Origin: a virus
DNA length: 58,580 nucleotides
Reading direction: 5' to 3' (one strand)
IMG/VR virus record: IMGVR_UViG_3300032431_000011
Location: 1 to 58,580 of that record
The translations under genes and the position numbers were made by a program. Under the pieces are notes generated by a model. It did not search any database and had not been told where the DNA came from. It saw only the letters and a program-made list of their open reading frames with translations. The stretch's first letter is position 1, and the number at the start of each line of letters is the position of its first letter. Positions 1 through 58,580 of this stretch are shown in pieces.

Positions 1-564
1 CGAATCTTCTTTGATTCTAGATTTGTATTTTCGCAAACCGTAGAGTCGGCAACTGAAACAGTGGATAATGGCAAGGATATCTTCAACCATTTCTCGTTCT
101 GGAGACAAGTCTGTTCTACTGAGAACCACGAGTTTGCAATCGCTTTGCTCACATATCCATCTGATGAGGTCACAACCAAACCTTGCGAGTCGGTCTTGGT
201 GGCAGACCACAACTTGGCTGATGTCTCTTGACATGACTTGTCCCAGAAGGGAAAGAAGCCCTTTGCGCTTGAAATTGAGGCCGCCTCCGATGTCTCTGAA
301 GACTTGCCCTTGCGGGTAGAGTTCTTGGAGGTAGTTGATTTGTCTTTCGAGACCTTCTTTTTGCTTGGCGCTGCTGACTCGACAATAGAGTGCTGTAACT
401 CTTCTATCGATTCCGTCACTGAAAACGGAATCGATGTCGTATCTACGCTGGTTTGTGGGAGTTCTGATAGCTTGGATTTTGCCCGCTTCATCCCAGTTTC
501 TGAGTGTTTTTTCCGAGACTGAGAGGAATTTGCAGGCTTCTCTTGGTGTGACATAGCGGGTCAT
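1..564 (-). CDS. IS607-family serine recombinase (partial, C-terminus off window)
   Basis: The gene reads leftward from an ATG at 564 and runs off the window with 188 codons open. Residues 1-50 form a MerR-like helix-turn-helix start (MTRYVTPREACKFLSVSEKT) as in IS607 TnpA. The catalytic domain follows, with YCRVSS at about residues 59-64 carrying the presumed nucleophilic serine, then QINYLQE and VCHQDRLARFGCDLI. IS607 recombinases are about 190-220 residues, so only a few residues are missing. The family moves DNA through a circular intermediate by serine recombination, usually with a tnpB gene alongside, which here would lie left of the window. Family assignment is firm; whether the element is intact cannot be judged. 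Confidence 0.88.
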   Translation of the reverse strand, partial: MTRYVTPREACKFLSVSEKTLRNWDEAGKIQAIRTPTNQRRYDIDSVFSDGIDRRVTALYCRVSSAKQKEGLERQINYLQELYPQGQVFRDIGGGLNFKRKGLLSLLGQVMSRDISQVVVCHQDRLARFGCDLIRWICEQSDCKLVVLSRTDLSPEREMVEDILAIIHCFSCRLYGLRKYKSRIKEDS

Positions 565-695
565 GGTAGCTGTGTTTGCCTAGTGCTTCTAAATGCTAAC
601 ATACTTTACCGGGTTAGTGTACCTATTTCCGGGAAATCAGTTACTTTGCTGCGCCAGTCTGCGACTTACAACCATTGCTGTGCTACAATGAGACT

Positions 696-767
696 CGTTG
701 GCTGGCAGAGCGGATATGCTCCGAACTCATAATTCGGGTTAGGTGGGTTCAACTCCCACGTCAACAA
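696..767 (+). tRNA. tRNA with CAU anticodon (Met or lysidine-type Ile)
   Basis: A full cloverleaf can be drawn. The acceptor strands CGTTGGC and GTCAACA pair except for a C1-A72 mismatch. The D stem is GCA/TGC with a GG in its loop. The anticodon stem is CCGAA/TTCGG around CTCATAA (anticodon 728-730). The variable loop has 5 nt, the T arm is GTGGG-TTCAACT-CCCAC, and A is at position 73. CCA is not encoded. The C1-A72 mismatch is a bacterial initiator trait, but the initiator's three G-C pairs in the anticodon stem are absent. A phage-type Met or Ile(CAU) tRNA is therefore more likely. Confidence 0.85.
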
Positions 768-774
768 TCACAAG

Positions 775-804
775 AAATACCGCAAGCGTGTGACTGCGGT
801 ATTT
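775..804 (+). terminator. Hairpin after the tRNA gene
   Basis: AAATACCGCA (775-784) and TGCGGTATTT (795-804) form a perfect 10-bp stem with a 10-nt loop, 7 nt after the tRNA. The T-run is weak, so this is a processing or termination hairpin rather than a clear intrinsic terminator. Confidence 0.6.
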
Positions 805-889
805 GTAAGTAAACAAAATCTTCACTAGCTTGACTTAACGACCTGGGAACTCAAACAAGGCTTCTATGTCCTGCGGGCACGTGTGTCCA

Positions 890-1240
890 TTAGAGAACTT
901 TAAGCCCTTCTCGGGACTTTCGGGCGCAAGAATTCCTGTAGGTTTGTAAGTTAACGGCAGGTAGTGGCGAAAAGCCGCCGTCTTCTCCTCTTACCATTGA
1001 AACAACTAACGGGAAGCTCCCCGTTAGCCCGTGGATAGTAGTTAGCACTAGCACCGCTAGATGAGCTAGTCCTGGAGACACAATCGTCACAAGCTCAGTC
1101 CCGTTTCCCACGAGAGGGGACAAGTAGGCAATGAGCTTATCTGAAAGCTCCGGGTCTTCCAATCTAACATGGAGTTGATGGTCTTCAAACCCTAAAGCTT
1201 TTAACTCTGGATTAGGATGAGAGAAGTTTACCTGAATCAT
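890..1240 (-). CDS. Csx15-like CRISPR-associated ring nuclease candidate
   Basis: This 116-residue protein starts MIQVNFSHPNPELKALGF. It continues with a hydrophobic core SPGLAHLAVLVLTTIHG, then GSFPLVV, and ends with AVNLQTYRNSCARK. The order NFSHP start, HG-x-x-G-x-FP centre and NLQ-x-x-R end matches my memory of the Csx15 family, and the length fits. Csx15-type proteins are reported as ring nucleases that degrade the cyclic oligoadenylate messenger of type III CRISPR systems. No type III cas gene is visible. If the assignment holds, the protein could tune a host type III system or act as an anti-CRISPR. Assignment is by motif pattern only and is moderately sure. Confidence 0.55.
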   Translation of the reverse strand: MIQVNFSHPNPELKALGFEDHQLHVRLEDPELSDKLIAYLSPLVGNGTELVTIVSPGLAHLAVLVLTTIHGLTGSFPLVVSMVRGEDGGFSPLPAVNLQTYRNSCARKSREGLKVL

Positions 1241-1280
1241 GAATTTAAAAAGCCCTACCGGGGAAAGAATTAGGGAAAAG

Positions 1281-1302
1281 CATAAGAGGGAGTCGAACCC
1301 TC
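1281..1302 (-). other. tRNA T-arm-like remnant
   Basis: On the minus strand GAGGG-TTCGACT-CCCTC forms a canonical T arm followed by TTATGCTT. I could not draw a matching acceptor, D or anticodon arm upstream. It is listed as a tRNA-like 3' fragment, possibly a degenerate tRNA or an old attachment site, not as a tRNA gene. Confidence 0.35.
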
Positions 1303-1314
1303 ATAGAAAAACTC

Positions 1315-1350
1315 GGTAAGTGGGAAACTCAGTATCTTCAGACCTGAGAG
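1315..1350 (+). repeat. IS605/IS607-type right-end-like hairpin (copy 1)
   Basis: GTGGGAAACTCAG then TATCTTCAGAC then CTGAGAG: a CTCAG/CTGAG stem (1328-1332, 1344-1348) closely matches the segment at 46591-46628. Such hairpins sit at the right end of TnpB-bearing transposons, where they form the 3' end of the omega RNA. No tnpB lies beside this copy and no terminal TCAA is present. Confidence 0.4.
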
Positions 1351-1760
1351 GGAAACGGCTCGGCGGTTTGAACCGCCTTGAATCTTTCCATTACCGCATT
1401 GGAGTTGCTTGACTTGGTGTACTTTTGTAATGTACTTTCAGCAGGACAGTTACTACCTCAAATCTCACAACCCTGTACGCATAATGTTTGCTCTTTTGGA
1501 GCCTCCCTTGCGGGGTAATGTTTGCTTCGCCAATGTTATAAGAGCTTTTTAGATTTGCAGCACTGTTTCAGTGACTTTAAAACTGTTTAACTGCAAATGA
1601 CAGGGCAGGGGACTAGCAAGATTCCAGGGTGTCGTGACTCAAAAAACGTAGTCAGTTAAGACTTAGGCTGGTCAGAATAGCTTGCTTCAACTTTCGTCTT
1701 ACAAGCTCAGTGGCTTTAGCCCTGAGTTCCTGACAGGAGTAACCTACTATGCTGAAGCAC

Positions 1761-1967
1761 TTAGAGCCCGTGGGCAAACTCTAAATATTGCTTTTCGACA
1801 CCGCAAATATTCCCTTGACTTAACTCGTAGCTCAAGTCAACATCTACTTCTGCCCACAATAAGGCGGTGTCTAGTTGTTGTACTATTGGGCGAGGATTGG
1901 TCAATACCTCCTGCCCTACTTCCGTTAACGGGATGAAAGTATTTTCGACAATTTTAAAGTGATACAT
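1761..1967 (-). CDS. Hypothetical protein (68 aa)
   Basis: The start MYHFKIVENT at 1967 follows a purine-rich GGAGTTGGAATATT. An upstream ATG at 2009 lacks this signal. The product is small and acidic (TEVGQEVLTNPRP, DTALLWAEVDVDL), and no family is recognised. A rightward ORF over the same bases looks like a shadow because it lacks a ribosome site and has an unlikely composition. Coding status is uncertain. The 520 bases to its right hold only the repeat and tRNA-like fragments listed separately. Confidence 0.4.
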   Translation of the reverse strand: MYHFKIVENTFIPLTEVGQEVLTNPRPIVQQLDTALLWAEVDVDLSYELSQGNICGVEKQYLEFAHGL

Positions 1968-2081
1968 AATATTCCAACTCCGTAATTTTACTAGCCTCGT
2001 CAGTGGCAAAGTAGTAAGCTTTGCCAGACACCTAAGAAGGTGTTTCGGCGGTATTAGGACAGCTTACAATAGAGCGATAGA

Positions 2082-2369
2082 TTAGTGCCAGAGGTTGTAG
2101 TAAAGCGACGTGTCTACGCCAGCTTTTTCTGGGTCGAAGTAACAAGGCTGCAACTCCACCGCAGGGACACTAGGGTGAACGAGCCACCAATGCCCCTCGA
2201 TAGAATCTTCGTAGTCGTAGGTGCTTTCGACATAAAATTCTATCCACCCTTCTTTTTCGACTAAGTTCTTGGCGAATGCTACTTTCTCAGAACCTTTTTC
2301 CGAGTTCAATAAATGTAACGTTTGCTCGATTGAATCTAATTCTTGTTCTTTACTAAAGACAAAATCCAT
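2082..2369 (-). CDS. Small paralogous family protein 1 (MDFVFSKEQ family)
   Basis: This 95-residue protein is preceded by AGGAG eight bases before the ATG. It shares a start (MDFVFSKEQ), a middle (LLNSEKGSEKVAFAKNLV, EGWIEF), a WWLVHPSV core and a DTSLYYNL tail with the genes ending at 2434 and 3530. The three are tandem duplicates in one orientation. No known family is recognised. The WWLVHPS and SLYYNL signatures are the parts kept in all three and probably define the fold. Function unknown. Confidence 0.75.
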   Translation of the reverse strand: MDFVFSKEQELDSIEQTLHLLNSEKGSEKVAFAKNLVEKEGWIEFYVESTYDYEDSIEGHWWLVHPSVPAVELQPCYFDPEKAGVDTSLYYNLWH

Positions 2370-2433
2370 GACGTTCTCCTAAATTTTCGTTACAAAGTGA
2401 ATGAGTGGGATGTCCTAATCAACAAGCCTGCTA

Positions 2434-2754
2434 TTAGCCCAGCGAGAGTAGTGGATGTAGTGGATATAATAGATAGGACAAATTGTAGTAGAGCGACGGG
2501 TCTACGCCGTTTTCTTCCGGGCGATAGGCACTATCTTGCCACTTCAACTCGGCAACACTAGGGTGAACGAGCCACCAATACACATAAGTATCTCCGTCGT
2601 CATAGACAGTTTCTTTCTTAAATTCTATCCACCCTTCTTGTGCTACTAAGTTCTTAGCAAATGCTACTTTCTCGGAGCTTTTTTCCGAATTTAGCAAATC
2701 TAGCGCTTGTTTGGCTGAGGTTAATTTCTGCTGTTTGGTGAATACAAAATCCAT
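2434..2754 (-). CDS. Small paralogous family protein 2
   Basis: This is the second member of the tandem family (MDFVFTKQQK, LLNSEKSSEKVAFAKNLV, YWWLVHPSV, DPSLYYNLS). The start is set at 2754, where GCAGGAG precedes the ATG. The longer reading from 2949 would run into the neighbouring gene and lacks such a signal. The C-terminus carries an extra tail (LLYPLHPLLSLG) not present in its paralogs, perhaps read-through into former intergenic sequence. Function unknown. Confidence 0.72.
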   Translation of the reverse strand: MDFVFTKQQKLTSAKQALDLLNSEKSSEKVAFAKNLVAQEGWIEFKKETVYDDGDTYVYWWLVHPSVAELKWQDSAYRPEENGVDPSLYYNLSYLLYPLHPLLSLG

Positions 2755-2805
2755 GATTTTCTCCTGCGTTTTTTGCTTCTGTAATTGACATAACACCCCC
2801 CTACT

Positions 2806-2843
2806 CACTTTGTAACCACATCTTAATATTGCGTTACAAAGTG
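2806..2843. repeat. Inverted repeat between small genes
   Basis: CACTTTGTAAC (2806-2816) and GTTACAAAGTG (2833-2843) are perfect inverted arms with a 16-nt loop, just after the stop of the next leftward gene. CGTTACAAAGTGA recurs at about 2387. A terminator or operator is possible. Confidence 0.45.
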
Positions 2844-2848
2844 AGTTT

Positions 2849-3268
2849 TTAGCTTGTTTTTGTAAACAATGTTGTACCGTCCCACTTCCGACTATTTGGA
2901 ACATCCCACGGGGGTTGACGAAGCTTGAGATAAACGTCAGATGGTTCAAATGGTAGCCACCATTCTCCTTTTTCGTAATCTTTTACATCCCAACCTCTCG
3001 GCCCATAACGCCCTTCTTCATATGGCCTCCAAGTGAAATATATGTGGTAACGTCCTGGGGTAAGATTTCTCAATCCTTTAGTTGGAGCATCCTGCAACAG
3101 CGCCACATGAATATCTAGAAGTCCATCTATTCCCCAATCTGCGTCAATACGTTCAACTTTCCCCCAAGCTCCCGGAATTACTTTTCTTGCTCGTTTTATT
3201 AACAAGAGAAGTGCTGGAAAATCTTTGTTTTTAATTTGGGCGTACTTTTTAGTTTTTGCAATTTTCAT
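2849..3268 (-). CDS. Hypothetical protein (139 aa)
   Basis: A lysine-rich start (MKIAKTKKYAQIKNKD) precedes aromatic C-terminal segments (YHIYFTWRPYEEGRYG, WWLPFEPSD). No family is recognised. It is the first gene behind a strong leftward promoter at 3308-3336 whose leader carries ACCACTCC, and it is followed by the paralogous small genes. It likely belongs to the early accessory set. Confidence 0.7.
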   Translation of the reverse strand: MKIAKTKKYAQIKNKDFPALLLLIKRARKVIPGAWGKVERIDADWGIDGLLDIHVALLQDAPTKGLRNLTPGRYHIYFTWRPYEEGRYGPRGWDVKDYEKGEWWLPFEPSDVYLKLRQPPWDVPNSRKWDGTTLFTKTS

Positions 3269-3285
3269 TTTTAGGCTCGCTTGGA

Positions 3286-3432
3286 GTGGTTTTTTCTATC
3301 TGTTATCACTATAGGCTACTCACTAGGACTTGTCAAGCGTTTTGGGAAAGTATTTTTCAAACGGTGCTAAAAGTGTTGCTATGTATGGTGCTTAGCGGTT
3401 GTGCTCGCAAGGTGTTGGTAGCGTCGGTGTAG
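3286..3432. repeat. Direct repeat copy 1 containing a promoter
   Basis: About 147 bases that recur at 3836-3981 with scattered changes. The unit runs from the AACCAC leader box through the TTGACA/TATAGT promoter to the tag GTTGGTAGCGTCGGTGTAG. Whole regulatory regions were duplicated along with the small genes. Confidence 0.75.
3308..3336 (-). promoter_or_regulatory. Leftward sigma-70-type promoter
   Basis: TTGACA (3336-3331) and TATAGT (3313-3308) are spaced by 17 bases and lie about 40 bases before the ATG at 3268. Confidence 0.75.
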
Positions 3433-3529
3433 TAAAAACTAGAAGACTCTAACTAAGACTTTCACTTGGTAGTAGGATATAAGAACCTGTAGAGCGGTGA
3501 GGATTAGTAAGTTCCGGCGTTAAGTGTGA

Positions 3530-3796
3530 CTAAGACAGACCATAATAGAGCGATGGATCTATACCTTCTTTTTCTGGGTTGAAAAGCATATCATCCCAAT
3601 CCAACGCAGCGATACTAGGGTGAACGACCCATTGATAGTTTTCAGTCATGTACTCATAATCTTTGATTTTTTGCCACCCTTTTGCGATAAGACTTTCGAT
3701 GAGAGCTTCTTGCTCTACAGCTTTTTCCGATGCTAGTAAGTTTAGTGCTTGTTCCGCTACAGCGAATTCCTGGTGTTTGCTAAATACAAATTTCAT
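3530..3796 (-). CDS. Small paralogous family protein 3
   Basis: Third member of the tandem family: MKFVFSKHQEF, ALNLLASEKAVEQEALIESL, WVVHPSIAALDWDD, DPSLYYGLS. The start at 3796 is chosen because it aligns with the other family starts and has AAGAAG ahead of it. The reading from 3859 would begin upstream of the transcription start expected from the promoter at 3858-3886. Function unknown. Confidence 0.72.
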   Translation of the reverse strand: MKFVFSKHQEFAVAEQALNLLASEKAVEQEALIESLIAKGWQKIKDYEYMTENYQWVVHPSIAALDWDDMLFNPEKEGIDPSLYYGLS

Positions 3797-3835
3797 AATT
3801 TTCTTCTTTGTTGGTTGTTTTTTGCTTAATAGCAA

Positions 3836-3981
3836 GTGGTTTTTTCTATCTGTTATCACTATAGGCTACTCACTAAGACTTGTCAAGCATTTTGTGAAAG
3901 TATTTTTAAGACAGATTGAAAGCGTTGCTATGTATAATACTTAGCGGTTGTGTTTGCAAGGTGTTGGTAGCGTCGGTGTAG
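3836..3981. repeat. Direct repeat copy 2 containing a promoter
   Basis: Second copy of the 147-base regulatory repeat at 3286-3432. Its end flows straight into a rightward TTGACG promoter at 3987, an arrangement that recurs at about 6003-6057. Confidence 0.75.
3858..3886 (-). promoter_or_regulatory. Leftward sigma-70-type promoter
   Basis: TTGACA (3886-3881), 17 bases, TATAGT (3863-3858). The sequence around it matches the promoter at 3308-3336. Confidence 0.75.
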
Positions 3982-3986
3982 GGATG

Positions 3987-4017
3987 TTGACGCGCTGAGC
4001 CAGTCTGATGCTATCTG
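3987..4017 (+). promoter_or_regulatory. Rightward promoter, copy 1 of three
   Basis: TTGACG, 19 bases, TATCTG. The 19-base spacer (with AGTCTGATGC) is nearly identical at 4890-4920 and 6027-6057, which suggests a bound regulator as well as polymerase. This copy lacks the downstream hairpin module. It precedes the gene at 4181 by about 160 bases that hold only ATTGGTTATT repeats. Confidence 0.5.
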
Positions 4018-4180
4018 GAGTATTGGTGTTAGCTTAGTCCGCATTATTGGTTATTGGTTATTAGGTATTAGTTTTTAAATTAAGGCGGGCTGAAGCAGGA
4101 TATCAGAAATCCAAAACCGTATATACTCCGTTACAATAATAGTCGTAGAACTCGATTTAAAACTACCCAGCAATCAAATA

Positions 4181-4375
4181 ATGGACGAATTAAATTCGGA
4201 ACTATTTTATTGTCGGCTTGATACGCTCAGAAAAGCATGGAAATTTTCTTGGTGTCAAGTTGCAAGACATGCGGACGTTGACCTGAGTGTACACGTCAGA
4301 CTAGCCCAAGGCTTTCCACCCAATCCTAAAGATATGAAAAAGCTGTATCATTGGTTGGACGAATATGGTGGTTGA
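4181..4375 (+). CDS. Hypothetical small protein (64 aa), possible helix-turn-helix
   Basis: MDELNSELFYCRLDTLRKAWKF starts a short protein whose middle (WCQVARHADVDLSVHVRLAQG) could form a helix-turn-helix. It ends KLYHWLDEYGG. No ribosome site is clear. It sits in line with the next rightward gene. The family is not recognised and DNA binding is only a guess. Confidence 0.5.
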   Translation: MDELNSELFYCRLDTLRKAWKFSWCQVARHADVDLSVHVRLAQGFPPNPKDMKKLYHWLDEYGG

Positions 4376-4428
4376 GTGTAGTGCGTGGTAAGATATAAAA
4401 CAAGAAAAATATTAATAGTGAGAATTAA

Positions 4429-4794
4429 ATGACTCTTAATCAAGCTGAACTTTTCAAAGACTTAATTTCACATTCTCCACAAAAAAAGGCAGAAGACCAA
4501 GCTGATAACGACAGGGTAAATACTGATTCACTCGAAATTGCGCTAGAACGGTTAAATGATTTGATGAAATCTGCCGCAAAAGACACCGCGTTCCGGTGCG
4601 AATTTAATGGCGACAAAGAAAAATATAACGAATGCCGTGATTTTTGTTTTGGTAAAATATGGGAAGAGTTTTGGGATGTAAAATCTAGAATAACCGGAGT
4701 CCCTGGTGATTGGTGCGACCCTGATACTACGTATGAAGAAGATATGCAAGCATACTTAAGACACGCTAACTTGTATATCCGTCGAGATGCTTAG
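4429..4794 (+). CDS. Hypothetical acidic protein (121 aa)
   Basis: An acidic, helix-rich protein: LISHSPQKKAEDQADNDR, EIALERLNDLMKSAAK, then a cysteine-containing segment (CEFNGDKEKYNECRDFC) and a tail GDWCDPDTTYEEDMQAY. No family is recognised. It is followed by a strong intrinsic terminator at 4832-4867, so it ends the first short rightward transcription unit. Confidence 0.65.
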   Translation: MTLNQAELFKDLISHSPQKKAEDQADNDRVNTDSLEIALERLNDLMKSAAKDTAFRCEFNGDKEKYNECRDFCFGKIWEEFWDVKSRITGVPGDWCDPDTTYEEDMQAYLRHANLYIRRDA

Positions 4795-4831
4795 ATGTTT
4801 AGACGTAAACAATTAAAAGAGTTTGGCAAAA

Positions 4832-4867
4832 AAAAGTAGCGCAAGTCATTTAACTTGCGCTACTTTT
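4832..4867 (+). terminator. Strong intrinsic terminator
   Basis: AAAAGTAGCGCAAGT (4832-4846) and ACTTGCGCTACTTTT (4853-4867) form a perfect 15-bp stem with a 6-nt loop ending in TTTTG. It insulates the promoter at 4890. Confidence 0.85.
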
Positions 4868-4889
4868 GTACGTAATTAAATTTGATTAG

Positions 4890-4920
4890 TTGACTCGCTG
4901 GGCTAGTCTGATGCTATACT
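4890..4920 (+). promoter_or_regulatory. Rightward promoter of structured leader A
   Basis: TTGACT (4890-4895), 19 bases, extended -10 TGCTATACT (TATACT at 4915-4920). Same spacer as the promoters at 3987 and 6027. The start point is expected near 4927, right at the first leader hairpin. Confidence 0.75.
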
Positions 4921-4927
4921 TAAACAA

Positions 4928-5122
4928 GAAGCCACCCGTTAGACGCGGGTGGCTTCAATCAAATCAACGAATACAACGAAAAAGAAATCATAGATTGCAG
5001 GTGAACTCAGCACATCTGAATCAATCATAGCACATATCCAACCGATGCTGTCAAGTGCTTCAGATTAATTCCTGCCAAGATTTTCTTCCGTTGTATTCAC
5101 CACAACCCTACACAAGGTGAAT
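4928..5122 (+). promoter_or_regulatory. Structured switch-like RNA leader A
   Basis: An 11-bp hairpin opens the transcript (GAAGCCACCCG 4928-4938 with 4946-4956). An outer stem P1 pairs GAATACAACG (4969-4978) with CGTTGTATTC (5089-5098). Inside it are GCAGG (4997-5001)/CCTGC (5071-5075), ATCTGA/TCAGAT (5014-5019/5060-5065) and AGCAC/GTGCT (5029-5033/5055-5059). A further hairpin, ATTCACC (5095-5101)/GGTGAAT (5116-5122), contains the AAGG ribosome site and shares ATTC with P1, so the two cannot form together. The same layout with different bases occurs at 6065-6276. I cannot match it to a known riboswitch class. Ligand or protein partner unknown. Confidence 0.75.
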
Positions 5123-5126
5123 CGAT

Positions 5127-5906
5127 ATGATTGACATTAATATTGACTTAACCACACAAGTCCCAAGAATAATCGAAGGTACTGACCCCGGACTCCGGGA
5201 ATTCACTGCCGCCGATTTTGCTGAGCCACCGACAGAAAATGACGAGCAAAAGATCCAGCGCGCAACTTTGCTTAATGAAATTAAAGCAGAGCAATATCGA
5301 CTGGGTATTGACAATTCCGCGCTGGAGTTTCTAACACATCAACAAACAGGAGCTATGAGCCTAACCGGAGGTATCCCAGTATTTAATGTGATGTTATTTC
5401 GAGATTATCTGCGGGGCTTAGAATCTCGACAATTACCAGAGGTCGAAATTGAAGCCCCGCCATATCTCGATTTTCAAGACGGTATTTTGTACATAGGAGG
5501 AAATAACAAAGAGTTGATGGAAAGCTGGGTTTACTTCCTAACCGAATCTCACACATTCGCAGTAGCCGGCAACTGGAATGTGGCGATTGAGCAGCGCTTT
5601 TTAAAACCAGTAAAGTATCAAGCAACAATTAAAGGGGTTGCCAGCGTAGAAGCTTTAAAATGGATTCAGCGTTTCTTCAATCCTAAAAAACACCCACCGC
5701 TCCACCCGATAGCCGAATGGAAACGCCCACCACCCGAATCTCCGAAACCTGCGGAGCCAGTATGGGTCGTCAGGGTAGACATGAAAGAAGTTTTCAAAGG
5801 TTGCGAAGTAGATGCTCGAAAAACGGCCATAGAACACGCTAGAAAGCCTCAATCAAGATCGGTCGGGATAATTTCTCCAGACTACAAATGTGAGTATCTA
5901 AAGTAA
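5127..5906 (+). CDS. Hypothetical protein under leader A (259 aa)
   Basis: ATG at 5127 with AAGGTG seven bases upstream, inside the leader hairpin. The N-terminal 110 residues are acidic and charged (TEGDP-like IIEGTDPGLREFTAAD). A middle block is YLDFQDGILYIGGNNKEL and FAVAGNWNVAIEQRF. A proline-rich linker (about 190-215) precedes a lysine/arginine-rich C-terminal segment (WVVRVDMKEVFKGCEVDARK). No family is recognised. Because it shares its leader type with the replication-like gene at 6284, the two products are probably controlled together. Confidence 0.8.
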   Translation: MIDINIDLTTQVPRIIEGTDPGLREFTAADFAEPPTENDEQKIQRATLLNEIKAEQYRLGIDNSALEFLTHQQTGAMSLTGGIPVFNVMLFRDYLRGLESRQLPEVEIEAPPYLDFQDGILYIGGNNKELMESWVYFLTESHTFAVAGNWNVAIEQRFLKPVKYQATIKGVASVEALKWIQRFFNPKKHPPLHPIAEWKRPPPESPKPAEPVWVVRVDMKEVFKGCEVDARKTAIEHARKPQSRSVGIISPDYKCEYLK

Positions 5907-6026
5907 GGATGCACAAACATTTCAAGCAATTCAACGTTTATCGTGGCCCGAGGTCTGGAAGTACCGAGTTCTTCCGTTAATTGCTCATTCGGAAAAGAGG
6001 AAATTGGTAGCGTCGGTGTAGGGATG

Positions 6027-6057
6027 TTGACGTGTTGGGCTAGTCTGATGCTATACT
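6027..6057 (+). promoter_or_regulatory. Rightward promoter of structured leader B
   Basis: TTGACG (6027-6032), 19 bases, TATACT (6052-6057) with TG extension. It is preceded by the tag TTGGTAGCGTCGGTGTAGGG, also seen at 3965-3985. Confidence 0.75.
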
Positions 6058-6064
6058 TAAGCAA

Positions 6065-6276
6065 GAAGCCACCTGCGGGTAGCGGGTGGCTTCAATCAAA
6101 CAATGTTGGATTTGGATTTGGATACAGCAGAACAAAACCTTAAGCAAGTTGGCGATTGTCCTTCTTTATTAATTGTAGCACACCCCTGGCGAACGTTGTC
6201 AAGTGCTATCAAATTAATTCTTAACAAGAGTCTCCTGCTGTATCCAACCGCAACCGCAAACATAAGCAAGTTGGAT
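6065..6276 (+). promoter_or_regulatory. Structured switch-like RNA leader B
   Basis: The 5' hairpin pairs 6065-6076 with 6082-6093. P1 is a perfect 13-bp stem, TTGGATACAGCAG (6118-6130) with CTGCTGTATCCAA (6235-6247). Inside lie TTAAG/CTTAA (6140-6144/6220-6224), ATTAATT/AATTAAT (6168-6174/6212-6218) and AGCAC/GTGCT (6177-6181/6203-6207, 21-nt loop as in leader A). The competing hairpin is ATCCAAC (6242-6248)/GTTGGAT (6270-6276), overlapping P1. P1, the second stem and the competing hairpin have other bases than leader A but the same pairing. Single-stranded CAAGA and TCAAGTGCT stay fixed. Confidence 0.75.
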
Positions 6277-6283
6277 CAGTACC

Positions 6284-7705
6284 ATGAAATCATCAAGACT
6301 AGGATACTTTGACGAAGATTTAGCTACCATCATCGGCGTAATTGAAGCCACCATGTTTAACAAGCTTCAGTGGTGTGTTGAGAGTCCTTCAATGGCTGGA
6401 ACAGTTGTAGATGGGCAAAAGTGGATTCGCAACCCTATCAAGTGCACAGACTCTAAAAAGAAAGAGCGAGTGCAAGAACACGGCAAGCTTATTGACTGGC
6501 GCGGCAATTTTCCATTCTTGAGTTTTTATCAAATCAAGTCTGGATTTGCCAAACTTGAAGAACTCGGTTTAGTCATCAGTCGGAAGCTTCGAGCCGGAAA
6601 ATGGGATGCCTGCAAGTATTACACCATTGACACAGAAAAGCTAGCTGAACTGCTGGAACCCGCATCACTACCCATTTGTCAAAATCCGTCAAATCGATAT
6701 GTCGAATCTCATCAAATCGATTTGATGACTGACTGCAAATCATATCAAGATACATCTCCAAAGAAAGTTATTCAAAAAGAACCTCTCACAGAAAGAGCGG
6801 GCGCGACTGTTTTAGTAAATTTAGAGAATGAAGAGAATGAAGAAAGCAGCCAAAGCAACCAAAGCAATGTCAATTTCCAAGTTGCCAAAGAAGTAGACTC
6901 AACAACAGAACCGATAACCTTGCAAGTTGATAAATGTTCCGCGCCGTCGAGTCCGGTTGTAAGAAAGGAGTTTTTCGAGGCATTGCTGGCGTACTGCTAC
7001 CAGCGGGTAGATATCGACTCTCCTGAAGGCTATGCTAACTGGGTAATGCGCGAATCTAAGTCCAGAACACCAGAGGCCAGCGTAGCAATGCTGTGGGATG
7101 AGTTTAACGCGGGTGAGGAGTTAGGCGGTCGCATGGTTCCCCCCGGATTCAGATTGCGCGGTGTACCTGAGCAAGTCGTTGTGGAGGCTATATCGCAGGA
7201 CTGTATCGGCAAGGTAGGTACAACGGCGACAGAGGCTGCCAAGAGTGCCGCTGGACAGTTACGCCGATTGCCAGTGGTTGCAGCGGTCGCCAATGCGGTA
7301 AAATTGCAGCTAGAGCGCTGTTTGGAAGGTGCAAAACGACAAGTAGAGTTAGGAGTCCCAAAGGAGCAAGCACTCTTGAATAATTTGCCAACCTACGCAA
7401 CCAACTGTAACGAGAATTTAATACCACAAATTGCCGCAAGTGAGACAGTTAAAATGCCAGAGTCAGTAGCAACAGACCCGACAAACCCTTATGCGCTAAC
7501 CGATGAAAATCGAGCCGCTAGAAAAAAGGCTTTTGAGATGGTTCAATCCAAACTTCCAAGAGAACGAACCAAGCGAGAGCAGCTATTGGCGGCAAATATG
7601 GCTGATGCGGCGGCTTTTGCGAAAGAAATGCCATTTACGAAGCCTGAACCAGTAATTGAGGTAGTAGTTGAAAAGCCAGTTGAGGATGAACCGATATTGT
7701 GGTGA
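6284..7705 (+). CDS. Replication-associated winged-helix protein candidate (473 aa)
   Basis: The N-terminus (GYFDEDLATIIGVIEATMFN, then FPFLSFYQIKSGFAKLEELG, LVISRKLRAGKWDACKYYTI) reads like the winged-helix start of phage replisome organisers, where the last helix meets a basic wing. A long low-complexity middle (ENEENEESSQSNQSN) follows. The C-terminal part is alanine-rich and helical and ends EKPVEDEPILW. In such proteins the N-terminal domain binds origin DNA and the tail contacts helicase or loader. The gene is behind leader B and just ahead of virion genes. The role is inferred from weak motif similarity. Confidence 0.5.
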   Translation: MKSSRLGYFDEDLATIIGVIEATMFNKLQWCVESPSMAGTVVDGQKWIRNPIKCTDSKKKERVQEHGKLIDWRGNFPFLSFYQIKSGFAKLEELGLVISRKLRAGKWDACKYYTIDTEKLAELLEPASLPICQNPSNRYVESHQIDLMTDCKSYQDTSPKKVIQKEPLTERAGATVLVNLENEENEESSQSNQSNVNFQVAKEVDSTTEPITLQVDKCSAPSSPVVRKEFFEALLAYCYQRVDIDSPEGYANWVMRESKSRTPEASVAMLWDEFNAGEELGGRMVPPGFRLRGVPEQVVVEAISQDCIGKVGTTATEAAKSAAGQLRRLPVVAAVANAVKLQLERCLEGAKRQVELGVPKEQALLNNLPTYATNCNENLIPQIAASETVKMPESVATDPTNPYALTDENRAARKKAFEMVQSKLPRERTKREQLLAANMADAAAFAKEMPFTKPEPVIEVVVEKPVEDEPILW

Positions 7706-7717
7706 CACTTGATATAA

Positions 7718-10351
7718 ATGACTGTTAATGCAGCCGCTAGACCTAACAAATTACTCGTTGCCGGATTGGAGTTTCCCGGTTTCGCTCGATTCGTGTGCGA
7801 CGAGAACGAGTTGGACACCAGCGGCCTCATTTACGCTACGGGGACGGTTGAAATCCACGACCATCACCTAAACCCGCAAAAGCTCAACGACAGGTTGAAT
7901 CGTTGGTGGTGCTGGGGGAAAAAAATAGAAATTCAAATATTAAATGGCAACGGAACCTACAAGCTACACCCGCGCGGCACTCAATACTTGATTCGGTCAT
8001 TCTACAACTTTGCCGATTGTAAGCTGACAATTCAAACTGGCTGCCTGCTGTCGCTGCTGAAAAATCGGTCAATTGACGACTTCAGGGAAGACAATAAAAT
8101 TCCTAAAGAAACGCCTTCTACGCAGCAGGAACAGCAAGACGGCTACACAGAGTCAACGTCTGTAATCGTAATCTCATACTCCTCACCAGGCGTATCGTTT
8201 ACGTCATCCAGTAGTTCAGGTTCTCCGCCTCCGCCCATTGTCGTACCAAAAGGCGATTTAACATTACCTGAGATATTTCGAGAGTTTCAGAAGTCAAAGT
8301 TTTACGATATTCAGGCAGTTGTTACCTTCTTACTGGGTAGGGCTGGAGCAACTAAGATTTACGGTAGTGTTACTGGACAGATTAGGGGGCCTATCAACTT
8401 TAGCGGTTCACTGATTCAGCAAGCCGGAGATTTGTGCTTTAAGGCTTCTCCCCCTAGCTACCTTTGGGCAGACAAAGACGGCATCCGAATTACTAAGATT
8501 AATATTACAAACAATCCGACCGCGCTGGTAGTTGTAATTGGCAAAGATGAAATTGAATACGCACCTTTGGACAGCGGACTAGACGCAATTAAAGAATTAG
8601 TTGTATCGGGAAGTATTGACAAGAAAAATACAGAGAAACCCGACGGCAGTACCGAGACAGTCAACCCTGACGGCAGTAAAGAAAAAACTTCAATCACTCA
8701 AGATTTTGGGCCTGAGACAATCATCAATATTAACGGCAGTCCCACAACGGAAGTGCTGCTATCAACGACAACAACGGTAGAAAAAATAGAGCCTGGTCAA
8801 AAAACTGTTACAACAACAAAAGTAGAGCGGCGCGGGCTAGCAGTTCCCGGCGCTAAAACTAATCGCAGCGCATTTGTAGAAAGTTACAGAAGTATCAAAA
8901 CTCAATATTTCAGCCAGATTCCCAGTAATAATGGCAGACTAGATTATGAAGAAGAAGTCATCAACGAGCCTGTCTGCAAAGTCTTTGCTGGCTTCTTTGG
9001 AGCTTATGCCGACGTAAACTTTACAATGCCTTCAAGTGTTACGGGCGTTGGTGGACAGACTTTCCCTGCTGATAACTGGCTGTTAAATACTACTCAAATC
9101 CTAAGCAGCAAAACTCGGACAAATTATACCTACAATTCTAATGGAGTGCAAACCGCTACAACCTCAGTAACTGAAGAATATATTTCTAAAATCCTGACTA
9201 ATTATTGGCCGTTTATCGGAACACTTGCACCTAGCGGACAAACTACTGAACAGTGGATGCGTTGGGGCTCAAATGAGATGCACCGTGTTACAGCTAAAAC
9301 AACTTATCAAGCTAGATTCTCCGCTGAGATTGAAGCGATGGACGAAAAATTGTGGAAGGATAAAGTTTCAGTGAATATTACTGAAGTTACAGCTATTCCT
9401 ACTTACACTCGTGTGGGAGATGTTGAGAGTTCTAGTACAGTAAGTTATAGCACTCGGAATATCAACACGTTTCAAGTCAAACATCAAACGCGGATGTCGC
9501 TAATGACTGAGAAAGATGGCGACAAAATAGAACTCAGTCGCTCTGGACTTGCCAACGCTCCGGCAACTGAATACTTACCCGCATATTCAGCCGCTGGAAC
9601 AGATGGCGAAGGCTTAGATGATTGGGAAGACGAAGAGAAAAAGATTAAAAAACATTGGAACTTCGACCTAGAATGTTCGGGTCAAACACCGCCCAAAGAG
9701 TTTGCAAGTATTGGTAAGGTTCCGACTGAAGCAATTCTCAAGGAAATCGCAGCAATTCTGTATTTTTACAGACAAGGAAAAAGCAAAGCTTATGAGTTGA
9801 CAATTGCCATTAACGATTGGTGGCTGTCCAACTTGTACCGCCCGGTGCTGACAGTGCAGGTGGTTGAGCCGGATGAGAACGCAATGACTTACCTGCTCAC
9901 AGGTTTAAACTTTTCCTGCGAACCTGATGCTAACTTAATTCTGGGTGACTTGTGGTGGATTGGTGGAACGGCAAACTCTTTGATTAGCAGCGCGCAAGGA
10001 AATTGGCTTGCAAGTAATGCTAATATTGTTGATAAAGCCGTTGTGTTCGTAGTTGGCGATAGAGTTGAAGTTGGTTTGACTGGTGGAATTATTCCCGGTA
10101 TTGAGCCTAGTCGCTATTGGGTGTCAGCAGTACAAGTCGTTGAAGGTAAACAGCAGATTCAACTTTCGATAACTGAGGGTGGCGCGGCTGTACCTGTAAC
10201 CGGTGCTATCATTGGGCAACCGAGAATCACAACAGTTGTAGCGAAAGAACCTGTTTTGGCGTTTGCGGAGCTCAAACCGTGGTTAGAAACTTCTGCTAAA
10301 GATTGGCTAGAATTGAGTTTAGGTAATTGGTTAGTTTTAGAGGTAACTTAG
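7718..10351 (+). CDS. Large virion protein, tail hub/baseplate candidate (877 aa)
   Basis: An 877-residue protein opening the first virion block, 12 bases after the preceding stop. The N-terminal 120 residues (LEFPGFARFVCDENEL, VEIHDHHLNPQKLNDRLN) are followed by long beta-rich, Thr/Ser/Gly-rich stretches. Examples are the self-similar DGSTETVNPDGSKEKTS and TTTTVEKIEPGQKTVTTTK. The C-terminus has SYRYWVSAVQVV-like and WLETSAKDWLELSLGNW repeats. Size, composition and place before small tail-like genes and fibre-like genes suggest a tail hub or baseplate component. No catalytic motif is seen and no family is recognised with certainty. Confidence 0.55.
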   Translation: MTVNAAARPNKLLVAGLEFPGFARFVCDENELDTSGLIYATGTVEIHDHHLNPQKLNDRLNRWWCWGKKIEIQILNGNGTYKLHPRGTQYLIRSFYNFADCKLTIQTGCLLSLLKNRSIDDFREDNKIPKETPSTQQEQQDGYTESTSVIVISYSSPGVSFTSSSSSGSPPPPIVVPKGDLTLPEIFREFQKSKFYDIQAVVTFLLGRAGATKIYGSVTGQIRGPINFSGSLIQQAGDLCFKASPPSYLWADKDGIRITKINITNNPTALVVVIGKDEIEYAPLDSGLDAIKELVVSGSIDKKNTEKPDGSTETVNPDGSKEKTSITQDFGPETIININGSPTTEVLLSTTTTVEKIEPGQKTVTTTKVERRGLAVPGAKTNRSAFVESYRSIKTQYFSQIPSNNGRLDYEEEVINEPVCKVFAGFFGAYADVNFTMPSSVTGVGGQTFPADNWLLNTTQILSSKTRTNYTYNSNGVQTATTSVTEEYISKILTNYWPFIGTLAPSGQTTEQWMRWGSNEMHRVTAKTTYQARFSAEIEAMDEKLWKDKVSVNITEVTAIPTYTRVGDVESSSTVSYSTRNINTFQVKHQTRMSLMTEKDGDKIELSRSGLANAPATEYLPAYSAAGTDGEGLDDWEDEEKKIKKHWNFDLECSGQTPPKEFASIGKVPTEAILKEIAAILYFYRQGKSKAYELTIAINDWWLSNLYRPVLTVQVVEPDENAMTYLLTGLNFSCEPDANLILGDLWWIGGTANSLISSAQGNWLASNANIVDKAVVFVVGDRVEVGLTGGIIPGIEPSRYWVSAVQVVEGKQQIQLSITEGGAAVPVTGAIIGQPRITTVVAKEPVLAFAELKPWLETSAKDWLELSLGNWLVLEVT

Positions 10352-10352
10352 G

Positions 10353-10643
10353 ATGAGTAACAATATTATCACAATAAAAGAAGCCTATTCTGCTGCGACT
10401 AAATTTTTCAAAAGTATTCAATTCAATACTACGTTTGCTGGCGGGTCACAGTTAACTTTAGAAGAGTTTGAATTTGCAGAGCCTTTAAATTGCTGGTTCA
10501 TTACCTTGGGGTTTGTTCCGGTAAGACTAGAAGAAACAGAGGAACACTACAATACTTTTAGGCGCAAATACAGAATTGTCAAAGTGAACGCCGTCACAAA
10601 AGAAGTAGAATCTATCAGAAGCCTCAGCCTAAAAAGAATCTAA
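10353..10643 (+). CDS. Small virion-cluster protein (96 aa)
   Basis: Starts two bases after the 877-residue gene, so it is translationally coupled. MSNNIITIKEAYSAATKFFKS, LTLEEFEFAEPLNCWFITLG and a basic end YRIVKVNAVTKEVESIRS. No known family. It reads like a tail assembly accessory protein from position only. Confidence 0.65.
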   Translation: MSNNIITIKEAYSAATKFFKSIQFNTTFAGGSQLTLEEFEFAEPLNCWFITLGFVPVRLEETEEHYNTFRRKYRIVKVNAVTKEVESIRSLSLKRI

Positions 10644-10648
10644 ACGAA

Positions 10649-10984
10649 ATGGAACAAAAACTACCTTACAAAACAGATAAAAATACTATTTCTAATTCCT
10701 GTCAAGATGTGGCGGAAGTTTCAACTATTGCAGGAGTTCAAGAATTTGGAAATTTGACAATCTGCGCCATTCGATATTGCCTTGGGCGGTTGACATATAT
10801 GCCGTCGTTAATTGTTGAATTAACTAAAGCAAATTGGAGCCTACTAACCCCAAAGGATAGGGCTATCATTCTCAAAGATGTCGCTCAAGCAATTCAAGAT
10901 GGTAGGCTGGGGATGGATTGTGACAAACAAATGTGGCTAGCTTTTTATGATTGGATGATGAGGAAATGTAATGAAACCATATAA
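10649..10984 (+). CDS. Small virion-cluster protein (111 aa)
   Basis: Five bases after the previous gene and overlapping the next by 14 bases. The sequence (EVSTIAGVQEFGNLTICAI, YCLGRLTYMPSLIVELTKAN, AIILKDVAQAIQDGRLGMDC, DWMMRKCNE) is helical. The YCLGRLTYMPS segment resembles small proteins found beside phage structural genes. Function unknown. Confidence 0.65.
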   Translation: MEQKLPYKTDKNTISNSCQDVAEVSTIAGVQEFGNLTICAIRYCLGRLTYMPSLIVELTKANWSLLTPKDRAIILKDVAQAIQDGRLGMDCDKQMWLAFYDWMMRKCNETI

Positions 10985-11264
10985 GCTAAGCTTGCGAGCG
11001 GCAATGAGACGCTACTCCCAATCTCAATCAGCCTCCAATATTCAAAACTCGCTAACTCCCGTTACGGCTGAAGCAAACAGAACGCCTCCAGCAGCGGAAA
11101 TTGGCAAGTTTCAACAATTTGACGCTGAAGCGGGGCGCTATGTTTTCACCAGCAACACTCAATCAGTTTCTATCCCGTCTAGCCAGATGCTTAGTAACGG
11201 ACGCTTGGGCAAAGGACAGAAAGTCTTGTTAGCTCAAGGTACAGCCGACTTTATACCCGCTTAA
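10971..11264 (+). CDS. Small protein sharing a module with the next gene (97 aa)
   Basis: After a polar N-terminus, residues about 48-95 (FDAEAGRYVFTSNTQ, LSNGRLGKGQKVLLAQG) align with residues about 75-125 of the following 787-residue protein (FNAEADAFNVDGSDG, LSNGNVRNGQKVR). This is a duplicated short beta module, probably a virion docking or decoration element. It starts inside the preceding gene and ends two bases before the next one. Confidence 0.6.
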   Translation: MKPYKLSLRAAMRRYSQSQSASNIQNSLTPVTAEANRTPPAAEIGKFQQFDAEAGRYVFTSNTQSVSIPSSQMLSNGRLGKGQKVLLAQGTADFIPA

Positions 11265-11266
11265 CC

Positions 11267-13630
11267 ATGTTAGATATTAACGACATTGACGGCCGCCCCG
11301 CAATTGAAACCGATGAACCAATGTCGATTCAAGAGGCGAACCTGTGGGCTTTAGAACAAAGGGACAAAGCAGATACTCGAAAAGCTGCTGTTGAGCGGTT
11401 GCGGTGTGATGCGGCTAAACGTCGTGAGCGCAAACCAGCAAATCCACTGGAAACACTGAAGCCTGGCCATAGCTACAGAGTTCGTGAGTTCAACGCTGAA
11501 GCTGATGCTTTTAATGTTGATGGTAGCGACGGCAAGAAATTGCTTGGCAAAAGTTTGAGTAACGGCAACGTTCGCAATGGTCAGAAAGTGCGTTCGTTTT
11601 TCACTCCTAACGGTCAAGTTGTGATTGACGTTAAGCCAAAAGGAAGGGATATAGTTATTCCGAAACCAGAGCCAAAACCGCCCGTTGAAAAAGTTTTAGA
11701 AAATATTAAAATATTGTTTTACGTTGATTCAGAGATTTCTCCCTTTGTTGGATACGATGAATTAACCGTTGAGCGTCTATGGAAAGAACTCTGGATAGGT
11801 GGCACATGGCCTGTTAAAAAAATTTACATAGTCCCAGATGGCTATAGAATGGCTGATGCTTTCATTGTCAACACAGGAGAAAAAGAAGAAGACTATGTTG
11901 TAATGGGAAGACTTTTCCCTGTCAAGCAAATTCACAGGTGGCATAGCCAACTCAATATATCAGATTACGCAAACACACTAGGAACTCCCGCCGCTATTCT
12001 ATTCACAATAGAAAAAGGAATTACCAGTCAACAAGAGTTTTGGGCGGATTCTTGTCCTCCTTATTTTTGGCGATACTGTGGAGGCGGGTTTTTCTATTCC
12101 GCTGGTAGTGAAATAGGAGTAAATACTATAGATGCTTTTTCTGGACACGTAAGAAGCTATTGGCCCAGAAGCTATAATTGGTACAATGGTTGGCAAAATA
12201 ACAATTTTAGTTATGCAAATACTTATATTTCAAAAGGAGTAGCATCTAGTTTTACAAGCTTTGCTTTCCATAAAGTTGGGATGTATAGTGGTCAGTCTTA
12301 TTATGGTAATCCAAATACCAATTATGTGGTAAAACCTAGCAATACTCATATTCCTTTAGTACCAGATTACGATACATATTATTCATTGATTTGGCACGCT
12401 GTTGATGATATTTATCAACCTCCAGAAATGTTGTTCGGGGTTGATGTTTCTTCATGTTGGTATTTTAAAACTAAAAGTATTAACTCTCAAAACGTTAACA
12501 CTTTCTATTCTTTCCAGACCCCTGGTAATGTCGAGTTTTCTTCTACACTTGGAAAAATGGGAGTTTCTGGAGAGTTTTGTGTAACTCCAAGTAAAAATTT
12601 TAATGTAAATTATGAAGCTCCAATTTATTTTTACGACCCATCTACTGGACTGTATACAAGCACTACTGGCTTTTTGTATGAACCTTTGCTAGTAAATGAC
12701 ACTGGAGAGAAAACATTAACTATCAAGCAAATATCTTTAGCTGTATCGCCTTCTCAACAAATTACTTCGGCCAATTCTTTAGTATATTTGTCTGACGCAG
12801 GAGAAAGTGCTACTTTTAAAAAGATATCAGGCATTCCTGAACTTAACAACTTTAGCGGATTAGGGCTTAAGTTTTTTTCCTTTTTTTTTAACAGTAATTA
12901 TACTTCACAACCGCCTATTTCCTCAAATCTATCTTTTACTTATTATAATTATCTTGACCTGTTGTGGAGTAATACGGTTGTTTGTGATACAGAGATTTAC
13001 TGGTATCCAGGCATAGATGGCACTTTTTCCTTATCAGCCAATCAATCAGAAACTAACAAAGAAATATTGTATTTAAAAGAGTTTTTGTTACAATTTGCTC
13101 AATTTACTGGGCTAGCAGTTATGCCGTCTGATGACATTCGCAGAACCTCGTCATTTATTGGATATTATTTTTATCTTGACACTATTTGTCAGTATCTAAA
13201 ACCTTTGTCTTCCTATATTGATAACAGTATCTATATTCCCTACTGCTTCCTAGATACTAATAAAAAATTTTACGGAACGCAGTCTTTAAGTTATGCAGAG
13301 CCAGAAAAAACAAGAGTTCTTCCTCAGTCCACTAAAGCTATAGTCAAAATAGTAGAATTAAAATTAAATGAATCAACAGAAGAAATAAAGGTTGCACCCA
13401 ATGTAAAAGAATTACCTATATATATGGTAACACCCGAAAACACAGAAAGTCCGACAATAGCGCTAGCCTCCGCTAATTATTGGAGCAAAAGCAAAACAAA
13501 GGGAATACCGATGCCCGTGTTCACGCCAACACCCTCAGAAGTTACAGCGCCACCCACACCAACGCCCACACCCACACCCACACCCACACCTACTCCCACT
13601 CCTACTCCTACTCCCGGTTACGGCTACTAA
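11267..13630 (+). CDS. Large virion surface protein with Pro-Thr tail (787 aa)
   Basis: Residues about 30-130 carry charged helices and the LSNGNVRNGQKV module shared with the preceding gene. The rest is rich in Tyr, Asn, Ser and Phe (CGGGFFYSAGSEIG, SYWPRSYNWYNGW), as in adhesins or tail fibres. It ends in about 14 Pro-Thr pairs encoded by an ACACCC/ACTCCT microsatellite (13551-13615) before GYGY. Such a linker could expose or anchor a receptor-binding tip. The repeat could change length by slippage. Assigned to the virion by position and composition. The domain is not recognised. Confidence 0.55.
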   Translation: MLDINDIDGRPAIETDEPMSIQEANLWALEQRDKADTRKAAVERLRCDAAKRRERKPANPLETLKPGHSYRVREFNAEADAFNVDGSDGKKLLGKSLSNGNVRNGQKVRSFFTPNGQVVIDVKPKGRDIVIPKPEPKPPVEKVLENIKILFYVDSEISPFVGYDELTVERLWKELWIGGTWPVKKIYIVPDGYRMADAFIVNTGEKEEDYVVMGRLFPVKQIHRWHSQLNISDYANTLGTPAAILFTIEKGITSQQEFWADSCPPYFWRYCGGGFFYSAGSEIGVNTIDAFSGHVRSYWPRSYNWYNGWQNNNFSYANTYISKGVASSFTSFAFHKVGMYSGQSYYGNPNTNYVVKPSNTHIPLVPDYDTYYSLIWHAVDDIYQPPEMLFGVDVSSCWYFKTKSINSQNVNTFYSFQTPGNVEFSSTLGKMGVSGEFCVTPSKNFNVNYEAPIYFYDPSTGLYTSTTGFLYEPLLVNDTGEKTLTIKQISLAVSPSQQITSANSLVYLSDAGESATFKKISGIPELNNFSGLGLKFFSFFFNSNYTSQPPISSNLSFTYYNYLDLLWSNTVVCDTEIYWYPGIDGTFSLSANQSETNKEILYLKEFLLQFAQFTGLAVMPSDDIRRTSSFIGYYFYLDTICQYLKPLSSYIDNSIYIPYCFLDTNKKFYGTQSLSYAEPEKTRVLPQSTKAIVKIVELKLNESTEEIKVAPNVKELPIYMVTPENTESPTIALASANYWSKSKTKGIPMPVFTPTPSEVTAPPTPTPTPTPTPTPTPTPTPTPGYGY

Positions 13631-13631
13631 T

Positions 13632-14411
13632 TTACAAAATTGGAACTATAGCAAAAGTTGGATTAAACTTAACCTTAATTCTGTGAGTTTCCTTCATCCC
13701 TCTCCTGTCTAGAGCTTCCTGAATTGCTGATTGAATTAAAACAAAAAAATCAATTGCTAGTTTGTCGCCCGTAACAGAGTTTTCGTGTTTCCTGTATTGA
13801 TACAGATACTCATTTATTTTCCCTATTTCTGTAATTTCCGACAGTCGCAAGCAAATGTCATAGTCCTCAATTGTGTCAAATTCCGTGCGAAAACCACCAA
13901 TTTCTAGGTACGCAGATTTTCGCATCATTCGGAAATGAAACGCCATAAAAACTGACAAAATTCGCTCTTTAGAATACGGAATAGAGCATCGCCAGCCGGG
14001 CCGCATTTTTTGCCCATTCGCATCAATATCTACATAATTTGTATACACCAACCCCCAGTCGGGATTATTGTCAAGCGCTGCGACTGTTAGCTCGATTGCC
14101 TGTTGTTCCAGTAAATCATCAGAGTCAAGTTGCCCAATATACTCTCCGCGCGCCGCACTAAACCCCGCAATCAGCGCATTTGCAGCCCCTCTGTTAGCGT
14201 CATCTGCTGGTCTGTTGGGGTTGGTCAATACCCGAATTCTAGGGTCACGCTCCGCGAAGTTCTGGGCAATCTCTAAGCTCCCATCTGTGGAACCGTCATC
14301 AGAAATTATCAGTTCCCAGTTTTTGTCTGTTTGCCAGATGACGCTTTCGATGGCGGTTTCAAGGTAACGTGCGCGGTTGTAAACTGGGATAACAATAGAA
14401 ACAAAAGTCAT
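13632..14411 (-). CDS. Family 2 glycosyltransferase (259 aa)
   Basis: Typical GT-A start VSIVIPVYNRARYLETAIES, then DKNWELIISDDGSTDGS and the metal-binding GQLDSDDLL (DSD as the DxD motif). The later FDTIEDYDICLRLSE matches the usual ED acceptor-side motif. It transfers a sugar from a nucleotide sugar in the cytoplasm. It is the last gene of a leftward trio with a sulfotransferase and an AAA ATPase, set among virion genes. A role in decorating virion or host surface glycans is plausible. It ends two bases from the convergent Pro-Thr gene. Confidence 0.9.
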   Translation of the reverse strand: MTFVSIVIPVYNRARYLETAIESVIWQTDKNWELIISDDGSTDGSLEIAQNFAERDPRIRVLTNPNRPADDANRGAANALIAGFSAARGEYIGQLDSDDLLEQQAIELTVAALDNNPDWGLVYTNYVDIDANGQKMRPGWRCSIPYSKERILSVFMAFHFRMMRKSAYLEIGGFRTEFDTIEDYDICLRLSEITEIGKINEYLYQYRKHENSVTGDKLAIDFFVLIQSAIQEALDRRGMKETHRIKVKFNPTFAIVPIL

Positions 14412-14455
14412 ATAAATATACAGACAAATTATTCATCAAATATAGCAGATTCATA

Positions 14456-15346
14456 TTAATTTTGCGTTACACATTTATAGCCAAGCTTTTCTAAGTTGCG
14501 CCAATTTGTTAATTCAATATTTTCTACCTCTATGGCGCTTAATTCATTACGCCAAGCATCAATCCTTGCTGATTCAATTGGCTTGAAAGTCATTGGATTC
14601 AAACCAGCCTGACTTGGTAGCACTAAGTTCAACTCCACATTCTTCTGATAGAACAACAGCATTGACTCGTCAAAATCCAAGCCTAGCCAGTTACACAATT
14701 TTAATAATTCTATTGACGGATTTGCGACCAACTCTTCGTACCGAATCAGAAAGAATTGGTCGCAGTCGCGGTATTTTTCAACTAGCTTCGTTACGGCATC
14801 CCACTGACGCGCCATTCCTTCTAAGTCTCTGGGGCCAGTCCAAACCTTTTCCGCTCTTAATTCTTTTGATAAAATTGCTTGCAATGAACTGTAGCAGGCT
14901 CGAAAATCTCGAAGAATCAAAACAACCCTAGCACTTGAAAAGTGTTTCCAAATTATTTCTAATTGGTGGATATGGCAAGGGTTTTTATCTCCCCAGACCA
15001 AAGAGGTTGGAGCAAACTGTTGAAGATAGCCTTGGTATACCGAGTTTATGGCTAGCGCATAGCTTAAAAAATTATATCTTTTTAAATCCCTAGATAAAGC
15101 TTGTCGATTGACACCCCACTGGCAAAATTTAGGAAATCTTGATTTGTCGTAAAGACTGTTTAAAAAATCTTCAATCTTGTTTGACAGGTTTCCGATGTTG
15201 CCGTACTCTTTTTCTAGAGAAATGAAAAAAAGACTTTCAGGAGGAATGCAAATACCCGGATGAGTCGTTAGCAGTAGTCGTAAAAGAGTCGTGCCAGAAC
15301 GTGGCGCTCCTGTTACAAAAATAGGGTTAACTTGGTGATTAAGCAT
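14456..15346 (-). CDS. PAPS-dependent sulfotransferase (296 aa)
   Basis: The 5'-phosphosulfate loop FVTGAPRSGTTLLRLLL sits at the N-terminus, followed by LRLLLTTHPGICIPPE. VVLILRDFRACYSS corresponds to the 3'-phosphate binding region with its conserved arginine and serine. LIRYEELVANP is the usual C-terminal family segment. It would move sulfate from PAPS to a sugar or tyrosine. The start is taken at the ATG at 15346; a TTG at 15364 is less likely. Transcribed after the AAA ATPase gene (35 bases apart) and before the glycosyltransferase. Confidence 0.85.
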   Translation of the reverse strand: MLNHQVNPIFVTGAPRSGTTLLRLLLTTHPGICIPPESLFFISLEKEYGNIGNLSNKIEDFLNSLYDKSRFPKFCQWGVNRQALSRDLKRYNFLSYALAINSVYQGYLQQFAPTSLVWGDKNPCHIHQLEIIWKHFSSARVVLILRDFRACYSSLQAILSKELRAEKVWTGPRDLEGMARQWDAVTKLVEKYRDCDQFFLIRYEELVANPSIELLKLCNWLGLDFDESMLLFYQKNVELNLVLPSQAGLNPMTFKPIESARIDAWRNELSAIEVENIELTNWRNLEKLGYKCVTQN

Positions 15347-15381
15347 AAATACAAAGAATAACAACTGAAACTTTAAAAAAT

Positions 15382-16236
15382 TTATTTATAACTTGGCATT
15401 TCCTTGCTTTCTTGAATTGCACCCATCAAAAGTGGTTGAGTTACAGCTTTAAGTTGATGTTGCAAGATAGCAGTTTTAGCAGCATTCTGAGCAACTTTTA
15501 CAACCTGTGCAGCAGAGAATCCGTCCATTTCTGGCAGCAAAATATCCCAGTCTAACTCTTCCGTTTGAGTAGTTTTGGGAAAAGAAACTTGCAACGTATG
15601 AACCAGTAGCAATTGAACTTCACGCTTGCTCGGTTTTGGTAGCTCAATCACGTCATCAAATCGTCGCCAAACCGCCGAATCTAAAGATTTGGTCAAGTTG
15701 GTTGCCATCACAATCAACCCATTGTCGGGATTGTATTCGTCTAAAACTTGCAAGAAAGTATTAACTATTCGCTTAACCTCGCCAACGTCTTTATTGTCTT
15801 CTCTTGTTCTGAGGATAGAATCACACTCATCGAAAAACAAAACGCATGGAGTTTCGCTAATCTCGTCAAAAACCTTTCTTAGATTCTTGGCTGTATCTCC
15901 TAAAAACGATGATAAAATTGAGTCAAATTGCACTTTAACCAGTGTTAAGCCAGTATTCCATGCTAGACGCTCGGCTCCAAGGGTTTTCCCACAACCAGGG
16001 ACTCCGTACAACAGAATCTTTTGCCTGTAGTGCAGGTTGTGAACAGCCAATCTAGCTCGTGCTGCATACTCGCACTCAATGCGACGGAATCGGTCTTCAA
16101 CAGCATCGGGTAGCACCATGTCGTGCCGTAGTTTTTCTCGCTCTACAATTGTTGCCATTGATAACTTGTCTCGATTCAATGGTAATGGAATCAACGTCCT
16201 TTCAAGGATTGATTGTTTAGTGGCGGTTCTAGGCAT
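15382..16236 (-). CDS. AAA-family ATPase (284 aa)
   Basis: Walker A LLYGVPGCGKTLGAERLA (about residues 76-92), Walker B VLFFDECDSI, sensor 1 VMATNL and an arginine pair DSAVWRRFDDVIELP as arginine finger. This is the single-AAA layout of FtsH/SpoVK-like remodelling ATPases, but with no protease or membrane segment. In the family, ATP hydrolysis remodels proteins or complexes. First gene of the leftward trio, divergent from the second sulfotransferase across only 34 bases. Its partner is unknown. A chaperone for virion assembly or for the adjacent modifying enzymes is a guess. Confidence 0.88.
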   Translation of the reverse strand: MPRTATKQSILERTLIPLPLNRDKLSMATIVEREKLRHDMVLPDAVEDRFRRIECEYAARARLAVHNLHYRQKILLYGVPGCGKTLGAERLAWNTGLTLVKVQFDSILSSFLGDTAKNLRKVFDEISETPCVLFFDECDSILRTREDNKDVGEVKRIVNTFLQVLDEYNPDNGLIVMATNLTKSLDSAVWRRFDDVIELPKPSKREVQLLLVHTLQVSFPKTTQTEELDWDILLPEMDGFSAAQVVKVAQNAAKTAILQHQLKAVTQPLLMGAIQESKEMPSYK

Positions 16237-16270
16237 GATATTATTGGTTTAGTGTTATTAAAATTGTATC

Positions 16271-17047
16271 ATGCAACGATTCTTTTTAGTCGGATGTCCT
16301 CGCAGTGGCACGACAATTTTTCAAAGCTTATTAGCCGCGCATCCAGAAATCAATACATTTCCAGAAACTAAGATTTTTCAATACACCTTATGGGATGGAT
16401 TTCGGCACAAACTGCCTGAGCGGTTGCAGCGTTTCTTTTATTTTAAAATAATGCGTCCAGAGTTGCTAGAACCTTTTAGAGAATGTCAGACAACTGAAGA
16501 AACGATAATATGGTTTATCGGCGTTCTGGATGGATTGACAATTGAGAACGAGAAAAATATCTGGGTAGAAAAGACACCCGAACATATATTTTTTATTCCT
16601 GAAATCCAGCGCTATGTTCCTGACGCAAGATTCATTCATATCACTAGAAACGGGTTAGATACGATTGCATCTTTGTGGGAAGCTACCCACATGACCGAAA
16701 ATCAACCATGGGGCGGACAGTGGACGTTAAATCATTGTATACAGAGATGGAAAGATTCTATCAAAATCACCGAGAAGTACGCTGAAAACAAGAATCATTT
16801 GATAGTTAAATACGAACGACTAATCTCCCACAAAGTCGAGGTATTGACTGAGTGCTGTAATTTTGTCGGCATTGGCTACAGCCCTGTCATGCTCACTGAT
16901 TACAGGTTCCAAGCTTTAAACCTGGGGGGAGGAATGCCGTGGCATCAGGGTATTGACAGAGATATTGAAGCACCCGCAATTCCTAAATACAAGAAAGTAT
17001 TTCAGCAGCAAGAGATTGAATATATCCTTGACAAAATTCAAGAGTAG
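16271..17047 (+). CDS. Second PAPS-dependent sulfotransferase (258 aa)
   Basis: MQRFFLVGCPRSGTTIFQSL carries the PAPS loop. HPEINTFPETKIF follows, then ARFIHITRNGLDTIASLWEA as the 3'-phosphate motif, and LIVKYERLISHKVEVL. It is only distantly similar to the leftward sulfotransferase at 14456, so the two probably act on different acceptors. It lies immediately before the tail-fibre gene at 17089, which makes fibre or receptor glycan sulfation an attractive but unproven idea. Confidence 0.85.
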   Translation: MQRFFLVGCPRSGTTIFQSLLAAHPEINTFPETKIFQYTLWDGFRHKLPERLQRFFYFKIMRPELLEPFRECQTTEETIIWFIGVLDGLTIENEKNIWVEKTPEHIFFIPEIQRYVPDARFIHITRNGLDTIASLWEATHMTENQPWGGQWTLNHCIQRWKDSIKITEKYAENKNHLIVKYERLISHKVEVLTECCNFVGIGYSPVMLTDYRFQALNLGGGMPWHQGIDRDIEAPAIPKYKKVFQQQEIEYILDKIQE

Positions 17048-17088
17048 ATTTGGTGACATTAACTATGAACTATTCATAATTAATATTC

Positions 17089-18822
17089 ATGCCCACTGAC
17101 ACAGGTAGGGCTTTTACTACTGCTAATTTTCTCACAGGCTTACCCGCTCTAAAGGCTATAAACTTTGGTAGCGCTGACCCCGCAGGTGTGTGGTTTGTAG
17201 TTCCAAATGTTTCAACAAACAATATCGAAGTTTGGGTCTGGCAACCAGCGTCAGTAGTCGCACCTGACGAAATCTCTGTCGTGCGACCGGATTCGGTAAT
17301 TCCGGGGAGTCCGGGACGCTGCATTCAAAGCCTTAAATTAGACGTATCTCAGATTGTAGGCATTCTGGGTTCTATTGCAAATTTAAGCACCAACGGCCTG
17401 ATTAAAAAAGATGGGAACATTGCGAGCACGGCTACTCTCAGTGCCTTTGGAGAAACCTTAATTGATGATGCTGACAGTGCAGCAGGGAGGGTTACGCTCG
17501 GATTAGGTAGTGTAAACAATACGGCTGATGCCGCCAAAAGTGTTGCAAGCGCGGCAACTCTAACACCTGGAAGAAATATCAACGGTGTTCTTTTTGACGG
17601 TTCAAATAACATTACTCTAACTGCTGCAAATTTAGGGCTTGGCAGTGTAGACAATACTTCCGACGCTGGTAAACCTATTTCGAGCGCTACTCAAACCGCA
17701 CTTAATTTAAAAGCTAATTTAGCTAGTCCTACTTTTACTGGGAATTTAGTTATACCTAGCACTGCCGGAACTTCTGTAGGCACTGTTTGGAGGAACGTTA
17801 ACAATCTAGAGTACAAAGATAGTTTAAACGTTACTCAGATACTTTTAAATAGTGCTGGAAATCTAGTTAACTTATCTAATAAGCAGACAGCCTTAAACAC
17901 TTTATCGGGAACTCAAGTAGGCAATAGAGTTCTGAGAAGCGACGGGACTAATGTAACATTATCTCAAGTCAGCCTAACAACTGATGTTATTAATGTTTTA
18001 CCTGGAACTTTAGGAGGAACTGGGCAATCGGTTTATACCGTTGGAGACGTACTGTTTGCTAGTACGACTACCGCTCTTTCCAAATTAGCTAATGTAGCTA
18101 CTGGAAATACTTTAATCTCTGGCGGGGTTGGAGTTGCGCCTAGTTATGGGAAAGTTGGGCTAACTACTCATATAAGTGGAGTTTTACCTATTTCCAATGG
18201 GGGGACTGAAAGTGCTACTCAGAATTTTGTAGACTTAACTGCTGCTCAAACTGTTGCAGGGGCTAAAACTTTTACCGCACCAATAGCTATTACTAACACC
18301 ACTCAATCAACGTCGTCAACAACTGGAGCTTTAGTAGTAAACGGAGGAGCAGGAATCGGAGGAAATTGCAATGTAGCAGGTTACTTAACTCAGGCGGATA
18401 GACAATTTCGTAGCGCTGCTAGTACAAGTCAATCACTCACTTTAGGCGTGGCGACTAAGATTACGCTAGGAGATATTATAACAAATACAGGTAGCCAATA
18501 TGTTTCAGCTACTTCTAGATTAGTAGCCACTGGGAATGAAGTGTGGAGGATTACAGTATATATTACATTTAATCTAAGTATGGCAAATAGGATACTACTT
18601 TATGTTCACAAAAACGGTGTCGAGGTATCTGGGCTTTCACGGATTTTAGACAATCCCACAAATGCAGGATTCTTTGCAATAACCCTTACTATTCCTGAAT
18701 TTCCTTTAGTGAATAATGACTTTTTAGAGGTTTTTGCTCAACCTATAGGTTCTGGCACTGTTGATGTATACGGTGATGCAAGCCTTAATGCTTCTTTTTG
18801 GTATGGAAACAGAATAAGATAA
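17089..18822 (+). CDS. Tail fibre protein with phage repeat motifs (577 aa)
   Basis: Contains the classic tail-fibre repeat: LGLGSVNNTADAAKSVASA and LGLGSVDNTSDAGKPISSA, then LASPTFTGNLVIPS. Later come stretches such as VLPISNGGTESATQNF and ALVVNGGAGIGGNC typical of fibre shafts. The C-terminal 150 residues (SASFWYGN end) form a non-repetitive tip, probably receptor binding. The N-terminus (TDTGRAFTTANFLTGL) resembles attachment domains for the tail. Located between a sulfotransferase and a small chaperone-sized gene. Confidence 0.88.
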   Translation: MPTDTGRAFTTANFLTGLPALKAINFGSADPAGVWFVVPNVSTNNIEVWVWQPASVVAPDEISVVRPDSVIPGSPGRCIQSLKLDVSQIVGILGSIANLSTNGLIKKDGNIASTATLSAFGETLIDDADSAAGRVTLGLGSVNNTADAAKSVASAATLTPGRNINGVLFDGSNNITLTAANLGLGSVDNTSDAGKPISSATQTALNLKANLASPTFTGNLVIPSTAGTSVGTVWRNVNNLEYKDSLNVTQILLNSAGNLVNLSNKQTALNTLSGTQVGNRVLRSDGTNVTLSQVSLTTDVINVLPGTLGGTGQSVYTVGDVLFASTTTALSKLANVATGNTLISGGVGVAPSYGKVGLTTHISGVLPISNGGTESATQNFVDLTAAQTVAGAKTFTAPIAITNTTQSTSSTTGALVVNGGAGIGGNCNVAGYLTQADRQFRSAASTSQSLTLGVATKITLGDIITNTGSQYVSATSRLVATGNEVWRITVYITFNLSMANRILLYVHKNGVEVSGLSRILDNPTNAGFFAITLTIPEFPLVNNDFLEVFAQPIGSGTVDVYGDASLNASFWYGNRIR

Positions 18823-18826
18823 TAAT

Positions 18827-19381
18827 ATGAAACTACAAACCGAACTAACCTCAACTAAAATCCAAATTGACGAAATCAGTCGATTAGAGTACGACAATGG
18901 AATTCTAACTGTTTACTTTTCTAAATCCCTAAAAATAGGAGATGAAGAAATGGAAGCGGTGTTTGATATTAGTAACCCTGTTAAACTAAATATCGCAGAA
19001 ATTCAAACCGCGTTAGATACAATTTTTACGGTAGCGTTTAATGCGAGGACGACGCAATTATCAACACCCGCAGACGGAACTATTGTGATACCACCTGATT
19101 ACAGGGGATTCTACAACGAATTAATCACAACTCAAATCTTCGCCATTGCGCGACAGCAAGCGGGTGAAAATACGCAGGCTAACGCGGCGTACACAGACTT
19201 TGCGCTAGCACTATCTAGTGCGGTTTCTGGGAGCGTGAACTTGATAGCGCTGCAAGTTTGCCTAGATGAAATACTGACTGCTTTAGCCGATGTTCTACAA
19301 CAAGAGGATTTGAGTGCGATGAACGACTTGATAGAAAAATATCGCATACCTATTTTGATAGCAGGATTAGTGCAGCCTTAA
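18827..19381 (+). CDS. Hypothetical protein after tail fibre, assembly factor candidate (184 aa)
   Basis: Starts 4 bases after the fibre gene. The N-terminal 60 residues are beta-rich (EYDNGILTVYFSKSLKIGDE). The C-terminal part is helical (AIARQQAGENTQANAAYTDF, CLDEILTALADVLQQEDLSAM). The coupling and size fit a fibre assembly or cap protein, but no family is recognised. It ends four bases into the convergent leftward gene. Confidence 0.65.
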   Translation: MKLQTELTSTKIQIDEISRLEYDNGILTVYFSKSLKIGDEEMEAVFDISNPVKLNIAEIQTALDTIFTVAFNARTTQLSTPADGTIVIPPDYRGFYNELITTQIFAIARQQAGENTQANAAYTDFALALSSAVSGSVNLIALQVCLDEILTALADVLQQEDLSAMNDLIEKYRIPILIAGLVQP

Positions 19382-19665
19382 CTATTGTGAACAAGGTAAT
19401 ATCTTGAATTACTTCGGACTATTTTCTTGTCCTTTTCAAGGTCTAGCAAGTATGTCCTCGTATAGTGTACTGGAATCTTGGTTGATTCAACCAATTGCTC
19501 TATTGTCTGACCGCTTTGGGTCTGCAATGCGTTTACAATTGTATCTAACAGTTTTTGCCTTGGCATAGGGGGCTTACCAACTGATAGGGTTTGCTTTTTC
19601 TTGAAGGTTTCGTCTTCAACAATCGAGAACGAACCATCAGCTTGAATAACTTTCATTTTTGGCAT
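19378..19665 (-). CDS. Small winged-helix-like protein (95 aa)
   Basis: The start at 19665 (MPKMKVIQADGSF) follows GGAG at the right spacing; a TTG at 19677 is less likely. The C-terminal half (RQKLLDTIVNALQTQSGQTI, YTRTYLLDLEKDKKIVRSNS) has the look of a winged helix with a basic wing. Overlaps the stop of the HTH gene upstream, so it is in one operon with that gene, the RusA-like gene and the nuclease. Probably regulatory. Confidence 0.6.
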   Translation of the reverse strand: MPKMKVIQADGSFSIVEDETFKKKQTLSVGKPPMPRQKLLDTIVNALQTQSGQTIEQLVESTKIPVHYTRTYLLDLEKDKKIVRSNSRYYLVHNS

Positions 19666-19994
19666 TTCAATCTCCAAGTTGTCGAGCGTAAGTAATCAAC
19701 GTTGGGCAATATAGATTTGACAGCGGTTTGTTCGCGGATAGCTTGCAACCAACGTTTGTCAATTTGAAGTTGATAACTAAGTTTTGGTATAAGCCAATCC
19801 CATTCACTAGACCTAATGTCTATTCGGGCGTTTTCTATTTTTGAATAGGTGATGTGGTCTATTTGATGTGTACGGTCTGAAAGCTCAACAGCTAACTCCT
19901 TTTGAGATAAACGTATTTTTCGCCGACCACCAAACAGCACTCTATCGAAAGTTATCAGTGATTGCATTTCATTATTGTCGTTGTCGTCAATCAT
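19653..19994 (-). CDS. XRE-type helix-turn-helix protein (113 aa)
   Basis: FGGRRKIRLSQKELAVELSD, HITYSKIENARIDIRSSEWD is a Cro/CI-type HTH (recognition helix around ITYSKIEN). The tail KRWLQAIREQTAVK is basic. It overlaps the preceding resolvase gene by 8 bases. A small repressor or operon regulator is likely. Confidence 0.7.
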   Translation of the reverse strand: MIDDNDNNEMQSLITFDRVLFGGRRKIRLSQKELAVELSDRTHQIDHITYSKIENARIDIRSSEWDWLIPKLSYQLQIDKRWLQAIREQTAVKSILPNVDYLRSTTWRLKCQK

Positions 19995-20442
19995 TTTTGT
20001 CGCCCTCTATTCTAATAAATTGGCTGCCGTAAAGCGGAACGTCTGATAAGCGTAATAGCACTTCTCCTGTTCCATAAACTTTAGGGTCTTTCGTGCTGTC
20101 GTTAAAAGCCCAATGAAGAATAGGATTTTGAATATACCTATTTGAGTCATCTTGAAAAATCTTAGACTTCACAAGAACGTCTGAAATAACTTTTTCACCT
20201 ACAGACGAAAGATTTGAAGCATCTCTATTCAGAAACTTTTTACTACTACCAAATATCGTCCACTCCCATTCGGTATGTACTTTTAAAAACGGCTCAATCC
20301 CAATGAGATTGTCAGAGACAATTTTCCTGTAAGGTTTTAAAAGTTTTTCTCGCGCCGCCCAGTGTGTCCGCATAAACGGATTTAACGAGATTGGCGGAAG
20401 AGGTAGTACGATTTCAATAATGCGGGGACTCAGTTGCTTCAT
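19987..20442 (-). CDS. RusA-like Holliday junction resolvase candidate (151 aa)
   Basis: The start LPLPPISLNPFMRTHWAARE resembles the RusA N-terminus (P-x-x-x-N-x-x-x-x-H). Acidic residues appear as RDASNLSSVGEKVISDVL and KIFQDDSNRYI, spaced like the RusA catalytic aspartates (D-x-D-N, D-x-L, DD). RusA resolves four-way junctions during phage recombination. It overlaps neighbours on both sides (4 and 8 bases) in a tight operon with a nuclease and two small DNA-binding proteins. Confidence 0.6.
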   Translation of the reverse strand: MKQLSPRIIEIVLPLPPISLNPFMRTHWAAREKLLKPYRKIVSDNLIGIEPFLKVHTEWEWTIFGSSKKFLNRDASNLSSVGEKVISDVLVKSKIFQDDSNRYIQNPILHWAFNDSTKDPKVYGTGEVLLRLSDVPLYGSQFIRIEGDKND

Positions 20443-20918
20443 TTGATGTTAAAAATAGCGTGAGAGGCTAACTGGAACACTGGAATAGGCACAAGCAAAC
20501 CAGAACTTTTGTAATCTTTATTTTTGCAATCTCTGCGCTGACAGGTTTTTGTCCATTCTTGTGCGGACATCTTAAGTTTGCCAAAATCAACGACAAAAGC
20601 TGTTTCACGCAAAACTAAATAATAAATCAACCAGTCAGCTTTGCTAGTGTACAACCAACCTCGGACATCTGGTCGCCCCTGTCTAATTACAGAATGAGTC
20701 TCAATGAATACGTTTCCCGTATCGTGAAAATCGGTCTTATATTCTATCAAACATGGAAACGTTACTTCGCCACGTTTCGGAATATAAAACCTATCAATGC
20801 CTTCTTTTTGAAGCTCAAAAGGAACTTCCTTAATATCGTACCAGCGGGAGAAGAGAAAGTCTAACCTTTCTTCTCCGTCTAGTCCTAGCTGCTTTTGTTG
20901 TTGAAAATCATACATCAC
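20439..20918 (-). CDS. PD-(D/E)XK-like nuclease (159 aa)
   Basis: An early acidic helix GLDGEERLDFLFSRW, then GIDRFYIPKRGEV and PCLIEYKTDF give the E...D...EYK pattern of PD-(D/E)XK nucleases (D in GIDRFYI, E and K in IEYK). RQGRPDVRGWLYTSKADWLI fits the following helix. Family members include phage recombination exonucleases and Holliday-type resolvases. It sits next to the RusA-like gene, so DNA recombination or repair is likely. Confidence 0.6.
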   Translation of the reverse strand: MMYDFQQQKQLGLDGEERLDFLFSRWYDIKEVPFELQKEGIDRFYIPKRGEVTFPCLIEYKTDFHDTGNVFIETHSVIRQGRPDVRGWLYTSKADWLIYYLVLRETAFVVDFGKLKMSAQEWTKTCQRRDCKNKDYKSSGLLVPIPVFQLASHAIFNIK

Positions 20919-21133
20919 ACCCAGTCCTTGCCTACGCGGGTTGTGCCTGGTACAACAACATCAACTAGCTCGGGAATATGAAGGCGATGCTTTCTTAATA
21001 TTGCTTCGCTCTCACTGGATTTTCTTCTATCGGAACCGGGACTCGGAGGTTTTTCCGTGTCGCTTGATTCGTGTACAATTAAAGTAGAAGCTACCGGAAG
21101 TTCGACGTTGCATGATAGAAACATGATTGTCAT
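20915..21133 (-). CDS. Hypothetical protein (72 aa)
   Basis: MTIMFLSCNVELPVASTLIV followed by a polar Ser/Pro/Glu-rich middle and basic RKHRLHIPEL. An inner ATG at 21124 is better placed after GAGGA and may be the true start. It overlaps the nuclease gene by four bases. No family recognised. Confidence 0.5.
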   Translation of the reverse strand: MTIMFLSCNVELPVASTLIVHESSDTEKPPSPGSDRRKSSESEAILRKHRLHIPELVDVVVPGTTRVGKDWV

Positions 21134-21165
21134 TCCTCTGTTGATTTTAAATCAGTCTAACACAG

Positions 21166-21558
21166 CTAGAACAGGGAAAGCTGGTTAGGGTTGAAGTTGG
21201 CTTTTCTTCTTTCGTTGTACTCGTTTACTTTGCGGGGTTTTCTGTACGCTTGTCGCCACATCTGATAGTGCCTTACGGCAATACCAGTAGACAAAAACTC
21301 CGCAACTAACCGAATTTCCTGACACCAGACTTTGTAGGGGTGATTGGCCCGCATTCCAAACGGATACTTATTGGCGGATATCCATTTTTTACATCCGTCA
21401 ATGTTGACAGATTTACCTAAACACAACTGCTGCGCTTCGTATTCTAAAAGTCCGCTGGCAATAGTATTGACCGAATACTTTTGCCAGTCTGTTAACAGCT
21501 TATTATGTGCTTTCAATGCTTGCCCCTGCGCCGTGGTCTGCTGCGTTCTACCATGCAA
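21166..21558 (-). CDS. Hypothetical protein ending in a sliding-clamp motif (130 aa)
   Basis: Helical and basic (AHNKLLTDWQKYSVNTIASG, HYQMWRQAYRKPRKVNEYNE), ending exactly in NPNQLSLF. QLSLF is the textbook beta-clamp (DnaN) binding peptide, and the terminal position is usual. This predicts recruitment to the replication fork. The fold is not recognised. It starts within the upstream gene's end. Confidence 0.6.
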   Translation of the reverse strand: MHGRTQQTTAQGQALKAHNKLLTDWQKYSVNTIASGLLEYEAQQLCLGKSVNIDGCKKWISANKYPFGMRANHPYKVWCQEIRLVAEFLSTGIAVRHYQMWRQAYRKPRKVNEYNERRKANFNPNQLSLF

Positions 21559-21713
21559 CTTTCGGTGCGTCCTAAGCTTGCCGAGCGATAGTCTTCACTG
21601 AGTACCAATTTTTGATACCGTTCCGCTAAATCTTGGGCTTTGTTTAGTGGATAGTCGCGATAGAATCTGTCAATTTGCTCTTGTACGGCGGCGGGTAGCG
21701 GTTGGTTTTCCAT
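21513..21713 (-). CDS. Hypothetical protein (66 aa)
   Basis: The start MENQPLPAAVQEQIDRFYRD is taken at the ATG at 21713; the longer frame starts with GTG. Mostly helical (LNKAQDLAERYQKLVLSEDY) with an arginine-rich end (RSRPRRRGKH) that overlaps the next gene by 46 bases. No family recognised. Confidence 0.5.
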   Translation of the reverse strand: MENQPLPAAVQEQIDRFYRDYPLNKAQDLAERYQKLVLSEDYRSASLGRTESCMVERSRPRRRGKH

Positions 21714-21767
21714 GTGTTTCACAAGTGAGCAACTAGGTAGAAAAACTACCTAGTTGTAAGATTAGGA

Positions 21768-22481
21768 CTAGAGCTCAGACGCACTTGCAGGAAGTGCGTT
21801 AGCTGTTGCGGATGCTAAGCGTTGCTGCAACTGCAAGCTGTCTTGCGCGTTTCCACCTACTAATGCTGCTAACTCTTCAACGCTGAGGTTGTCTACGCAC
21901 TGCATCATTCGCGTTCCCTGTAAATCGACTAATCGACTAGCGTTTATTGGGTCTGATAGAAGCGCCGCCGCTTGCTCAATAATCGCGTATTGAACGTCGG
22001 AACGTTCGCTCCAAGTCCATTTTAGGGTGTAGTAATTGACTGGTCTGACTACTCCACTGTCATCTGGTTTTTGCCCAGATTGCTTGACAAACTCAGGGGT
22101 GAAAACACCCAAGGCTGGTTCGATTCCTTTTGACTGAACCTCTGCGATAAGATTGTTGAAAACGTCTAAGTTACGGTTCTTGAGGTAAGTTACCATTACC
22201 ACACCTTGAGGGAGTTCGCCACTTTCTGCTATGAACCAAAGCTGACCCCATAATGTATTGCTAGTTTGACCAAGCGAACCAAAGAAGCGAGAGAACTTGA
22301 GAATTGTCATCGAACATTTTGAGCCGTAGTCCCTGTCTCCAATTGTCCATTGCCCCGACTGACAGTTGTTGCGAACATTCATTGCCGAACTAGGCAGTAG
22401 TACAGCATCTTTGGGTTTTGCGCCGAATACCGAAAAGTCTGAAAAGTCTGAAAATTTCGATTTGTTGTTAGTAGCAGTCAT
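21768..22481 (-). CDS. Hypothetical early protein, possible ssDNA-binding role (237 aa)
   Basis: The N-terminus KFSDFSDFSVFGAKPKDAV includes an SDFSDFSVF repeat. A beta-rich middle (QWTIGDRDYGSKCSMTILKF, LWGQLWFIAESGELPQGVVM) precedes KWTWSERSDVQYAIIEQAAA and a Gln/Ala-rich tail (QDSLQLQQRLASATANALPA). The layout of a beta domain plus a low-complexity tail, with DNA-metabolism neighbours, is compatible with a single-strand binding or annealing accessory protein, but no diagnostic motif is seen. Confidence 0.6.
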   Translation of the reverse strand: MTATNNKSKFSDFSDFSVFGAKPKDAVLLPSSAMNVRNNCQSGQWTIGDRDYGSKCSMTILKFSRFFGSLGQTSNTLWGQLWFIAESGELPQGVVMVTYLKNRNLDVFNNLIAEVQSKGIEPALGVFTPEFVKQSGQKPDDSGVVRPVNYYTLKWTWSERSDVQYAIIEQAAALLSDPINASRLVDLQGTRMMQCVDNLSVEELAALVGGNAQDSLQLQQRLASATANALPASASEL

Positions 22482-22582
22482 CTGTTTTTAGGTTTAGGTT
22501 TTGGGTTCGTTTGCGACTATAGCTAGTTAACCACACGCACTTAATGGCAGGTGTCGCCAATCGAATTAAGGCTTGATATTTC

Positions 22583-22804
22583 TTACCAGTAATTCGTATA
22601 CGTTGCTTTGCCGTCTCTGACGATTCTAAGTTGAATTGGGTTTCTAACATCCGTCAGTGGCCAGTTACACGGGATTCCGTCATAATCTTTAGCTTGACTT
22701 GCATGAATCCTACTAAACTCAAACATTGCAGATTCTTTAGTAAATCGGATTACAGATTGTCTCTCAAGTCTTTTGGCTATTTCTGAAATCTTAGGATGCA
22801 GCAT
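22583..22804 (-). CDS. Hypothetical protein (73 aa)
   Basis: MLHPKISEIAKRLERQSVIR, FEFSRIHASQAKDYDGIPCN, RIVRDGKATYTNYW. Small and basic in its first half. The alternative frame at 22468-22650 overlaps it and looks like a shadow. Family unknown. Confidence 0.55.
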   Translation of the reverse strand: MLHPKISEIAKRLERQSVIRFTKESAMFEFSRIHASQAKDYDGIPCNWPLTDVRNPIQLRIVRDGKATYTNYW

Positions 22805-22879
22805 TTCTAATACCTTGATATGGTTTAAATGTAGAATACTAGCACTTTTGGCTCCCGCTAGAACTGAGCGCCAATCAAA

Positions 22880-23272
22880 TCAATAAGTTAATTGTAGTTT
22901 TGGTTGACCTTTGCTAGGTTTAGATGCTTCTAGAGCGTCAACAAACTGCTTAGCTAGTGAAACTACGACATCTTCCGTTTCCCATCTTGCGCTACCTAAA
23001 TCAATCAAGTGTAGGTTAATTGATTCAGTCTCCCAAGCTTGCTCGTAACCGCTAACCATTACTCTTTGCTCACTCCAATCATAAAGAATCTGATAATCTT
23101 TATACCAACGAAAGAACTCTAAATCATCGTTTTCGCAAAAATCAGCAACGTACTTTTTTGTCGTGAATCCGCCATTTTCTTCAATTTCGTCAGAAAAATA
23201 AGTTGCTAGACAGAATCGAGGGTCTGTCGGTTGAAAAATCGGGACTGAAGGAAACCATTCGGGGTGAGTCAT
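22880..23272 (-). CDS. Hypothetical protein (130 aa)
   Basis: Aromatic and acidic (MTHPEWFPSVPIFQPTDPRF, FCENDDLEFFRWYKDYQILY), with a helical C-terminus VVSLAKQFVDALEASKPSK. No known family. It lies in the leftward early operon after the 377-residue gene. Confidence 0.65.
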   Translation of the reverse strand: MTHPEWFPSVPIFQPTDPRFCLATYFSDEIEENGGFTTKKYVADFCENDDLEFFRWYKDYQILYDWSEQRVMVSGYEQAWETESINLHLIDLGSARWETEDVVVSLAKQFVDALEASKPSKGQPKLQLTY

Positions 23273-23314
23273 TATTTAATGTGGCGATAAGGGGCAAAGA
23301 TGCCCCGGTTAACT

Positions 23315-24448
23315 CTACTTAATGCTCTCGGCTTCTAATTTTGCTTGAGTGAATCCCACGTCAAACAGGTTGTGGCAAGCTTTTCTTGAGTCCTCCTTGA
23401 GGTACTTAGTAAAAGTTTCATAGATAGCAGGTTTGCTTGGTTCGTTACGGATGTAGCCTAGGTAGCCGTCTACCAGCGCCATAACGTACAGAGCCCGAAA
23501 TTCTTTCGCGACCCCTTTAGGTAACATTTCCCTAGCTTCTGCAACCCAGTGGGGTTCGCCTTTTTCCGCTCTCGCGCTAGGAAGCTTTATGTTGTAGAAG
23601 GTAGCCAAGACAATCGCTTGTTCTTCCCTGATTGACTGCCCCCGAATGGCGAAGCTCCGGTTTCGACCCGCTTCAATAGCATTCAACAAGCCTTGGAGTC
23701 TTTTCTCTAGCAACTTGACACTTGAAGCGTAATTTTCCTCGGTAATAACTTCTTCACAACTAACAACCGTTGTAGCCGAAATGTCAACACAAGTGTTCTC
23801 GACTTGTTGTTTGTTAGCTGTTAAATCGCCTGTTTGATTGGATGCGTTTTGAGTTGGTGTAAGTGGCTCTCTGTCTTCATCGTCTTCATCGTCTTCTTCT
23901 TCTTCGTTCCACTCCATAATCTCATTAGCAACAGCGCTAGTGATGACCCGACCTTGCTCTGCTTGGGCGATAACTTCTTCTTTGACTGCTGGTGAAGCTT
24001 TCAACAGTCGAATAACGGTTGACTGTGTGGCTCCGGCTTCCGCCAAAGACTCAATTTCCTTTCTTGAGAAACCTTGGCTGATTTTAATTTCGTTCTCTAA
24101 CTTAGTCTTGCTGAAGCCTGTCAGCTTGGTCAGCTTGTCCCAGAATTCTTTGGACGAACCGTAAGCCTCCGCAAAGTAGTCTCTAGTAGTCGCTAGATTT
24201 AAACCACTTAAGTACAAGTGGATGAGAGTCTGCTTGACCCGCATATTTCTGTCGGCTGCTAGGATTGCAATGTCGTCATCTCCTCCTGCCAACTTAACTA
24301 GCCTTCCGTCAGCCAGGATAATTGTATCTTTGTCCGCATTAACAAGCTGACTCATTCCCAAATCAAGAGGGAAAGTGCCGAAAGTTAAAGCCCCTTGCTC
24401 GTCAAATACTGGTGAATGTACAAGTTCGTTTTGGTTCGTAGTTTCCAT
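23315..24448 (-). CDS. Hypothetical DNA-metabolism protein (377 aa)
   Basis: First gene behind the operator-bearing promoter at 24506-24534. The middle has two helical HTH-like segments (LTGFSKTKLENEIKISQGF, SRKEIESLAEAGATQSTVIR, then LLKASPAVKEEVIAQAEQG), reminiscent of the ParB-type 'segregation' helical region but without a ParB nuclease box. A run of acidic residues (EWNEEEEDDEDDEDREP, about 178-194) splits the protein. The C-terminal part is helical (LEKRLQGLLNAIEAGRNRS). Large early regulator or partition-like protein are options. Not certain. Confidence 0.55.
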   Translation of the reverse strand: METTNQNELVHSPVFDEQGALTFGTFPLDLGMSQLVNADKDTIILADGRLVKLAGGDDDIAILAADRNMRVKQTLIHLYLSGLNLATTRDYFAEAYGSSKEFWDKLTKLTGFSKTKLENEIKISQGFSRKEIESLAEAGATQSTVIRLLKASPAVKEEVIAQAEQGRVITSAVANEIMEWNEEEEDDEDDEDREPLTPTQNASNQTGDLTANKQQVENTCVDISATTVVSCEEVITEENYASSVKLLEKRLQGLLNAIEAGRNRSFAIRGQSIREEQAIVLATFYNIKLPSARAEKGEPHWVAEAREMLPKGVAKEFRALYVMALVDGYLGYIRNEPSKPAIYETFTKYLKEDSRKACHNLFDVGFTQAKLEAESIK

Positions 24449-24505
24449 GTTCGCTTCAGTTGAGTGGTTTTTGGTTTTAGTATTTGTTTTTGGTTCGATG
24501 TGTTC

Positions 24506-24534
24506 ATCTTAGCAAGATAAACATTGGTTGTCAA
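24506..24534 (-). promoter_or_regulatory. Promoter with ATCTT-AAGAT operator
   Basis: TTGACA (24534-24529), 17 bases, TAAGAT (24511-24506). The -10 lies inside the palindrome ATCTTAGCAAGAT (24506-24518), also found at 24618-24630 and 28788-28800. A repressor bound here would block polymerase. Drives the 377-residue gene. Confidence 0.7.
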
Positions 24535-24601
24535 GGTCTAGATCCAAATTAATTTGTAAATGACTGAAAGCCTTGCGTTATAACGGTTAGAGTCTATACC
24601 C

Positions 24602-24630
24602 TTGTGCTACGGTTTAAATCTTGCTAAGAT
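24602..24630 (+). promoter_or_regulatory. Promoter with ATCTT-AAGAT operator of the RHH gene
   Basis: TTGTGC (24602-24607), 17 bases, TAAGAT (24625-24630), the -10 again inside ATCTTGCTAAGAT (24618-24630). About 30 bases before the ribbon-helix-helix gene, so autoregulation is likely. Confidence 0.65.
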
Positions 24631-24660
24631 AATTGGATAGATTCTTCTAAATTAAAAGCT

Positions 24661-24900
24661 ATGGCATCCGAGAAAAAAGCAATCGTCATACCTGCAAGAA
24701 CCTGTAAAGGGCGAGGCAAAGAACGCCTATACAGCGGGAAAAAGCAAAGCCTATCTGTAGGCTTAACGGCCGCAACGCACGCTAAATTTAAGGCGGTGGC
24801 GGTGGAGAACAATCTCAGTTTCTCAGAGTTGATTGAGCGACTAGGACGCGCTCTTACGGCTGAGATGATTCGGGAACTGCTGTTGTCAATCAATCCTTAA
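24661..24900 (+). CDS. Ribbon-helix-helix DNA-binding protein (79 aa)
   Basis: A basic N-terminal arm (ASEKKAIVIPARTCKGRGKE) is followed by the ribbon KKQSLSVGLTAATHAKF, helix A KAVAVENNLSF and helix B SELIERLGRALTAEM, the MetJ/Arc/CopG pattern. Dimers bind short palindromes. It is the only rightward gene in a leftward block, divergent from the 377-residue gene, and both start regions carry the same palindrome. It is therefore the best candidate for the regulator of that set. A leftward frame across the same bases is a shadow. Confidence 0.65.
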   Translation: MASEKKAIVIPARTCKGRGKERLYSGKKQSLSVGLTAATHAKFKAVAVENNLSFSELIERLGRALTAEMIRELLLSINP

Positions 24901-25226
24901 ATCTTGTTTTTTGCTTCAACTTGTTCTCGAATCATCTTAGACGTAAAGCCTTGTATTTCTTTTAGTTCCCATGTACCATCTCTGACTTTTCCCCGTTTTT
25001 CCAAAAACTGACAAGTTGTCTTGATAGGTAATCCGATTGTATCGGCAACTGTAATTAATTCAGCCCATCCAAAACGATTGTGTTTTTGAATTTCTAGACT
25101 TTGCAACCGGATTAGAGAATCAGCACATTCATCTCGAACCTTGAAATAACTATGCTTCAAATCTAATCCGGTCAGCGGCGGGATGTAAACATAGCAATCT
25201 ATGTCTTCACGATAATTAAATCCCAT
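24897..25226 (-). CDS. Hypothetical protein (109 aa)
   Basis: MGFNYREDIDCYVYIPPLTG, then RFGWAELITVADTIGLPIKT and CQFLEKRGKVRDGTWELKEI. The middle reads like a winged-helix or HTH (ELITVADTIGLPIKTTCQFL). Overlaps the RHH gene end by four bases, tail to tail. Probably regulatory; family unknown. Confidence 0.55.
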   Translation of the reverse strand: MGFNYREDIDCYVYIPPLTGLDLKHSYFKVRDECADSLIRLQSLEIQKHNRFGWAELITVADTIGLPIKTTCQFLEKRGKVRDGTWELKEIQGFTSKMIREQVEAKNKI

Positions 25227-25228
25227 GT

Positions 25229-25630
25229 TTACTTACCAGCAAAAAGAACTTCTAACAATCCAATTAATTCTTCCGACGAGCTTACGGAAGTCCGCGAGGC
25301 ATACGGAAAAAGTGTGTCTTGGTGAACTTCTAAGCACACACGTTCGCTGTGCGGAAAGCTTACTTGCAAGCTTTCCCCTCTCTGAGCTAAAACCAGTTGG
25401 TACTTAGAACTAGCTGAAGCTACCTTGCGATAGCCGAGGTAATGCTTAGTTGTATTTAAATAAAAGTTAGTGTTAACTTTCATCCAGTCTTTTGCGACAG
25501 ATAAGAGATGATGTCCTCCTTCTAGAACTGTGATGTCGCTAGACATTAGGCGAAGTACGCCGTCCCGTACCTCAAACCTTTGAATCAAGTCGTAAATAAG
25601 AGTTGTTCTGGGAAATTTTGGTGTTTTCAT
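25229..25630 (-). CDS. Hypothetical protein (133 aa)
   Basis: Start taken at the ATG at 25630 (MKTPKFPRTTLIYDLIQRFE); a TTG at 25651 is weaker. Mixed alpha/beta content (VLRLMSSDITVLEGGHHLLS, HYLGYRKVASASSKYQLVLA). Two bases before the next gene start, so in one operon with it. No family recognised. Confidence 0.55.
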   Translation of the reverse strand: MKTPKFPRTTLIYDLIQRFEVRDGVLRLMSSDITVLEGGHHLLSVAKDWMKVNTNFYLNTTKHYLGYRKVASASSKYQLVLAQRGESLQVSFPHSERVCLEVHQDTLFPYASRTSVSSSEELIGLLEVLFAGK

Positions 25631-25709
25631 GATTATGTTACTAGATTGCAATTTGTGAGTAGGTGAGGCAGTTTTGCGACGCTGCCCGGTTGATTTTCCA
25701 CGGGCGCGA

Positions 25710-25955
25710 TTATTTACATTCGTATTTAATACTACAGTCGTCTAAAATTCGAGCTACGGCTGAAGTGCCGAATCCTGCTGTAGAGAGAATCGCTTCAGAC
25801 CGCTTGGCTCGAATTGCGCGTCGAATTGGGCGAAGCACTACTGCATATTCGTAAGAACCCGTAGAGATACCTTTCAATGCTTTTGCCAAAATCTTTGCGC
25901 TCTCAATATCTAGTGTCCATGTACTGTCTGTTTTGGAAGAGGTTAGAGTGACCAT
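25710..25955 (-). CDS. Hypothetical protein (81 aa)
   Basis: MVTLTSSKTDSTWTLDIESA, KILAKALKGISTGSYEYAVV, then a basic RPIRRAIRAKRSEAILS. GGAAAAAC-type ribosome site and an AACCACTT leader box (25981-25988) lie upstream. No family recognised. Confidence 0.55.
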   Translation of the reverse strand: MVTLTSSKTDSTWTLDIESAKILAKALKGISTGSYEYAVVLRPIRRAIRAKRSEAILSTAGFGTSAVARILDDCSIKYECK

Positions 25956-26061
25956 GTGTTTTTCCTTTTTAGTTTGCTTGAAGTGGTTGACTTGAGACTG
26001 AGTGTAGGCAGTTTTGCGATGCTGCCTAAGTGGTTTAGTTCAGTGCAGAAAATAAATCAGG

Positions 26062-26268
26062 TTAGCGGAATCTTGGCAGATAAGACAATGCTAATATGTA
26101 GCTCAGTTGAGTCAAGCTTGTCTCACAAATTGGATCCGTGTTGCCATAAACGTTTGGGGCGTTGCAGTTTGCGACCCAATACTCACGCTTAGATAGAGTC
26201 CAGCAAGCTTTTGCCGCTTCTGTTTCAACTGTATTGCTTCCGTCATCATGGACAAATGTGATTTTCAT
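26062..26268 (-). CDS. Hypothetical protein (68 aa)
   Basis: MKITFVHDDGSNTVETEAAK, CWTLSKREYWVANCNAPNVY. The leader has an AACCACTT box (26276-26283) and a promoter at 26305-26333, as in other early genes, which supports it being real. Function unknown. Confidence 0.55.
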   Translation of the reverse strand: MKITFVHDDGSNTVETEAAKACWTLSKREYWVANCNAPNVYGNTDPICETSLTQLSYILALSYLPRFR

Positions 26269-26304
26269 GGTTTTGAAGTGGTTTATTTCTTGGCTATGTA
26301 AACT

Positions 26305-26333
26305 ATCCTATAGGCTACCCGATAGTTTGTCAA
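26305..26333 (-). promoter_or_regulatory. Leftward sigma-70-type promoter
   Basis: TTGACA (26333-26328), 17 bases, TAGGAT (26310-26305). The surrounding GGGTAGCCTATAG resembles the promoters at 3308, 3858 and 48731. Confidence 0.65.
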
Positions 26334-26455
26334 GCGTTTTGGGAAAGTGTTTTTTGGATACGGGTCAAACGTATACACAGCAAAGCTTTTACTCAGCTAA
26401 GGGTAGGTGCAGTCAAAGTTCACGTACTTTGCATATATCGCGGGTGCGGTTCTAT

Positions 26456-27544
26456 CTAAAACGGCAGTACGGCATCCCATACCCACGTCGGGGCCAACTC
26501 AGACAGCCAAAGTCCAGAATTCTCAATCCGTTCTTTCCACCATGCCAGCGCTGCCTCTGATTGCTCTAACACCGAACACGGCACGGTCAATACTTTCTCT
26601 TTCTTCAGTCGTGGCGCTGGCTGTACCCACATACAGCAGCGAATCAAGCCAGCCGCCAACGGAATTACCTTAGCAACGTGACCGACAACAACTGCAAGGC
26701 CGCCAGACTGAACCGCCTCAGTCTCGACAATCTCCATCGGTTCTCCCAGCAACTCTTGTACGTCCGCGTCGGGATTGTCGCCCATCAACTCATTCAGTTT
26801 TGATTCTGCCTGGTCTAGCGTACCCGCTGCCTGTAGCGCAAGGTATTTATTTTCAATGGCTCGTGCCGCTAAGGGTAGTAGTTCACCTTGAGGTTCAAAG
26901 TCGTCATCATTCCGACAATAGCCAACTACCGAACCCAATATCATCCGGTGCAACTTAACCAAAACAAACGCCTTGTGTTTGGGAAAAGATTTAGACTCAT
27001 CCCGTACCATCGGATAGTTACCATTCCCGATTTCTTGACTCCAATCCAAGCCGGTCTCTTCCAGCTTGTAGTGTTCTTTCAATCGAATCTCGCATTGTTC
27101 CGCTAGCAGTAGCGCTAGAACTACGTCAATCCCTCCGCACGGGTTAGGTTGGCGGTGGCGGTTTTTTGGATCAGACCAGTCTCGTTTTTCCAGAGTGAAG
27201 AGTTGGAACTCCTGAGACAAAATCTCTCTAAACCTCATGGCAGCGTTAGTGGAATAGTACGCCAATCCCTTCCAAAATAGTTTTAAATATTCTGCAACAT
27301 AAGTCACTGGAGTCTCTACTGTAGGCGCGTTTAAGAGCGCTGACAGATTCTTGTGATTCCAGATTATCTTGCCTTTTGCGTCGCGAGTGATAACCTTTGC
27401 GTTGACAGCCACGCAGTAAAGAAGTTCATTCAAAATCCCTAGCATTGTGAAGGTTTGCTTGAGGGTATAACCGTCGAGTTGTCTTGCCAATGCTAGGGAA
27501 ATGGCCTTGACTTTTGAGCGAAGACTTGTTAGACTTGTAGACAT
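26456..27544 (-). CDS. Hypothetical protein (362 aa)
   Basis: Helix-rich from the start (SLRSKVKAISLALARQLDGY, MLGILNELLYCVAVNAKVIT). A middle region is basic then acidic (LSQEFQLFTLEKRDWSDPKN, LGEPMEIVETEAVQSG). The end is tryptophan-rich (ALAWWKERIENSGLWLSELA). No catalytic motif or membrane segment stands out. It is the gene next to the inverted-repeat-rich region at 27.6-28.0 kb, so a replication or partition role could be tested. The upstream 430 bases are described under the repeat cluster. Confidence 0.65.
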   Translation of the reverse strand: MSTSLTSLRSKVKAISLALARQLDGYTLKQTFTMLGILNELLYCVAVNAKVITRDAKGKIIWNHKNLSALLNAPTVETPVTYVAEYLKLFWKGLAYYSTNAAMRFREILSQEFQLFTLEKRDWSDPKNRHRQPNPCGGIDVVLALLLAEQCEIRLKEHYKLEETGLDWSQEIGNGNYPMVRDESKSFPKHKAFVLVKLHRMILGSVVGYCRNDDDFEPQGELLPLAARAIENKYLALQAAGTLDQAESKLNELMGDNPDADVQELLGEPMEIVETEAVQSGGLAVVVGHVAKVIPLAAGLIRCCMWVQPAPRLKKEKVLTVPCSVLEQSEAALAWWKERIENSGLWLSELAPTWVWDAVLPF

Positions 27545-27565
27545 ATTAATACTTTTTGCTTGAAT

Positions 27566-27593
27566 GCCCGTCCTTCTTGAACAAGGGGCGGGC
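27566..27593 (+). terminator. GC-rich terminator hairpin
   Basis: GCCCGTCCTT (27566-27575) pairs with AAGGGGCGGGC (27583-27593) and is followed by GTTTTTC. It would stop rightward transcription heading out of the leftward gene's antisense side. The GAATGCCCGTCCTT lead-in also resembles transposon right-end hairpins seen elsewhere in the window. Confidence 0.6.
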
Positions 27594-27754
27594 GTTTTTC
27601 TGCGAACATTGAACCGGACGGAATCAAAAGACTGGCAAAAGTGTTAATAACCCAAAGCACCTTCGCCTGCAATAATCATAGTCTATTAGTGTCGAATTTA
27701 CAACAACCTCCGTGATATCGCAGAAATCTATATACAGTAAGGGTTTCAAAGTTT

Positions 27755-27962
27755 TCAAGACTAAATCGCCTTAAGGACGTGCAGGATTTCTTTTTTCTTT
27801 GTTAACTCTTTTCTATAGAAATTTCTTTAAGAAAATAAAGAGTTAATAAACCTTAAGGCGTTTTAGTCTTGAATCGTTGATATATAGTCGTTTGAGGGTT
27901 TTTGCTGGAGTATCGTACTTAGGTTGATTGTGATTTTTGGTACGCGAACAACCTAAGTACGA
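27755..27962. repeat. Nested inverted-repeat cluster, replication origin candidate
   Basis: TCAAGACTAAATCGCCTTAAGG is split across the arms at 27755-27776 and its complement at 27851-27872 (22 bp, one mismatch). Inside is TTAACTCTTT (27802-27811)/AAAGAGTTAA (27837-27846) around an AT-rich core with TATAGAAATTTC. Beyond it TCGTACTTAGGTTG (27913-27926) pairs perfectly with CAACCTAAGTACGA (27949-27962). The 430-base gap 27545-27977 holds no ORF. Nested arms around an AT-rich core suggest an origin, partition site or processed RNA. Confidence 0.5.
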
Positions 27963-27977
27963 CGACTTGGACTTTGC

Positions 27978-28460
27978 TCAAGTTTGCGGTCTCTCCTCAA
28001 GAAACTTTTTAAATGCTGTGGCAACAAGGTAGTTAATTTCTGCTTCGACTAATGGGATAACAAGGGCAAGCGTCAGCATACTCATGATGCCTGAGTTAGT
28101 CTTAGCGCCACAAGCGTACATCGCCCCTACAGAAATTATTCCTTTTTCATTTAGTCTCGGAAATGTTGTTGCAACAATAGGGGGAATAAAGCGTTCCTCC
28201 AAAGTGACACTTTCTACAAATACAAGCGCACAAAAATCTGCATATTTTACGCATTCCTTTCTAGCTTGATTTAGTAGTCGGTCTGGTACTTCTTCTATAT
28301 TCCTGAACGGTTCTACCTCAATTGGGAAACCACTTGTTACAGATAGTTTGCAGTTAAGAGGCTTAACTACAACTTTGCCATCACAACAAGACTGATAGCT
28401 GAATTGTGTTGGCTTCCCGTAGCCAGGGTCTAATATCTGCCGACGTTTTTGTTCACCCAT
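27978..28460 (-). CDS. Hypothetical protein (160 aa)
   Basis: A basic start (MGEQKRRQILDPGYGKPTQF), then IEVEPFRNIEEVPDRLLNQA and a conserved-looking FPRLNEKGIISVGAMYACGA. The C-terminus is hydrophobic (GIMSMLTLALVIPLVEAEIN), possibly a membrane-contacting helix. The leader contains AACCACTTC (28490-28482) and an AAGGAAAATC ribosome site. No family recognised. Confidence 0.6.
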   Translation of the reverse strand: MGEQKRRQILDPGYGKPTQFSYQSCCDGKVVVKPLNCKLSVTSGFPIEVEPFRNIEEVPDRLLNQARKECVKYADFCALVFVESVTLEERFIPPIVATTFPRLNEKGIISVGAMYACGAKTNSGIMSMLTLALVIPLVEAEINYLVATAFKKFLEERPQT

Positions 28461-28545
28461 TGATTTTCCTTTTTGCTTTTTGAAGTGGTTAAAACGTTGA
28501 ACGCATTAACCTAAGATAGATTGATGCGTTTAACCGTAGATGAAA

Positions 28546-28743
28546 TTACGCTGCAACTGATTCAGAAACAATTACAAATTGACTGGTTGACTCAGGTCTG
28601 TACTCGTACAAACAGACTCGATTGAGACTTGTATTGAAATCGAGAAAGTCTACCGATGTGCATTCTTCCTCGTTCACAGATAGCGCAATCCTAGCATCGG
28701 GGTTGCATTGTTTGAGATATTCTATTAGTTCTGTGACTAGCAT
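28546..28743 (-). CDS. Small conserved-phage-type protein (65 aa)
   Basis: MLVTELIEYLKQCNPDARIA matches the pattern of small phage proteins that begin (V)xELIExLKQxxPDAxV, followed by a two-strand body (VCLYEYRPESTSQFVIV). Their function is unknown. It is the only gene behind the operator-bearing promoter at 28788-28816. Confidence 0.65.
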   Translation of the reverse strand: MLVTELIEYLKQCNPDARIALSVNEEECTSVDFLDFNTSLNRVCLYEYRPESTSQFVIVSESVAA

Positions 28744-28787
28744 TGGTTCTTTCCTTATTGAAAACTTCTTTTGACTTAGCTGTTAAT

Positions 28788-28816
28788 ATCTTAGCAAGAT
28801 AAACAACATTTGTCAA
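28788..28816 (-). promoter_or_regulatory. Promoter with ATCTT-AAGAT operator
   Basis: TTGACA (28816-28811), 17 bases, TAAGAT (28793-28788). The palindrome ATCTTAGCAAGAT (28788-28800) is identical to that at 24506-24518. The flanking TTTATC is also kept. Confidence 0.7.
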
Positions 28817-28828
28817 GTCGTCGCTAAA

Positions 28829-29473
28829 TTGGTGACAATATCTACAATATCTAACCAGCACTTTATGGATTCACTTCTCTCCCTTCAATACGTTCCAATC
28901 TCGGAAGCTACATTATTTGAGAAAAATCTCAAAAAACATGACCTTGGCAAAATTGCCGACTCATTACGAAAGTATGGATTTAAATCAGCAATCAAATGGG
29001 AGTCTAAGCTAAACGGTGGCGCTGGTGGCGTAGTTGCCGGAAACGGACGAGTAGAAGCGTTATTATGGATGCAACACAACGGGGAGAAGCCACCTAAAGG
29101 AATTGCGATTGATGATAGCGGTAACTGGTGTGTCCCGGTGTTGTTCGGGAATGATTCTGAGTCGGAAGTTAAAGCTCGTGCTTACGCGATAGATGACAAC
29201 GCCCTGACTATGGTTGGCGGCGACTTCACGGCGCTTGATATTTCCAGAATGTATGATGAAGGTCTGCTTGCTGAACTTCAAGAACTAGCAGACGCACAGG
29301 AGTTAATGATTGGATTTGACGGGGATGATATTGACTTTTTGTTAAATCTTGACAATATGCAAAATGAAGATGACGATAATAGTATTAAACCTTCTTCAAC
29401 TAAAGAAATAGATGCAGATGATTATGAATTCCAACACAAGTGTCCAAAATGTCAATTTGAATTCAACGACTAA
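28829..29473 (+). CDS. ParB-like nuclease-domain protein with zinc ribbon (214 aa)
   Basis: The GTG at 28829 or the ATG at 28865 may start it. LQYVPISEATLFEKNLKKHD, KIADSLRKYGFKSAIKW and GGVVAGNGRVEALLWMQ follow the ParB/sulfiredoxin-like order, with GNGR as the GxxR box, and then VLFGNDSESEVKARAYAIDD. An acidic segment leads to a C-terminal CPKCQFEF half zinc ribbon. Such phage proteins sit beside DNA methyltransferases, and here the next gene overlaps by 62 bases. Role in methylation control or DNA modification is plausible. Confidence 0.75.
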   Translation: MVTISTISNQHFMDSLLSLQYVPISEATLFEKNLKKHDLGKIADSLRKYGFKSAIKWESKLNGGAGGVVAGNGRVEALLWMQHNGEKPPKGIAIDDSGNWCVPVLFGNDSESEVKARAYAIDDNALTMVGGDFTALDISRMYDEGLLAELQELADAQELMIGFDGDDIDFLLNLDNMQNEDDDNSIKPSSTKEIDADDYEFQHKCPKCQFEFND

Positions 29474-30506
29474 TCCTCATGCTTGGTTCTTAAAAGATTT
29501 AGAATCTGTGCCAACAAACGGATTAAAGGTAATGACAACTTTTAGTTGTGGTGGCGGCAGTTCACTAGGTTATAAATTAGCTGGCTGTGATGTGATTGCT
29601 GCTAATGATATAGACCCAGAAATGGCTTATCATTATAAATTAAATCTGAATCCAAAATATTATTTCTTGTGTCCTGTTAAAGATTTAGTCAAGCAAAAAT
29701 TGCCTGATGAATTGTTTAATTTGGATATCTTAGATGGTAGTCCGCCTTGCTCAAACTTTTCGATAGCAGGAAACAGAGAAAAAGATTGGGGGAAAGCAAA
29801 ACATTTTAGAGAAGGGCAATCTAAGCAAGTGCTAGATGATTTGTTCTTTGACTACTTAGATTTAGCTGAAAAACTAAAACCTAAAGTTTGTATTGCGGAG
29901 AATGTTACAGGATTGATTAAAGGCAACGCAAAAGGCTATGTAAAGTTGATTATGGCTAGGTTTAAGGAAATTGGATATACCGTTCAACTATTTCTAGTTA
30001 ACGCCGCCGATTGTGGCGTTCCACAAAAGCGAGAGCGTGTGTTTTTCGTAGCGCTACGAAATGATATCGCTAAGCCTAAATTGATTCTTAGCCCTACGCA
30101 CAGATGGATTAGCGCAGGCGAGGCTACAAGTGATTTACAAATATTGACCGATAGTGAGATTAGAGACACAAGCCCAAGAGAGACAGATATCAGATTTTGG
30201 AGCAAAACAAAGCCTGGACAAAACTACGATAAAGCTTGCAAAAAGGAGAATGGGAAAAAATCTTTTTTCAATCATTGCCGGCTGTCGCAATCTTTCCCTT
30301 CAGCTACCTTGACTGCAAGCGCACACGTACTTTCGCATTGGTCAGAATGCCGCATTCTCACATTCCGGGAATGGAAACGCCTCGGCTCATTTCCTGATGA
30401 CTACCAAGCCAAGACTGACAGGCTAGGCAAGTACATGATTGGTATGAGCGTTCCACCTAGAATGATGCAACGAGTAGCTGAGGCAGTTATAGAGCAATGG
30501 TTTTGA
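29412..30506 (+). CDS. DNA cytosine-5 methyltransferase (364 aa)
   Basis: Motif I TTFSCGGGSSLGYKLAGCDV (SAM binding), motif IV DGSPPCSNFSIAG with the catalytic PPC cysteine, motif VI IAENVTGL, motif VIII QKRERVFFVAL and motif X GMSVPPRMM are in canonical order. It methylates C5 of cytosine in a specific site set by the region around residues 230-300. No matching restriction enzyme is seen, so it may protect the element against host restriction. The exact start among three near ATGs (29412-29421) is open. The gene overlaps the ParB-like gene. Confidence 0.92.
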   Translation: MQMIMNSNTSVQNVNLNSTTNPHAWFLKDLESVPTNGLKVMTTFSCGGGSSLGYKLAGCDVIAANDIDPEMAYHYKLNLNPKYYFLCPVKDLVKQKLPDELFNLDILDGSPPCSNFSIAGNREKDWGKAKHFREGQSKQVLDDLFFDYLDLAEKLKPKVCIAENVTGLIKGNAKGYVKLIMARFKEIGYTVQLFLVNAADCGVPQKRERVFFVALRNDIAKPKLILSPTHRWISAGEATSDLQILTDSEIRDTSPRETDIRFWSKTKPGQNYDKACKKENGKKSFFNHCRLSQSFPSATLTASAHVLSHWSECRILTFREWKRLGSFPDDYQAKTDRLGKYMIGMSVPPRMMQRVAEAVIEQWF

Positions 30507-30522
30507 CACTGCTTAGCAAAGT

Positions 30523-30885
30523 TCAGTTGTCACAACATTGAACCGTACAGGCTACAACTTCAACTATCAAGCAATCAATTTCATCGCAAACTTTCCATTC
30601 ATGTAACCTGTTTTCTATTTCGTCAATTGCGCGCTGTAGTCCGTGGGATGCACAATTTTCTGAGATTAAGTTGTAAACTGTACTAGCTTTGTCGCCTTTG
30701 TCATAGAAGTTGTCTCTATCTTGTAATGCTTCTTTAGTGAACTTAACTAACTCTTTGATAAGTCCACCTACTAACTCGTCAGTCAAACTAAGTTCGCCAT
30801 TGTGAAACTCAAATGCCGCCATTGCTGAAGCAAGCTGACTGCTAATTAATACTTCGTTGTCGTTAAGCCATTTAATTATTTGCAT
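30523..30885 (-). CDS. Hypothetical protein (120 aa)
   Basis: Helical and acidic (KWLNDNEVLISSQLASAMAA, LVGGLIKELVKFTKEALQDR, RAIDEIENRLHEWKVCDEID). It ends with cysteines (VACTVQCCDN). It overlaps the HTH gene upstream by 14 bases. Family unknown. Confidence 0.6.
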   Translation of the reverse strand: MQIIKWLNDNEVLISSQLASAMAAFEFHNGELSLTDELVGGLIKELVKFTKEALQDRDNFYDKGDKASTVYNLISENCASHGLQRAIDEIENRLHEWKVCDEIDCLIVEVVACTVQCCDN

Positions 30886-31093
30886 CTTTTTCCCTTTTTA
30901 AATGCTTCCAAGTTGTCCCGGCTAAAATACTGCGAACCGTACTTTTGGACACTCCAAACTTTTGAGAGATTGATTCAATACTAAGTCCTTCAGATTGGAG
31001 CTTGATAATCTCCCAAACGTCACCCTCGGTTAGAATTGAACGAGGGTGATTCTCTCCACGATTGTCACGAGTCCTGTAGTTATTGATTGGCAT
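30872..31093 (-). CDS. Helix-turn-helix protein (73 aa)
   Basis: After GENHPRSILTEGDVWEI, the segment LQSEGLSIESISQKFGVSKS followed by TVRSILAGTTWKH is a resolvase-type HTH (HTH_23-like). GENHPxxxLT is also the lead-in seen in phage HNH/HTH proteins. A DNA-binding regulator coupled to the downstream gene. Confidence 0.7.
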   Translation of the reverse strand: MPINNYRTRDNRGENHPRSILTEGDVWEIIKLQSEGLSIESISQKFGVSKSTVRSILAGTTWKHLKREKDANN

Positions 31094-31205
31094 CGGTTAC
31101 GCTCTTATTGGCGGGTTTGTTGCGTATTTTAAAGTAGGTAGAAAAGGCAAAAGTAGAAAATCTAAAAGAACTTTTGCCAATATTAGTTTGTCTGCAATCA
31201 TTGTA

Positions 31206-31472
31206 TCAAACAATTCCGACACCAGCGCCAATAGTTTTAGCTTCTTGCTCCGTATCAGCTACAGCAACAAACTTGTCAGCAATATCTGCTACAACGTACT
31301 TGATTAGCGTCGCTGCTGGCGGTGGCGGTGTTACCTGCACCACTACATACGTCCGTAAATTGTTTGTGAATTTTGTCCAGTCAACAATCTGAGCATCGGT
31401 CAAAACTACTTTGTGATTTTGTAACTCTGCTGGAGCATTCTGAACGACTTCTTTAAGTGCTACGTTAGCCAT
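31206..31472 (-). CDS. Hypothetical protein (88 aa)
   Basis: MANVALKEVVQNAPAELQNH, KFTNNLRTYVVVQVTPPPPA, then VVADIADKFVAVADTEQEAK. The PPPP stretch splits two small beta/alpha halves. Preceded by AGGAG before the ATG. A rightward ORF over it is a shadow. Family unknown. Confidence 0.6.
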   Translation of the reverse strand: MANVALKEVVQNAPAELQNHKVVLTDAQIVDWTKFTNNLRTYVVVQVTPPPPAATLIKYVVADIADKFVAVADTEQEAKTIGAGVGIV

Positions 31473-31563
31473 TGTGTTACTCCTTAATATGAAAGCTCAA
31501 CCAACAGCAATTCCCGTTACTGATAAACTGCTGTTGGTTGAGTTTGGGTGGAATGTGATTGTT

Positions 31564-32109
31564 TTAATTGTACCTTAGAAACTTGCTACGCTTGTAAACT
31601 TTACCATCTTTGAATCCCAGTCCGTGCCCAGGGCAAATCCGGTCACAGCCATGACAGTTTGATTCAAACGTCATGTAACCCTTGTGAGGGCATATGTTGT
31701 TGACCAATGAATGCTGCTCATAGGCTCGTTCAAGCTTAGCGCTGAATTTGTAATTAAGCGGAAAGACAGGCATCTCTCTGAGGCATATCAATTCTGTTAG
31801 ATACGGCTTGCCTATTACCTCGTCAGCCCGTTGAACTACCGCCAACCATTCGTCAGGATCCTCGGCAATAAATTCGTCATGTTCTCCAATTAAATTTGTC
31901 ACGAGTTCTTTGGGAAAAAAGCGGAAATCGTAATGATAGTGCTCATCAGGAAAATTGATAATTCCAACATCTGTGTGCGACTCATGAGGCAAGATTGGAA
32001 CACCTTGAAATGACTTTTCTTTTTTGCTTGCGTAATCATAAGTTTTCATGTCTACGCACATGACTAGAGCGGCTTCACCGGGGTTGATTTCTTCGAGTTG
32101 GGTTTTCAA
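31564..32109 (-). CDS. Protein with Rieske-like iron-sulfur motif (181 aa)
   Basis: The C-terminal third contains NNICPHKG, then ESNCHGCDRICPGHGLGFKD. Cys-x-His, 16 residues, Cys-x-x-His is the Rieske [2Fe-2S] ligand pattern, and HGLGFKDGKV matches the usual HG-x-x-F-D-x-x-G after the second box. Two additional cysteines lie between. The N-terminal 120 residues (IINFPDEHYHYDFRFFPKEL) are unlike oxygenase or cytochrome subunits I know. A small electron-transfer or zinc-binding protein are the options. Rieske proteins are rare in phages. Confidence 0.5.
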   Translation of the reverse strand: MKTQLEEINPGEAALVMCVDMKTYDYASKKEKSFQGVPILPHESHTDVGIINFPDEHYHYDFRFFPKELVTNLIGEHDEFIAEDPDEWLAVVQRADEVIGKPYLTELICLREMPVFPLNYKFSAKLERAYEQHSLVNNICPHKGYMTFESNCHGCDRICPGHGLGFKDGKVYKRSKFLRYN

Positions 32110-32180
32110 TGTGTGACTCCTTTAAGTGGTGCGGGGCGCAACTCCCGCTGATGCGCTTAAAGATTAGAAATGCTGTTAGA

Positions 32181-32525
32181 CTAAATATTCGCCATGTTGT
32201 TAAACGTTCGTTGGATTGCTTCAATTAATTGAGCATCTGTCAAACGCTGTAAGTATTCTACCGCCAATTCTCGTCCTTCTTCTGTGTGAAAGTTTCCTCT
32301 TGATGATTCGTAATTTTTATCAGTATTTTTTGAAATCAGTGGAATATCATCGCCTAAACTAGAGTAGCCTCGCAGACATCCAAGTACAAGCCATCCTTCG
32401 AGTATTACTATATTTGTTATCAGATCACCCGACCCTATTAGATTGTAAATCTGGTAACTCTGGACGCTAATTCGGTAATTAACGGCATCAATTGCAATGT
32501 CTCTAGTTACGTTTAAGTGTGTCAT
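32181..32525 (-). CDS. Hypothetical protein (114 aa)
   Basis: MTHLNVTRDIAIDAVNYRIS, a hydrophobic core NLIGSGDLITNIVILEGWLV, and a helical tail ELAVEYLQRLTDAQLIEAIQ. The tail LTDAQLIEAIQ is shared in style with small early phage proteins. No family recognised. Confidence 0.6.
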   Translation of the reverse strand: MTHLNVTRDIAIDAVNYRISVQSYQIYNLIGSGDLITNIVILEGWLVLGCLRGYSSLGDDIPLISKNTDKNYESSRGNFHTEEGRELAVEYLQRLTDAQLIEAIQRTFNNMANI

Positions 32526-32595
32526 GTCAGTGTTGGTGGTTGATTAGTGGTTGCTTGCGCGTTGTGTGAGTCGCGCCCCTCTGAGTTAGACTGGT

Positions 32596-32840
32596 TTAGT
32601 CGGCTGACTCTGTGACTTTCTTAAGTATTAAGTCGGCAAAGACCAGCGCTTTGTCAGTCATTTCTTCGTCGTCAAGACAACCTGCATCTGGGTCTTTGTA
32701 CCGCAGGATATTATTACCTGTAATTATTCCCGACAGTATTTGCGAGGCCATCTGCAATCGGAGTATTTTTTTTGATTGATGGCGGCTACGTTAACTGGGT
32801 TCAGTGTTCCCGTGGTTGCGAAAGATCTTACGTCTGGCAT
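32596..32840 (-). pseudogene. Small gene split by a one-base homopolymer shift
   Basis: An ATG at 32840 follows a strong AGGAG site and encodes MPDVRSFATTGTLNPVNVAA then INQKK before a stop at 32724. One extra A in the A8 run (32766-32773) would join this to QMASQILSGIITGNNILRYK, DPDAGCLDDEEMTDKALVFA and an end at 32596. Together they would make a protein of about 80 residues. Either an indel, a sequencing undercall, or -1 slippage on A-AAA-AAA explains it. The second part may also start alone at the ATG at 32751. Function unknown. Confidence 0.6.
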
Positions 32841-32896
32841 TGTTTTCTCCTGGTTGATGTCAATTCGCGTTTGACGGATGCGCGACCCCCGCAAAC

Positions 32897-33577
32897 TTAG
32901 TACCGTCCCATTATGATGTCTCTGTTACTGACGTAATCGTCAGACGTGCGAGACATCGCTACATCGTGACAAGGCTCATCTTCAAACCCTCCGTCTGGCA
33001 TTGGTTCAACAACGACATGAGGTCTAGTAATTTGGATTTTTTCTTCCAAGATTGCCACTTGGCGGGGAGTCAACCCGTAGGAATTGATAACTGATTGGGG
33101 AAGTGTTGAAAACCTCTCCGTTGCGCCTTTACAAGACCAGCGCCGCTTGAAAACTTCACCCGTATATCGCCAGTTTGCGATACTTGGTATAGCTTGAAAC
33201 TCTTCTAAGGTATAGGGTGTTTCGGCTACGGGTGCTGGCTTTGAAACGGATTCAATGAGTTCGGCTGGCATTGATGTAATAGCGTTATCCATTGTTTGAT
33301 ATACCTTGCTTCGTTGTGTCCAAATTGCTTGAATTTGTTCTAGAAGAGATTCTTGTGGATTGGCAAGGAATCCTTCAAATAACTCATCTTCCTGCTGGCG
33401 CAAGGTATCTAATTGGGCGATTGCTGGATTGAGCGCAGGTGACTCACAAGCAGTTGCTGTGGGTATAGAGTTTTCGACTAAAGCCTTCGACCAGGTTTCT
33501 TTCTTTTTTTTGCCTCCGGTAACTACAATCTTGCTTTCTGCTGTGAATGTTTTCTGAGAGAGGTTTAGGTTTTTCAT
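32897..33577 (-). CDS. Hypothetical protein (226 aa)
   Basis: Start set at 33577 (MKNLNLSQKTFTAESKIVVT) because the promoter at 33618-33646 would initiate downstream of the longer frame's start. Contains a basic patch GGKKKKETW, a helical stretch LDTLRQQEDELFEGFLANPQ, and EFQAIPSIANWRYTGEVFKR, which reads like a DNA-binding helix pair. The leader has an AACCACTTC box. Family unknown. Confidence 0.65.
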   Translation of the reverse strand: MKNLNLSQKTFTAESKIVVTGGKKKKETWSKALVENSIPTATACESPALNPAIAQLDTLRQQEDELFEGFLANPQESLLEQIQAIWTQRSKVYQTMDNAITSMPAELIESVSKPAPVAETPYTLEEFQAIPSIANWRYTGEVFKRRWSCKGATERFSTLPQSVINSYGLTPRQVAILEEKIQITRPHVVVEPMPDGGFEDEPCHDVAMSRTSDDYVSNRDIIMGRY

Positions 33578-33617
33578 GGTTTTGTTTTTGAAGTGGTTTG
33601 TTTTTCCAACTAAAACT

Positions 33618-33646
33618 ACTATCCCACAGATTTTGGGATATGTCAA
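33618..33646 (-). promoter_or_regulatory. Leftward sigma-70-type promoter
   Basis: TTGACA (33646-33641), 17 bases, GATAGT (33623-33618); the AACCACTT leader box lies at 33598-33591. Confidence 0.7.
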
Positions 33647-33867
33647 GCATTTTTGCAAAGAAACTGTCACAAGGGCTTAAAAAGTATGTGGTGTAACGAT
33701 TACACGGAAACTGGCACAAGGGGGTTGACAGATAGCGTGACGGTAGCGTATATTCGCGGGCATGGGTGTGATTCAGTAAATATGCTGACCCATCAAAATC
33801 GGGGCTTCCCAAAATCCGGTCAGCGTGGTAGCCTAGATGAGCACACGAAAACACGGAAATCAGTAAA

Positions 33868-34257
33868 ATGTCACTTCAGCAAAAAGAATCTTCGCAGTCG
33901 CAAGAGTCAGGCGTAACCTTTACTCGCGACTCAAGGGGACGGACTATGCAACAAACCATCGCCATAGTCTCAGCGGGTGCGGTCACGCTACCAGACGGAA
34001 CAATTTTTCAATTAGATTCAGAACAGGGTAGGGACTGGCTGCAATCGGTTCCATCTTTTCGGTTCGTGTCTTCTCTGGGGCACAAACCTTTCACTGCCAG
34101 AAGACAGCCACAGAATGCTCTGTGGTTTTGGTACGGCTGTCGAAAAATGGGTGGGAAAAGCCCTAAAAAGAAGTATATTGGAGTTAACACGCCGGAAGTA
34201 ATAACAATCACCAGACTGGAAGAGGTTGCAAGGGAATTAACCGATTTGGAGCCTTAA
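33868..34257 (+). CDS. Hypothetical protein (129 aa)
   Basis: After a polar start, SFRFVSSLGHKPFTARRQPQ and ALWFWYGCRKMGGKSPKKKY then IGVNTPEVITITRLEEVARE resemble the arm-type DNA-binding piece of cyanobacterial mobile-element proteins (KxRKKYLG...LxxVAxEL). There is no catalytic recombinase domain, so this may be a stand-alone DNA-binding protein. Rightward gene surrounded by leftward genes. Confidence 0.55.
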   Translation: MSLQQKESSQSQESGVTFTRDSRGRTMQQTIAIVSAGAVTLPDGTIFQLDSEQGRDWLQSVPSFRFVSSLGHKPFTARRQPQNALWFWYGCRKMGGKSPKKKYIGVNTPEVITITRLEEVARELTDLEP

Positions 34258-34339
34258 TTAAAATTGTGAATTAAACTCTAACCTATCTTTCTTTTGAGTG
34301 ACGGCGCTACCAAAATAATGTTTGAGCAATTCAGAGTCG

Positions 34340-34947
34340 TTAGTTTTTTTTACCTTCTATATGCGCGTAAGTTTGAGCTTTCTTAAATCCAAAGCGCTCG
34401 TCAACAAATAAAGAACGATGAAAGTGTGCATTTAACCCTGACAGCCATATTTGATTCAAGTCTTCAGTGATGTTGTCGTTCCAAAATAGTTTCGAGCCTG
34501 AGCGCACTCCAAAGGCATAGCCATCAATACTTCCACTGCTGCGAAAAGGCTTTAATCCGTGGTAGCTGGCGGCAACACAATTAGCACTAAATCCGAATAA
34601 ATATGTACCTAGTTGAGTTGCGATATCATCAGCATTGTAAATCAACTCTGTTACCTTTTCTGGCTCTACTTTCGTTGATTCACTCTTAATTCCACACAGC
34701 TTTAAACAATTGATAATATTGTCACTTATAAAAAAACGTGATTAAATTTATCCAATATCCATTTATTCCGAGTAGCGAAAGTCTCAATACTGTCAGGATA
34801 TCCAATGATTTCTACGTTTGAATTATATCTTTGGTAGTCACTAACTTGAGATTCTGGAACGCACAGAACACCATTCTCAACTAACTTGTAAGCGATAACG
34901 CTCGACGCTTTGTTTTTACTGGGAATAATGATTTTAAGGCTCATCAA
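34340..34947 (-). pseudogene. Glycosyltransferase-like gene broken by a frameshift
   Basis: The 5' part (34947-34726, MMSLKIIIPSKNKASSVIAY, VLCVPESQVSDYQRY, TFATRNKWILDKFNHVFL) matches phage glycosyltransferase-like proteins of the IPSKxRA...VPExxxxxY...RNWxLDxF type. It stops in a T7 run (34731-34737). Adding one T continues as HVFFISDNIINCLKLCG and on to YLFGFSANCVAASYHGLKPF, SGSIDGYAFGVRSGSKLFWN and HFHRSLFVDERFGFKKAQTY, ending 34340. The distal part has no ATG or GTG of its own, only a TTG. Deletion, undercall or -1 frameshifting can explain it. Confidence 0.65.
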
Positions 34948-35177
34948 ACGTCACCTTTTAACTGCTTACTATTAGCTCTCCACAATTGGCAAAACTTTTC
35001 AGCTTTGATAACGTGCGTTTGCCCAACGTGATTACCTTTAAAACTTTTGTTGGTTTCAAGTTCTAGTACGGTTTTCAAGAAAGCGTAATCCATCTCGTTT
35101 GTTGACGCAATCACGATGCAATCGTACTTCTCCGCCATCCTTGGAACGATTGGATAGACTGGTTTCGACTCTGGCAA
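34944..35177 (-). CDS. Hypothetical protein (77 aa)
   Basis: PESKPVYPIVPRMAEKYDCI, VIASTNEMDYAFLKTVLELE, HVIKAEKFCQLWRANSKQLK. The stop overlaps the start of the glycosyltransferase-like gene. It overlaps the radical-SAM remnant by 67 bases in another frame and starts from a non-ATG codon, so it may itself be the rear of a rearranged gene. Coding status uncertain. Confidence 0.4.
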   Translation of the reverse strand: MPESKPVYPIVPRMAEKYDCIVIASTNEMDYAFLKTVLELETNKSFKGNHVGQTHVIKAEKFCQLWRANSKQLKGDV

Positions 35178-35512
35178 CTCCGGTTCTGCCGGGTCTGCAA
35201 GGTAAATGGAATTCCTTTAAGTATAAATAATTCAAGAATGCTCAGGCTTAAGTCTTCGTTTGTCGTCGCAAACGGGTCAACATGACTGGAAAATACTACG
35301 GGATAACCCCGCTGTAACAACCACGCCGCGTAGCTTGTGCGTTTTTCGTAACTCGTTAAAAAGTTAAGTATTTGTTTTGCTTCTACTTTGCGGTTTGGTA
35401 GATTCAAGTTTGCAAAACAGTAAGCGCAATTGTGAATACACTAATTCAAGCTCAACTCTAGTGGCGCACACGAGTTGTAGAATAAACCTCCCCAATACAC
35501 GTCTAAAGTCAT
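35111..35512 (-). pseudogene. Radical SAM protein remnant with an in-frame TAG
   Basis: From an ATG at 35512 the frame reads MTLDVYWGGLFYNSC then APLELSLN, a TAG (35443-35441), then CIHNCAYCFANLNLPNR. C-x3-C-x2-C is the radical SAM iron-sulfur motif. YPVVFSSHVDPFATTNEDLS and LKGIPFTLQTR follow as in that family. After QTR the match is lost and the frame ends at 35111, far short of a normal enzyme. Likely a decaying fragment; stop-codon recoding is the less likely alternative. Confidence 0.65.
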
Positions 35513-35562
35513 CTTGTTTATAAATTGTTGACATTAATTTTAGTATCAACAATTGCAACCCC

Positions 35563-36000
35563 ATGACCGAGACTGTAGATTTTGACGATGAATCAACTTT
35601 AGAATCAGGAGAGGAGCAGCCAACTGAAACTTCTCGCGGTCGCCCCAAGAAAGTCTTTACAGAAGCAGAGTTACGCTCAATTGGCGTAATGGCTGGTTAC
35701 GGATTACCTGTCGGACATATAGCAGCGATTTTGGGTGTGTCCGAATCAACCTTGTACCGCAATAAAAAATGGAACCCAACCATTAAAGAAGCTTATGACA
35801 AAGGTTTAGCCAGAGCAAGGATAACTGTCGCTAAAGTGCTTTTTGAAAAAGCAACCGTTGACCGTGACATGACGGCACTAATTTGGTATGAGAAGACTCG
35901 CTGCGGGATGAAAGAAAAGACTGAAGAAGCTCCTCAACAGATTAATTTAGATAGGCCGCAAACTGTGTCTATTTACCTTCCTGAAAACAATCGAGATTAA
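35563..36000 (+). CDS. terS: Terminase small subunit (145 aa)
   Basis: An acidic start, then RGRPKKVFTEAELRSIGVMA and the HTH GLPVGHIAAILGVSESTLYR with NKKWNPTIKEAYDKGLARAR and a helical core ITVAKVLFEKATVDRDMTAL. This is the usual terS plan: DNA-binding domain plus oligomerisation helices. It recognises the packaging start on viral DNA. Eight bases before terL. The upstream region has an inverted repeat ATTGTTGA/TCAACAAT (35524-35531/35546-35553) over a TTGACA. Confidence 0.8.
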   Translation: MTETVDFDDESTLESGEEQPTETSRGRPKKVFTEAELRSIGVMAGYGLPVGHIAAILGVSESTLYRNKKWNPTIKEAYDKGLARARITVAKVLFEKATVDRDMTALIWYEKTRCGMKEKTEEAPQQINLDRPQTVSIYLPENNRD

Positions 36001-36008
36001 GTCTGGCT

Positions 36009-37418
36009 ATGCCCGTAAAACAATACAAGAAATTACCCGTCAAGTCATCAGATTTAATACTCAAGCCACAGTCAGGGCAACAGGAAGTGTTCTTAACTAC
36101 CTCGGCAGATTTTTGTATTTACGGCGGCGCGGCAGGTGGAGGAAAAACTTATGCACTGCTACTAGAGGCTTTACGTCATATAACAAATCCAAAATTTGGT
36201 GCCGTCTTTTTTAGACAAAGTTTTCCTCAAATAACCGAAGAAGGCGCACTTTGGGATACTTCAGAAGACATCTATCCGCTATTAGGTGCAATCCCTAGAA
36301 GAGGTACGCTTGACTGGCTGTTTCCTAGTGGCGCAAAAATAGGGTTTGGACACTTGGGAAACGAGCAAGCTAAGTACAAGTATCAAGGTAGTCAAATTCC
36401 CCTTCTACTGATAGACGAATTAACACATTTTAGCGAATCAGTTGTTTTCTATCTGTTTAGTCGCAACCGCTCAACTTGTGGAATTCGCCCCTATGTTCGT
36501 TGTACAACTAACCCCGATGCCGACTCTTGGATTGCAGGGTTTATTGATTGGTGGCTAGATGACGAAGGGTTCCCAATTCCAGAGCATAGTGGAGTCGTTC
36601 GCTACTTTGTTCGGCAGAGTGGCGAGATTGTTTGGGGTAGCTCAAGAGATGAACTTGAGAATAGATATCCTGACTTAATGGCAAAAAGTTTCACTTTCAT
36701 TCCTGCTAAAATCGAAGACAATCAAATTTTGATGCAACAGAACCCGGAGTATCTGGCAAATCTTCAGGCGCTGCATCCAGTAGACCAAGCTCGACTACTT
36801 TACGGAAATTGGAGGGTTAAGGAAGAGTCGGGGAAGCTATTTAACCGCGCTTGGTTTGAAATTGTTGATGATGTTCCGCCTTTAGATTACAACGGTGAAG
36901 AAGTTAGGTTTTGGGATTTGGCGGCAACAGAGGCGGCCGTTCGTTCTAACGCCTGCTATACCGCCGGAGTCAAAATGCGATTAGTTGATGAAATTTATTA
37001 CGTGGTTGACGTTATCGCTGAACAAGTTGGGCCTGTTGGCGGTGACGAATTAATGATAGCAACCGCGCAACAGGATGGATTGTGGTGTAAAGTCCGTTGG
37101 GAGTTGGAAGGGGGAAGTAGTGGAAAACGCGACGAGGAGCATATCAAACAATTACTAATGGGATTACACTCAGACATTGATGCAGAAGGTGTCCGACCAC
37201 TCGGAGACAAGGTGAAACGTGCAAAGCCTTTGGCTACTGACACTTTTAGGGGGAAAGTCAAGCTTCTACGAGCCTCGTGGAATGACAGATTTTTAAGCTG
37301 GATGCACGATTTTCCTGATGGGAAAGTCAAAGATATTACCGATGCTGCTTCTGGTGCACATTTCTGTCTAAATGAACCTATTCGATATCAAACAGGCATT
37401 GGATATTACAAGAGTTAA
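36009..37418 (+). CDS. terL: Terminase large subunit (469 aa)
   Basis: Walker A-like YGGAAGGGKTYALLLEAL (about residues 37-53), Walker B-like IPLLLIDELTHF, coupling motif CTTNPDAD. The nuclease half has VRFWDLAATEAAVRSNA (catalytic D), VDVIAEQVGP and KVKDITDAASGAHF with the last acidic residues. It packages DNA into the prohead with ATP and cuts it. Length is slightly short for the family but all motifs are present. A small gene overlaps or follows its end. Confidence 0.93.
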   Translation: MPVKQYKKLPVKSSDLILKPQSGQQEVFLTTSADFCIYGGAAGGGKTYALLLEALRHITNPKFGAVFFRQSFPQITEEGALWDTSEDIYPLLGAIPRRGTLDWLFPSGAKIGFGHLGNEQAKYKYQGSQIPLLLIDELTHFSESVVFYLFSRNRSTCGIRPYVRCTTNPDADSWIAGFIDWWLDDEGFPIPEHSGVVRYFVRQSGEIVWGSSRDELENRYPDLMAKSFTFIPAKIEDNQILMQQNPEYLANLQALHPVDQARLLYGNWRVKEESGKLFNRAWFEIVDDVPPLDYNGEEVRFWDLAATEAAVRSNACYTAGVKMRLVDEIYYVVDVIAEQVGPVGGDELMIATAQQDGLWCKVRWELEGGSSGKRDEEHIKQLLMGLHSDIDAEGVRPLGDKVKRAKPLATDTFRGKVKLLRASWNDRFLSWMHDFPDGKVKDITDAASGAHFCLNEPIRYQTGIGYYKS

Positions 37419-37422
37419 AACA

Positions 37423-37758
37423 ATGGAATCAGGAATATTGGCTATTCGATTTTTAAAAGCTAGCTTCACTAATGATTTCACAAGCTTAGCGGACTTTGGA
37501 AATGAAGACCCACAGACTATTCGCAAGGCGTGGCGACTGGCTAATATATTGCTTAATGAATCTGAGGTTGAACAGTTTAAACGTGTATTAGAATCTACCT
37601 TGAGCAATGATTCTCTTGATTTGGGTAAGTTAGAACATAGAACTTGGGCAAATATTCAGAACAAGAAAGAAAAATCAAAAAGTATTCTTAAAGCCAAAGA
37701 TATCAATTCGTTCAAGCAGATACTAAAGCCTAGACAGACCGACACCACTCTTTTATAG
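37423..37758 (+). CDS. Hypothetical protein after terminase (111 aa)
   Basis: ATG at 37423, four bases after the terminase stop, with AAGAG ahead of it. An earlier in-frame ATG at 37372 would overlap terL. Helical: ILAIRFLKASFTNDFTSLAD, WRLANILLNESEVEQFKRVL, and a lysine-rich KKEKSKSILKAKDINSFK. It converges on and overlaps the sigma-factor gene by 29 bases. Function unknown. Confidence 0.65.
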   Translation: MESGILAIRFLKASFTNDFTSLADFGNEDPQTIRKAWRLANILLNESEVEQFKRVLESTLSNDSLDLGKLEHRTWANIQNKKEKSKSILKAKDINSFKQILKPRQTDTTLL

Positions 37759-38491
37759 CTTCAAATACTTGTACTTTAGACAGGTCTAACAATTCAATTA
37801 TTCTATTGACGGATAGATATTCAAAGAAGTACAAGCGGATTACGGCTTCTTGATAGCTCAAATCGGCAATATCCACTTCTAATATATTCTTTATTTTACC
37901 TATTAATTCATTCTTTTCTAAACTATTTACTATGTGAGTTTCGTTAGCTTGCAATTCCCGCGATTTATAAGAATAAGTTGGCTCAACCTCTGAGTTAAGC
38001 GTATCTGAGACACTACTGATTGCGGTATCATAACAGGATATGTATCTACAATCTTGATATGCTTTTTTAGCCTTGCAAAACTCAGATTGAGTAACTCCAA
38101 GGTTGAAAAGTGATTGAAAGAACTCGTTTTTAGTGGGAGTCCGCCCCAAAGATACGCTTAATTCTCTGAGGATTCTCTTTCCTTTTTGAAGTATCTCATG
38201 ATATTTTCGAGGCAATTGAATGACATTAGAACTGTCTCTAACGAAGTTCAATAGCCGTCCCGTAATCAAGGGGATTGCAAAGGTGCTAAATTTAGCACCT
38301 ATTGTAGGGTCGTATCGCTCAACTGCTAAAATCAATCCCATTGATGCAATTTGCTCTAATTCTTCGTAAGGAATAGGCACTCTTGACGCAATTTTATGTG
38401 CGACAAAACGCGCCAAATTGATATTTTGTTCTACCAGTTTATTACGAATTCCGATAGTTGGATTTTCTTTATAATTACGAAAAGTTACCAT
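37730..38491 (-). CDS. RNA polymerase sigma-70 family factor (253 aa)
   Basis: Region 2 is clear: NINLARFVAHKIASRVPIPY, EELEQIASMGLILAVERYDP, TIGAKFSTFAIPLITGRLLN and FVRDSSNVIQLPRK (2.1-2.4). A region-3-like GRTPTKNEFFQSLFNLGV follows. Region 4 (DLSYQEAVIRLYFFEYLSVN, IIELLDLSKVQVFEAI) is present but its HTH is degenerate. It resembles group 3 (SigF/B-like) factors. It would redirect host RNA polymerase, most likely to late or its own promoters. It sits in a leftward block with an unknown gene and the portal. Confidence 0.85.
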   Translation of the reverse strand: MVTFRNYKENPTIGIRNKLVEQNINLARFVAHKIASRVPIPYEELEQIASMGLILAVERYDPTIGAKFSTFAIPLITGRLLNFVRDSSNVIQLPRKYHEILQKGKRILRELSVSLGRTPTKNEFFQSLFNLGVTQSEFCKAKKAYQDCRYISCYDTAISSVSDTLNSEVEPTYSYKSRELQANETHIVNSLEKNELIGKIKNILEVDIADLSYQEAVIRLYFFEYLSVNRIIELLDLSKVQVFEAIKEWCRSV

Positions 38492-38938
38492 TCAACTTCT
38501 TTGAATTTGTCCAAAAATTAGAGCGTTTTCACCTCCTAAATCAAACCTCATTGCAGTTGCAATGTTTCTTATAGTTGTAAAGTTAGGCTTGATTCCCAGC
38601 GATAGTCCAAGTTTTTCCATTAAGTTATAACGAAGTACAATCATTCCTTTTGACCGTTCTCCGGGTTGAAATCCTAACACATCTACTTTGACTAAAGCTG
38701 AACTGGGGCTGCCTAATTCACGAGTTGTAGTTTTGATTAACTCTTCTAACTCGGTTAAGTCGGTCTCTATTTCTTCAATTAAATACACGCTTACTTTTTC
38801 GGCTTCTTCTAGTTTTGTCAAGATAGTATTGTAAACTTCTATTCCTAGACAAAGGGCAATTCGCACTCTGTTTGCATTTTTTCTGAGGTCGCGCATTTTT
38901 ATTAATCCTTGTGAATATACTACTGATTGATTTGACAC
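38492..38938 (-). CDS. Hypothetical protein between sigma factor and portal (148 aa)
   Basis: KMRDLRKNANRVRIALCLGI, EEAEKVSVYLIEEIETDLTE (a charged coiled-coil stretch) and FQPGERSKGMIVLRYNLMEK. It abuts the sigma gene without a gap, so the products may work together, for example as a sigma partner. A structural role is equally possible. No family recognised. Confidence 0.55.
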   Translation of the reverse strand: MSNQSVVYSQGLIKMRDLRKNANRVRIALCLGIEVYNTILTKLEEAEKVSVYLIEEIETDLTELEELIKTTTRELGSPSSALVKVDVLGFQPGERSKGMIVLRYNLMEKLGLSLGIKPNFTTIRNIATAMRFDLGGENALIFGQIQRS

Positions 38939-38946
38939 TCTCAGGA

Positions 38947-40422
38947 CTAAAGCCGCTGAGATTCTTGCTTCATTTTACTCTCTAGTTTTTCAACTTCGGC
39001 ATCAACATCAAAGTCTTTGCTCAACACTTCACCTTTGCGTAACTCTTCTAAGAATGTTTGACGAGTAATCTCACCAGCGGCACGGATTTGTAATAACAAT
39101 CCGGCTTTTGCTTCACTCATTCCAACTTCAACAATCTTTTTATTGACTTTAATGGTTCCACCTTTGCCCGGTGCATTCATGTACAAGCACCAAGTATCAA
39201 ACAGTTGCTGCACAATGCTTTCTTTAGCTCTAGCCATTGAGCCTAGACTAGCTTGTGCCGTAGCTGAATCACGCGCAATCTCTGTTGCCGTAGGGGGTGC
39301 AGCGTATCCGCTTTGAAAAGCAAGTGTCTTTTTCTCAATAGTTGTCTCTAGCTTTTCAATGTCAAGTTGTGTATGTCCCAGTGCTGAACCCGATGGTTCA
39401 ACAAATGAAGCGTTCACATTCCACAGACAAGTGTTCGGCCCTATTGTTGCAACACGAGTTTCGTCTTTGTCAGACCTCACTCTAGGAGGACTTGTTTCTT
39501 GAATTTGCAAAATAGCCATATTCGCTTTGTGCATCGCTTCATCCTTCTCGGACTGTTTCTGATATAGTTTTAAATTCAATTCGGCAATATCGTATAACGG
39601 TGGTTTGCCAGTAAAAAAGTCTGAATCTCTCGGTAGCAAGCAATAGGGAATCAACGGTACAAAATCTAGTGTGGTTGTACCTTCTTCAACTAAAGTTAAA
39701 TCAGTCTGCGTCGGCGTTTCTTCTATTTCATATACCTTATAAGCGCCTGGGGTTAACACTCGATAACGAGTCGCCTTTTCACTACCGTATCGTCCAGTTT
39801 TTCTAACAAAAGTTTCCCGAACTGTGGCTTGAGTCACCATCATTTTATTGTTTTTGATTTCAGTATCCCAGTTAATAACATCTCTAGCATCAATTAATAA
39901 AAAATAGGGGCGAGTTTTGTATTTTGATTCAGTATAAGCGTCAGTTATTTCGGTGTTTCGCTTTGGAAAATCAACCATGACAAAGCAGTGGTCGTCTCGC
40001 AGACTTTTTATATCTGCCGCCGTCAAGAATACCTCCAGACTGTTACCGCAGAGGTCAACGTTGTTGATACTGGTTTTAATACTTTCGTGTACATCATCAT
40101 TCAATAAAAAGCGAGACAAAAATCCGGCACTACTGTCGATAGCATCTGCAAACTTTCTGTCAAAGTAACTTCGAGACATGCGCTTCGCATACTCTTCTTC
40201 AGGTTCAGCCTCTTCTCTGGGCAAATATCTTGCGCTTATATTGATGTCAAGAACCATACTTGACCCAGTTCGGAATGGCTCAACCATATACCATGCCGTT
40301 CTACCTTCGTACATATCAGCTACGAATTCCCAGAACGGCAACTGATTCAAGTATTCTTCACTCAAATAAGATGGCAAGTCTGGGTCTTGTTTGATGGCTT
40401 GATGCTTGAAGTTAAGCGACAT
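38947..40422 (-). CDS. Phage portal protein, DUF4055-like (491 aa)
   Basis: Start set at 40422 (MSLNFKHQAIKQDPDLPSYL). WEFVADMYEGRTAWYMVEPF, FADAIDSSAGFLSRFLLNDD, LDINISARYLPREEAEPEE, GKPPLYDIAELNLKLYQKQS and SGYAAPPTATEIARDSATAQ follow the DUF4055 portal plan. The latter is the E-I-x-x-D helix near the end. It forms the dodecameric DNA channel of the prohead. Unlike terL, scaffold and coat it is on the minus strand. Confidence 0.82.
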   Translation of the reverse strand: MSLNFKHQAIKQDPDLPSYLSEEYLNQLPFWEFVADMYEGRTAWYMVEPFRTGSSMVLDINISARYLPREEAEPEEEYAKRMSRSYFDRKFADAIDSSAGFLSRFLLNDDVHESIKTSINNVDLCGNSLEVFLTAADIKSLRDDHCFVMVDFPKRNTEITDAYTESKYKTRPYFLLIDARDVINWDTEIKNNKMMVTQATVRETFVRKTGRYGSEKATRYRVLTPGAYKVYEIEETPTQTDLTLVEEGTTTLDFVPLIPYCLLPRDSDFFTGKPPLYDIAELNLKLYQKQSEKDEAMHKANMAILQIQETSPPRVRSDKDETRVATIGPNTCLWNVNASFVEPSGSALGHTQLDIEKLETTIEKKTLAFQSGYAAPPTATEIARDSATAQASLGSMARAKESIVQQLFDTWCLYMNAPGKGGTIKVNKKIVEVGMSEAKAGLLLQIRAAGEITRQTFLEELRKGEVLSKDFDVDAEVEKLESKMKQESQRL

Positions 40423-40425
40423 GGT

Positions 40426-40459
40426 GATTATAATAGAGATTGAAGTCTCCATTATAATC
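40426..40459. promoter_or_regulatory. Palindrome between divergent portal and scaffold genes
   Basis: GATTATAAT (40426-40434) and ATTATAATC (40451-40459) flank GAGA...TCTC, giving a near-perfect 34-bp palindrome four bases from each start codon. Each arm contains TATAAT on both strands. Could be an operator or overlapping -10 elements for very short leaders. Confidence 0.5.
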
Positions 40460-40463
40460 ATTT

Positions 40464-41237
40464 ATGCCTCCAGAAATCGAAACTGAACCGACAACCGCCA
40501 CGGAGCAAGCTACTACACGAGCCGAGTCGCCAGACAATGACGGTCTGCTGTCAGCACTGCGAAAAGAGAGAGAAGAAAAAGCAGCGATACAAAAGTTACT
40601 TAACGAAAAATCCGCCAAAGAACAAGAGCTTTTGGCTCAGTTGGAGAAAGTCAAAGCTATTGACCCAGACAAATACCAAAAGCTAAAACTAGCTAATGAA
40701 GAAAGAGAAGAGCAAGACTTGCTAATGCGAAAGGAGTACGATAAAGCGAAAAAGCAATACTTAACAGAGACAGAGATGGCTCGGAAACAAGCTTCCGAGC
40801 TAAAAAATGAAATCAACAATCTGCGTACAACGACAGCAATTGAAAAAGCTTTTTTTGAGGCTGGTGGCAGAAAGTCATGTTTTGACTTGACAGCACAAGG
40901 CATGGAAGACATTACACCTGTTGAAACGATTTTATCTGTACTTCAAAAACGTATCAAGCTAGAAGAAGATGGCAAAATTGTCTTTCTTAACGCTATTGGT
41001 AACGTTGAGATGAATAGCGATGGACGGCCGAAGTCAATCGGTGAAAAAATGATTGACCTGAAAAAGGGTTCGACGGGCGTGCTGTTTGAGCCTGAAAATA
41101 CCAACTCTGGCACGGGTGCAACCCCAACCGTTAGCTCAAACGGAAAACCGGTTAGAGTCTATTCCATAGAACAAGCTCGAAATGGTCGTGCCAATATGGA
41201 TGATATTGCCTCTGGCAAGGCAATTATTACCCGATAA
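40464..41237 (+). CDS. Scaffold-like protein (257 aa)
   Basis: A low-complexity acidic start, then a long coiled coil (residues about 28-125: LLSALRKEREEKAAIQKLLN, YDKAKKQYLTETEMARKQAS), followed by TAIEKAFFEAGGRKSCFDLT and a tail with IEQARNGRANMDDIASGKAI. This is the standard pattern of phage scaffolds (GP20-like) that precede a coat gene. It guides prohead assembly and is removed later. Ends before a terminator at 41264-41290. Confidence 0.8.
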   Translation: MPPEIETEPTTATEQATTRAESPDNDGLLSALRKEREEKAAIQKLLNEKSAKEQELLAQLEKVKAIDPDKYQKLKLANEEREEQDLLMRKEYDKAKKQYLTETEMARKQASELKNEINNLRTTTAIEKAFFEAGGRKSCFDLTAQGMEDITPVETILSVLQKRIKLEEDGKIVFLNAIGNVEMNSDGRPKSIGEKMIDLKKGSTGVLFEPENTNSGTGATPTVSSNGKPVRVYSIEQARNGRANMDDIASGKAIITR

Positions 41238-41263
41238 TCAAAACTTTTTGCTGAATATCTTAC

Positions 41264-41290
41264 AAGCCGGACGGTCTCCGGCTTTTTTGT
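41264..41290 (+). terminator. Intrinsic terminator between scaffold and coat genes
   Basis: AAGCCGGA (41264-41271) and TCCGGCTT (41277-41284) form an 8-bp stem followed by a T-run. Partial termination here would tune scaffold to coat ratio. Confidence 0.8.
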
Positions 41291-41383
41291 TGACTATAAA
41301 GTTAGCCCAAGGTTGGCGTGATGCCTTTCTTCTACGAGTGATTCGGAGCGCGGCTGAATACTCCCCTCTTCATTTACAAAAAA

Positions 41384-42526
41384 GTGGCTAATAATTTAGA
41401 AGCAGTAATCCCTAAAATTCTCGCCCAAGGTATTGTGGCGTTGCGCGAAAACTCAGTCATGGGTGCGCTCGTTAATCGAAACTTTGACACCGACGCAAGG
41501 CAACGCGGTTCAACTGTCGATGTTCCAATTCCTTCCAGCATGGGCGATGCCGTAGATGTAATTCCCAATCACATCCCCTACCCCGCTCCAGCAATTTCGC
41601 CGAGCATGGTGCAAGTAAAGCTTGACCAGTGGAAGAAGGTCGAATTTGCGATGACAGACAAAGACCTTCTTCAAGTAATGGATGGATTTCAAAATTTGCA
41701 AGTTCTCGAAGCCGCTCGTAGTTTGGCGAACTCGATTGACAAGTCAATTATGGGATTGTACAAACAGATTCCAGGTATCGCCGGAACCGCTGGACAAACA
41801 CCTTTTCAACCGGAAGTAGCTGGAACTTATGCCTCGCATCGTGGGTTGGGTGCAGCACAAGAAGCAAGAAAAGTTCTGAACCGACAACTTGCTCCAATGG
41901 CTGACCGCCGAATTATCTTAGATGTTGATGCTGAGGCAAACGCAAACTCACTCCCTCAATTTATTTCTGCATCCGACTCTGGTTCTGTTGCAACAATTCA
42001 AGAGGGGATGATTGGTCGAAAACTTGGCTTTGACTGGTACATGACCCAAAACTCCCTTACTCACGTAACCCAAGCTGCGGGTACGATTGTTACGACGGGC
42101 GCAGCCAACACGATTGGGGTGAAAACTTTAACTGTTTCTGGTGCAACAGTCGCACCTGTCGAAGGTGATTTGTTCAAGATTGCAGGCGACCCGAACGGCT
42201 ACGTTGTAGGAAAGGACGCTACCTTGACAAGTTGGCCAATTTCTCCAGCACTAAAAACTGCTCCCGCTGCGAGTACAGCTATCACGGTTGTAGCTAGTCA
42301 CGTCGTCAACATGGCTTTCCACCGAGACTCCTTTGCGCTTGCTGTTCGCCCATTGTTAGACATTGACCCAATCGGAAATCGAATTGAATCTTTTACCGAT
42401 GACCTGTCGGGAATGACAATGCGGTTGGAGATTTCTCGCGAATACAAGCAGACAAAGTTTTGTTTCGATGTTCTCTACGGATGTGCTGTTATCAGGCCCG
42501 AATGTGCCTGTAGAATCTTAGGGTGA
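41384..42526 (+). CDS. P22-like major coat protein (380 aa)
   Basis: The GTG start at 41384 encodes MANNLEAVIPKILAQGIVAL. The order RQRGSTVDVPIPSSMGDAVD, VKLDQWKKVEFAMTDKDL, LANSIDKSIMGLYKQIPG and KVLNRQLAPMADRRIILDVD matches P22 gene 5 coat proteins. An inserted Ig-like stretch (TLTVSGATVAPVEGDLFKIA) follows, then NMAFHRDSFALAVRPL and GMTMRLEISREYKQTKFCFD. It forms the capsid shell. High confidence in family. Confidence 0.88.
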   Translation: MANNLEAVIPKILAQGIVALRENSVMGALVNRNFDTDARQRGSTVDVPIPSSMGDAVDVIPNHIPYPAPAISPSMVQVKLDQWKKVEFAMTDKDLLQVMDGFQNLQVLEAARSLANSIDKSIMGLYKQIPGIAGTAGQTPFQPEVAGTYASHRGLGAAQEARKVLNRQLAPMADRRIILDVDAEANANSLPQFISASDSGSVATIQEGMIGRKLGFDWYMTQNSLTHVTQAAGTIVTTGAANTIGVKTLTVSGATVAPVEGDLFKIAGDPNGYVVGKDATLTSWPISPALKTAPAASTAITVVASHVVNMAFHRDSFALAVRPLLDIDPIGNRIESFTDDLSGMTMRLEISREYKQTKFCFDVLYGCAVIRPECACRILG

Positions 42527-42530
42527 AATC

Positions 42531-42743
42531 ATGGTTGAACTAATCAAAGTCAGAGATAATCGCCGCCCCGAATTAGAATTTGTGTTGATTGAAGTCACGG
42601 ACTTTAATAAAGAATTTCACACAAAAACTGAAGAAAAAACAATCCCGATATCTCCCGACCTGCCAACAGAACCTCAGCAACAAGTTTTGTTTGAATCCAA
42701 GGCAAAGAACAAGCCGCCGAAAGAGGTAGAAGGCAATGGCTAA
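42531..42743 (+). CDS. Hypothetical protein (70 aa)
   Basis: MVELIKVRDNRRPELEFVLI, then EKTIPISPDLPTEPQQQ and a basic KAKNKPPKEVEGNG. Starts 4 bases after the coat gene and overlaps the next by 8. Coat-adjacent small genes often encode head decoration or completion factors. Not recognised. Confidence 0.6.
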   Translation: MVELIKVRDNRRPELEFVLIEVTDFNKEFHTKTEEKTIPISPDLPTEPQQQVLFESKAKNKPPKEVEGNG

Positions 42744-43536
42744 CGGAACGATATCAGGCTGGCTTGCCAACAAAATCCAAGACGCACTGCTCGGTGGGAT
42801 TAATTTCCCACCACCGAGCAAGCATATCGGGTACACGATGACAGCATCGGCTTTAAACGGTTTTGGAACCGAACCTGTTGGCGCTAACTACGCTCGAATT
42901 AGCGCTATTCCAACCGTTTGGAGCGTAGCTGTAGATGGCACGGTCACTAATATTGCAGACCTGGAATTACCAAGAGCGTCCGGGGCGCAAGGAACCCCAG
43001 TCGCTTTGACTATTTACGATTCCAGTGTGGGCGGAAACCCGTTGCTTTTCATCCCGATAGACGGGTCTTTAACCATTCAGAATCGAAATAGTTTAATAAT
43101 CCCTGCTGGTGTTATCACCCATAGATTTAAAGCTACTTCGCACTACAGTCAATACTGGCGAACTGCGATTATGAACTGCCTTTACTTGGGTACACCTTTG
43201 CCGCTTGAGCCAATTCTGTGGGCGGGATACACGAGTTCAGCGCCAACGGCAACCGCCAGCGGAATTGAACCCGCCGCTGCTGAATACGTTAGGCAAGCAC
43301 TTAACAATAATAAGACTTCATTCACCTCAGCCGTAAATGGTAGTTTGGGAACCGCTCTAAACTTACAATTTCCAATAAGTGCAAGCGCTCAAGGTAATAT
43401 TTCTCATGTCGCTTTATTTGGTTCAGAGGATGGTGGGCCATATCTTGCTAGCGCCCCTCTTGTTCCAAGTGTAAACATGGCTACTAACGCGCAAATGATT
43501 CTACAGGCGGGTACGTTCACTTTTCAACTCAAATAA
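42736..43536 (+). CDS. Virion protein with a duplicated domain (266 aa)
   Basis: Two similar halves. The first has LLGGINFPPPSKHIGYTMTA and GTEPVGANYARISAIPTVW. The second has YLGTPLPLEPILWAGYTSSA and SGIEPAAAEYVRQALNNNKT. Each ends in a beta segment (SLTIQNRNSLIIPAG, NAQMILQAGTFTFQL). This is the repeat seen in small phage tail-fibre or head-fibre proteins. Probably a surface fibre or decoration protein. Confidence 0.65.
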   Translation: MANGTISGWLANKIQDALLGGINFPPPSKHIGYTMTASALNGFGTEPVGANYARISAIPTVWSVAVDGTVTNIADLELPRASGAQGTPVALTIYDSSVGGNPLLFIPIDGSLTIQNRNSLIIPAGVITHRFKATSHYSQYWRTAIMNCLYLGTPLPLEPILWAGYTSSAPTATASGIEPAAAEYVRQALNNNKTSFTSAVNGSLGTALNLQFPISASAQGNISHVALFGSEDGGPYLASAPLVPSVNMATNAQMILQAGTFTFQLK

Positions 43537-43584
43537 TTAAAAGGGTATTGTTGAAATGCCCTTTTAAATTCTTGGTTTATTATC

Positions 43585-44274
43585 ATGCCCCAGTTTTTCC
43601 CCGCTGCATCAGCGCTAACCGAAACTGAAACTGTTGAAATATTAGCATCGGGACTAAGGAAACGTATTTATCCTGACGCTGCAACAGTTTCAGAAACCGA
43701 ATCTATGGCGACCGAGCTAGGCCTTAAATGGTTTCTATCAAGTCAATGGTTGGGAGAGGTAGGAACGGAGTCAAATGGTAAAGCTACCGCGCTTATCAAA
43801 CACTTTCCGGCAAGCTTAGTTAATACTGAAACTGAAACCGTTTGCAGTAGTCTAGCTATTTGGCCTGAATCGCCAGCACCTACAGCAGCAATTTCCTGTG
43901 TTGGGAAAAACTTGCACCGGCAGAGTCTAAGACAGGGTAATTCCCATCAAATCAGCTTAGCAATTAACTTTACAGAAACAACCGTTTTGGCCGTTGAATT
44001 ACTGCAAGTAATTTTTAAAATCAACCAACCTGGAACAGATGTCGTTATTTTAACCAAAACCAGGTTCGGAGCGCCAGGTGGAATAATAACTGACTTTGTT
44101 CAAGATTTGGGAGATGGGAAAATATTACTTTTGGCAGCCTTGCAGTTACGCCCTAATCAAGTTATTTTTTCTGGTACAGAGTCAGAGTTTGATTTTGTGG
44201 TAATAGTTGAAAATAGCACAATCAGTCAAAGGGCTAATGTTGCAAGTGGAACCCTTATTTTAGCCAAGGATTAA
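43585..44274 (+). CDS. Virion protein with T-E-T-E-T-V repeats (229 aa)
   Basis: Four near-copies of a T-E-T/S-E-T/S-V/M motif (ALTETETVEI, TVSETESMAT, VNTETETVCS) in the first 90 residues. The C-terminal half is beta-rich and hydrophobic (AINFTETTVLAVELLQVIFK, GAPGGIITDFVQDLGDGKIL), like the immunoglobulin-type domain of baseplate or fibre proteins. Family not recognised. In line with neighbours on both sides. Confidence 0.6.
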   Translation: MPQFFPAASALTETETVEILASGLRKRIYPDAATVSETESMATELGLKWFLSSQWLGEVGTESNGKATALIKHFPASLVNTETETVCSSLAIWPESPAPTAAISCVGKNLHRQSLRQGNSHQISLAINFTETTVLAVELLQVIFKINQPGTDVVILTKTRFGAPGGIITDFVQDLGDGKILLLAALQLRPNQVIFSGTESEFDFVVIVENSTISQRANVASGTLILAKD

Positions 44275-44276
44275 CG

Positions 44277-44648
44277 ATGATTAAAAATTATTCTCGATTC
44301 ACAATTGACGATGAAGACGCTGACGGTCAATCGCTAAAAATGGGGAAAGATTATTTTTGTCAAATTGTCATCCAAGGCGCAAACCAAACAGGCGCAACGT
44401 TAAAATTCTTGGCCAAACAATTGATAACAGACCCTGACTCTGCGGCAGTTCTTACGGTTGCGGGTGCTGCAATGACAACTACAATCGGAGCAAACTCTTT
44501 AAGTGCAACTTTTGTTATAGCTGGTTCTGATACCGAAAGCCTTGAAAGCGGCTTAAGCTTAATTTACGGAATTCAGCGCACAATTGGAACTCAAGACGTT
44601 ATAGTAGAAGAAGGTAAACTTAAAATAGAAGCCTCGGTCATTGAATAA
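44277..44648 (+). CDS. Virion-cluster protein, beta-rich (123 aa)
   Basis: NYSRFTIDDEDADGQSLKMG, DYFCQIVIQGANQTGATLKF, AGAAMTTTIGANSLSATFVI, EEGKLKIEASVIE. It has the look of a BppU/receptor-binding N-terminal sandwich. Two bases after the previous gene. Function inferred from context only. Confidence 0.55.
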   Translation: MIKNYSRFTIDDEDADGQSLKMGKDYFCQIVIQGANQTGATLKFLAKQLITDPDSAAVLTVAGAAMTTTIGANSLSATFVIAGSDTESLESGLSLIYGIQRTIGTQDVIVEEGKLKIEASVIE

Positions 44649-44652
44649 TGGA

Positions 44653-44724
44653 TTATAGCAAATTGCGAAAATGAATTATCAAAGTGTTGGCAGGCGAATT
44701 AGGGGGTCTATACTTTTGCTATAA
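44653..44724. repeat. Inverted repeat after the tail block
   Basis: TTATAGCAAA (44653-44662) and TTTGCTATAA (44715-44724) are perfect arms around a 52-nt loop in the only gap between 44649 and 44786. Possibly a long terminator stem or a remnant element end. Confidence 0.45.
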
Positions 44725-44786
44725 AGGTTTATGAAATACACAAACAATTGATCTAGATTCACTACATTGAAACCTCTATTACTACA

Positions 44787-45236
44787 GTGGAAATCATTGA
44801 CTGGAACGCGACTAACGTTGACCTTGATTTATTTAGCAATTGTTTACAGCTATTGCTATATGTGTCTATCATATTAAGTACAATCAATATTGTTGCTTTT
44901 CTTTTCCTGTTGAAAAAAGTTAGAAAACTTGAAGGTGCTTATGCAATACTTGTCAAATTGGTTGATGCGGCAAAAACGAAGACTCAAGAAAACCAGAACA
45001 ATGTAAACAAACTTCTTCGCAAAGTCGAACCAAATGCCAACAATATTGAAATGCTTCAACAGCAAATGGCTTTAGTCCATGAACTATTAGGAACGGTCAT
45101 GGGTGCTAGTGACTTCATCGCGGGTGGATATGATTCACCCGCAGACCGAGTAGAAGGGCTAAGAGAAAAGCTTAAATGGGAGAGAGAAAGACGACGACTA
45201 AATCAAGTTAACGAGTCCGATTTTTATGAGGGTTGA
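44787..45236 (+). CDS. Membrane-anchored coiled-coil protein (149 aa)
   Basis: GTG start. One transmembrane helix at about residues 21-42 (LLLYVSIILSTINIVAFLFL) with a basic KKVRK edge, then a charged coiled coil (KLVDAAKTKTQENQNNVNKL, NIEMLQQQMALVHELLG) and a C-terminal charged tail. Placed 5 bases before a holin candidate. A spanin-like, pinholin or antiholin role fits lysis modules, without proof. Confidence 0.55.
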   Translation: MEIIDWNATNVDLDLFSNCLQLLLYVSIILSTINIVAFLFLLKKVRKLEGAYAILVKLVDAAKTKTQENQNNVNKLLRKVEPNANNIEMLQQQMALVHELLGTVMGASDFIAGGYDSPADRVEGLREKLKWERERRRLNQVNESDFYEG

Positions 45237-45241
45237 GATAA

Positions 45242-45661
45242 ATGAAGCAGTTATTTTTAGCGGATTATGTAATTGTCACTATGGCGACAAGCGCTATATT
45301 GATAATAATTAGTTATATGCTTTTGACCTGGACAAATAAAACAATCCCAACAGACTTAATCGCATTGCTTGGTAGTTTTGGCGGAGGAAGCGTTATGTCT
45401 AGTGTATTCAAAGCGACAGGTCTTAAACAAGAATCAAAAGTAAAACTATCAACCGTTGATTATGCGCTGGTAGGCTTAGCCCTTGCTATGGTAACTGCGG
45501 TTATCAACTACAACTTGCTAATATGGGTAGGCCGCGAAATCCCCTCTCAGATGATAGTTGCAATCAATACTATGGTGACAATAGTAGTATCTGGAACAAC
45601 TTTCAGAAATTCTAACACCGTAAAAGATGACTCATTAGAAGACATTGACAACAATAATTAA
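45242..45661 (+). CDS. Holin candidate, duplicated two-helix membrane protein (139 aa)
   Basis: Four hydrophobic helices in two similar halves: DYVIVTMATSAILIIISYML followed by LIALLGSFGGGSVMSSVF, and DYALVGLALAMVTAVINYNL followed by QMIVAINTMVTIVVSGTTF. The acidic tail (DDSLEDIDNNN) and place between a membrane coiled-coil protein and a cysteine peptidase support a lysis module. Holins perforate the membrane for endolysin. Internal duplication is unusual. Family unnamed. Confidence 0.6.
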   Translation: MKQLFLADYVIVTMATSAILIIISYMLLTWTNKTIPTDLIALLGSFGGGSVMSSVFKATGLKQESKVKLSTVDYALVGLALAMVTAVINYNLLIWVGREIPSQMIVAINTMVTIVVSGTTFRNSNTVKDDSLEDIDNNN

Positions 45662-45697
45662 AATCGTAAAATTTTACAGATTTAATTCTGAAGAACA

Positions 45698-45931
45698 GTG
45701 CCAGAATATCAAGTTTCTCAAGTATTGGAAAATCCAGAGTCCACCTTGCAAGAATTGCTGTATGCTTTAGAAGATATGTCGATTCAATATGGGTACATAT
45801 CGGGAATGGCGGCACATGGATTAAGGGAAAATGCTGAAGCTGACCTAGTAAGAACTCTCTGTATCATTAAAATAATTAAACTACGAATTCATAAAAAAGT
45901 TAAAAAGTTCAATTACCGTGAGAATTTATGA
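45698..45931 (+). CDS. Hypothetical protein in lysis module (77 aa)
   Basis: GTG start MPEYQVSQVLENPESTLQEL, LLYALEDMSIQYGYISGMAA, and a basic tail LRIHKKVKKFNYRENL. Overlaps the peptidase gene start by four bases, so the two are co-translated. Function unknown. Confidence 0.55.
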   Translation: MPEYQVSQVLENPESTLQELLYALEDMSIQYGYISGMAAHGLRENAEADLVRTLCIIKIIKLRIHKKVKKFNYRENL

Positions 45932-46524
45932 CTACTAAAAAGCTGTTAAATGTTGACCACTTTGACCAAAATGATAACAATTCTAATCTGTTTGGGTCGG
46001 GTTCGAGACAGTGCTGCATGACATCGAATGCGATGGCTGCAAATTACATTTTGAAGCGTCACGGATTAGAGTCGCTGACTGATGCGGCGAAACGTTTAGG
46101 TTACAGCGAGGGAGAGTCCTATTATGGTCGCATATTGAACACTTTCGGGGATACGACAGACCATACCGCAAACACTCGCGCACTCGCAGAACTAGGACTG
46201 GAATCATACTTCAGCACGTCGCTAAATATTGACCATGTAATCGCCTCCATTGACGCAGATATGCCTATGCCAGCGGGACTTATTTACAAGAGTTCGGGGC
46301 ACATTGTTTGCATAGTTGGGTACGATAGAAACACCAAGCAAATCATTATAAATGACCCATACGGTGTCCGCGAAGGTGCTCAGAACTTCTATCGGAAAAT
46401 TGGGGGCTATTCTGGCAAGAATGACCGCTACAGCTTTGACTTGATGCGTGAACTTTGGGCTAATCCGAGCGATGGCTGGGGACGGGTGTTTACTCGCGTC
46501 AACGGCAAACCTACAGGACTGTGA
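45928..46524 (+). CDS. C39-like cysteine peptidase, lysis enzyme candidate (198 aa)
   Basis: SRQCCMTSNAMAANYILKRH gives the catalytic cysteine (Q-C-C-M-T-S-N-A-M pattern of C39-like/papain folds). HIVCIVGYDRNTKQIIINDP supplies the histidine and the Asn/Asp of the triad (GHxVxIxGYD...NDPYG). Such peptidases act as peptidoglycan cross-link hydrolases in phages. The module order (membrane protein, holin, small protein, peptidase) fits. A peptidase processing role in the virion is the alternative. Confidence 0.7.
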   Translation: MTTKKLLNVDHFDQNDNNSNLFGSGSRQCCMTSNAMAANYILKRHGLESLTDAAKRLGYSEGESYYGRILNTFGDTTDHTANTRALAELGLESYFSTSLNIDHVIASIDADMPMPAGLIYKSSGHIVCIVGYDRNTKQIIINDPYGVREGAQNFYRKIGGYSGKNDRYSFDLMRELWANPSDGWGRVFTRVNGKPTGL

Positions 46525-46538
46525 ATCTGTACGCAAAA

Positions 46539-46566
46539 CCCCGCAACTGACTAGCTAGTTGCGGGG
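46539..46566. terminator. Bidirectional terminator at the end of the late region
   Basis: CCCCGCAACT (46539-46548) with AGTTGCGGGG (46557-46566) gives a 10-bp stem with an 8-nt loop. It is flanked by AAAA on the left and CTTCTTT on the right, so it can serve the rightward late genes and the leftward genes at 46632. Confidence 0.8.
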
Positions 46567-46590
46567 CTTCTTTATAAAAGAAATACGGTA

Positions 46591-46628
46591 TGTGGGAAAC
46601 TCAGTCTCTTTAGAGCTGAGAGTGTCAA
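46591..46628 (+). repeat. IS605/IS607-type right-end-like hairpin (copy 2)
   Basis: TGTGGGAAACTCAG, then TCTCTTTAGAG, then CTGAGAG and GTGTCAAC. The stem CTCAG-t-CTC/GAG-CTGAG is followed by TCAA (46625-46628), the usual cleavage end of such elements. No tnpB nearby. Closely matches 1315-1350. Confidence 0.5.
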
Positions 46629-46631
46629 CAG

Positions 46632-46958
46632 TTAACCCCAGATAAAATTCACCTCTCCATCATCAGCGGACACATCGATTGTGAAATTACCATCGGTGCA
46701 TCGCCAAAACCTGAAATCTGGATTATCGTCATCCGACAGATCCAGCAACTCGCAAGTCCACGCTTGACTTGCATTTTCTAGTTCTGGTAGTTCGCCGCGG
46801 TTTTGGGCCTCCAAAATTAGCTCTGCTGCTCTCTCTGCATCGGGGACAGCTTGCTCTGCTAGATATTCCATTTCCAACTCTAGAAGCTTTTGCCAGCATT
46901 CGCTGTCCGGCAATTTCAAGATTGCTAAAGATTGGTTCCGATACTCTTCAATTGTCAT
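46632..46958 (-). CDS. Hypothetical acidic protein (108 aa)
   Basis: The start MTIEEYRNQSLAILKLPDSE at 46958 overlaps the end of the upstream gene. Acidic, helical N-terminus (LELEMEYLAEQAVPDAERAA) and a tryptophan/acidic end (FRFWRCTDGNFTIDVSADDG). Phage acidic proteins of this type can be DNA mimics or inhibitors, but none is recognised here. Confidence 0.6.
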   Translation of the reverse strand: MTIEEYRNQSLAILKLPDSECWQKLLELEMEYLAEQAVPDAERAAELILEAQNRGELPELENASQAWTCELLDLSDDDNPDFRFWRCTDGNFTIDVSADDGEVNFIWG

Positions 46959-47184
46959 AGTCCTTGACCCGCACACTGAAGCTATTCTCAGCGTCGCTTA
47001 GGGTGTCCCAATAGCGACCTGAGTTGAAGCCACCAGTCTGGATATCGTAAAAATGAGTTACCCACTGCTGCTCGCCCCATGCTCTGAGTGTCACATAACC
47101 GGACGCTTGTCCGCCGCCGCCAGGGACGGGATGAGATTTGAGAATGCTCTTAGCTTGGATGAATTTAGGTGTTAATGGTGTCAT
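46948..47184 (-). CDS. Hypothetical protein (78 aa)
   Basis: TPLTPKFIQAKSILKSHPVP, GGGGQASGYVTLRAWGEQQW, VTHFYDIQTGGFNSGRYWDT. The middle reads as a short beta hairpin domain. In small phage proteins the FYDIQTGGFNSGRYW pattern is common (found in DUF-type accessory proteins). Family unnamed. Coupled to the downstream acidic gene. Confidence 0.6.
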   Translation of the reverse strand: MTPLTPKFIQAKSILKSHPVPGGGGQASGYVTLRAWGEQQWVTHFYDIQTGGFNSGRYWDTLSDAENSFSVRVKDYDN

Positions 47185-47230
47185 CTTGCGGTGTTAAGTA
47201 GGTAAACAAAGGGGATTGCTCCCCATTGGA

Positions 47231-47980
47231 TTAATAAATGTCAGTTGCTTGCTTCTTGTTGAATGGCTTCTCCCTCCGACTGTCAAGCCAACAGGCTAGG
47301 CAATACGTCTCTTGGCTGGCTAACAACTGATTGAGCCAATAACCGTCTAGGTCGGCGGCGTTACCCTTGAGGGAGTCTATTGCCGCTAAGGGGACAGAAA
47401 AAGAGTGACCGTTCTCTAGCACTTCATTTATTACGCGCTTGCAACTCCAAATCTCGCCATTGTTGGTTTTATGTTCATCTCGGACGCGCTCACCTTTTGC
47501 GTTGTAAGTTACAAGGAAGTCACCCGGACTGTAAGTATACTCTTTTTGGGGTAGTCGCCCACCAAGCGATACCAGTTCGACAAGCTTAATGCAGTTAATT
47601 GTGACTGATTTACTATTGTTGTAAGCCGCTTTTACCCGGCCTGTAACTGTCACTAAGTCGCCTAGCTTCAACCGAGATTGAAGGGTGTCGCCGACAATCT
47701 TATGTTCACCCTGTCTCTGCACTTTTTCAATCCAATCATTTTCTTCACAGATTACAACCGCTATCGGACAGCGTGCGGGACAGCTAATCGTAACTTTAAC
47801 GCTAGGGGAGTAAAACTGCACCATCCGACCGTCATTGGCTTGCAACGTAACTTTGAGCGCTTTGGCATATTTTTCATTGGCGCTGTAGTCAATACCGTAA
47901 ACGGTCGCTTCTACTAACTTAGCTTCTGTAACCGTACCTGTGAATTGCTCGGTCTTTGTTGTGGTTTTCGTGGCTTGCAT
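47231..47980 (-). CDS. Hypothetical protein with OB-like segment (249 aa)
   Basis: FTGTVTEAKLVEATVYGIDY and SRLKLGDLVTVTGRVKAAYN, NSKSVTINCIKLVEL form an OB-fold-like pattern. PARCPIAVVICEENDWIEKV holds two cysteines. The C-terminus (AADLDGYWLNQLLASQETYC, SRREKPFNKKQ) is basic. A nucleic-acid-binding role is plausible. The leader has the AACCACTT box (48010-48003); an almost identical leader stretch recurs at 52261-52290. Confidence 0.55.
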   Translation of the reverse strand: MQATKTTTKTEQFTGTVTEAKLVEATVYGIDYSANEKYAKALKVTLQANDGRMVQFYSPSVKVTISCPARCPIAVVICEENDWIEKVQRQGEHKIVGDTLQSRLKLGDLVTVTGRVKAAYNNSKSVTINCIKLVELVSLGGRLPQKEYTYSPGDFLVTYNAKGERVRDEHKTNNGEIWSCKRVINEVLENGHSFSVPLAAIDSLKGNAADLDGYWLNQLLASQETYCLACWLDSRREKPFNKKQATDIY

Positions 47981-48049
47981 GGTTTTAGTGTGTGGTAATT
48001 TGAAGTGGTTAGAATTGAGCGGGGCTAATTAAGCCCCGATTGCTATTAG

Positions 48050-48670
48050 TTAGTTAACGACAATGCCGCTGCATTCAAGTTGCTGGTCAAGGTCAAAGCC
48101 TTCCCAGTTTCCTGTTAGTTCATCGCCTGATTTTAGAGCTTCAACACCCCAACCGCCTCCAACTGCCCAGTAGAGTCCAGCTTTGTCACTGCCCCATTGG
48201 AGATGCCATCCTTTTACGTCGGAACGGCTAGCAATAGCTTTGCCAACCTTTATTCCAATCGCCTCTAACTCTTGGGTTATCACTTGTAGTTGCTTATGTT
48301 GGACGGGTCTATCTGGAAAATATGTATCGGCAACAGCTTTGCCAATGTAGTCAGAACGACTTGATTTGGTTTTGGCAATTTGCGGAATTTCGACTTCAGT
48401 TTGTGTAGCCCATTCGTCTTCCTCGTCTTCCATAAACTTGAATTTAGCGTCAATCGTCACTTTAAATGCAGCAATTTCCTTTAATCCAAACTCATTAGAC
48501 AGTCCGACTAGACACAACCTGTCAAGAACCTTATCAATCGCTACCAATGCAGCGTCGCAGGCAGGCTTAACTGACGCTAACAGTTCCCGACGCTCTTGCG
48601 CTTCCGCTAGCTTGGATTGCAACTCGGCAATCTCTGCGTCAATTTGAGCAAATTTAGCTTGAGTGTTCAT
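48050..48670 (-). CDS. Hypothetical coiled-coil protein (206 aa)
   Basis: Start MNTQAKFAQIDAEIAELQSK at 48670, downstream of the promoter at 48731-48759; the longer frame from 48787 is therefore unlikely. The first 40 residues form a coiled coil. LVGLSNEFGLKEIAAFKVTI and VKGWHLQWGSDKAGLYWAVG follow. The end (WGVEALKSGDELTGNWEGFD) resembles the product at 49208. Function unknown. Confidence 0.65.
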   Translation of the reverse strand: MNTQAKFAQIDAEIAELQSKLAEAQERRELLASVKPACDAALVAIDKVLDRLCLVGLSNEFGLKEIAAFKVTIDAKFKFMEDEEDEWATQTEVEIPQIAKTKSSRSDYIGKAVADTYFPDRPVQHKQLQVITQELEAIGIKVGKAIASRSDVKGWHLQWGSDKAGLYWAVGGGWGVEALKSGDELTGNWEGFDLDQQLECSGIVVN

Positions 48671-48730
48671 TTGATTTTCGTGGTTCAGTTTGGTGTGTGT
48701 CGGGCAGTGGTTTACTTCCCAACTAATAAC

Positions 48731-48759
48731 AGTATAGGCTACCCGATTAGGATTGTCAA
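48731..48759 (-). promoter_or_regulatory. Leftward sigma-70-type promoter
   Basis: TTGACA (48759-48754), 17 bases with GGGTAGCC, TATACT (48736-48731), then a CAGTGGTT-complement leader box (48705-48712). Confidence 0.75.
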
Positions 48760-49129
48760 GCATTTTGTAAAAGTATTTTGCCGACACGCTGAGAACGTAT
48801 GAGGTGCAACGGTTTCAGTAGATGGAGGTTGACTGGTTACAATGCTCTAGGTCGCTTGTCGGGAGCGAGTGAGCTTTATTCTGCGTCTCACTCTTCGGTC
48901 AATGGTGTCAACTCTTCCGATATTTCAAATACTGGACTTTTGCCCAATCTTCTTCAGGGTCTAATTTTCTGCGGTTTCCTGCTTCTTCAATAAACGCCCA
49001 CTGACTGTAATTGATTTAGCAATATCTGGCATTGCCGCTACCTGTAGGCAATTGCAATAGAAGACGACGATAGACAGCCCAATGCAATTCAACCCCGGCG
49101 ATTAGACTTGTTTGGTAGGGACGGAGTTG

Positions 49130-49190
49130 GTAAGATTGAGCTGCTGCTGCTATCATCATGTATTGCCGCTTATGTATTGCTCAATCTTAC
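49130..49190. repeat. Perfect inverted repeat in a gene-poor stretch
   Basis: GTAAGATTGAGC (49130-49141) and GCTCAATCTTAC (49179-49190) flank a 37-nt loop with a repeated ATGTATTGC. The gap 48760-49207 otherwise holds only a short leftward fragment without a start (about 49012-48908, reading WAFIEEAGNRRKLDPEEDW), perhaps the tail of a lost gene. Confidence 0.5.
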
Positions 49191-49207
49191 AATCAGACAT
49201 ACTTAGT

Positions 49208-49513
49208 TCAATCCTCGCAATACCACAAATAAGTGTTAACTCCTCTTCCTCTCAAGTATGAATCAATACTAAAATTTCTCCAATTACTGCCTAATGTCTC
49301 CCCCTCTACAGGGTCAACATCCCAGCCATTCTTGTTGCTCCACCACAGTTCTGCTTCTTGCCCTTCCCAGTCCAACATCCAGCGCTTGAGATGTTCAACA
49401 TCAGAGAGCTGTTCTTTTACGCTAACTCCAATAAAGTTCAACTTTCTTTTTATTATCTCCAGTTCTCTGATGTGTTTTTTGTCAGAACTGTGAAAAAGTA
49501 CATCGGTATTCAT
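49208..49513 (-). CDS. Hypothetical protein (101 aa)
   Basis: MNTDVLFHSSDKKHIRELEI, LDWEGQEAELWWSNKNGWDV, DPVEGETLGSNWRNFSIDSY. The second half aligns with the C-terminus of the 48050 gene product (W...GW-x-V-x-x...G-x-x-x-x-x-NW), so both carry the same small domain. Function unknown. Confidence 0.6.
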   Translation of the reverse strand: MNTDVLFHSSDKKHIRELEIIKRKLNFIGVSVKEQLSDVEHLKRWMLDWEGQEAELWWSNKNGWDVDPVEGETLGSNWRNFSIDSYLRGRGVNTYLWYCED

Positions 49514-49552
49514 GCTTTGTTTTCCGTGGTAATTTGCTTACTTTCTTCTATC

Positions 49553-49987
49553 TCAACGCAGCGATAAACTAGCCGCTTCAATACTCGCAGATAAGTCTTT
49601 TTTGTAAGTAGCATACGCCGACAGGCCGTGCTTCAAGTAGTAATCGCGCACTTCCGTCCAAGGCGCTTCCGCTCGTATAGGTTTAACGTTAATCCCACTC
49701 CCCGAAGCTAATAAAGAATAATTAGCACAGTAGTGCCAACTACTCGGACATACAACTATCCCAACAGTTATCTTGATATCAGGCTCCTTGTGAATTATAT
49801 TTCTGAAGAAAACACTCCCGTAGCCTAGCGCACCAGTCTCGAACCATCCAGGCTCATTGAGAACAGGAGCGAACCGAGAATAAAACGCTTTATCGATTGA
49901 TGACATAGCAATAACTTGCAACTGCATATCAATTATACCGTGGTATGAACGGCTAATCATCCTTCCGTTCACCATAATAGTCTTCAT
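49553..49987 (-). CDS. Hypothetical protein (144 aa)
   Basis: Start set at 49987 (MKTIMVNGRMISRSYHGIID) just inside the upstream gene's end. FYSRFAPVLNEPGWFETGAL, VGIVVCPSSWHYCANYSLLA and WTEVRDYYLKHGLSAYATYK. Mixed alpha/beta with cysteines. No family recognised. Confidence 0.55.
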   Translation of the reverse strand: MKTIMVNGRMISRSYHGIIDMQLQVIAMSSIDKAFYSRFAPVLNEPGWFETGALGYGSVFFRNIIHKEPDIKITVGIVVCPSSWHYCANYSLLASGSGINVKPIRAEAPWTEVRDYYLKHGLSAYATYKKDLSASIEAASLSLR

Positions 49988-50546
49988 CAAAAATTGTCCT
50001 ATCTTGCACTCGTGCAATGTACGCCCGTCGTGCATCGTGTGCCAGTATCGCGTCCCGTGCTTTGTCCTCCTCTACATCAACGCTCAACTCCCCAAAGTCC
50101 AGGGCTAACGAATAAGCGCCTTCTACAGTCTTCTTTTTTGACTTTTTAGGTGCATTCTTATCCTTAGCACGTTTTTCGGCTAGCAATTTCTTTTGTGCCT
50201 GTAACTGTGCTACCAATTCTGCTCTTTCTTGAGCTTCCCTTTCTTGTTTCTGTATCAACTTCCAATATTCACCGACTGAGGTTTTGCGAGTGCGTTCTAT
50301 TGCTGGAGTATTGACAAAGCAGTCATCGCACCAAGCGTCAAGTTGTTTTGGCGGGATACTTTGATACGGATTGGAGAAAACTCCACATTTGCTACACCGT
50401 TTAATCTGTACCTTGCTGGCTAACTGCAACTGCCAGTTAATTTCTTCGATATCTTCAGGTTGCGGTGAGTCGCTACTAGATAGTTGCAACTGCTGGTTAA
50501 TCTCAATTTCGGATTGCGGTGAGTCGCTATTAGGGAGTAATTGCAT
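49953..50546 (-). CDS. Zinc-ribbon coiled-coil protein (197 aa)
   Basis: The N-terminus repeats a short unit (SDSPQSEIEINQQLQL, SDSPQPEDIEEINWQLQL). It is followed by CSKCGVFSNPY...DAWCDDC, a four-cysteine zinc ribbon at about residues 51-76. Then there is a charged helix (YWKLIQKQEREAQERAELVA) and a lysine block. Probably a nucleic-acid-binding protein. It has the best promoter of the window directly upstream. Confidence 0.65.
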   Translation of the reverse strand: MQLLPNSDSPQSEIEINQQLQLSSSDSPQPEDIEEINWQLQLASKVQIKRCSKCGVFSNPYQSIPPKQLDAWCDDCFVNTPAIERTRKTSVGEYWKLIQKQEREAQERAELVAQLQAQKKLLAEKRAKDKNAPKKSKKKTVEGAYSLALDFGELSVDVEEDKARDAILAHDARRAYIARVQDRTIFDEDYYGERKDD

Positions 50547-50572
50547 GATATTGAGAAGTGGTAAATATTATA

Positions 50573-50604
50573 ATTATAGCTAACGCTATTAATCTTGTCA
50601 AGAT
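50573..50604 (-). promoter_or_regulatory. Consensus promoter with operator-like palindrome
   Basis: TTGACA (50601-50596), 17 bases, TATAAT (50578-50573). The -35 sits in ATCTTGTCAAGAT (50592-50604), a fourth palindrome of the ATCTTnnnAAGAT type. A CCACTTC box follows at about 50560. Confidence 0.75.
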
Positions 50605-50729
50605 AATGAAAGAAGTTCCCACATTGGATACTCCTGTCAACCAGTTATTGATTCCGTGGTTTAATCCCAGTACACGACCTGGACTAACATCTACAGCCGA
50701 TTCCTCTGTTCGATACACAAATTCGGCAT

Positions 50730-52057
50730 AAAAACAGCGATTTTTGGGGTTTAGGTTGATTGCGGCCTTTCTGTTGATGCCAACAAAAAGGTCTTGTTAG
50801 AATGTTTCAATCCCTGATAGGGGTTTAGGTTGATTGCGACCGCAGAAAGCTAAGTCCACAGCAGCTTTACTCTTGCCGTTTCAATCCCTGATAGGGGTTT
50901 AGGTTGATTGCGACGTTGCATCCTCCGAATTAAATTGCCCAAACCTTTGTTTCAATCCCTGATAGGGGTTTAGGTTGATTGCGACGTTTTGCCGCCGAAA
51001 GCACATATCAGATGGCGCGGTTTCAATCCCTGATAGGGGTTTAGGTTGATTGCGACGTATGTTGGCAGACATTTTGGCTGGAACACTCGAGTTTCAATCC
51101 CTGATAGGGGTTTAGGTTGATTGCGACGGCTTAGGACTGCCAGAACCGACATTCCAAGTTGAGTTTCAATCCCTGATAGGGGTTTAGGTTGATTGCGACC
51201 CAATTACCCGCTAACAGCGCCGTGCTAACTGCCGTTTCAATCCCTGATAGGGGTTTAGGTTGATTGCGACTGGGGTTTGTGCAGCACATGATTGCTAGTC
51301 TGAGTTTCAATCCCTGATAGGGGTTTGGGTTGATTGCGGCTGCATTTATGGCATCGTAGTCCATGCCACCACCGATGTTTCAATCCCTGATAGGGGTTTA
51401 GGTTGATTGCGACGTTTCTCGAAATCTGCTTCAGCTTTTTCCAGTGAGTTTCAATCCCTGATAGGGGTTTAGGTTGATTGCGACACTTGTTTTCACTTCT
51501 AGCGGGATTTTGGTTAAGGTTTCAATCCCTGATAGGGGTTTAGGTTGATTGCGACGTCACGAACTAGAAGATGCAAAGTTAGTCACCAAAGTTTCAATCC
51601 CTGATAGGGGTTTAGGTTGATTGCGACAATAGAATCGAGTCTAACCCAGCTTGGCTAGTACGTTTCAATCCCTGATAGGGGTTTAGGTTGATTGCGACAG
51701 GCATTGATAGGAATTAGTCCTGCCTTTTGAGCGAGTTTCAATCCCTGATAGGGGTTTAAGTTTATTGCGACGAGGGGATGGACTTCACAAGGATTATAAC
51801 CTATGGTTTCAATCCCTGATAGGGGTTTAGGTTGATTGCGACGGAATAATCATAACCGACCGCTACCGTGTTAAGCGTTTCAATCCCTGATAGGGGTTTA
51901 GGTTGATTGCGACTGTAGCCAAGGAATTCGGATATCACTCCGGCCCGCTGTTTCAATCCCTGATAGGGGTTTAGGTTGATTGCGACTGTAGATAAAGCGA
52001 TTATCGCCTCTGCCAAACATGTTTCAATCCCTGATAGGGGTTTAGGTTGATTGCGAC
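50730..52057 (-). CRISPR. CRISPR array, 18 repeats plus one degenerate terminal repeat
   Basis: Repeats of 37 nt start at 50804, 50878, 50949, 51020, 51091, 51163, 51234, 51304, 51377, 51448, 51519, 51591, 51662, 51735, 51806, 51877, 51950 and 52021. Spacers are 33-37 nt. A degenerate copy at 50730-50766 keeps GGGGTTTAGGTTGATTGC. Variants are at 51304 and 51735. Read on the minus strand the repeat starts GTCGCAATC and ends GGGATTGAAAC, the usual 3' handle. The degenerate copy then lies at the leader-distal end. No cas genes are in the window, so it would depend on host Cas proteins. Confidence 0.97.
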
Positions 52058-52225
52058 CGCAGACGTGTGAAATCGTTGGTGTATCTAGTTTTCAAGATTG
52101 AGTTGCGGTAAATCGACTCCCGCAATTGCAAAAGTGTTATGGAAAGATTGAATATTATTCAGTTTTCGTGGTTCGGTTAAGTCTATTGTAATCGAAGATG
52201 CGAATCCTGTCAACCCAATTTTCTA
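52058..52225 (-). promoter_or_regulatory. CRISPR leader region
   Basis: AT-rich stretch next to the intact repeat end of the array. TTGCGG/CCGCAA arms (about 52102-52125) form a small hairpin. No ORF. Placed here because the terminal degenerate repeat is on the other side and the repeat handle reads leftward. An exact promoter was not identified. Confidence 0.55.
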
Positions 52226-52227
52226 AT

Positions 52228-52250
52228 AAAAAAACCCGCTTTCGCAGGCT
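52228..52250 (-). terminator. Leftward terminator upstream of the CRISPR leader
   Basis: On the minus strand AGCCTGC-GAAA-GCGGGTT followed by TTTTT. It would insulate the array from leftward transcription entering from the BRO-N side. Confidence 0.6.
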
Positions 52251-52260
52251 TGAGATGAAA

Positions 52261-52290
52261 ACCACTTCAAATGAAAACACACTAAAACCG
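52261..52290 (+). repeat. Displaced copy of an early-gene leader
   Basis: AACCACTTCAAATGAAAACA then CACTAAAACC matches the leader just before the ATG of the leftward gene at 47980 but on the other strand and without a start codon after it. A leftover of an earlier rearrangement. Confidence 0.5.
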
Positions 52291-52372
52291 TTACTCACTG
52301 CACGCAATTGCCGTAAACGTATCGATTGATTTAATAATAGCAGGTTGATTAGAATACGTCAAGTATCAAAAA

Positions 52373-52394
52373 AACCCGGTGTGACTGCCGGGTT
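52373..52394 (-). terminator. Leftward terminator after the BRO-N gene
   Basis: AACCCGG (52373-52379) and CCGGGTT (52388-52394); on the minus strand the stem is followed by a T-run (52366-52374). Confidence 0.8.
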
Positions 52395-52428
52395 GTTGGT
52401 GGGTAAGATTTGAGCGTATTAATTGCAT

Positions 52429-52767
52429 TTAATCAAGCCACTCAAGGGAATAACTGTTAGTTCTGAATACAACCGGAAAGACCACAAGTATCGCCCACTT
52501 GCGGAACTCTTTAGCCTCTGGTTTGCTATTTGAGGAAACTAAGACAAGCATTCCAGACTCTGAAATTACCGACATATCTTGATTGCCTTCAAGGGTGTCC
52601 ACAGAAGCAATACTTTTCTTGCCTTCATCTAAAAGGCTCAATGCTTGACTAACATTTTCAAGACCTAAAATGACACAAACGTCATTAGCCACAAACCAAG
52701 GCAGTCCTTCAATAGTAACTACTCGAACTTGTTGAGTATTAAAGTCAAACTCTGTTAGATCAGCCAT
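52429..52767 (-). CDS. BRO-N domain antirepressor-like protein (112 aa)
   Basis: FDFNTQQVRVVTIEGLPWFV then ANDVCVILGLENVSQALSLL is the standard BRO-N/Ant start, and DEGKKSIASVDTLEGNQDMS, VISESGMLVLVSSNSKPEAK, EFRKWAI complete the domain. The usual C-terminal KilA-like or Ant domain is missing; the last 25 residues (LVVFPVVFRTNSYSLEWLD) look like the usual end of the N-domain. Such proteins bind DNA and act as phage antirepressors. Single gene with its own terminator. Confidence 0.85.
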   Translation of the reverse strand: MADLTEFDFNTQQVRVVTIEGLPWFVANDVCVILGLENVSQALSLLDEGKKSIASVDTLEGNQDMSVISESGMLVLVSSNSKPEAKEFRKWAILVVFPVVFRTNSYSLEWLD

Positions 52768-52813
52768 AGATATTGTACTTCTTTTATTAAAAGTAAAAAT
52801 AGAGTTCTACAAT

Positions 52814-53158
52814 TTACTCTAAATTTAACTTGTTTTTTATCCTCGCCAATTTACCGTCAACCAAAGCTTCTTGGTTGTCAATCCATCCCCGCGCCTCGAT
52901 TTTTGACTCTTCCGTATTAGAATAGTAATCACCCTCAGATAACAAGATGTCACCGAAATATATTGAGTAACTACACGTGTAGTATTCGTTTCTCATTGCA
53001 TTAACCTTAATAGTACACAGTTTGTATTGAGACACATAAACTTCGTTTGTTGTGTAACAAAGAGACAGGCAGCCTCTTCTCTCGAGGTTTTCAATTGCAG
53101 CGTTATTCACAGCCGCAAGTATAACTGTTGGTAATGACCGAAACATTTTAGATAACAT
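52814..53158 (-). CDS. Hypothetical protein (114 aa)
   Basis: MLSKMFRSLPTVILAAVNNA, then beta-rich Tyr/Cys sequence (CLSLCYTTNEVYVSQYKLCT, YYTCSYSIYFGDILLSEGDY), then a basic tail ALVDGKLARIKNKLNLE. No family recognised. Upstream 490 bases (53159-53652) hold the structured leader of the replication gene in the other direction. Confidence 0.55.
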   Translation of the reverse strand: MLSKMFRSLPTVILAAVNNAAIENLERRGCLSLCYTTNEVYVSQYKLCTIKVNAMRNEYYTCSYSIYFGDILLSEGDYYSNTEESKIEARGWIDNQEALVDGKLARIKNKLNLE

Positions 53159-53348
53159 AGATTTAAATTGACCTTCACTAGGGGTTAATGTCTTTGAATC
53201 TGCGGTTTTGTGCTATCCAGTAATCTAACGCTACTGGCACATTGTTGGGCATCGGCGGTATTGAATTATGTTAGCAATACGATTAACCTAAGTCAAGAGT
53301 CTTGTGCAAACTATTTCCAAACTGACCCAACTATGATAAAATTAACTT

Positions 53349-53650
53349 GTGTTGAGCAGTTGCACTGTATCTTTGCCCGCAGCTAGCGCTTTGAGACTGC
53401 TCAACACATCAAAAAGCAACCCGCCCACAAACGAATTGCTTTTTGAGTTTATTTTTCCCGTACATCCTAACTTTGTTGAAGTTTTAGCGAAACAAACAAA
53501 ATTAGGGCTAGCCGTAAATCGGCATCTGTAACTTATATGATAGCTTATACTTTGCCTCTTGGCAACATCTTTCTCGAAAACCTTGAAACTTTTTTCTGTA
53601 GCTCTAGCTTAGCACAGTATACCCAAGGTAATCAAGTAATTGGGGGTATA
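53349..53650 (+). promoter_or_regulatory. Structured leader of the replication gene
   Basis: GTGTTGAGCAGT (53349-53360)/ACTGCTCAACAC (53396-53407) is a perfect 12-bp stem. AAAAAGCAA (53411-53419)/TTGCTTTTT (53436-53444), followed by T-rich sequence, could attenuate. TATACCC (53618-53624)/GGGTATA (53644-53650) hides the GGGGG ribosome site two bases before the GTG start. Suggests copy-number control at attenuation and translation. A possible promoter is TTTCCA-N17-TAAAAT just upstream. Confidence 0.5.
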
Positions 53651-53652
53651 TT

Positions 53653-56600
53653 GTGAGTAACAAAGTATCACTCGATTATCTTTTGTACAATGACCTGATA
53701 GTGAAATCAGGCATTGATGAGGATATTGCCCGTTTGAATTTCCTTGCCTCACAAGGCCTTGCGACCTACGGACTCCTCTACAGCGAAACAGATAAAACGA
53801 CTAATAGCGATAGCAGCGGTGGCAGCAGTGTAGAGGCGGCCCGCAATCTTGCTCGGTGTACTGGGAGTGCTGGGTATACGCTAGGCAACAAATTTTATCT
53901 ACCCGCAGATTTAGCCGGAGATACCAAAGCGGCCAGATTTGGGATTATCAAAGAAAAAGGTATTTACTGGTCTGCGGGTCAACCTGCGAGGGGATGGACT
54001 TGCAATGGCCGCTTTAAACAACTTGATGGGATACCGCTTGGCTACAAGCAAAAAAAAGAACGCAAAGGATTTGGCTTGGAGCCCCGAACATACTTCCAGC
54101 CCAAAGGGGAGCCATTAGAAATCTTCTTTCCTTTAGTAAATGAAAGTATTGGGAAACTGATACTAGCCAAGGCTAATTTGCCTGTACCAGAATTTCCTGT
54201 AATTGGGTTACGGGGAGAATGGATTGATTTTTGGGATTTGATACTTAATAATCATTGCCCAATCGTAATTACTGAAGGTGAAAAGAAAGCAGCAGCGGTA
54301 ATCAGTCGTGGGTATGCAGCAATCGGATTACCAGGAATAAACACCGGGTACAAAGTTACCGAACGCGGCGAGAGCGTCACAAAAGCTGATGGAACACAAT
54401 ATCAAAGAGCAACTGCACGAGAACTCCACGAATCACTCAAACCGTTTGACACAGAAGGTCGTGCAATAACAATTCTCTTCGACTACCGAGATGGGGATTA
54501 TTCACAAAGTTCAGAATTCAAAGCGTCCAGCACTTTAAGCAAATTATTCAAAAGTGCAATTGTTAAAGTTGCACTTTTGCCAGGCCCGGACAAAGGTGCT
54601 GATGATTTTGTAGTTGGGGGCGGTAATCTTACCAAGGTAATTACTGATGCTCAAGATTGCCGAAAGCTGGAAATAAAAGCACAGTGGCGGCGTTATAGGA
54701 ATTACATTCCCGATTGCATAATCAACTCCCGATTCTTTCATGCACCCGCACCAGCCTCCGGCACAATTACAGCCATTAAAAGCGGTCTAGCGACGGGAAA
54801 GACTCAATGGCTCAAAGATATCATTGCCAGCAATCCAGAAGGCAGAATCATTGTTTTGGGGAGTCGGAATGGGCTGCTCTTGCAGACAGCCGAAAAATGC
54901 GAGTTTTACCACCTTGATGCTCACAATGGGTATTTGATGTTTCGTGACCCTAACGCCCGCCTATGCCTGTGCTTTGATTCGCTGCTCAAACTTCCTCCTG
55001 ATATTTTTGAAGGCGCGACAATCATTTTGGATGAAACCGAAAGCGTTATCAGGCACTTACTAATGTCCCCGACTCTGAAGCACAATAGGGAAGCGATTAA
55101 ACAACTATTCGCTCAAGCTTGTCAAGATGCTAGCCGAATAATTTTGCTGGATGGGCATCTAACAGATTACACAGTTAGTGTGATTGCAAAGCTCGCGGGC
55201 AACAAGCCAATCACAAAATACCTGAACGAATATAAAGGCAATTGCCCGAAAATTAGCGTTTACCAAACTGAAAAGGCAACTGCGACAGCAGCCGAAAAAC
55301 AGGACTTTATTAATAGAATCCTAGCCTCGGATTGTCCAGTAATTGCTACAGATTGCTCTGTAGCCGAATCAGAAGCCCTTGCCTTGAGCCTAACCGAGGT
55401 AAAAGGTAAAGGCCTTTTAGTATGCTCAAAAAACTCAAATGACCCTGAAGAAACTGCCTTACAAACCAACCCCGACGCCCATCTTGGAAAAGAAATCCTG
55501 AACTGGTTTGCTTACACGCCTACACTTGAGAACGGGCTTGATATTAGCACGTCTGGAAAGTTTTCGGATGTATTCGGATTGTTCTGCGGGAATCTGGGGA
55601 TTAATTCACTAATCCAGATGTTACGGCGTGTAAGGCATCCTATCAATCAAATCTCGGTTCTTTGCCCTCAAATTGGGCTTAGCAGCAGTGACGATAAAAA
55701 GTCGTATTACGATAATCAAATCAGGCATCAAATAGAAGCTACTATTTCTATTGAAAGCACGTTGCTATGCCCATCAGAGTATGAAGAAGCTGTCAGGGCT
55801 GACATTCTCCGGCAATTGGATGACCCGCTATTTTATGCCTATTGTCACTACAAAGCTCAGGAGAATTTAGAGAAATCCAATCTAAGAGAATTTTTGATAG
55901 AAGCCTTGATAGACGGCGGATACGAGGTTAATGAGCCGATATTGAATGAAGATGAATCCGGCGACCATGCTAACAAAAAAACTGCCTGCAAGGAGCAAGA
56001 ATCACAGGAAATATTCAACTCTCCTGATATCGCACTAGAGGAAGCTCAAGAAATATCTCGCAGAAACAAAGCAAGGTGGCCCGAAAGATGCCAAGCTGAA
56101 AAAGCGTTTCTCAAAGCAAGATTGCCAGCAATTGAAAATACAGAACTGTGGAAATGGGAATTTGTACACAGAATTCGAGGTAAGGATAGTTCCCTATTAT
56201 CTCAATTAGAGAATTCTTGGCTATTCCACAATCCAGAGGATGCTGAATACTTGCAGAAATCTAAATGGGAATCGGACGGGCTTGAATCCTTCCTACCTGA
56301 CCACAGCACCCGCTGGCTGAAACTCCAAGCACTTCGCGAACTCAACATAATACAATTCCTAAATCCTGCTGACGCTTCTTGGACTAATGAATCAATAGAA
56401 ATTAAAAAGCTCTTGAAAGGTGGAGAGCGCAAAGGCATTCGGAAAATACTGGGGGAGCCGGGCAAGGACGGCATCAAGTACCTTAATAAATTGTTGGGGC
56501 TGATAGGCATAAAGTTGGTGTCCAGACGGACGCGGGGAGGAGATGGGAAACGGGGATATGAGTATTTCTACCAGCCGGAGGTAACGTGGAAGGAAAGCAA

Positions 56601-57015
56601 AACCGGTCTGACCCGTATATGCTCCTTGGCTGAAAATTGGCACGAACTTTTTGACTTGACAGCAGCCAGGATGAGTCAAAAAACTGAAGCAAAAAGAGCA
56701 TCTGTAAAATCGGCTGAAACCGCTAGTCCGTCTAGTGTTGGGGCTGGCCTAGATACTCCTATTTTTATTAATAATCAAATAGGAGTATCTAGGACAGCAT
56801 CAGCTACCCAAACAGAGCCATCGACTAACCCCCAAAACCCCAAATCCTCCGAATCTATCGGCAGGATGGGCTGGGTGAGTCGATGGGGGAAATGGGTGAG
56901 AGCTTGCTTTGTGGCAGCCACGGACGACGCGCAGTACCGGATGCTGATAGAGCAAGTAGGCGAGGTTCTGGCCTGGCCCGACAAGATTCGATGGGAGGTG
57001 CCCCTTGAAGTTTGA
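53653..57015 (+). CDS. CyRepA1-like plasmid replication protein (1120 aa)
   Basis: The GTG start follows GGGGG. The N-terminal region contains GIPLGYKQKKERKGFGLEPR and a TOPRIM-like DUF3854 block PIVITEGEKKAAAVISRGYA, AIGLPGINTGYK then ITILFDYRDGDYSQSS (E...DxD). The next domain has a Walker A-like IKSGLATGKTQWLKDIIASN and a Walker B-like ATIILDETESVIRH, followed by helicase-like ILLDGHLTD and MLRRVRHPINQISVL. This primase/ATPase order is the cyanobacterial CyRepA1 replication initiator plan. It marks the element as plasmid-capable. Confidence 0.8.
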   Translation: MSNKVSLDYLLYNDLIVKSGIDEDIARLNFLASQGLATYGLLYSETDKTTNSDSSGGSSVEAARNLARCTGSAGYTLGNKFYLPADLAGDTKAARFGIIKEKGIYWSAGQPARGWTCNGRFKQLDGIPLGYKQKKERKGFGLEPRTYFQPKGEPLEIFFPLVNESIGKLILAKANLPVPEFPVIGLRGEWIDFWDLILNNHCPIVITEGEKKAAAVISRGYAAIGLPGINTGYKVTERGESVTKADGTQYQRATARELHESLKPFDTEGRAITILFDYRDGDYSQSSEFKASSTLSKLFKSAIVKVALLPGPDKGADDFVVGGGNLTKVITDAQDCRKLEIKAQWRRYRNYIPDCIINSRFFHAPAPASGTITAIKSGLATGKTQWLKDIIASNPEGRIIVLGSRNGLLLQTAEKCEFYHLDAHNGYLMFRDPNARLCLCFDSLLKLPPDIFEGATIILDETESVIRHLLMSPTLKHNREAIKQLFAQACQDASRIILLDGHLTDYTVSVIAKLAGNKPITKYLNEYKGNCPKISVYQTEKATATAAEKQDFINRILASDCPVIATDCSVAESEALALSLTEVKGKGLLVCSKNSNDPEETALQTNPDAHLGKEILNWFAYTPTLENGLDISTSGKFSDVFGLFCGNLGINSLIQMLRRVRHPINQISVLCPQIGLSSSDDKKSYYDNQIRHQIEATISIESTLLCPSEYEEAVRADILRQLDDPLFYAYCHYKAQENLEKSNLREFLIEALIDGGYEVNEPILNEDESGDHANKKTACKEQESQEIFNSPDIALEEAQEISRRNKARWPERCQAEKAFLKARLPAIENTELWKWEFVHRIRGKDSSLLSQLENSWLFHNPEDAEYLQKSKWESDGLESFLPDHSTRWLKLQALRELNIIQFLNPADASWTNESIEIKKLLKGGERKGIRKILGEPGKDGIKYLNKLLGLIGIKLVSRRTRGGDGKRGYEYFYQPEVTWKESKTGLTRICSLAENWHELFDLTAARMSQKTEAKRASVKSAETASPSSVGAGLDTPIFINNQIGVSRTASATQTEPSTNPQNPKSSESIGRMGWVSRWGKWVRACFVAATDDAQYRMLIEQVGEVLAWPDKIRWEVPLEV

Positions 57016-57089
57016 GCGCTGTCTACCGTGGTATAATTAAAATGCCTCTCGCGAGTTGGCGTTTGAAAATCCGACTCTGGACTCTTCAA

Positions 57090-57125
57090 GAATCCCCTTG
57101 CCTTTAGACATGGGGGAGTATCAAT
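57090..57125 (+). repeat. IS605/IS607-type right-end-like hairpin (copy 3)
   Basis: GAATCCCCTTGCCTTTAGA then CATGGGGGAG and TATCAA: a CCCC-TTG/CAT-GGGG stem with the TTTAG loop typical of these ends, and TCAA at 57122-57125. It covers the start codon of the next gene. Confidence 0.5.
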
Positions 57126-57337
57126 ACAAAGGTTGTCGGATTGCTGTCAATCAGACAATGAAACGGCACAAGGCACAAAGATTGCGAACACTCGCCTACC
57201 GCTTCCACATTTGGATGCCAGAGGGACACCAGTACATCAGCAGGAAGTCCGAATCCTTGGCGACGGAGAACGAAGCTCTAGCAGCAGCTCAGCAGATAAT
57301 TGATACAATCCTTACATTTATAAACAGACATGACTAA
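57110..57337 (+). CDS. Small paralog 1 of a tandem pair (75 aa)
   Basis: Start taken at 57110 (MGEYQYKGCRIAVNQTMKRH), inside the hairpin; the frame is open back to 57056. LAYRFHIWMPEGHQYISRKS then ENEALAAAQQIIDTILTFIN align with the next product (GHYFYVWRR..., TESEAVIKAQEAIDEILKYN). The pair derives from duplication. Function unknown. Confidence 0.6.
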   Translation: MGEYQYKGCRIAVNQTMKRHKAQRLRTLAYRFHIWMPEGHQYISRKSESLATENEALAAAQQIIDTILTFINRHD

Positions 57338-57593
57338 CACTTGGCGCGATTACAGAAGCTTCAAGATAACAACAAATAAGACCTACGAAGAGGCGCGAGA
57401 CAGAATTGCTAGGGGTTTAACTGAGCCAGTAGTTACTGGGCATTATTTCTATGTTTGGCGTCGTTGTAATCCTGAACAGGGTTTTCAGGGGTTTTGCCGA
57501 ATGCGAGACTTGCCCATTGTAGATTATCCTACTGAATCCGAGGCAGTGATTAAGGCACAAGAGGCTATTGACGAGATTTTGAAGTACAATTAA
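57330..57593 (+). CDS. Small paralog 2 of a tandem pair (87 aa)
   Basis: MTNTWRDYRSFKITTNKTYE, EPVVTGHYFYVWRRCNPEQG, FCRMRDLPIVDYPTESEAVI. Overlaps its paralog by eight bases. The tail KAQEAIDEILKYN is the conserved helix. No known family. Confidence 0.65.
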   Translation: MTNTWRDYRSFKITTNKTYEEARDRIARGLTEPVVTGHYFYVWRRCNPEQGFQGFCRMRDLPIVDYPTESEAVIKAQEAIDEILKYN

Positions 57594-57599
57594 TTAATT

Positions 57600-57965
57600 A
57601 TGAGTTACCTTCCCGAAAATACTCGACTTGGTAAACTTGAGTATGTAGATATTTTCAATCAATACGATAATCAGCCCGTCTTCTTCTCCTGTCAAAATCA
57701 GGACGAACAAAACTATCTTGGACTTTGGGTAGATGAAATAGACGATGGCAACAGGTGGCTTTACACAGCTATTTCACCGACCAAATTGAAGTGGCTGAAA
57801 AAGGGAACGATTGACATTAGAAGCGCATTTACTGAAGCAGCGAATGGGTTTATTTACGATGTTAGAACCGATAAAAAGGGTATTTCAAACGTAAAGATGT
57901 TGAGTTGTTTTGCTTTGACTGATAAATTGCTGCCTGTAGCTGGCGAGTTTTTGAAGTACAATTAA
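57600..57965 (+). CDS. Hypothetical protein, DUF6575-like (121 aa)
   Basis: MSYLPENTRLGKLEYVDIFN, YDNQPVFFSCQNQDEQNYLG, LWVDEIDDGNRWLYTAISPT, KLKWLKKGTIDIRSAFTEAA. The order VLFSCxxxxxxxYLxxxxDE...WLxxPIS...RLxxxxxGxIDLRxAF is that of DUF6575-type proteins, whose role is unknown. It follows the paralog pair by 6 bases and ends before a weak hairpin (57995-58017). Confidence 0.65.
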   Translation: MSYLPENTRLGKLEYVDIFNQYDNQPVFFSCQNQDEQNYLGLWVDEIDDGNRWLYTAISPTKLKWLKKGTIDIRSAFTEAANGFIYDVRTDKKGISNVKMLSCFALTDKLLPVAGEFLKYN

Positions 57966-58061
57966 TCTTGTATCTACTTATTCAGGCTAGGGAAATCAGC
58001 TTTGCTCTTTAGCTGATGATGCGCGGTTCTATTCAGCCGTACCGCAGATTGGCGCTGATTA

Positions 58062-58256
58062 CTACATATCGATTTGTGGCTGCATTAACTTCACTCTAGC
58101 TAGTCCAGCCCTGAGTGCCATAACTTCGCTGCGTTCGTTTCTTGCCAAGAATCCAGCGCTAGACTTTTGGACGCAGAGCCATTTACCTTGGCTTTCTTCG
58201 ATTGCGTATATACCTGCTTTTGCAGACTCGAGTCTGAGTTGTTCGACTGATTTCAT
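58062..58256 (-). CDS. Hypothetical protein (64 aa)
   Basis: Start MKSVEQLRLESAKAGIYAIE at 58256; the longer frame from 58298 overlaps the next gene. EESQGKWLCVQKSSAGFLAR and EVMALRAGLARVKLMQPQID. Small mixed fold, family unknown. Confidence 0.5.
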   Translation of the reverse strand: MKSVEQLRLESAKAGIYAIEESQGKWLCVQKSSAGFLARNERSEVMALRAGLARVKLMQPQIDM

Positions 58257-58270
58257 GGTTGCTTTACTTA

Positions 58271-58489
58271 CTATTGAATTTGCTCGAAATCGTTGCAATC
58301 ATGACTCGCGTGAGCCAGTCTACCATCAACCAGCTCTAGTTCGCTACCGTCAGGTTGCGGACAAAGTCTGACTGCACAGATAAGAACCTTAGACTCTATA
58401 GGCTGTCTGTACTCTCTTTTGTATTCACTGGGTGACCCTATTAGACCGCTCCAATATTTACAGTCACAGCATTTTACTAATGTTTTCAT
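58271..58489 (-). CDS. Small zinc-binding protein candidate (72 aa)
   Basis: Start MKTLVKCCDCKYWSGLIGSP at 58489; the longer frame is only the transposon-like hairpin read as protein. KCCDCKYW...LICAVRLCPQ...HASHDCNDF gives five or six cysteines plus histidines in a C-x-x-C-x-x-W pattern, common in small phage and plasmid zinc proteins. Function unknown. Confidence 0.6.
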   Translation of the reverse strand: MKTLVKCCDCKYWSGLIGSPSEYKREYRQPIESKVLICAVRLCPQPDGSELELVDGRLAHASHDCNDFEQIQ

Positions 58490-58500
58490 CAGAAAAAATG

Positions 58501-58530
58501 GGTAGAAACCCCGTGCTTCTAGCACGGCTT
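58501..58530 (+). repeat. IS605/IS607-type right-end-like hairpin (copy 4)
   Basis: GGTAGAAACCCCGTGCT then TCT then AGCACGGCTTTATA: stem CCGTGCT (58511-58517)/AGCACGG (58521-58527). Related to omega-RNA ends seen in TnpB transposons; no tnpB in the window. Confidence 0.4.
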
Positions 58531-58580
58531 TATATTTTTGATTTACTACCGCCTTGGGATTGGTTAACGGGAGTGTACTT

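Follow-up and report, generated by a model that had tools for sequence, protein, structure and literature searches.

Each of two paralogous leaders in this virus (~4927 to 5126 and ~6064 to 6283 of the 58,580-base record, the whole of which was analyzed and is called the window here) is probably a translational switch operated by a counter-transcribed RNA. The evidence comprises stems and their compensatory changes, promoter and terminator signals, a switch predicted in four leaders, and association with a replication (rep) gene. According to this model, a sense promoter would start the mRNA at its 5' hairpin, and a back-facing promoter within the leader would give rise to an antisense RNA of ~90 to 110 nt. 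That RNA would end at the 5' hairpin, whose minus-strand sequence would act as an intrinsic terminator; the antisense RNA would be fully complementary to the first 86 to 102 nt of the mRNA. When no antisense RNA is present, the 5' half of the leader would pair with the 3' half in an outer stem, holding the 3' arm off the ribosome site. Antisense RNA lying on the 5' half would free the 3' arm to fold onto the sequence preceding the start codon, blocking translation. More genome copies would mean more antisense RNA, and the initiator would thereby be capped; we infer that synthesis of the antisense RNA, its binding, and the ensuing fall in translation would serve control of copy number or of lytic replication.

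Both leaders present, in the same order, a sense promoter, a 5' hairpin, an outer stem enclosing ~110 nt, and a 7-bp start-proximal hairpin that shares bases, through its 5' arm, with the outer stem's 3' arm. In unit 1, on the plus strand, the promoter lies at 4890 to 4920 (TTGACT-N19-TATACT, with TGC before the -10 element; mRNA start at ~4927), the 5' hairpin at 4928 to 4956 (followed by TTGTTT when read on the minus strand), the outer stem arms at 4969 to 4978 (GAATACAACG) and 5089 to 5098 (CGTTGTATTC), and the ribosome-site hairpin at 5095 to 5122 (ATTCACC at 5095 to 5101, GGTGAAT at 5116 to 5122). This hairpin includes a Shine-Dalgarno-like AAGG and ends 4 nt before the ATG at 5127. The corresponding plus-strand elements of unit 2 are the promoter at 6027 to 6057 (TTGACG-N19-TATACT; mRNA start at ~6064), the 5' hairpin at 6065 to 6093, the outer stem arms at 6118 to 6130 (TTGGATACAGCAG) and 6235 to 6247 (CTGCTGTATCCAA), and the start-proximal hairpin at 6242 to 6276 (ATCCAAC at 6242 to 6248, GTTGGAT at 6270 to 6276), which ends 7 nt before the ATG at 6284; leader 2 has no evident Shine-Dalgarno sequence. 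The block containing the sense promoter and the 5' hairpin (4889 to 4963 and 6026 to 6100) is 87% identical between copies. Folded as single strands, the leaders gave z scores of -5.65 (leader 1) and -3.47 (leader 2), and none of 200 shuffles of either folded as well. The promoters, 5' hairpins, stems, and start-proximal hairpins listed in a preliminary description of this DNA were all found in place.

Four distinct leaders were available for comparison, two in the window and two (L008 and L009) in sister viruses; all belong to one virus clade and amount to few independent observations. The near relatives are only three IMG/VR contigs: G001 and G002, which carry identical leaders, and G003, with terminase identity to the window of 95% in G002 and 98% in G003. 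The unit 1 leader is closest in sequence to L008 (93% identity). L009 (5760 to 6003) looks recombinant, being leader-2-like as far as TGTAT and leader-1-like in the hairpin and start region that follow. The sense-promoter motif TTGAC-N17-TGCTA is present in all four leaders, with a -10 element of TATAAT in L008 and L009. Searching the viral contigs with four DNA patterns and one loose pattern for further relatives of the leader returned the same three contigs only; other pattern matches that were inspected or compared (L013 to L017, L056, and L057 to L091) proved to be chance matches. The leader DNA had no match among phages or plasmids, the rep protein had no relative in genome contigs, and the terminase, searched in the same contigs, found distant hosts only.

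Alignment of leader 1 with leader 2 in gap-free register revealed that 3 of the 10 outer stem pairs and 2 of the 7 hairpin pairs changed between copies, in every case on both sides, with all pairs Watson-Crick and none broken. These five fully compensated pairs bear out the earlier description of the leaders as covarying. T5097 can pair either with A4970 in the outer stem or with A5120 in the hairpin; leader 2 has C6244 at the equivalent position and a G in place of each partner. Such a joint change of a base and its two alternative partners is direct evidence that the RNA has two states. In simulations of unconstrained evolution at four rates, not one of 300,000 runs per rate kept all 17 pairs Watson-Crick while changing 3 or more positions of the 5' arm. 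In L009, the outer stem is mostly formed via G-U pairs, which exist on the plus strand only and would be mismatches on the minus strand; there is one mismatch overall. For the 5' hairpin, G-U asymmetry gives no uniform strand preference, with L008 and L009 favoring the minus strand and leader 2 favoring the plus strand. A second stem that had been described inside the outer one (GCAGG/CCTGC and TTAAG/CTTAA) fared unevenly, being kept in L008 with a G-U pair but not clearly present in L009.

Each leader also contains a promoter on the opposite strand. Antisense promoter 1 occupies 5024 to 5054 on the minus strand (TTGACA at 5054 to 5049, N19, TATGAT at 5029 to 5024, with an AT-rich block upstream), and antisense promoter 2 occupies 6172 to 6202 on the same strand (TTGACA at 6202 to 6197, N19, TACAAT at 6177 to 6172). 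The 58.6-kb window has only nine sigma-70-like sites of such strength, where 0.9 would be expected, and these promoters are two of them. A 19-nt spacing is unusually long for sigma-70, and the sense promoter has it too; a scan at spacings of 16 to 18 misses these sites. The motif TTGAC-N17-TGCTA occurs five times in the window (three sense, two antisense) versus 0.2 expected, always within copies of the promoter/leader module. A solitary third copy of the sense promoter (3987 to 4016, TTGACGCGCTGAGCCAGTCTGATGCTATCT) lies upstream of a 64-aa open reading frame at 4181 and has neither hairpin nor antisense promoter. The virus encodes a phage sigma factor (37730 to 38491, minus strand; phrog_351, 9e-25), a possible reader of such promoters. 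Leftward genes are preceded by a repeated promoter, TTGACA-N17-TATAGT, at 3886 to 3858 and 3336 to 3308 (minus strand), and a block resembling it (ctgttatcactataggctactcac...ttgtcaag) is again seen ahead of leftward genes in the contigs of L008 and L009.

Comparison of the two leaders (n = 2) located the conservation peaks at the sense promoter with its hairpin and at the antisense -35 element with its AT-rich upstream sequence. Between the arms, conservation is highest in a block of 24 columns, at 88% compared to ~40% in the flanking interior; this block contains TGTCAA, which is the complement of TTGACA, and the AT-rich stretch. As had been noted, each copy has AGCAC and GTGCT separated by 21 nt, but the proposal that they form a loop-closing stem gives way to a better one, that they are the flanks of the minus-strand promoter. 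A one-base deletion in L009 damages the AGCAC half and leaves the antisense promoter with a spacing of 18 instead of 19; by this comparison, the element retained appears to be the promoter rather than the AGCAC/GTGCT stem. An independent scan placed minus-strand terminators at both 5' hairpins. Their T-tracts are modest except in L008, the most convincing case, where CTGTTTTTATT follows the hairpin. Signals for an opposite-strand promoter inside the leader and a terminator, together delimiting an RNA of 80 to 110 nt, were found in all four leaders. Most likely, judging from these signals, each leader makes an antisense RNA of ~90 to 110 nt over the first 86 to 102 nt of its own mRNA. As delimited by promoter and terminator, predicted antisense RNA 1 would span 4920 to 5017 on the minus strand (~91 to 98 nt, complementary to nt 1 to 91 of mRNA 1), and predicted antisense RNA 2 would span 6057 to 6165 on the minus strand (~102 to 109 nt). 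The part covered is the 5' part of the leader and not the ribosome site, as the start codon lies at mRNA nt 194 to 221.

We ran folding predictions on each mRNA, beginning at the predicted transcription start and extending through the first 60 nt of the gene, with the RNA either free or with the antisense-covered part (nt 1 to 91, 1 to 102, 1 to 87, and 1 to 86 in the four leaders) barred from pairing. The probability of the start-proximal hairpin rose from 0.02, 0.00, 0.00, and 0.03 in the free mRNAs to 0.87, 0.99, 0.98, and 0.96 in the blocked ones. The flip required that the 5' outer arm be blocked, and blocking the 5' hairpin alone had no effect; among shuffled leaders, 7 of 600 showed the same flip. 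In the bound state, the 3' arm of the hairpin before the start was closed in all four leaders. The prediction that the start region opens in the free mRNA was clear for L008 and L009 and weak for leaders 1 and 2, for which other pairings with the coding sequence were predicted. Taken with the three-way covariation, the folding in silico upholds the earlier suggestion of a built-in switch in which the outer stem and the ribosome-site hairpin are mutually exclusive. Control of both genes by a single signal, as had been proposed, is unproven: the predicted pairing energies of the antisense RNAs were -175 and -203 kcal/mol with their own leaders and -67 to -76 kcal/mol with the other leader, and the hairpin loops differ between predicted antisense RNAs 1 and 2. 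The strong own-leader preference in these calculations is consistent with separate addressing of the two antisense RNAs, and partial cross-pairing via the common hairpin arms is possible.

An antisense transcript could be real and yet act on transcription, either by causing premature termination in the leader or through polymerase collision, and we consider this unlikely. The 87-nt RNAI of pT181 is antisense to the repC leader, which has the same geometry as the leaders described here (PMC5703833). Binding of pT181 RNAI, or of RNAIII to the repR leader of pIP501, produces a hairpin just before the start codon that is mainly a transcription terminator (PMC5703833). The viral leaders share the start-proximal hairpin, but no T-run follows it in either, which makes pT181-type termination unlikely; no plus-strand terminator was found at 5095 to 5135 or 6242 to 6290, and with no intrinsic terminator at either start-proximal hairpin we rejected assignment to the pT181/pIP501 attenuation class. 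The convergent promoters are ~100 bp apart, an arrangement suited to collision, but collision alone would not need a covarying hairpin before the start codon.

Binding of a ligand or protein to the nested stems, with the ribosome-site hairpin toggled as in a riboswitch, seems to us quite improbable. A two-state architecture with compensatory changes suits any cis-acting switch, and the leaders fold far better than shuffles; however, their interior differs at 38% of positions between copies and has no aptamer-like conserved core, the sole strong interior conservation is the promoter and its upstream block, and the AGCAC/GTGCT stem is damaged in L009. No Rfam class was assigned to the leaders, even at a relaxed threshold: the covariance-model search recovered only HEARO elsewhere in the window, and the best hit in the region was an unrelated lncRNA with an E value of 0.79, far below threshold, in agreement with the preliminary description, which knew of no matching class. 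The HEARO RNA itself (RF02033; 1515 to 1734, minus strand; 142 bits, E value of 1e-29) is complete. The idea of a metabolite riboswitch is left unsupported, the conserved block being the antisense promoter that had been overlooked, and the signal is likely a counter-transcribed RNA. It is very improbable that the inverted repeats work as DNA elements, be it operators or origin sites, that Rep or a repressor would bind: TAGCAC and GTGCTA do flank the antisense -35 and -10 elements, about two helical turns apart, and the leader adjoins rep, but a site recognized by a protein would be conserved in sequence, and the outer stem and hairpin have diverged in sequence yet keep pairing, and the G-U pair in L009 is usable by RNA only.

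The counter-transcribed RNA would regulate different genes in the two units. Leader 1 drives an orphan gene (5127 to 5906, plus strand) whose 259-aa product has no relative in Pfam, PHROGs, PDB, phages, plasmids, viral contigs, or the sister viruses; structure prediction without an alignment gave a mean pLDDT of 34, too low to be of use. Leader 2 drives a phage replication initiator of 473 aa (6284 to 7705, plus strand) with a DnaD/O-like winged-helix N terminus. The N-terminal part matched phrog_11233 (2.5e-12) and phrog_6493 (1.2e-8), annotated as replication initiation protein and DnaD-like helicase loader, and these matches support the earlier view that the leaders precede an unknown gene and a replication gene. 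A leader before the orphan gene is found in this virus only; in the sister viruses, the sole leader found is directly 5' of the rep gene. The simplest history would be insertion of the orphan gene and a second leader at the rep start codon, whereby the old leader came to drive the orphan gene and the new one rep. The window also encodes an 1120-aa replication protein (53653 to 57015) with DUF3854 and an origin-binding-helicase-like part, so the virus has two replication-initiator-type genes. Its domain type is similar to that of cyanobacterial plasmid Rep proteins; DUF3854 is present in G003 and was not found in G002. CyRepA1 of the plasmid pSYSA, which we take to be a DUF3854 member, and the viral DUF3854 protein appear to be of the same kind.

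In addition to the DUF3854 replication protein, the virus record includes a terminase, a portal-like protein (DUF4055), and a phage sigma factor. The host is presumably a cyanobacterium, as judged from the DUF3854 protein and the CRISPR repeat type. The virus-borne CRISPR array (50804 to 52060) has 18 repeats (GTTTCAATCCCTGATAGGGGTTTAGGTTGATTGCGAC) and 17 spacers of 33 to 37 nt, none of which matched the other sequences compared. Examined for a phage-plasmid lifestyle, the window and two sister contigs yielded neither a tyrosine integrase nor a ParA-type ATPase, but a serine recombinase domain (PF00239, 4.6e-20) is located at the left end of the window (28 to 393, minus strand).

Short antisense RNAs that regulate neighboring genes near replication or immunity functions are familiar from phages, among them lambda OOP, P22 sar, and P1/P4 c4. 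To our knowledge, none of these flips a rep leader into a ribosome-blocking hairpin. As far as we found, antisense-flipped leaders are known from bacterial plasmids, with no example in phages like this one; text searches, of incomplete literature coverage, returned no phage case of an antisense-flipped rep leader. RNAI of pSK41, from staphylococcal RepA_N plasmids, is ~83 nt long with two stem-loops and has its target ~100 nt upstream of the start; its binding is proposed to trigger formation of a stem-loop in which the ribosome site is sequestered, with no transcription attenuation (PMC5703833). The likeness lies in a counter-transcribed antisense RNA, here predicted, directed to the rep leader and in an induced stem-loop that closes the ribosome site: an internal antisense promoter, complementarity to the 5' part, and an induced, exclusive stem-loop at the start were all found in silico. 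The differences from pSK41 are that the viral unit belongs to a tailed phage whose host is probably a cyanobacterium, that the DnaD/O-like initiator is unrelated, and that no similarity in sequence was found; in addition, the viral unit occurs twice, once before an orphan gene, and the antisense RNA would cover the mRNA from its very 5' end. Descent from pSK41 or other RepA_N plasmids was rejected, as Rep matches phage DnaD/O-like initiators and there was no plasmid DNA match. In Synechocystis, the replication locus ssr7036-slr7037 of pSYSA has an abundant antisense RNA, asRNA1, of ~150 nt, which covers a small open reading frame and which the authors compared to ColE1 RNAI (PMC9978351). Unlike the predicted viral RNAs, asRNA1 was not described as inducing a start-codon hairpin, and the viral unit precedes a different rep gene.

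A translational switch of this kind would bring antisense control of replication initiators through induced ribosome-site sequestration, as described in Gram-positive plasmids, to a tailed phage whose host is probably cyanobacterial. It would offer a clean natural case of one base covarying with two alternative partners, as well as a small, modular, duplicated RNA control part. We suggest only tentatively that a phage lineage took up plasmid-style antisense-RNA control and duplicated the module, placing a second, lineage-specific gene under independent address; if that is true, an RNA-based determinant of incompatibility or superinfection between sister viruses is possible. If the antisense RNA sets the replication level, sister viruses whose hairpin loops differ may be compatible or incompatible at the RNA level, and phage-phage exclusion of this form would be testable.

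What the first reader, a model, noticed from the sequence alone, without database searches (positions are those of the whole stretch)
50730..52057. Orphan CRISPR array carried by a phage-plasmid
Nineteen repeat units and 18 distinct spacers with no cas gene in 58 kb. Orientation is leftward by the GGGATTGAAAC handle and the degenerate terminal repeat at the left. Several spacers, read on the minus strand, encode open frames with structural-protein flavour (for example GVISEFLGYS). This suggests inter-virus or inter-plasmid competition using host Cas proteins.
Basis: partly seen in the sequence, partly recalled or inferred. Interest (0 to 1): 0.65.

Follow-up and report, generated by a model that had tools for sequence, protein, structure and literature searches.

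The report
Cyanophage CRISPR array missing its nuclease
A virus of filamentous cyanobacteria carries a CRISPR guide library whose own cutting enzyme, still present in a sister virus, has been deleted, so the guides probably work through the host's CRISPR machinery, and one of them points at a bacterial anti-virus (restriction-modification) gene.

Summary
The array is real: 18 intact 37-nt repeats, a half-repeat at the left, 18 spacers, leader and promoter at the right, no cas gene found in the window. It is not a simple orphan. Two related IMG/VR contigs carry it at the same place. In G001 a 611-aa type V-U2 effector (C2c8/Cas12u2) lies 42 nt from the array's old end; in G002 the effector is cut to 169 codons and fused to the array; in the window it is gone. 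The "degenerate terminal repeat" is the deletion scar. Repeat class and leader match type I-D arrays of Microcoleus-family genomes; spacers of two such genomes match this phage group (8 of 496; 0 of 496 reversed), 5 of 8 beside GTN. One of 18 spacers has a found target: S11 matches hsdM of type I restriction-modification systems (29/29 core with GTT upstream in one genome of the host family); G002 has a near copy starting at the same base. Most likely an effector-less phage guide cassette used by host type I-D Cas. Phage-phage competition has no direct support here. New variant of a known kind (N-1, CL131, SPV arrays).

The parts
50730..52057 (-). CRISPR array, crRNA strand is minus; 18 intact repeats, one chimeric half repeat, 18 spacers
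50730..50766 (-). chimeric leftmost 'repeat' = deletion scar: left part is flank of a TnpB-like gene ending ..ATTTTTGGGG, right part GGGGTTTAGGTTGATTGCGGC is repeat; junction inside the shared GGGG (50746-50749)
   Evidence: compared with G001 L007 10600-10800 and G002 L009 3160-2901
50603..50749 (-). remnant of a TnpB-like gene (147 nt, 98% identical to G002 L009 3002-3148, which lies inside a 381-aa ORF next to a TnpA-like ORF)
   Evidence: the names TnpA/TnpB for those two ORFs are my reading of the translations
51271..51303 (-). spacer S11; matches hsdM of type I restriction-modification systems, GTT upstream of the closest protospacers
50841..50877 (-). spacer S17, identical in sister phage G001
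50767..50803 (-). oldest spacer S18, homologous (with indels) to the oldest spacer of G001
51987..52020 (-). leader-proximal (presumed newest) spacer S1, no target found
52058..52213 (-). leader; the first 50 nt (GTATCTAGTTTTCAAG..GTTGCG) are shared with leaders of host arrays and of the N-1 and YongM arrays
52185..52213 (-). promoter-like TTGACA-N17-TACAAT reading into the array
52232..52251 (-). terminator-like hairpin upstream of the leader promoter
52373..52394 (-). second terminator-like hairpin, after the minus-strand ORF 52429-52767
36009..37418 (+). terminase large subunit (context: phage genome)
53653..57015 (+). DUF3854 plus helicase replication protein (context, on the leader side)

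Best explanation
Shown by sequence: the array belongs to a locus kept at the same place by three related cyanophage records; two of them hold a type V-U2 (C2c8/Cas12u2) effector gene at the array's old end, intact in G001 and cut to 169 codons in G002; in the window it is absent and the false terminal repeat is the scar; leader, promoter and most repeats stayed intact while the spacers were largely replaced. Inferred: the ancestor had the effector and the window lineage lost it; the phage infects Microcoleus-family filamentous cyanobacteria. During infection the array is transcribed leftward from its leader promoter, host Cas6d cuts each repeat to leave the 8-nt handle AUUGAAAC, and host type I-D Cascade and Cas3 (perhaps type III too) use the guides against DNA with a 5' GTN motif. 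New spacers are added at the leader end by the host Cas1-Cas2-Cas4 of type I-D, which sees a familiar leader and repeat. Guide S11, and a near copy in G002, would cut or silence hsdM of a type I restriction-modification system, so at least one guide is aimed at a host- or plasmid-borne anti-phage defence.
For: Same place in three records: exact repeat in 2 other IMG/VR contigs; colinear flanks and leader 95-97% identical over 310 nt; backbone 95.7% over 75% of the window for G002 and 94.1% over 14% for G001, a 17.8-kb fragment. Spacer turnover: of 18 window spacers only S17 is identical, S18 homologous and S11 near-identical to spacers of G001 (11) or G002 (5). Effector: P0001 PADLOC Cas12u2 E 1e-116; the only plasmid hit at E 1e-20 is NCBI-named C2c8 beside a 23-repeat array with the same leader motif; best phage hit is the published V-U2 effector of CL131; D310, E452, D554 invariant in the three. 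Truncation in G002 and absence in the window. Host: 8 of 496 spacers from 7 sources match the phage group at >=82% ungapped (6 of 44 from G003, 2 of 44 from G007; 3 of the 8 hit the window itself), 0 of 496 reversed; 5 of 8 protospacers have GTN upstream, binomial P 2.6e-5. Type I-D: cas1d beside an array of this repeat and leader class in G008, cas10d and cas1 beside such arrays in G005 and G006; same leader beside cas2-cas1d-cas4 on an Anabaena plasmid. GTN PAM, 8-nt handle, about 35-nt spacers and leader motifs of I-D: passages of PMC10212523. S11 target: 9 of 291 genomes of the order and 2 of 61 of the family at <=3 mismatches over 29 nt, reversed-pattern control 0; perfect 29/29 with GTT in G240, whose hsdM sits in an intact hsdM-hsdS-hsdR set.
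Against: No RNA or infection data. No genome held has the exact repeat (0 hits in genome contigs; 1 of 61 family genomes within 1 mismatch, and that genome, G004, showed no Cas1 and no Cas10d). 17 of 18 spacers have no target found. S11 differs from every hsdM found in its last 4-5 nt. GTT stands upstream in 6 of 11 hsdM loci, not all. In G001 the leader-proximal repeat is itself degenerate, which argues against recent acquisition there. The repeat RNA does not fold better than shuffles (z -0.67). Sharing of the I-D leader does not exclude type III effectors or a V-U2 effector supplied by another element. The history of effector loss rests on three records.
Confidence: 0.6

Rival explanations
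1. Decaying relic: after losing its V-U2 effector the array has no function and is simply not yet deleted.
For: Effector lost or truncated in 2 of 3 records; 17 of 18 spacers have no known target; the leader-proximal repeat of G001 is mutated.
Against: 16 of 18 intact repeats are identical, leader and promoter region are 95-97% conserved in three records, and 15 of 18 spacers are not shared with the sisters although the leader beside them is: turnover after the split.
Confidence: 0.15
2. Decoy: transcripts of the array load host Cas6/Cascade with useless guides and so blunt host immunity (RNA anti-CRISPR).
For: Host arrays do target this phage group, repeats are close to host repeats, and single phage repeat units with this role are described in PMC11656645 (passages).
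Against: An 18-spacer array with turning-over spacers and a target with a PAM-like flank is more than a decoy needs; the described decoys are single repeat units.
Confidence: 0.12
3. The array still serves a type V-U2 effector, supplied in trans by a co-infecting sister phage or a host plasmid, and acts by binding or cutting targets such as hsdM.
For: Intact effector with D/E/D residues in G001; the same protein kind beside arrays in a Microcystis plasmid and in CL131.
Against: No V-U2 gene in the window or in the host loci held beyond weak TnpB-like matches; effector and array are convergent in G001 but co-directional in the Microcystis plasmid, so the pairing is uncertain.
Confidence: 0.1
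4. Assembly or binning artefact: a host CRISPR array joined to phage sequence.
For: All three records are IMG/VR contigs, not cultured isolates.
Against: Three records (the two relatives bear different IMG sample numbers) have the same leader-side flank, and the array lies inside long colinear phage sequence.
Confidence: 0.03

Closest known systems
Cyanophage N-1 CRISPR array (Chenard et al. 2016, PMC4916379; passages read)
   Same: Array without cas genes in a virus of filamentous cyanobacteria, 37-nt repeats of the same DR5-like class (GTTTCAATCCCTGATAGGG...), same leader motif.
   Different: N-1 has 5 repeats and 4 spacers without matches and was shown to be transcribed; window 30000-54999 has no megablast match to it. 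Here 18 spacers, a target, relatives with spacer turnover and a traceable effector loss.
Aphanizomenon phage vB_AphaS-CL131 type V-U2 locus (PMC6293099; abstract and passages read)
   Same: Cyanophage-borne TnpB-like V-U2 effector next to a CRISPR array; homologous effector (33% identity to that of G001).
   Different: CL131 keeps its effector, its repeat is 36 nt and of another class, and its array is smaller (10 spacers).
Virus-borne mini-CRISPR arrays of archaeal SPV1/SPV2 (PMC6858448; passages read)
   Same: No cas genes, host-like leader with promoter, same position with different spacers in related viruses.
   Different: Those have 1-2 spacers aimed mainly at related viruses; here no virus target was found and the one target is a restriction-modification gene.
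Huge-phage arrays that may borrow host Cas (PMC7162821; passages read)
   Same: Host-like repeats without interference or adaptation genes; guides may hit host genes.
   Different: Not huge phages; the V-U2 ancestry and the scar are specific here.

Membership tests
CRISPR array | Near-identical direct repeats with unique spacers of similar length | tested here: met
CRISPR array | Leader with promoter at one end, leader-end acquisition | tested here: met
   leader and promoter-like site met; shared spacers S17 and S18 lie at the far end; acquisition itself not observed
Type I-D array (host class) | Repeat and leader of the class found beside cas1d/cas10d | tested here: met
Type I-D array (host class) | GTN PAM at protospacers | tested here: met
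   5 of 8 for host spacers on the phage group; GTT at 6 of 11 S11 loci; enriched, not universal
Type I-D array (host class) | cas genes of type I-D in the same element | tested here: not met
   no Cas1, no cas gene traceable to the window
Type V-U2 locus | TnpB-like C2c8/Cas12u2 effector adjacent to the array | tested here: not met
   absent from the window; present in sister G001, truncated in G002. The window array is therefore filed as derived from such a locus, not as a member
Virus-borne solo array using host Cas | Array transcribed and processed by host proteins | not testable with these tools
   needs RNA from infected cells
Virus-borne array for inter-virus competition | Spacers matching related viruses | tested here: not met
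   no matches in window, G001, G002, in the phage collection, or in viral contigs for 6 of 18 spacers by pattern; 12 of 18 not scanned in viral contigs
Phage-plasmid | Phage structural genes plus plasmid replication and partition genes | tested here: inconclusive
   structural and replication genes met; no partition family among those shown; ends of the record not resolved

The most novel reading that the evidence does not exclude
Cyanophages repeatedly discard the V-U2 nuclease of their own CRISPR locus but keep the leader and array as a rechargeable guide cassette that reprograms the host's type I-D CRISPR against the host's or its plasmids' restriction-modification genes: counter-defence by borrowed CRISPR, with two sister phages carrying guides to the same hsdM site.
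Probability: 0.3. Interest if true: 0.8.

Novelty: new variant of a known kind. Interest (0 to 1): 0.6.

Why it matters
Effector-less arrays in phages are known, but how they arise is rarely visible. Here three related records show intact, truncated and deleted states of the same effector gene beside the same array, with the deletion scar readable to within four bases, and the leader shared with the host adaptation system. That makes a testable case that phage arrays lose their effector and keep using the host's. The guide against hsdM would, if active, be an example of a phage turning one bacterial defence (CRISPR) on another (restriction-modification).

Tried and rejected
Spacer matches inside the window (self-targets): best 24 of 37, chance level. 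Spacer targets in other phages: none; peptide-degenerate or exact patterns for S17, S10, S9, S7, S5 and S13 in viral contigs gave 0 stretches, except S17, which found only G001's own array. S17 in 291 genomes: 0. S9 in 61 family genomes: 0. Arrays of G001 (phages and plasmids) and G002 (plasmids only) as queries: only repeat-class hits and the hsdM match of G002's spacer 5. Latilactobacillus, Flavobacterium and Providencia hits in these searches were short and judged chance. The RT/Cas1-IIIb PADLOC hit was judged to be a group II intron RT in G002 (L012), not cas. Genes beside two host arrays (L044, L048) turned out not to be cas. Predicted hairpin of the repeat: not better than shuffles. One gapped host-spacer match to window 53404-53372 was left out of the count of 8 because it fails the ungapped 82% rule. 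The three upstream triplets that are not GTN (GAC, ATC, CTG) are included in the PAM count. Structure prediction and fold search were not used.

Full report
Observation. There are 18 intact 37-nt repeats (16 identical, two with two mismatches), a leftmost unit with 13 mismatches, and 18 different spacers of 33-37 nt. On the minus strand each repeat ends GGGATTGAAAC. To the right lie a leader, a promoter-like TTGACA-N17-TACAAT reading into the array (52213-52185) and two terminator-like hairpins that would shield it from upstream genes. The window is an IMG/VR record of 58,580 bases with terminase, portal and P22-like coat genes. Cas1 is absent, and a PADLOC scan of 86 window ORFs and 20 extra ORFs of a relative showed no cas gene traceable to the window (first 25 of 141 families displayed).

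Relatives. The exact repeat occurs in two other viral contigs and in no genome contig of that collection. Both contigs, G001 (17.8 kb) and G002 (83.9 kb), are relatives of the window: 94.1% identity over 14% of the window and 95.7% over 75%. Both carry the array at the same place with the same leader (95-97% over 310 nt). The spacers differ: G001 has 11 and G002 has 5; S17 is identical to a G001 spacer, S18 is homologous to the oldest G001 spacer, and S11 agrees with a G002 spacer over its first 29 nt. The other 15 of 18 are not shared. Shared spacers S17 and S18 lie at the end away from the leader, as expected of leader-end acquisition.

The missing effector. In G001 a 611-aa ORF (L007 8791-10626) ends 42 nt from the first complete repeat of the array. 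PADLOC scores it as Cas12u2, E 1e-116. Among 72,556 plasmid records the only hit at E 1e-20 is a Microcystis protein named C2c8, which lies beside a 23-repeat array with the TTTTCAAGG leader motif; among phages the best hit is the effector of the published V-U2 locus of phage CL131. The other two align to it at 32% and 33% identity, with D310, E452 and D554 invariant; that these are the RuvC residues is recalled. In G002 the first 169 codons of the same protein (98% identical) run straight into an array repeat. The window has no match. Its leftmost unit is a chimera: up to ..CAGCGATTTTTGGGG it follows G002 sequence that there continues inside a TnpB-like ORF (L009 2445-3590, next to a TnpA-like ORF), and from GGGGTTTAGG.. 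on it follows the repeat and first spacer of G001. So the terminal repeat is a join at a shared GGGG. Since G001 and G002 share the effector in the same place, and the window shares the oldest spacer with G001, loss in the window lineage is the simplest history; it rests on three records.

Host and machinery. Genomes with the nearest repeats are Microcoleus, Lyngbya, a filamentous isolate named Phorm 6 and an uncultured cyanobacterial MAG; G003-G008 fall in one family set of 61 genomes. I collected 496 different spacers from arrays of this class in six genomes and one Nostoc plasmid: 8 match the phage group at 82% or more without gaps, 6 of 44 from G003 and 2 of 44 from G007, none from the other five sources, and 0 of 496 when reversed. 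Three of the eight hit the window itself. Upstream triplets are GTT three times, GTC twice, GAC, ATC and CTG; 5 of 8 GTN has P 2.6e-5 at the GT frequency of the window. Arrays of the same repeat and leader class lie beside cas1d in G008 and beside cas10d and cas1 in G005 and G006, and an Anabaena plasmid has the leader beside cas2-cas1d-cas4. The type I-D review PMC10212523 (passages) gives GTN as its PAM, about 35-nt spacers, an 8-nt handle and conserved leader motifs. Against a tidy picture: the nearest single genome repeat (1 mismatch, G004) is in a complete genome where neither Cas1 nor Cas10d was found.

Targets. Of the 18 spacers only S11 gave a match. It matches hsdM on two cyanobacterial plasmids (30/33 and 29/33), and within 3 mismatches over 29 nt 9 of 291 genomes of the order and 2 of 61 of the family, with no match for the reversed pattern. 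In G240, a member of that family set, the match is 29/29 with GTT upstream, in an hsdM followed by hsdS, an unknown gene, a Cap15-like gene and hsdR. Upstream is GTT in 6 of 11 loci, TCT in 4 and CAT in 1. The G002 spacer starts at the same base and matches G240 at 34/35. S11 differs in its last 4-5 nt from every hsdM seen, so it may come from an allele not held, or have mutated. The other spacers were searched in phages and plasmids through the whole array, six of them by pattern in viral contigs, one in 291 and one in 61 genomes, all without a target.

Mechanism. Shown: a V-U2 effector beside the same array in a sister, a truncated one in another, its absence and a scar in the window, retention of leader and array, spacer turnover, I-D-type leader and repeat class, a guide matching hsdM. 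Inferred: expression in infection, processing by host Cas6d, use by host type I-D, spacer acquisition in trans. N-1 shows that a phage array of this class can be transcribed during infection (PMC4916379, passages). Whether cutting hsdM helps the phage by removing restriction, by killing a rival plasmid that carries it, or by damaging the host chromosome cannot be told from sequence.

What is known. Solo arrays in viruses (N-1; SPV1/2, PMC6858448, passages; huge phages, PMC7162821, passages; review PMC11656645, passages) and a cyanophage V-U2 locus (CL131, PMC6293099, abstract and passages) are in print. In my searches (listings and abstract starts, with the papers named above read in passages) I saw no report of a phage lineage losing a V-U2 effector while keeping its array, nor of phage guides against hsdM; the library lacks most subscription papers, so this is weak evidence of absence.

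Verdict.

Noticed in passing
L057 1507-1614 (Nostoc phage YongM, MT426122.1, record 62763-62870): Two identical 37-nt repeats with one spacer and the same leader motif: a mini-array not annotated as CRISPR in the record (a small ORF is annotated there); 'CRISPR' does not occur in the main text of PMC8875764 (term search).
   Followed up: partly
window 1515-1734 (-); L009 1-177: HEARO RNA (Rfam RF02033) in the window and in G002, where a 423-aa ORF (L009 201-1472) follows that I read as IscB-like; the window has no such full ORF next to it.
   Followed up: partly
L014/L049/L050 (Microcoleus vaginatus HSN003, G004): Large arrays in a complete genome with no Cas1 and no Cas10d match in the family searches.
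   Followed up: no
L098 1262-9936: Type I restriction set hsdM-hsdS-unknown-Cap15-like-hsdR: a cyclic-dinucleotide-receptor-like gene inside a type I R-M locus.
   Followed up: no
window 13632-17047: Glycosyltransferase, two sulfotransferases and an AAA ATPase clustered in the phage, possibly for surface or virion decoration (function inferred).
   Followed up: no
L007 4300-7400: G001 carries a methyltransferase-like and a QueC-like gene upstream of the effector, in a stretch without a match in the window: possible DNA-modification genes.
   Followed up: no
L081 18750 - L082 123 (G106:C324): A cyanobacterial genome contig of 24.8 kb with a terminase 68% identical to the window's: a possible relative living in a genome, without an array of this class in the pieces read.
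   Followed up: partly
Microcystis phages MaMV and Ma-LMM01, hits H1-H6: Units annotated '56 bp repeat unit' in Ma-LMM01, and unannotated stretches in MaMV, match this repeat class in BLAST.
   Followed up: no
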